Shown here: positions 1 to 5,269 of the stretch, one piece after another
Layout: each line of letters starts with the position of its first letter
Position numbering within the stretch: the first letter of the stretch is position 1
DNA from: Streptosporangiaceae bacterium
GTDB taxonomy: Bacteria; Actinomycetota; Actinomycetes; Streptosporangiales; Streptosporangiaceae
DNA: 5,269 nt
Direction: 5' to 3'
Assembly: GCA_030040815.1 (NCBI GenBank)
Contig: JASHSZ010000012.1
Coordinates: 1-5,269 of the forward strand
Notes under the pieces: model-generated
Database searches by the model: none
What the model was told of the DNA's origin: nothing
What the model saw: the letters and a program-made list of their open reading frames with translations, nothing else
Position numbers and translations under genes: made by a program

Positions 1-85
1 CCTGCCTACCGTGCCACTCCACCGGCAACGAGTTATCGGGCATGCCAGCAATGGTGCCATCAAGCGTGCGAGGCGGGACGGAGTC

Positions 86-514
86 TCAGTCCGGATCGCC
101 GCTGAGCCGTTCTTGGGTATGGAGCTGGATGAGGAGGCCGTCCGGCCCATCGATGTCCACCGCCCAGCCCAGATGCACCTGACGCGGCGCAGAATGATCA
201 ACGCCCAGGGCTGTCAGCCATATATCCCAGGCGTCGAGATCTCTGCCACTGGGGAGGCGGAAGCTAAGAGCCGGCCCGTGATACCCCGTACCGCCCATGG
301 CCTTCATCCCACGCCGGTCCCGGATGCCTCACCGGTCCAGCCGCAGGTAGAGCAATACGTCGCAAGTGTGCTGCAAGGCCACCGCAGTAACGGCGTCTTC
401 CTCCTCCTCGACGAGCACGCGGATGAATCCGGGGACGCGCTCGTACCAGTCGCTGCTGATCACACAGTCGCTGGCGGGCAGGCTGCGGTGGTGCAGCCCG
501 ACGATATCCGGCAT
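86..514 (-). pseudogene. VOC (glyoxalase/bleomycin-resistance-like) family protein, interrupted by an in-frame stop
   Basis: Reading from the ATG at 514, the first 61 codons encode an N-terminal VOC half: a GLHHRSLPASD strand with the usual metal-site histidine, then SSDWYERVPGF and a DAVTAVALQH/VLLYLR strand pair. A TGA at 331-329 stops translation, but the same frame continues to a TGA at 88-86 and encodes the matching second half: PALSFRLPSGRDLDAWDIWL, then GWAVDIDGPDGLLIQLHT. Read through, the product would be about 142 residues, near the usual single-domain VOC length of about 130. The two halves share a frame, so this is a nonsense change (CGA to TGA is one simple route), not a frameshift. 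VOC proteins are cytosolic metal-dependent lyases, dioxygenases or resistance proteins; no substrate can be assigned. Where many VOC members have the last metal-ligand Glu there is Gln (LLIQLHT). No strong ribosome binding site precedes the ATG. A sequencing error or a re-initiated second half (ATG at 307) remain alternatives. Confidence 0.75.
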
Positions 515-653
515 AACTGGACCTGTAACTGTGCTGCTAGCAGGCGAGAGGAGCCCATGTCACGTCCCGCTGCCGCGCACGGTCACGGCAGACGTCGCCG
601 CTAAATGCCCGTGCGAGCTCCCCTGTCCCGGCTGCATTCGGCACTGGCACGCC

Positions 654-689
654 GAGCCGAACGTCCCGCATTGACGGGCCGTCCGCCCA
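654..689. promoter_or_regulatory. Tandem DosR/DevR-like boxes upstream of the DUF1918 gene
   Basis: Two 14-bp sites are centred 22 bp apart. The first (654-667), read on the minus strand as GGGACGTTCGGCTC, matches 10 of 12 defined bases of the DosR core GGGACTTTNGNCCC. The second (676-689), GGGCCGTCCGCCCA, matches only 8 of 12. The block GCCGAACGTCCCGC at 656-669 recurs exactly at 1016-1029 before hsp20, with the same 8-base spacer to the second site. The proximal site ends 74 bases before the chosen DUF1918 start. The consensus is known from mycobacterial hypoxia promoters; its use here is inferred. No convincing -10 was seen. Confidence 0.5.
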
Positions 690-746
690 CTGTGCTCGGC
701 CGGTCAGCCGGGCAGTCTGGCAAAAGGAGAACAGCGCCGCGCACCC

Positions 747-754
747 AGAGGGGG
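747..754 (+). promoter_or_regulatory. Ribosome binding site deciding the DUF1918 start
   Basis: The purine run AGAGGGGG abuts the ATG at 755, too close to serve it, but lies 9 bases before the ATG at 764. This favours 764 as the start. The family N-terminus (MxAxxGDRLxVEG) also begins there. Confidence 0.6.
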
Positions 755-763
755 ATGAGCCTC

Positions 764-985
764 ATGTTTGCTCACATCGGCGACCGGCTCATCGTCGAAG
801 GCGACCCGGCGAGGGCTGGCCTCATCATTGGTGTCCCACACGACGACGGCTCGCCGCCCTACATCGTCAAATGGCTCGCCAACGGACACATCGCCATGGT
901 CTCGCCAGGCCCGTTCGCCCGCATCGTTCCGGCAAGGCACCAATCTGAGGCGCCTCATTACGGGCTACCGGTCACGAGTCACTGA
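764..985 (+). CDS. DUF1918 domain-containing small protein
   Basis: The 73-residue product opens MFAHIGDRLIVEG, the usual beginning of DUF1918, and continues through SPPYIVKW (residues 30-37), NGH (40-42) and SPGPFARIV (47-55), matching the family pattern of a PPY-V-W strand, a GH turn and a PGP motif. The family is small (about 60-70 residues), probably a compact beta barrel, common in actinobacteria, with no settled function. The loop after VEG is shorter than the family members I recall, and the last 18 residues look like an unconserved tail. The start at 764 is chosen over 755 from ribosome-binding-site spacing; an open frame reaching back to 605 has no protein-like content. It lies 128 bases before hsp20 on the same strand, but hsp20 has its own promoter-like region, so the two look co-regulated and not strictly co-transcribed. 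No membrane segment or signal peptide is visible. Confidence 0.8.
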   Translation: MFAHIGDRLIVEGDPARAGLIIGVPHDDGSPPYIVKWLANGHIAMVSPGPFARIVPARHQSEAPHYGLPVTSH

Positions 986-1013
986 TAGGTCTGCACTCAG
1001 AGATGGACTCGAC

Positions 1014-1049
1014 AGGCCGAACGTCCCGCCTGGTCGGCACTTTCGGCCC
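1014..1049. promoter_or_regulatory. Tandem DosR/DevR-like boxes upstream of hsp20
   Basis: The distal site (1014-1027), read on the minus strand as GGGACGTTCGGCCT, matches 10 of 12 defined bases of GGGACTTTNGNCCC. The proximal site (1036-1049), GGCACTTTCGGCCC, matches 11 of 12. Centres are 22 bp apart, about two helical turns, which would place two regulator dimers on one DNA face. The proximal site ends 64 bases before the hsp20 ATG, a plausible place for an activator. The arrangement copies that at 654-689. Paired DosR boxes are known before mycobacterial hspX. No clear -10 or -35 was recognised downstream. Confidence 0.65.
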
Positions 1050-1113
1050 TGCCGAGCCGGGGCCACGCGCAGTTCACTCAGCACCGTAGGAGGAGCAAGA
1101 GGAGGCGTGAGCG

Positions 1114-1554
1114 ATGAGCACGCTGGTTCGCAGGGACTCCCGATGGCCGCTCGCCGAGATGTTCGACTGGCTCGAAGCACCGTGGGCCGTCCTGCGTCCC
1201 ACTTCCGGCCACCCGATGCGGGTGGAGGACTTTGTCCGTGATGGCAGCTACGTCATTCGGGCGGAACTGCCCGGCATCGATCCGGAGAAGGACGTGGAGG
1301 TCACGGTCGCTGACGGAGTTCTGACGATCAAGGCCGAGCGACGCGAAGAGCGCGCTGACAAGCACCACTCGGAGTTTCACTACGGCACCCTCAGCCGCAG
1401 CGTGACGCTGCCGGCAGGCGCCGACGAGGAGCACGTCGAGGCCATCTACGGCCACGGCATCCTCGAAGTCACCGTCAAGCTCACCGCAGAAAAGGCGGAC
1501 ACGGCGGTGCGGAAGATTCCGGTCAGGCAAAATCAGCACCTCAAGCCAACCTGA
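1114..1554 (+). CDS. hspX: Hsp20/alpha-crystallin small heat shock protein, HspX/Acr-like
   Basis: This 146-residue protein is an ATP-independent holdase that binds unfolding proteins in the cytosol, normally as a large oligomer. The N-terminal arm (1-34) is followed by the alpha-crystallin domain at about 35-123: MRVEDFVRDGSYVIRAELPG, then DGVLTIKAER (67-76), SEFHYGTLSRSVTLP (86-100) and the GILEVTV strand (115-121); the tail carries an I-x-V motif (KIPVRQ). From memory, length and wording are close to M. tuberculosis HspX (Rv2031c), including a RAELPG-DP-KDV stretch and LTIKAER, so I assign it to that subgroup; orthology is not proven. An AGGAGG at 1100-1105 lies 8 bases before the ATG; another (1088-1093) lies further upstream. 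Two DosR-like boxes precede it, and no HspR-type HAIR inverted repeat (CTTGAGT-N7-ACTCAAG) was found, which points to hypoxia or redox control over classical heat-shock repression. A strong hairpin follows. Confidence 0.93.
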   Translation: MSTLVRRDSRWPLAEMFDWLEAPWAVLRPTSGHPMRVEDFVRDGSYVIRAELPGIDPEKDVEVTVADGVLTIKAERREERADKHHSEFHYGTLSRSVTLPAGADEEHVEAIYGHGILEVTVKLTAEKADTAVRKIPVRQNQHLKPT

Positions 1555-1598
1555 CGCTCCGAAGGCCGGCCAGGCTCGACATGCCACCGGCCGATAAG

Positions 1599-1633
1599 GA
1601 CAGGGGCGACGCCGTAGCGGCGTCGCCCCTGTC
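1599..1633 (+). terminator. Perfect hairpin, probable terminator of hsp20
   Basis: GACAGGGGCGACGCC (1599-1613) and GGCGTCGCCCCTGTC (1619-1633) are exact reverse complements. The intervening GTAGC can add one more G-C pair, leaving a 3-base loop. It begins 44 bases after the hsp20 stop. No T-run follows (GCTTCCT), a common situation in high-GC actinobacteria, so termination is probable but not certain. The stem is symmetric, but no minus-strand gene converges on it here. Confidence 0.7.
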
Positions 1634-1698
1634 GCTTCCTAAGACGTCAGAGCGTCAGCCACGCAGACAACGGCGCTCCTCGTCGCTGGCCCTTGTCA

Positions 1699-1712
1699 AG
1701 GCCTTTGGTCCC
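1699..1712. promoter_or_regulatory. Single DosR/DevR-like box upstream of the por operon
   Basis: AGGCCTTTGGTCCC matches 10 of 12 defined bases of GGGACTTTNGNCCC, including the central CTTT and final CCC. It lies after the hsp20 terminator, 100 bases before the start of the fused gamma-alpha gene. Unlike the two upstream regions it has no convincing partner 22 bp away on either side. A single match of this quality could occur by chance in a window this long, so it rests mainly on position and on the neighbouring sites. Confidence 0.35.
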
Positions 1713-1812
1713 CCCAGCCCAGGGCACACGCCTCCAGCAGCAATCCGCCTGATCGGCCAGGCTCAGAGGAGAAGTTAGCTGGCCGGACAGAGCCAGCCGA
1801 GGAGGACCTCAG

Positions 1813-3711
1813 ATGCTCCAGATCCGGATCCACGGCCGCGGCGGCCAGGGGGTGGTGACCGCAGCCGAGCTGCTCTCGGCAGCCGCCTTCCGCGAGGGCA
1901 AGCACGCCCTGGCGTTTCCCAGCTTTGGCTCGGAGCGCACCGGAGCACCGGTGATGTCATTCTGCCGGATCGACGACAAGCCGATCAGGGTCAGGGAGCC
2001 GGTCATGCACCCCGATGTGCTCGTCATCCAGGACCCGACGCTGCTGCACCAGGTCGACGTGTTCGAGGGGGCCGGCGACGACGCGCTGCTCGTGATCAAC
2101 TCCGCTGCCCCGGTGGCCGAGCTCGGGATCACAGACTTCACCAGCCGGCTGCGGCCCGGCGCCGTGCTGACCGTGCCCGCGACCGAGCTCGCGCAGCAAC
2201 ACGTCGGACGCCCGGTTCCGAACGCCGCGTTGCTCGGCGGGTTCGCAGCGCTCAGCGGAGCCGTCTCGATCGCGTCTGTCGCAGCAGCGATCCGCGACCG
2301 GTTCTCCGGGGCCGTCGGCGCCGGCAACATCGCGGCGGCGAGGGCGGCCTACGCGGCGGCATCGGCTCAGCTCGGTCGCGCCGCCGGGAACGACGGCGAG
2401 CAGGGGCTTGCTGATGTGCAGCCAGCCGGCGTCGCGAGCCCGGCGTTCGGCACGGAACGCATCGTGCAGATCGAGGGGTCGCGCGGCGTCGCCGAGGCGG
2501 TAGGGCTGTGTCGGCCCGAGGTGGTGTGTGCCTACCCGATCTCGCCGCAGACGCACATCGTGGAGGCGCTCGCCACGCTGGTGAAGACCGGGGATCTCAC
2601 GCCGTGCGAATTCGTCAATGTGGAGTCGGAGTTCGCTGCGATGTCAGTGGCAATCGGCGCGTCGGCCGCCGGTGCCCGGGCCTACACCGCTACCGCCAGC
2701 CAGGGCCTGCTCTACATGACCGAGGCGCTGTACAACGCTGCGGGGCTCGGCCTGCCGATCGTGATGACAGTCGCCAATCGCGCCATCGGCGCTCCGATCA
2801 ACATCTGGAACGACCACAGCGACGCGATGTCGCAGCGGGACTGCGGCTGGATCCAGCTCTACGCCGAGACCAACCAGGAGGCACTGGACCTGCACATCCA
2901 GGCTTTCCGGCTCGCCGAGGAGCTGTCCCTCCCGGTGATGGTGTGCATGGACGGGTTCGTCCTGACGCACGCACACGAGCGGCTGGAGATCCCGAGCCAG
3001 GAGCAGGTGGACCGGTTCCTTCCGCGGTACGAGCCTCGCCAGGTACTCGACCCGGACGACCCGGTGTCCATTGGCGCGATGGTCGGCCCGGAGGCGTTCA
3101 CCGAAGTGCGCTACCTGGCGCACGCCAGGCAGGGCCAGGCGCTTGAGCTGATCCCGGACGTGGCGGCCTGCTTTGCCGGGCACTTCGGCCGCAGCTCCGG
3201 CGGCCTGGTGCGCCCCTACCGGACAGAAGACGCGGACACCATCGTGGTAGCGCTCGGCTCGGCGCTCGGCACGATCAAGGACACCATCGACGAGCTGCGC
3301 GAGGACGGGATGAAGATCGGCGCGCTCGGCATCGTCTCGTTCCGCCCGTTCCCGATCGAGGCGGTGCGCAGCTCCCTGCAGCACGCCAAGCGCATCGTCG
3401 TGCTCGAGCGCGCGCTCGCGGTGGGCATCGGCGGGATCGTCTCGGCGAACGTGCGGATGGCGCTCTCCGGGATCCAGCTCCGCGGCTACACGGTCATCGC
3501 CGGTCTCGGCGGCCGCGCCATCACTAAGCGGTCGCTGCGCGGGCTGTTTACCCGCGCGGCCGATGACGACCTGCAGCCGCTGACGTTCCTCGACCTCAAC
3601 ACAGACCTGATCGACCGCGAGCTGCGCCGGGTCGCTGCTACCCGGCGGTCCGGGCCCGCGGCGGAGAACATCCTGCGTGACCTCGGCGCCGTCGCGCACA
3701 AGATCGGATAG
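1813..3711 (+). CDS. porA: Pyruvate:ferredoxin oxidoreductase, fused gamma-alpha subunit
   Basis: With the beta chain this 632-residue protein would interconvert pyruvate plus CoA and acetyl-CoA plus CO2, passing electrons to ferredoxin; it should be cytosolic and oxygen-sensitive. Residues 1-185 are a gamma domain (RIHGRGGQGVVTAAELL at 5-21, FPSFGSERTGAPV at 35-47). A loose linker (about 186-215) leads to an alpha domain (216-632) with CAYPISPQTHIVEAL, ESEFAAMSVAIGASAAGAR, TASQGLLYMTEALY and NRAIGAPINIWNDHSD followed by QRDCGWIQLY. The last pair is characteristic of PorA-type chains and unlike 2-oxoglutarate-specific KorA, hence pyruvate as likely substrate; another 2-oxoacid cannot be excluded. 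Fused gamma-alpha chains are known in actinobacteria (mycobacterial KorA is fused). No CxxC cluster motif occurs in this chain, as expected, because clusters sit in the beta and delta parts. GAGGAGGA at 1799-1806 lies 6 bases before the ATG. The beta gene starts 10 bases after the stop. Confidence 0.93.
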   Translation: MLQIRIHGRGGQGVVTAAELLSAAAFREGKHALAFPSFGSERTGAPVMSFCRIDDKPIRVREPVMHPDVLVIQDPTLLHQVDVFEGAGDDALLVINSAAPVAELGITDFTSRLRPGAVLTVPATELAQQHVGRPVPNAALLGGFAALSGAVSIASVAAAIRDRFSGAVGAGNIAAARAAYAAASAQLGRAAGNDGEQGLADVQPAGVASPAFGTERIVQIEGSRGVAEAVGLCRPEVVCAYPISPQTHIVEALATLVKTGDLTPCEFVNVESEFAAMSVAIGASAAGARAYTATASQGLLYMTEALYNAAGLGLPIVMTVANRAIGAPINIWNDHSDAMSQRDCGWIQLYAETNQEALDLHIQAFRLAEELSLPVMVCMDGFVLTHAHERLEIPSQEQVDRFLPRYEPRQVLDPDDPVSIGAMVGPEAFTEVRYLAHARQGQALELIPDVAACFAGHFGRSSGGLVRPYRTEDADTIVVALGSALGTIKDTIDELREDGMKIGALGIVSFRPFPIEAVRSSLQHAKRIVVLERALAVGIGGIVSANVRMALSGIQLRGYTVIAGLGGRAITKRSLRGLFTRAADDDLQPLTFLDLNTDLIDRELRRVAATRRSGPAAENILRDLGAVAHKIG

Positions 3712-3721
3712 GAGCACCGTC

Positions 3722-4768
3722 ATGCCCGTGCAGCCGATCAAGTTCTACCAGGTTGGCAGCTTCGCGGTCGGTAACCGGCTGCTCGCCGACGACCAGCGTT
3801 CCGTTCAGTCCGAGACCGACAGAACCAACTCGCTGAACTGCGGCCACCGGGCCTGCCAAGGCTGCGGCGAGGCGCTCGGCGCCAGGTACGCGCTCGACGC
3901 GGCCATGCGAGCGACCAACAGGCAGATGGTCGCCGTGAACGCCACTGGGTGCCTGGAGGTGTTCTCCACACCGTACCCGGAGACGTCGTGGCAGATCCCC
4001 TGGATCCACTCGCTGTTCGGCAACGCCCCGGCCGTGGCGACCGGCATCGCGGCCGCGATGCGCGCCAAGGGGCGTACCGACGTGCGAGTCGTCGGGCAGG
4101 GCGGCGACGGCGGCACCGTCGACATCGGGTTCGCGTGCCTGTCCGGCATGTTCGAGCGCAACGACGACGTGCTGTTCATCTGCTACGACAACGAGGCGTA
4201 CATGAACACCGGCGTGCAGCGCTCGGGAGCAACCCCGCCCGCGGCGCGCACAGCGACGACGCCCGCGGTTGGCCCGCAGCCCGGCAACAGCTTCGGGCAG
4301 GGCAAGAATGCGCCGCTGATCGCGATGGCGCACGAGATCCCTTACGTCGCGACCGCGACCGTCGCTGGCCTGCGTGACCTTGAGTACAAGGTGCGCCGGG
4401 CGATGGAGTTCCGGGGCGCCCGGTACCTGCACATCCTGGTGCCGTGCCCGCTCGGCTGGGGCAGCGCGCCCGGCGACACCATCAAGATCGCACGGCTTGC
4501 CGAGCAGACGGGCCTGTTCCCCGTGTTTGAAGCCGAGGCAGGGGACGTCGTGAGCGTGTCGAAGATCCGCCGCAAGGCGCCGGTCGAGGACTACCTCAGG
4601 CTGCAGACCCGGTATGCGCACCTGTTCAAGACCGAGGACGGCGCGGCAACCATCGCGAGGCTGCAGCGGATGGCCGATCGCAACATCGCCAGGTTCGGCC
4701 TGCTCGACCCCGAGCCATCGGCCACGGCCCAGGAAGCCACCAGCACCCCAGACAAGGAGCGCTCGTGA
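3722..4768 (+). CDS. porB: Pyruvate:ferredoxin oxidoreductase, beta subunit (thiamine diphosphate and [4Fe-4S])
   Basis: This 348-residue chain carries the thiamine diphosphate and proximal cluster of the complex. CQGC (C45, C48), the cysteine of NATGC (C77) and that of LVPCPLGWG (C242) fit the four [4Fe-4S] ligands of PorB. The diphosphate/Mg motif is GGDGGTVDIGFACLSGMF (127-144) ending in YDNEAYMNTG (155-164). FSTPYPETSWQIPWIHSLFGN (81-101), then VQRSGATPPAARTATTP (165-181), are typical of PorB. The ATG at 3722 is chosen because AGGAG at 3710-3714 sits 7 bases before it; an in-frame ATG at 3677 lies inside the alpha gene and adds nothing family-like. The length slightly exceeds archaeal PorB (about 290-310 by recollection), mainly from N-terminal and C-terminal extensions (roughly 1-35 and 325-348). 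Spacing to both neighbours indicates one operon. Confidence 0.93.
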   Translation: MPVQPIKFYQVGSFAVGNRLLADDQRSVQSETDRTNSLNCGHRACQGCGEALGARYALDAAMRATNRQMVAVNATGCLEVFSTPYPETSWQIPWIHSLFGNAPAVATGIAAAMRAKGRTDVRVVGQGGDGGTVDIGFACLSGMFERNDDVLFICYDNEAYMNTGVQRSGATPPAARTATTPAVGPQPGNSFGQGKNAPLIAMAHEIPYVATATVAGLRDLEYKVRRAMEFRGARYLHILVPCPLGWGSAPGDTIKIARLAEQTGLFPVFEAEAGDVVSVSKIRRKAPVEDYLRLQTRYAHLFKTEDGAATIARLQRMADRNIARFGLLDPEPSATAQEATSTPDKERS

Positions 4769-5269
4769 TGGACAAGCCGTTCGCGATCACCCTGGACCCA
4801 GGCTCCAGCCTGGCCAATAAGACCGGGTCGTGGCGCACCGAGCGCCCCGTGTACGTCGACCTGCTCCCACCATGCAACCACGCGTGCCCGGCAGGCGAGA
4901 ACATCCAGCAGTGGCTCTACCGCGCGGAGGACGGCGGCTACGAGGCTGCCTGGCGGCAGATCATGACCGACAACCCGCTGCCCGCCGTCATGGGCCGGGT
5001 GTGCTACCGGCCGTGCGAGACCGCCTGCAACCGGGGACAGCTGGACGCGGCCGTCGGCATCAACTCGGTCGAGCGCTTCCTCGGCGACGAAGCGATCCGG
5101 CAGGGCTGGACCGTTCCGGTCACCGCTGCGGACACTGGCTGCCACGTGCTGATTGTCGGCGCCGGGCCATCCGGCCTGTCCGCCGCCTACCACCTGCGGC
5201 TGCTCGGCCACCGCGTCACCATCCGCGACCAGGCACCCCGGCCCGGCGGGATGATGCGCTACGGCATCC
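4768..5269 (+). CDS. GltD/NfnB-like NAD(P)-binding Fe-S flavoprotein oxidoreductase, 3' truncated by the window
   Basis: The first 167 residues are present. Residues 30-110 form an N-terminal Fe-S domain of the glutamate-synthase-small-subunit/dihydropyrimidine-dehydrogenase type: PPCNHACPAGENIQQWL (C36, C40), then NPLPAVMGRVCYRPCETACNRG (C79, C83, C87). A Rossmann FAD motif follows, VLIVGAGPSGLSAAYHLRLLGH (127-148), then APRPGGMMRYGI. Such proteins move electrons between NAD(P)H, FAD and Fe-S partners. The upstream CxxC that normally starts the first cluster motif in GltD/NfnB is absent, so cluster content may be reduced. The start codon overlaps the porB stop (TGATG), with GGAG at 4756-4759 eight bases before it; a GTG one codon earlier is possible. 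Translational coupling to porB suggests it is the electron partner of the Por complex, replacing or supplementing ferredoxin; this is inference. A true GltD is less likely, since no large glutamate synthase subunit is adjacent. Confidence 0.85.
   Translation, partial: MDKPFAITLDPGSSLANKTGSWRTERPVYVDLLPPCNHACPAGENIQQWLYRAEDGGYEAAWRQIMTDNPLPAVMGRVCYRPCETACNRGQLDAAVGINSVERFLGDEAIRQGWTVPVTAADTGCHVLIVGAGPSGLSAAYHLRLLGHRVTIRDQAPRPGGMMRYGI

Follow-up and report, generated by a model that had tools for sequence, protein, structure and literature searches.

The question raised by this locus is whether the short palindromes that precede several of its genes are operators of a DosR-type regulon, and how far such a regulon would reach. 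The window, by which we mean the whole stretch of DNA analysed (5269 bases), carries a DUF1918 gene, hsp20, korA, a beta-subunit gene and the start of a gltD-like gene, all on the plus strand. A first-pass annotation had assigned the DUF1918 gene and hsp20 to a DosR-type regulon, a reading that is supported by the boxes, their spacing and their conservation. Judged from these, the sites are very probably operators for an OsdR/DosR-type response regulator, working by the mechanism proposed below, and the set appears to extend beyond those two genes to the oxidoreductase operon at 1813. The features are listed below; where a box is given two scores, they are those of the OsdR matrix and of the relatives' matrix, in that order.

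653..668: primary DosR/OsdR-type box upstream of the DUF1918 gene, CGAGCCGAACGTCCCG, 111 bp from the probable ATG (764)
675..690: second, weak box upstream of the DUF1918 gene, +22 bp, scores 3.7 and 2.6
764..985, plus strand: DUF1918 protein (PF08940), 73 aa counted from the probable start (Pfam E 7e-16 for the ORF 605-985)
1013..1028: primary hsp20 box, CAGGCCGAACGTCCCG, 101 bp upstream of the ATG
1035..1050: second hsp20 box, CGGCACTTTCGGCCCT, +22 bp, scores 9.9 and 12.4
1114..1554, plus strand: Hsp20/alpha-crystallin small heat shock protein, 146 aa (Pfam PF00011, E 3.3e-20)
1596..1637, plus strand: terminator-like hairpin between hsp20 and the oxidoreductase operon, with no T run (-37.7 kcal/mol, z -6.05)
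1698..1713 (14-mer 1699-1712): oxidoreductase operon box, AAGGCCTTTGGTCCCC, 115 bp upstream of the ATG
1813..3711, plus strand: 2-oxoacid:ferredoxin oxidoreductase, gamma and alpha fused (korA; PorC+PorA like; Pfam POR, POR_N, PFOR_II)
3722..4768, plus strand: 2-oxoacid:ferredoxin oxidoreductase beta subunit (PorB like; PF02775)
4768..5269, plus strand: GltD-like FAD/NAD(P) oxidoreductase, truncated by the window end (PF14691, PF13450)

A start of the DUF1918 gene at 605 was rejected, as the Pfam domain begins at residue 54, which is base 764, and as the earlier start would also place the boxes within the gene; the ATG at 764 is the likely start. In Pfam, DUF1918 (PF08940) is a domain of unknown function, and the window protein is a sequence relative of Rv2302 (structure 2a7y, E 1.1e-10). 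The description of the following gene as hspX-like holds for membership of the Hsp20 family, and at that family level only. The korA product scored 188 bits against NCBIfam TIGR02175 (pyruvate/2-ketoisovalerate family; cut-off 81.1), and the best NCBIfam equivalog models for the oxidoreductase were pyruvate synthase PorA and PorB, both matched under their cut-offs. Left of 604, the minus-strand ORFs matched no Pfam family and nothing among the fetched loci, and the plus-strand ORF 11-604 gave marginal matches only (E about 0.005). A search for sigma-70-type promoters at 600-1900 returned none. The hairpin at 1596-1637 is strong, which suggests that hsp20 forms a unit distinct from the oxidoreductase operon and fits the presence of the operon's own box at 1698; the terminator scan needs a T run, and the hairpin is therefore absent from its list. 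A similar stem, GACAGGGGCG...CCGCCCCTGTC, was noticed by eye in L014, a Streptosporangiaceae MAG that is the closest locus found (korA protein 87% identical).

The 14-mer GCCGAACGTCCCGC that had drawn attention to the locus is indeed identical at 656-669 and 1016-1029, and the matches to the DosR-like consensus are as the first-pass annotation gave them: the sites at 654-667 and 1014-1027 (minus strand) each agree at 10 of 12 bases, with second sites at 1036-1049 (11 of 12) and 676-689 (8 of 12), both pairs being spaced 22 bp. The match count of the second DUF1918 box was confirmed, but the box is weak by both matrices, and the set of two pairs, correct as far as it went, lacked a further site at 1698-1713. 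When up to three mismatches were allowed, the consensus was no commoner in the window than in shuffled sequence (5 sites versus 4.96 expected). When up to two were allowed, there were 4 sites (653-668, 1013-1028, 1035-1050 and 1698-1713) versus a shuffle mean of 0.36; none of 300 shuffles reached 4, and none of 300 held a pair spaced 20-24 at this stringency. All four of these sites fall in the gaps 605-763, 986-1113 and 1555-1812, which make up 545 of the 5269 bases, the unassigned stretch 1-604 not being treated as a gap. Shuffles of the whole window have a longest exact repeat of at least 14 fairly often (66 of 300), whereas a 14-mer common to the two short upstream regions arose rarely (1 of 5000). 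Directly after the second DUF1918 box an inverted repeat (691-710) was seen by eye, and one was also seen in L195, some 60-85 bases upstream of the DUF1918 start.

Sites in the window were scored with two matrices. The OsdR matrix is the symmetrised matrix of 25 OsdR sites taken from the accessible part of PMC5069765. The relatives' matrix was obtained by expectation maximisation on 23 upstream regions (5 hsp20, 7 DUF1918, 5 korA and 6 osdR promoters), seeded with the OsdR matrix and with the window excluded; the osdR promoters L189 and L190 and the korA promoter L195 were left out of training for want of a clear box. The five highest-scoring sites with the OsdR matrix began at 134 (12.2), 1013 (11.2), 1035 (9.9), 653 (8.8) and 1698 (8.2), and the four highest with the relatives' matrix at 1013 (15.8), 1698 (14.8), 1035 (12.4) and 653 (10.7), with 134 falling to 7.9 (rank 6) and 675 to 2.6. 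The same four sites held ranks 1-4 when the hsp20 and DUF1918 promoters were left out of training, box 653 remaining at rank 4, and when the korA promoters were left out, box 1698 then scoring 13.5 at rank 2. With the six osdR promoters alone as the training set, 1013 ranked 1, 653 ranked 4, 1698 ranked 15 and 1035 ranked 30. The site at 134-149 (GAGGCCGTCCGGCCCA), the top OsdR-matrix site, was dropped, having ranked 8, 9 and 163 in the leave-out trainings; no gene of a known family lies beside it, and its surroundings are small ORFs in which no gene was recognised.

Pairing differs among the three promoters. At hsp20 both matrices place a second box (1035-1050) beside the first, and among 121,018 coding positions the OsdR-matrix score of this pair was reached at a frequency of 8.3e-6, which stayed the same when the matrix was trained on the relatives' osdR and korA promoters. 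The DUF1918 pair was reached at 4.1e-5 of coding positions with the OsdR matrix, and it failed with the osdR- and korA-trained matrix, by which its second box (675-690) falls below zero (-2.4). By the OsdR matrix, then, both pairs are rare in coding DNA, where equal frequency had been named as an objection. The oxidoreductase promoter has a single box, the position of a second (1720-1735) scoring -2.7 with the relatives' matrix. By that matrix, the box at 1698-1713 outscores both DUF1918 boxes.

The arrangement is retained in related genomes. In all five near-relative hsp20 promoters examined, a primary box lies at -99 to -105, and two of the five have a clear second box, the other three a degenerate one; L014 keeps both boxes, the second 16-mer being identical, with a spacing of 21, and the hsp20 gene of L049 (Streptomyces cyaneochromogenes MK-45) also has a box pair with a spacing of 21. 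Scanning for a second box with the primary box as anchor gave +22 as the best offset by both matrices in each of the families hsp20, DUF1918 and korA; for the three families pooled, the OsdR-matrix score at +22 was -4.9 versus a mean of -21.6 (sd 3.8). The mean at +22, although the best of all offsets, is negative (-4.9 or -0.6), which means that the average second box is weak. The anchors used for hsp20 and korA are the top sites of their promoters by the relatives' matrix, and one of two tied sites was used in L198; the DUF1918 anchors in L185, L188 and L192 are not the top-scoring sites of their promoters, a choice that favours the +22 result. The osdR promoters themselves carry a box in six of the eight examined (G008 being outside the eight), with relatives'-matrix scores of 16.2-18.1, all six belonging to the training set of that matrix; L189 and L190 showed no clear box, and the korA promoter L195 showed none.

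A DosR-family regulator, for which the first-pass annotation had asked the genome to be checked, was found in the nine nearest genomes. The OsdR query, a response regulator of Streptomyces cyaneochromogenes (L086:11926-12630), gave matches at E 1e-20 or better in all 12 genomes searched (7 to 40 per genome), and an OsdR-type protein with 62-67% identity to Streptomyces OsdR was present in 9 of the 9 nearest; in G011 the best match reached only 43%. The other OsdR-query matches listed for the nine nearest genomes lie at 35-45%, except for a second copy in G009 (60%), and G004 holds an additional OsdR fragment (77% over 111 residues). The regulator of G002, the genome of L014, has receiver and GerE domains and matched the DevR structure at E 5e-82, with VraR next at 1e-44, and DevR was also closest among solved structures to the query regulator itself (E 2.7e-71). 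The EKTVKN of the DNA-binding domain is conserved in 10 of 10 proteins aligned. Matches to the kinase query (L085:4072-5802) were likewise obtained in all 12 genomes, and each of the nine nearest has a DevS/DosT-like kinase, although the match in G009 contains an internal stop codon. The G002 kinase consists of two GAF domains, HisKA_3 and HATPase; its first GAF is closest to the DevS/DosT GAF structures, as is the GAF kinase that served as query. Beyond the gltD-like gene lies osdR in five of the nine nearest genomes (G003, G004, G005, G006 and G010), and in the nearest genome, G002, it is on a different contig from the gltD-like gene. A convergent osdK adjoins osdR in seven of the nine; in G004 a contig end separates the two, and osdK of G010 is on another contig. 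We infer that osdR and osdK exist in the window's own genome as well.

At genome scale, the strict palindrome GGGACSWWSGTCCC was found at 20 sites in nine genomes versus 2 for a reversed-pattern control; the pattern derives from the relatives' matrix, and its osdR and L205 sites are thus not independent of it. Of these sites 16 were read out, and 13 precede osdR, cytochrome-b-type, PPOX (pyridoxamine-oxidase-family), DUF1918, usp or nitroreductase genes, among them osdR at four (the L210 site included), cytochrome-b-type genes at four (one assigned via Pfam, the rest by eye) and the pyridoxamine-oxidase family at two (one via Pfam); the remaining three (L203, L216, L218) precede none of these. 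Boxes had been expected before universal stress, nitroreductase and hspX-type genes, and the relatives have them before osdR, usp, nitroreductase, DUF1918 and hsp20 genes. The loose palindrome RGGMCSWWSGKCCY was not enriched at genome scale (143 sites versus 221 for the control) and so could not be used to list the regulon. In L204, L211, L215 and L217 a cytochrome-b-domain membrane protein follows the strict palindrome (PF13631 in L211, the others by eye) and is a possible unlisted member of the regulon.

Several other explanations of the sites were weighed. The sites could be bound by another NarL/LuxR-family response regulator with a DosR-like palindrome that is not an OsdR orthologue, and the number of OsdR-query matches in each of the 12 genomes, the commonness of GGnCC-type palindromes (the loose pattern and its control alike) and the two osdR promoters that lack a clear box would all agree with this. 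The box before osdR itself in the other six promoters, the fit of the targets to published OsdR/DosR regulon types and the independent recovery of the same window sites by the published OsdR matrix make such a regulator unlikely. Control of hsp20 by a heat-shock repressor (HspR/HAIR or HrcA/CIRCE), with the boxes incidental, would be in keeping with the family, since Hsp20 genes are often heat-regulated; neither a HAIR nor a CIRCE motif occurs in the window at up to three mismatches, and we regard this explanation as highly improbable.

Two further explanations concern the origin of the repeat. If the two upstream regions were a duplicated promoter, the 14-mer would reflect common descent and not selection, and in a gapped comparison 625-659 does resemble 1023-1059 (local score 30, reached in 1 of 2000 shuffles). 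Masking the 14-mer lowered the best local score to 22, which 117 of 2000 shuffles reached, so that the earlier remark of little identity outside the sites roughly holds; the same comparison in four relatives gave 16-22, with none aligning along the whole length, and the two products belong to unrelated families (Pfam). We therefore consider a duplication very unlikely. A chance origin of GC-rich palindromes and a 14-mer repeat would accommodate the shuffle-like count at up to three mismatches, the frequency of repeats of at least 14 in whole-window shuffles and the lack of enrichment of the loose pattern in genomes. It is already largely refuted, and hardly credible, given that 0 of 300 shuffles matched the window at two mismatches, that a matrix built outside the window puts the boxes at ranks 1-4, and that position and spacing are kept in relatives.

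Operators for an OsdR/DosR-type regulator thus remain the preferred reading. Low oxygen (or NO) would cause a DevS/DosT-like GAF kinase to phosphorylate OsdR, an OsdR dimer would occupy the upstream box, at about -100 from the start codon in each case, and another dimer would join cooperatively two helical turns downstream (about -80), at the weaker box next to the promoter. Binding would turn on hsp20 and the DUF1918 gene, and the oxidoreductase/GltD-like operon would be turned on from its own box. The boxes and the way they are spaced and conserved among relatives are seen directly, as are the relatives' regulator and kinase genes; from these we infer OsdR binding, cooperativity, the oxygen signal and induction at these promoters. 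Cooperative primary and secondary binding by OsdR here would parallel that of DevR: as described in the accessible text of PMC3029386, phosphorylated DevR binds a primary site and then, cooperatively, an adjacent weak secondary site, and DevR targets carry one, two or more boxes, a second box being common and not required. Binding of OsdR to such sites by EMSA is reported in the part of PMC5069765 available.

The kind of system is already known, and what this locus adds is the lineage, the box form of the clade and a likely recurrent target, the oxidoreductase operon. As far as the accessible text of PMC5069765 describes it, the OsdK-OsdR regulon of Streptomyces coelicolor has a palindrome of the same type as the window (AGGGCCGATCGGCCCT) and shares usp, nitroreductase and pyridoxamine-oxidase targets with the window's relatives; Table 1 of that paper includes several hypothetical proteins and names no Hsp20, DUF1918 or ferredoxin oxidoreductase. 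The regulator and GAF kinase are of the same family as those in the relatives. Unlike in S. coelicolor, osdR and osdK are convergent neighbours in the seven relatives noted above, and the near relatives of the window favour GGGACC-NN-GGTCCC, which is nearer the mycobacterial form than the OsdK-OsdR palindrome. The DosR/DevR regulon of Mycobacterium tuberculosis (consensus TTSGGGACTWWAGTCCCSAA) uses a primary and a secondary box, as here, but differs in that the window has its DUF1918 gene, hsp20 and oxidoreductase operon side by side, and five of the nine relatives have osdR close by. We take Rv0569 to be a DUF1918 protein. Rv2031c (hspX; three motifs) and Rv0569 (one motif) are both among the DosR regulon members in the portion of PMC2275270 available. 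The oxygen-sensing dormancy regulon, known chiefly from work on mycobacteria and Streptomyces, would extend to uncultured Streptosporangiaceae-like actinomycetes known from metagenomes, and the DUF1918 family, whose function is unknown, would gain a conserved regulatory context.

The box at 1698 suggests that the oxidoreductase operon is co-induced with hsp20 and the DUF1918 gene. In a survey of korA promoters, loci were counted as positive if any site 30-180 bp before korA reached the 5% level set for the whole locus. With the relatives' matrix, 17 of the 32 loci of actinobacterial type were positive (12 of 27 once the training loci L001, L002, L003, L007 and L014 are removed), as was 1 of 44 proteobacterial loci; with the OsdR matrix, 14 of the 32 were positive, the proteobacterial count being 1 or 2 of 44 across matrices. 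L047, a Cellulomonas MAG by title, was counted in the 32, L067 and L073 were placed in neither group, and L027 and L054 (truncated korA) were omitted. In L004, L005 and L006 a usp gene lies between, and boxes at about -100 and -120, weak in L006, precede usp. The presence of OsdR (at least 50% identity) was compared with a site before the operon in 40 genomes (26 non-proteobacterial, plus 14 of the 44 proteobacterial ones). By the relatives' matrix, a site was found in 11 of 19 genomes with OsdR versus 2 of 21 without (Fisher 0.0014), and outside Proteobacteria in 11 of 19 versus 1 of 7 (p 0.06). The OsdR matrix gave 9 of 19 versus 3 of 21 (0.026), and 9 of 19 versus 1 of 7 outside Proteobacteria (0.14); this weaker association outside Proteobacteria means that phylogeny may account for part of it. 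The genome of L041 (G011) has a strong operon box (17.2), two OsdK-like kinases and no OsdR above 43%; one kinase lies near a contig start, and osdR may be missing from the assembly.

In the literature covered, consisting of titles and abstract openings with few subscription journals, the oxidoreductase operon is nowhere named as a DosR/OsdR target, and the accessible parts of the work on M. avium DosR (PMC11876180) and on the M. smegmatis proteome (PMC6292918) draw no link between the oxidoreductase and DosR. A putative pyruvate or 2-oxoglutarate ferredoxin oxidoreductase is reported to be up 4-fold in Mycobacterium smegmatis hypoxia in the available portion of PMC2799521. On the survey, the oxidoreductase operon is likely a recurrent DosR/OsdR target, which is a modest new point. 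We lean only slightly towards the broader proposal that DosR/OsdR has, widely conserved across Actinobacteria, a previously unlisted core target in a pyruvate-type ferredoxin oxidoreductase/GltD-like operon, often physically linked to osdR-osdK, by which the dormancy switch would also turn on ferredoxin-based pyruvate oxidation. Such a target would tie dormancy control to a specific redox metabolism. In L185, L186, L187, L188 and L192, a reading frame that ends within the region upstream of osdR has a tail resembling ferredoxin (CKGCGIC..ECPCGAI); it probably belongs to the GltD-like gene and suggests a PorD-GltD fusion that would pass electrons to NAD(P).
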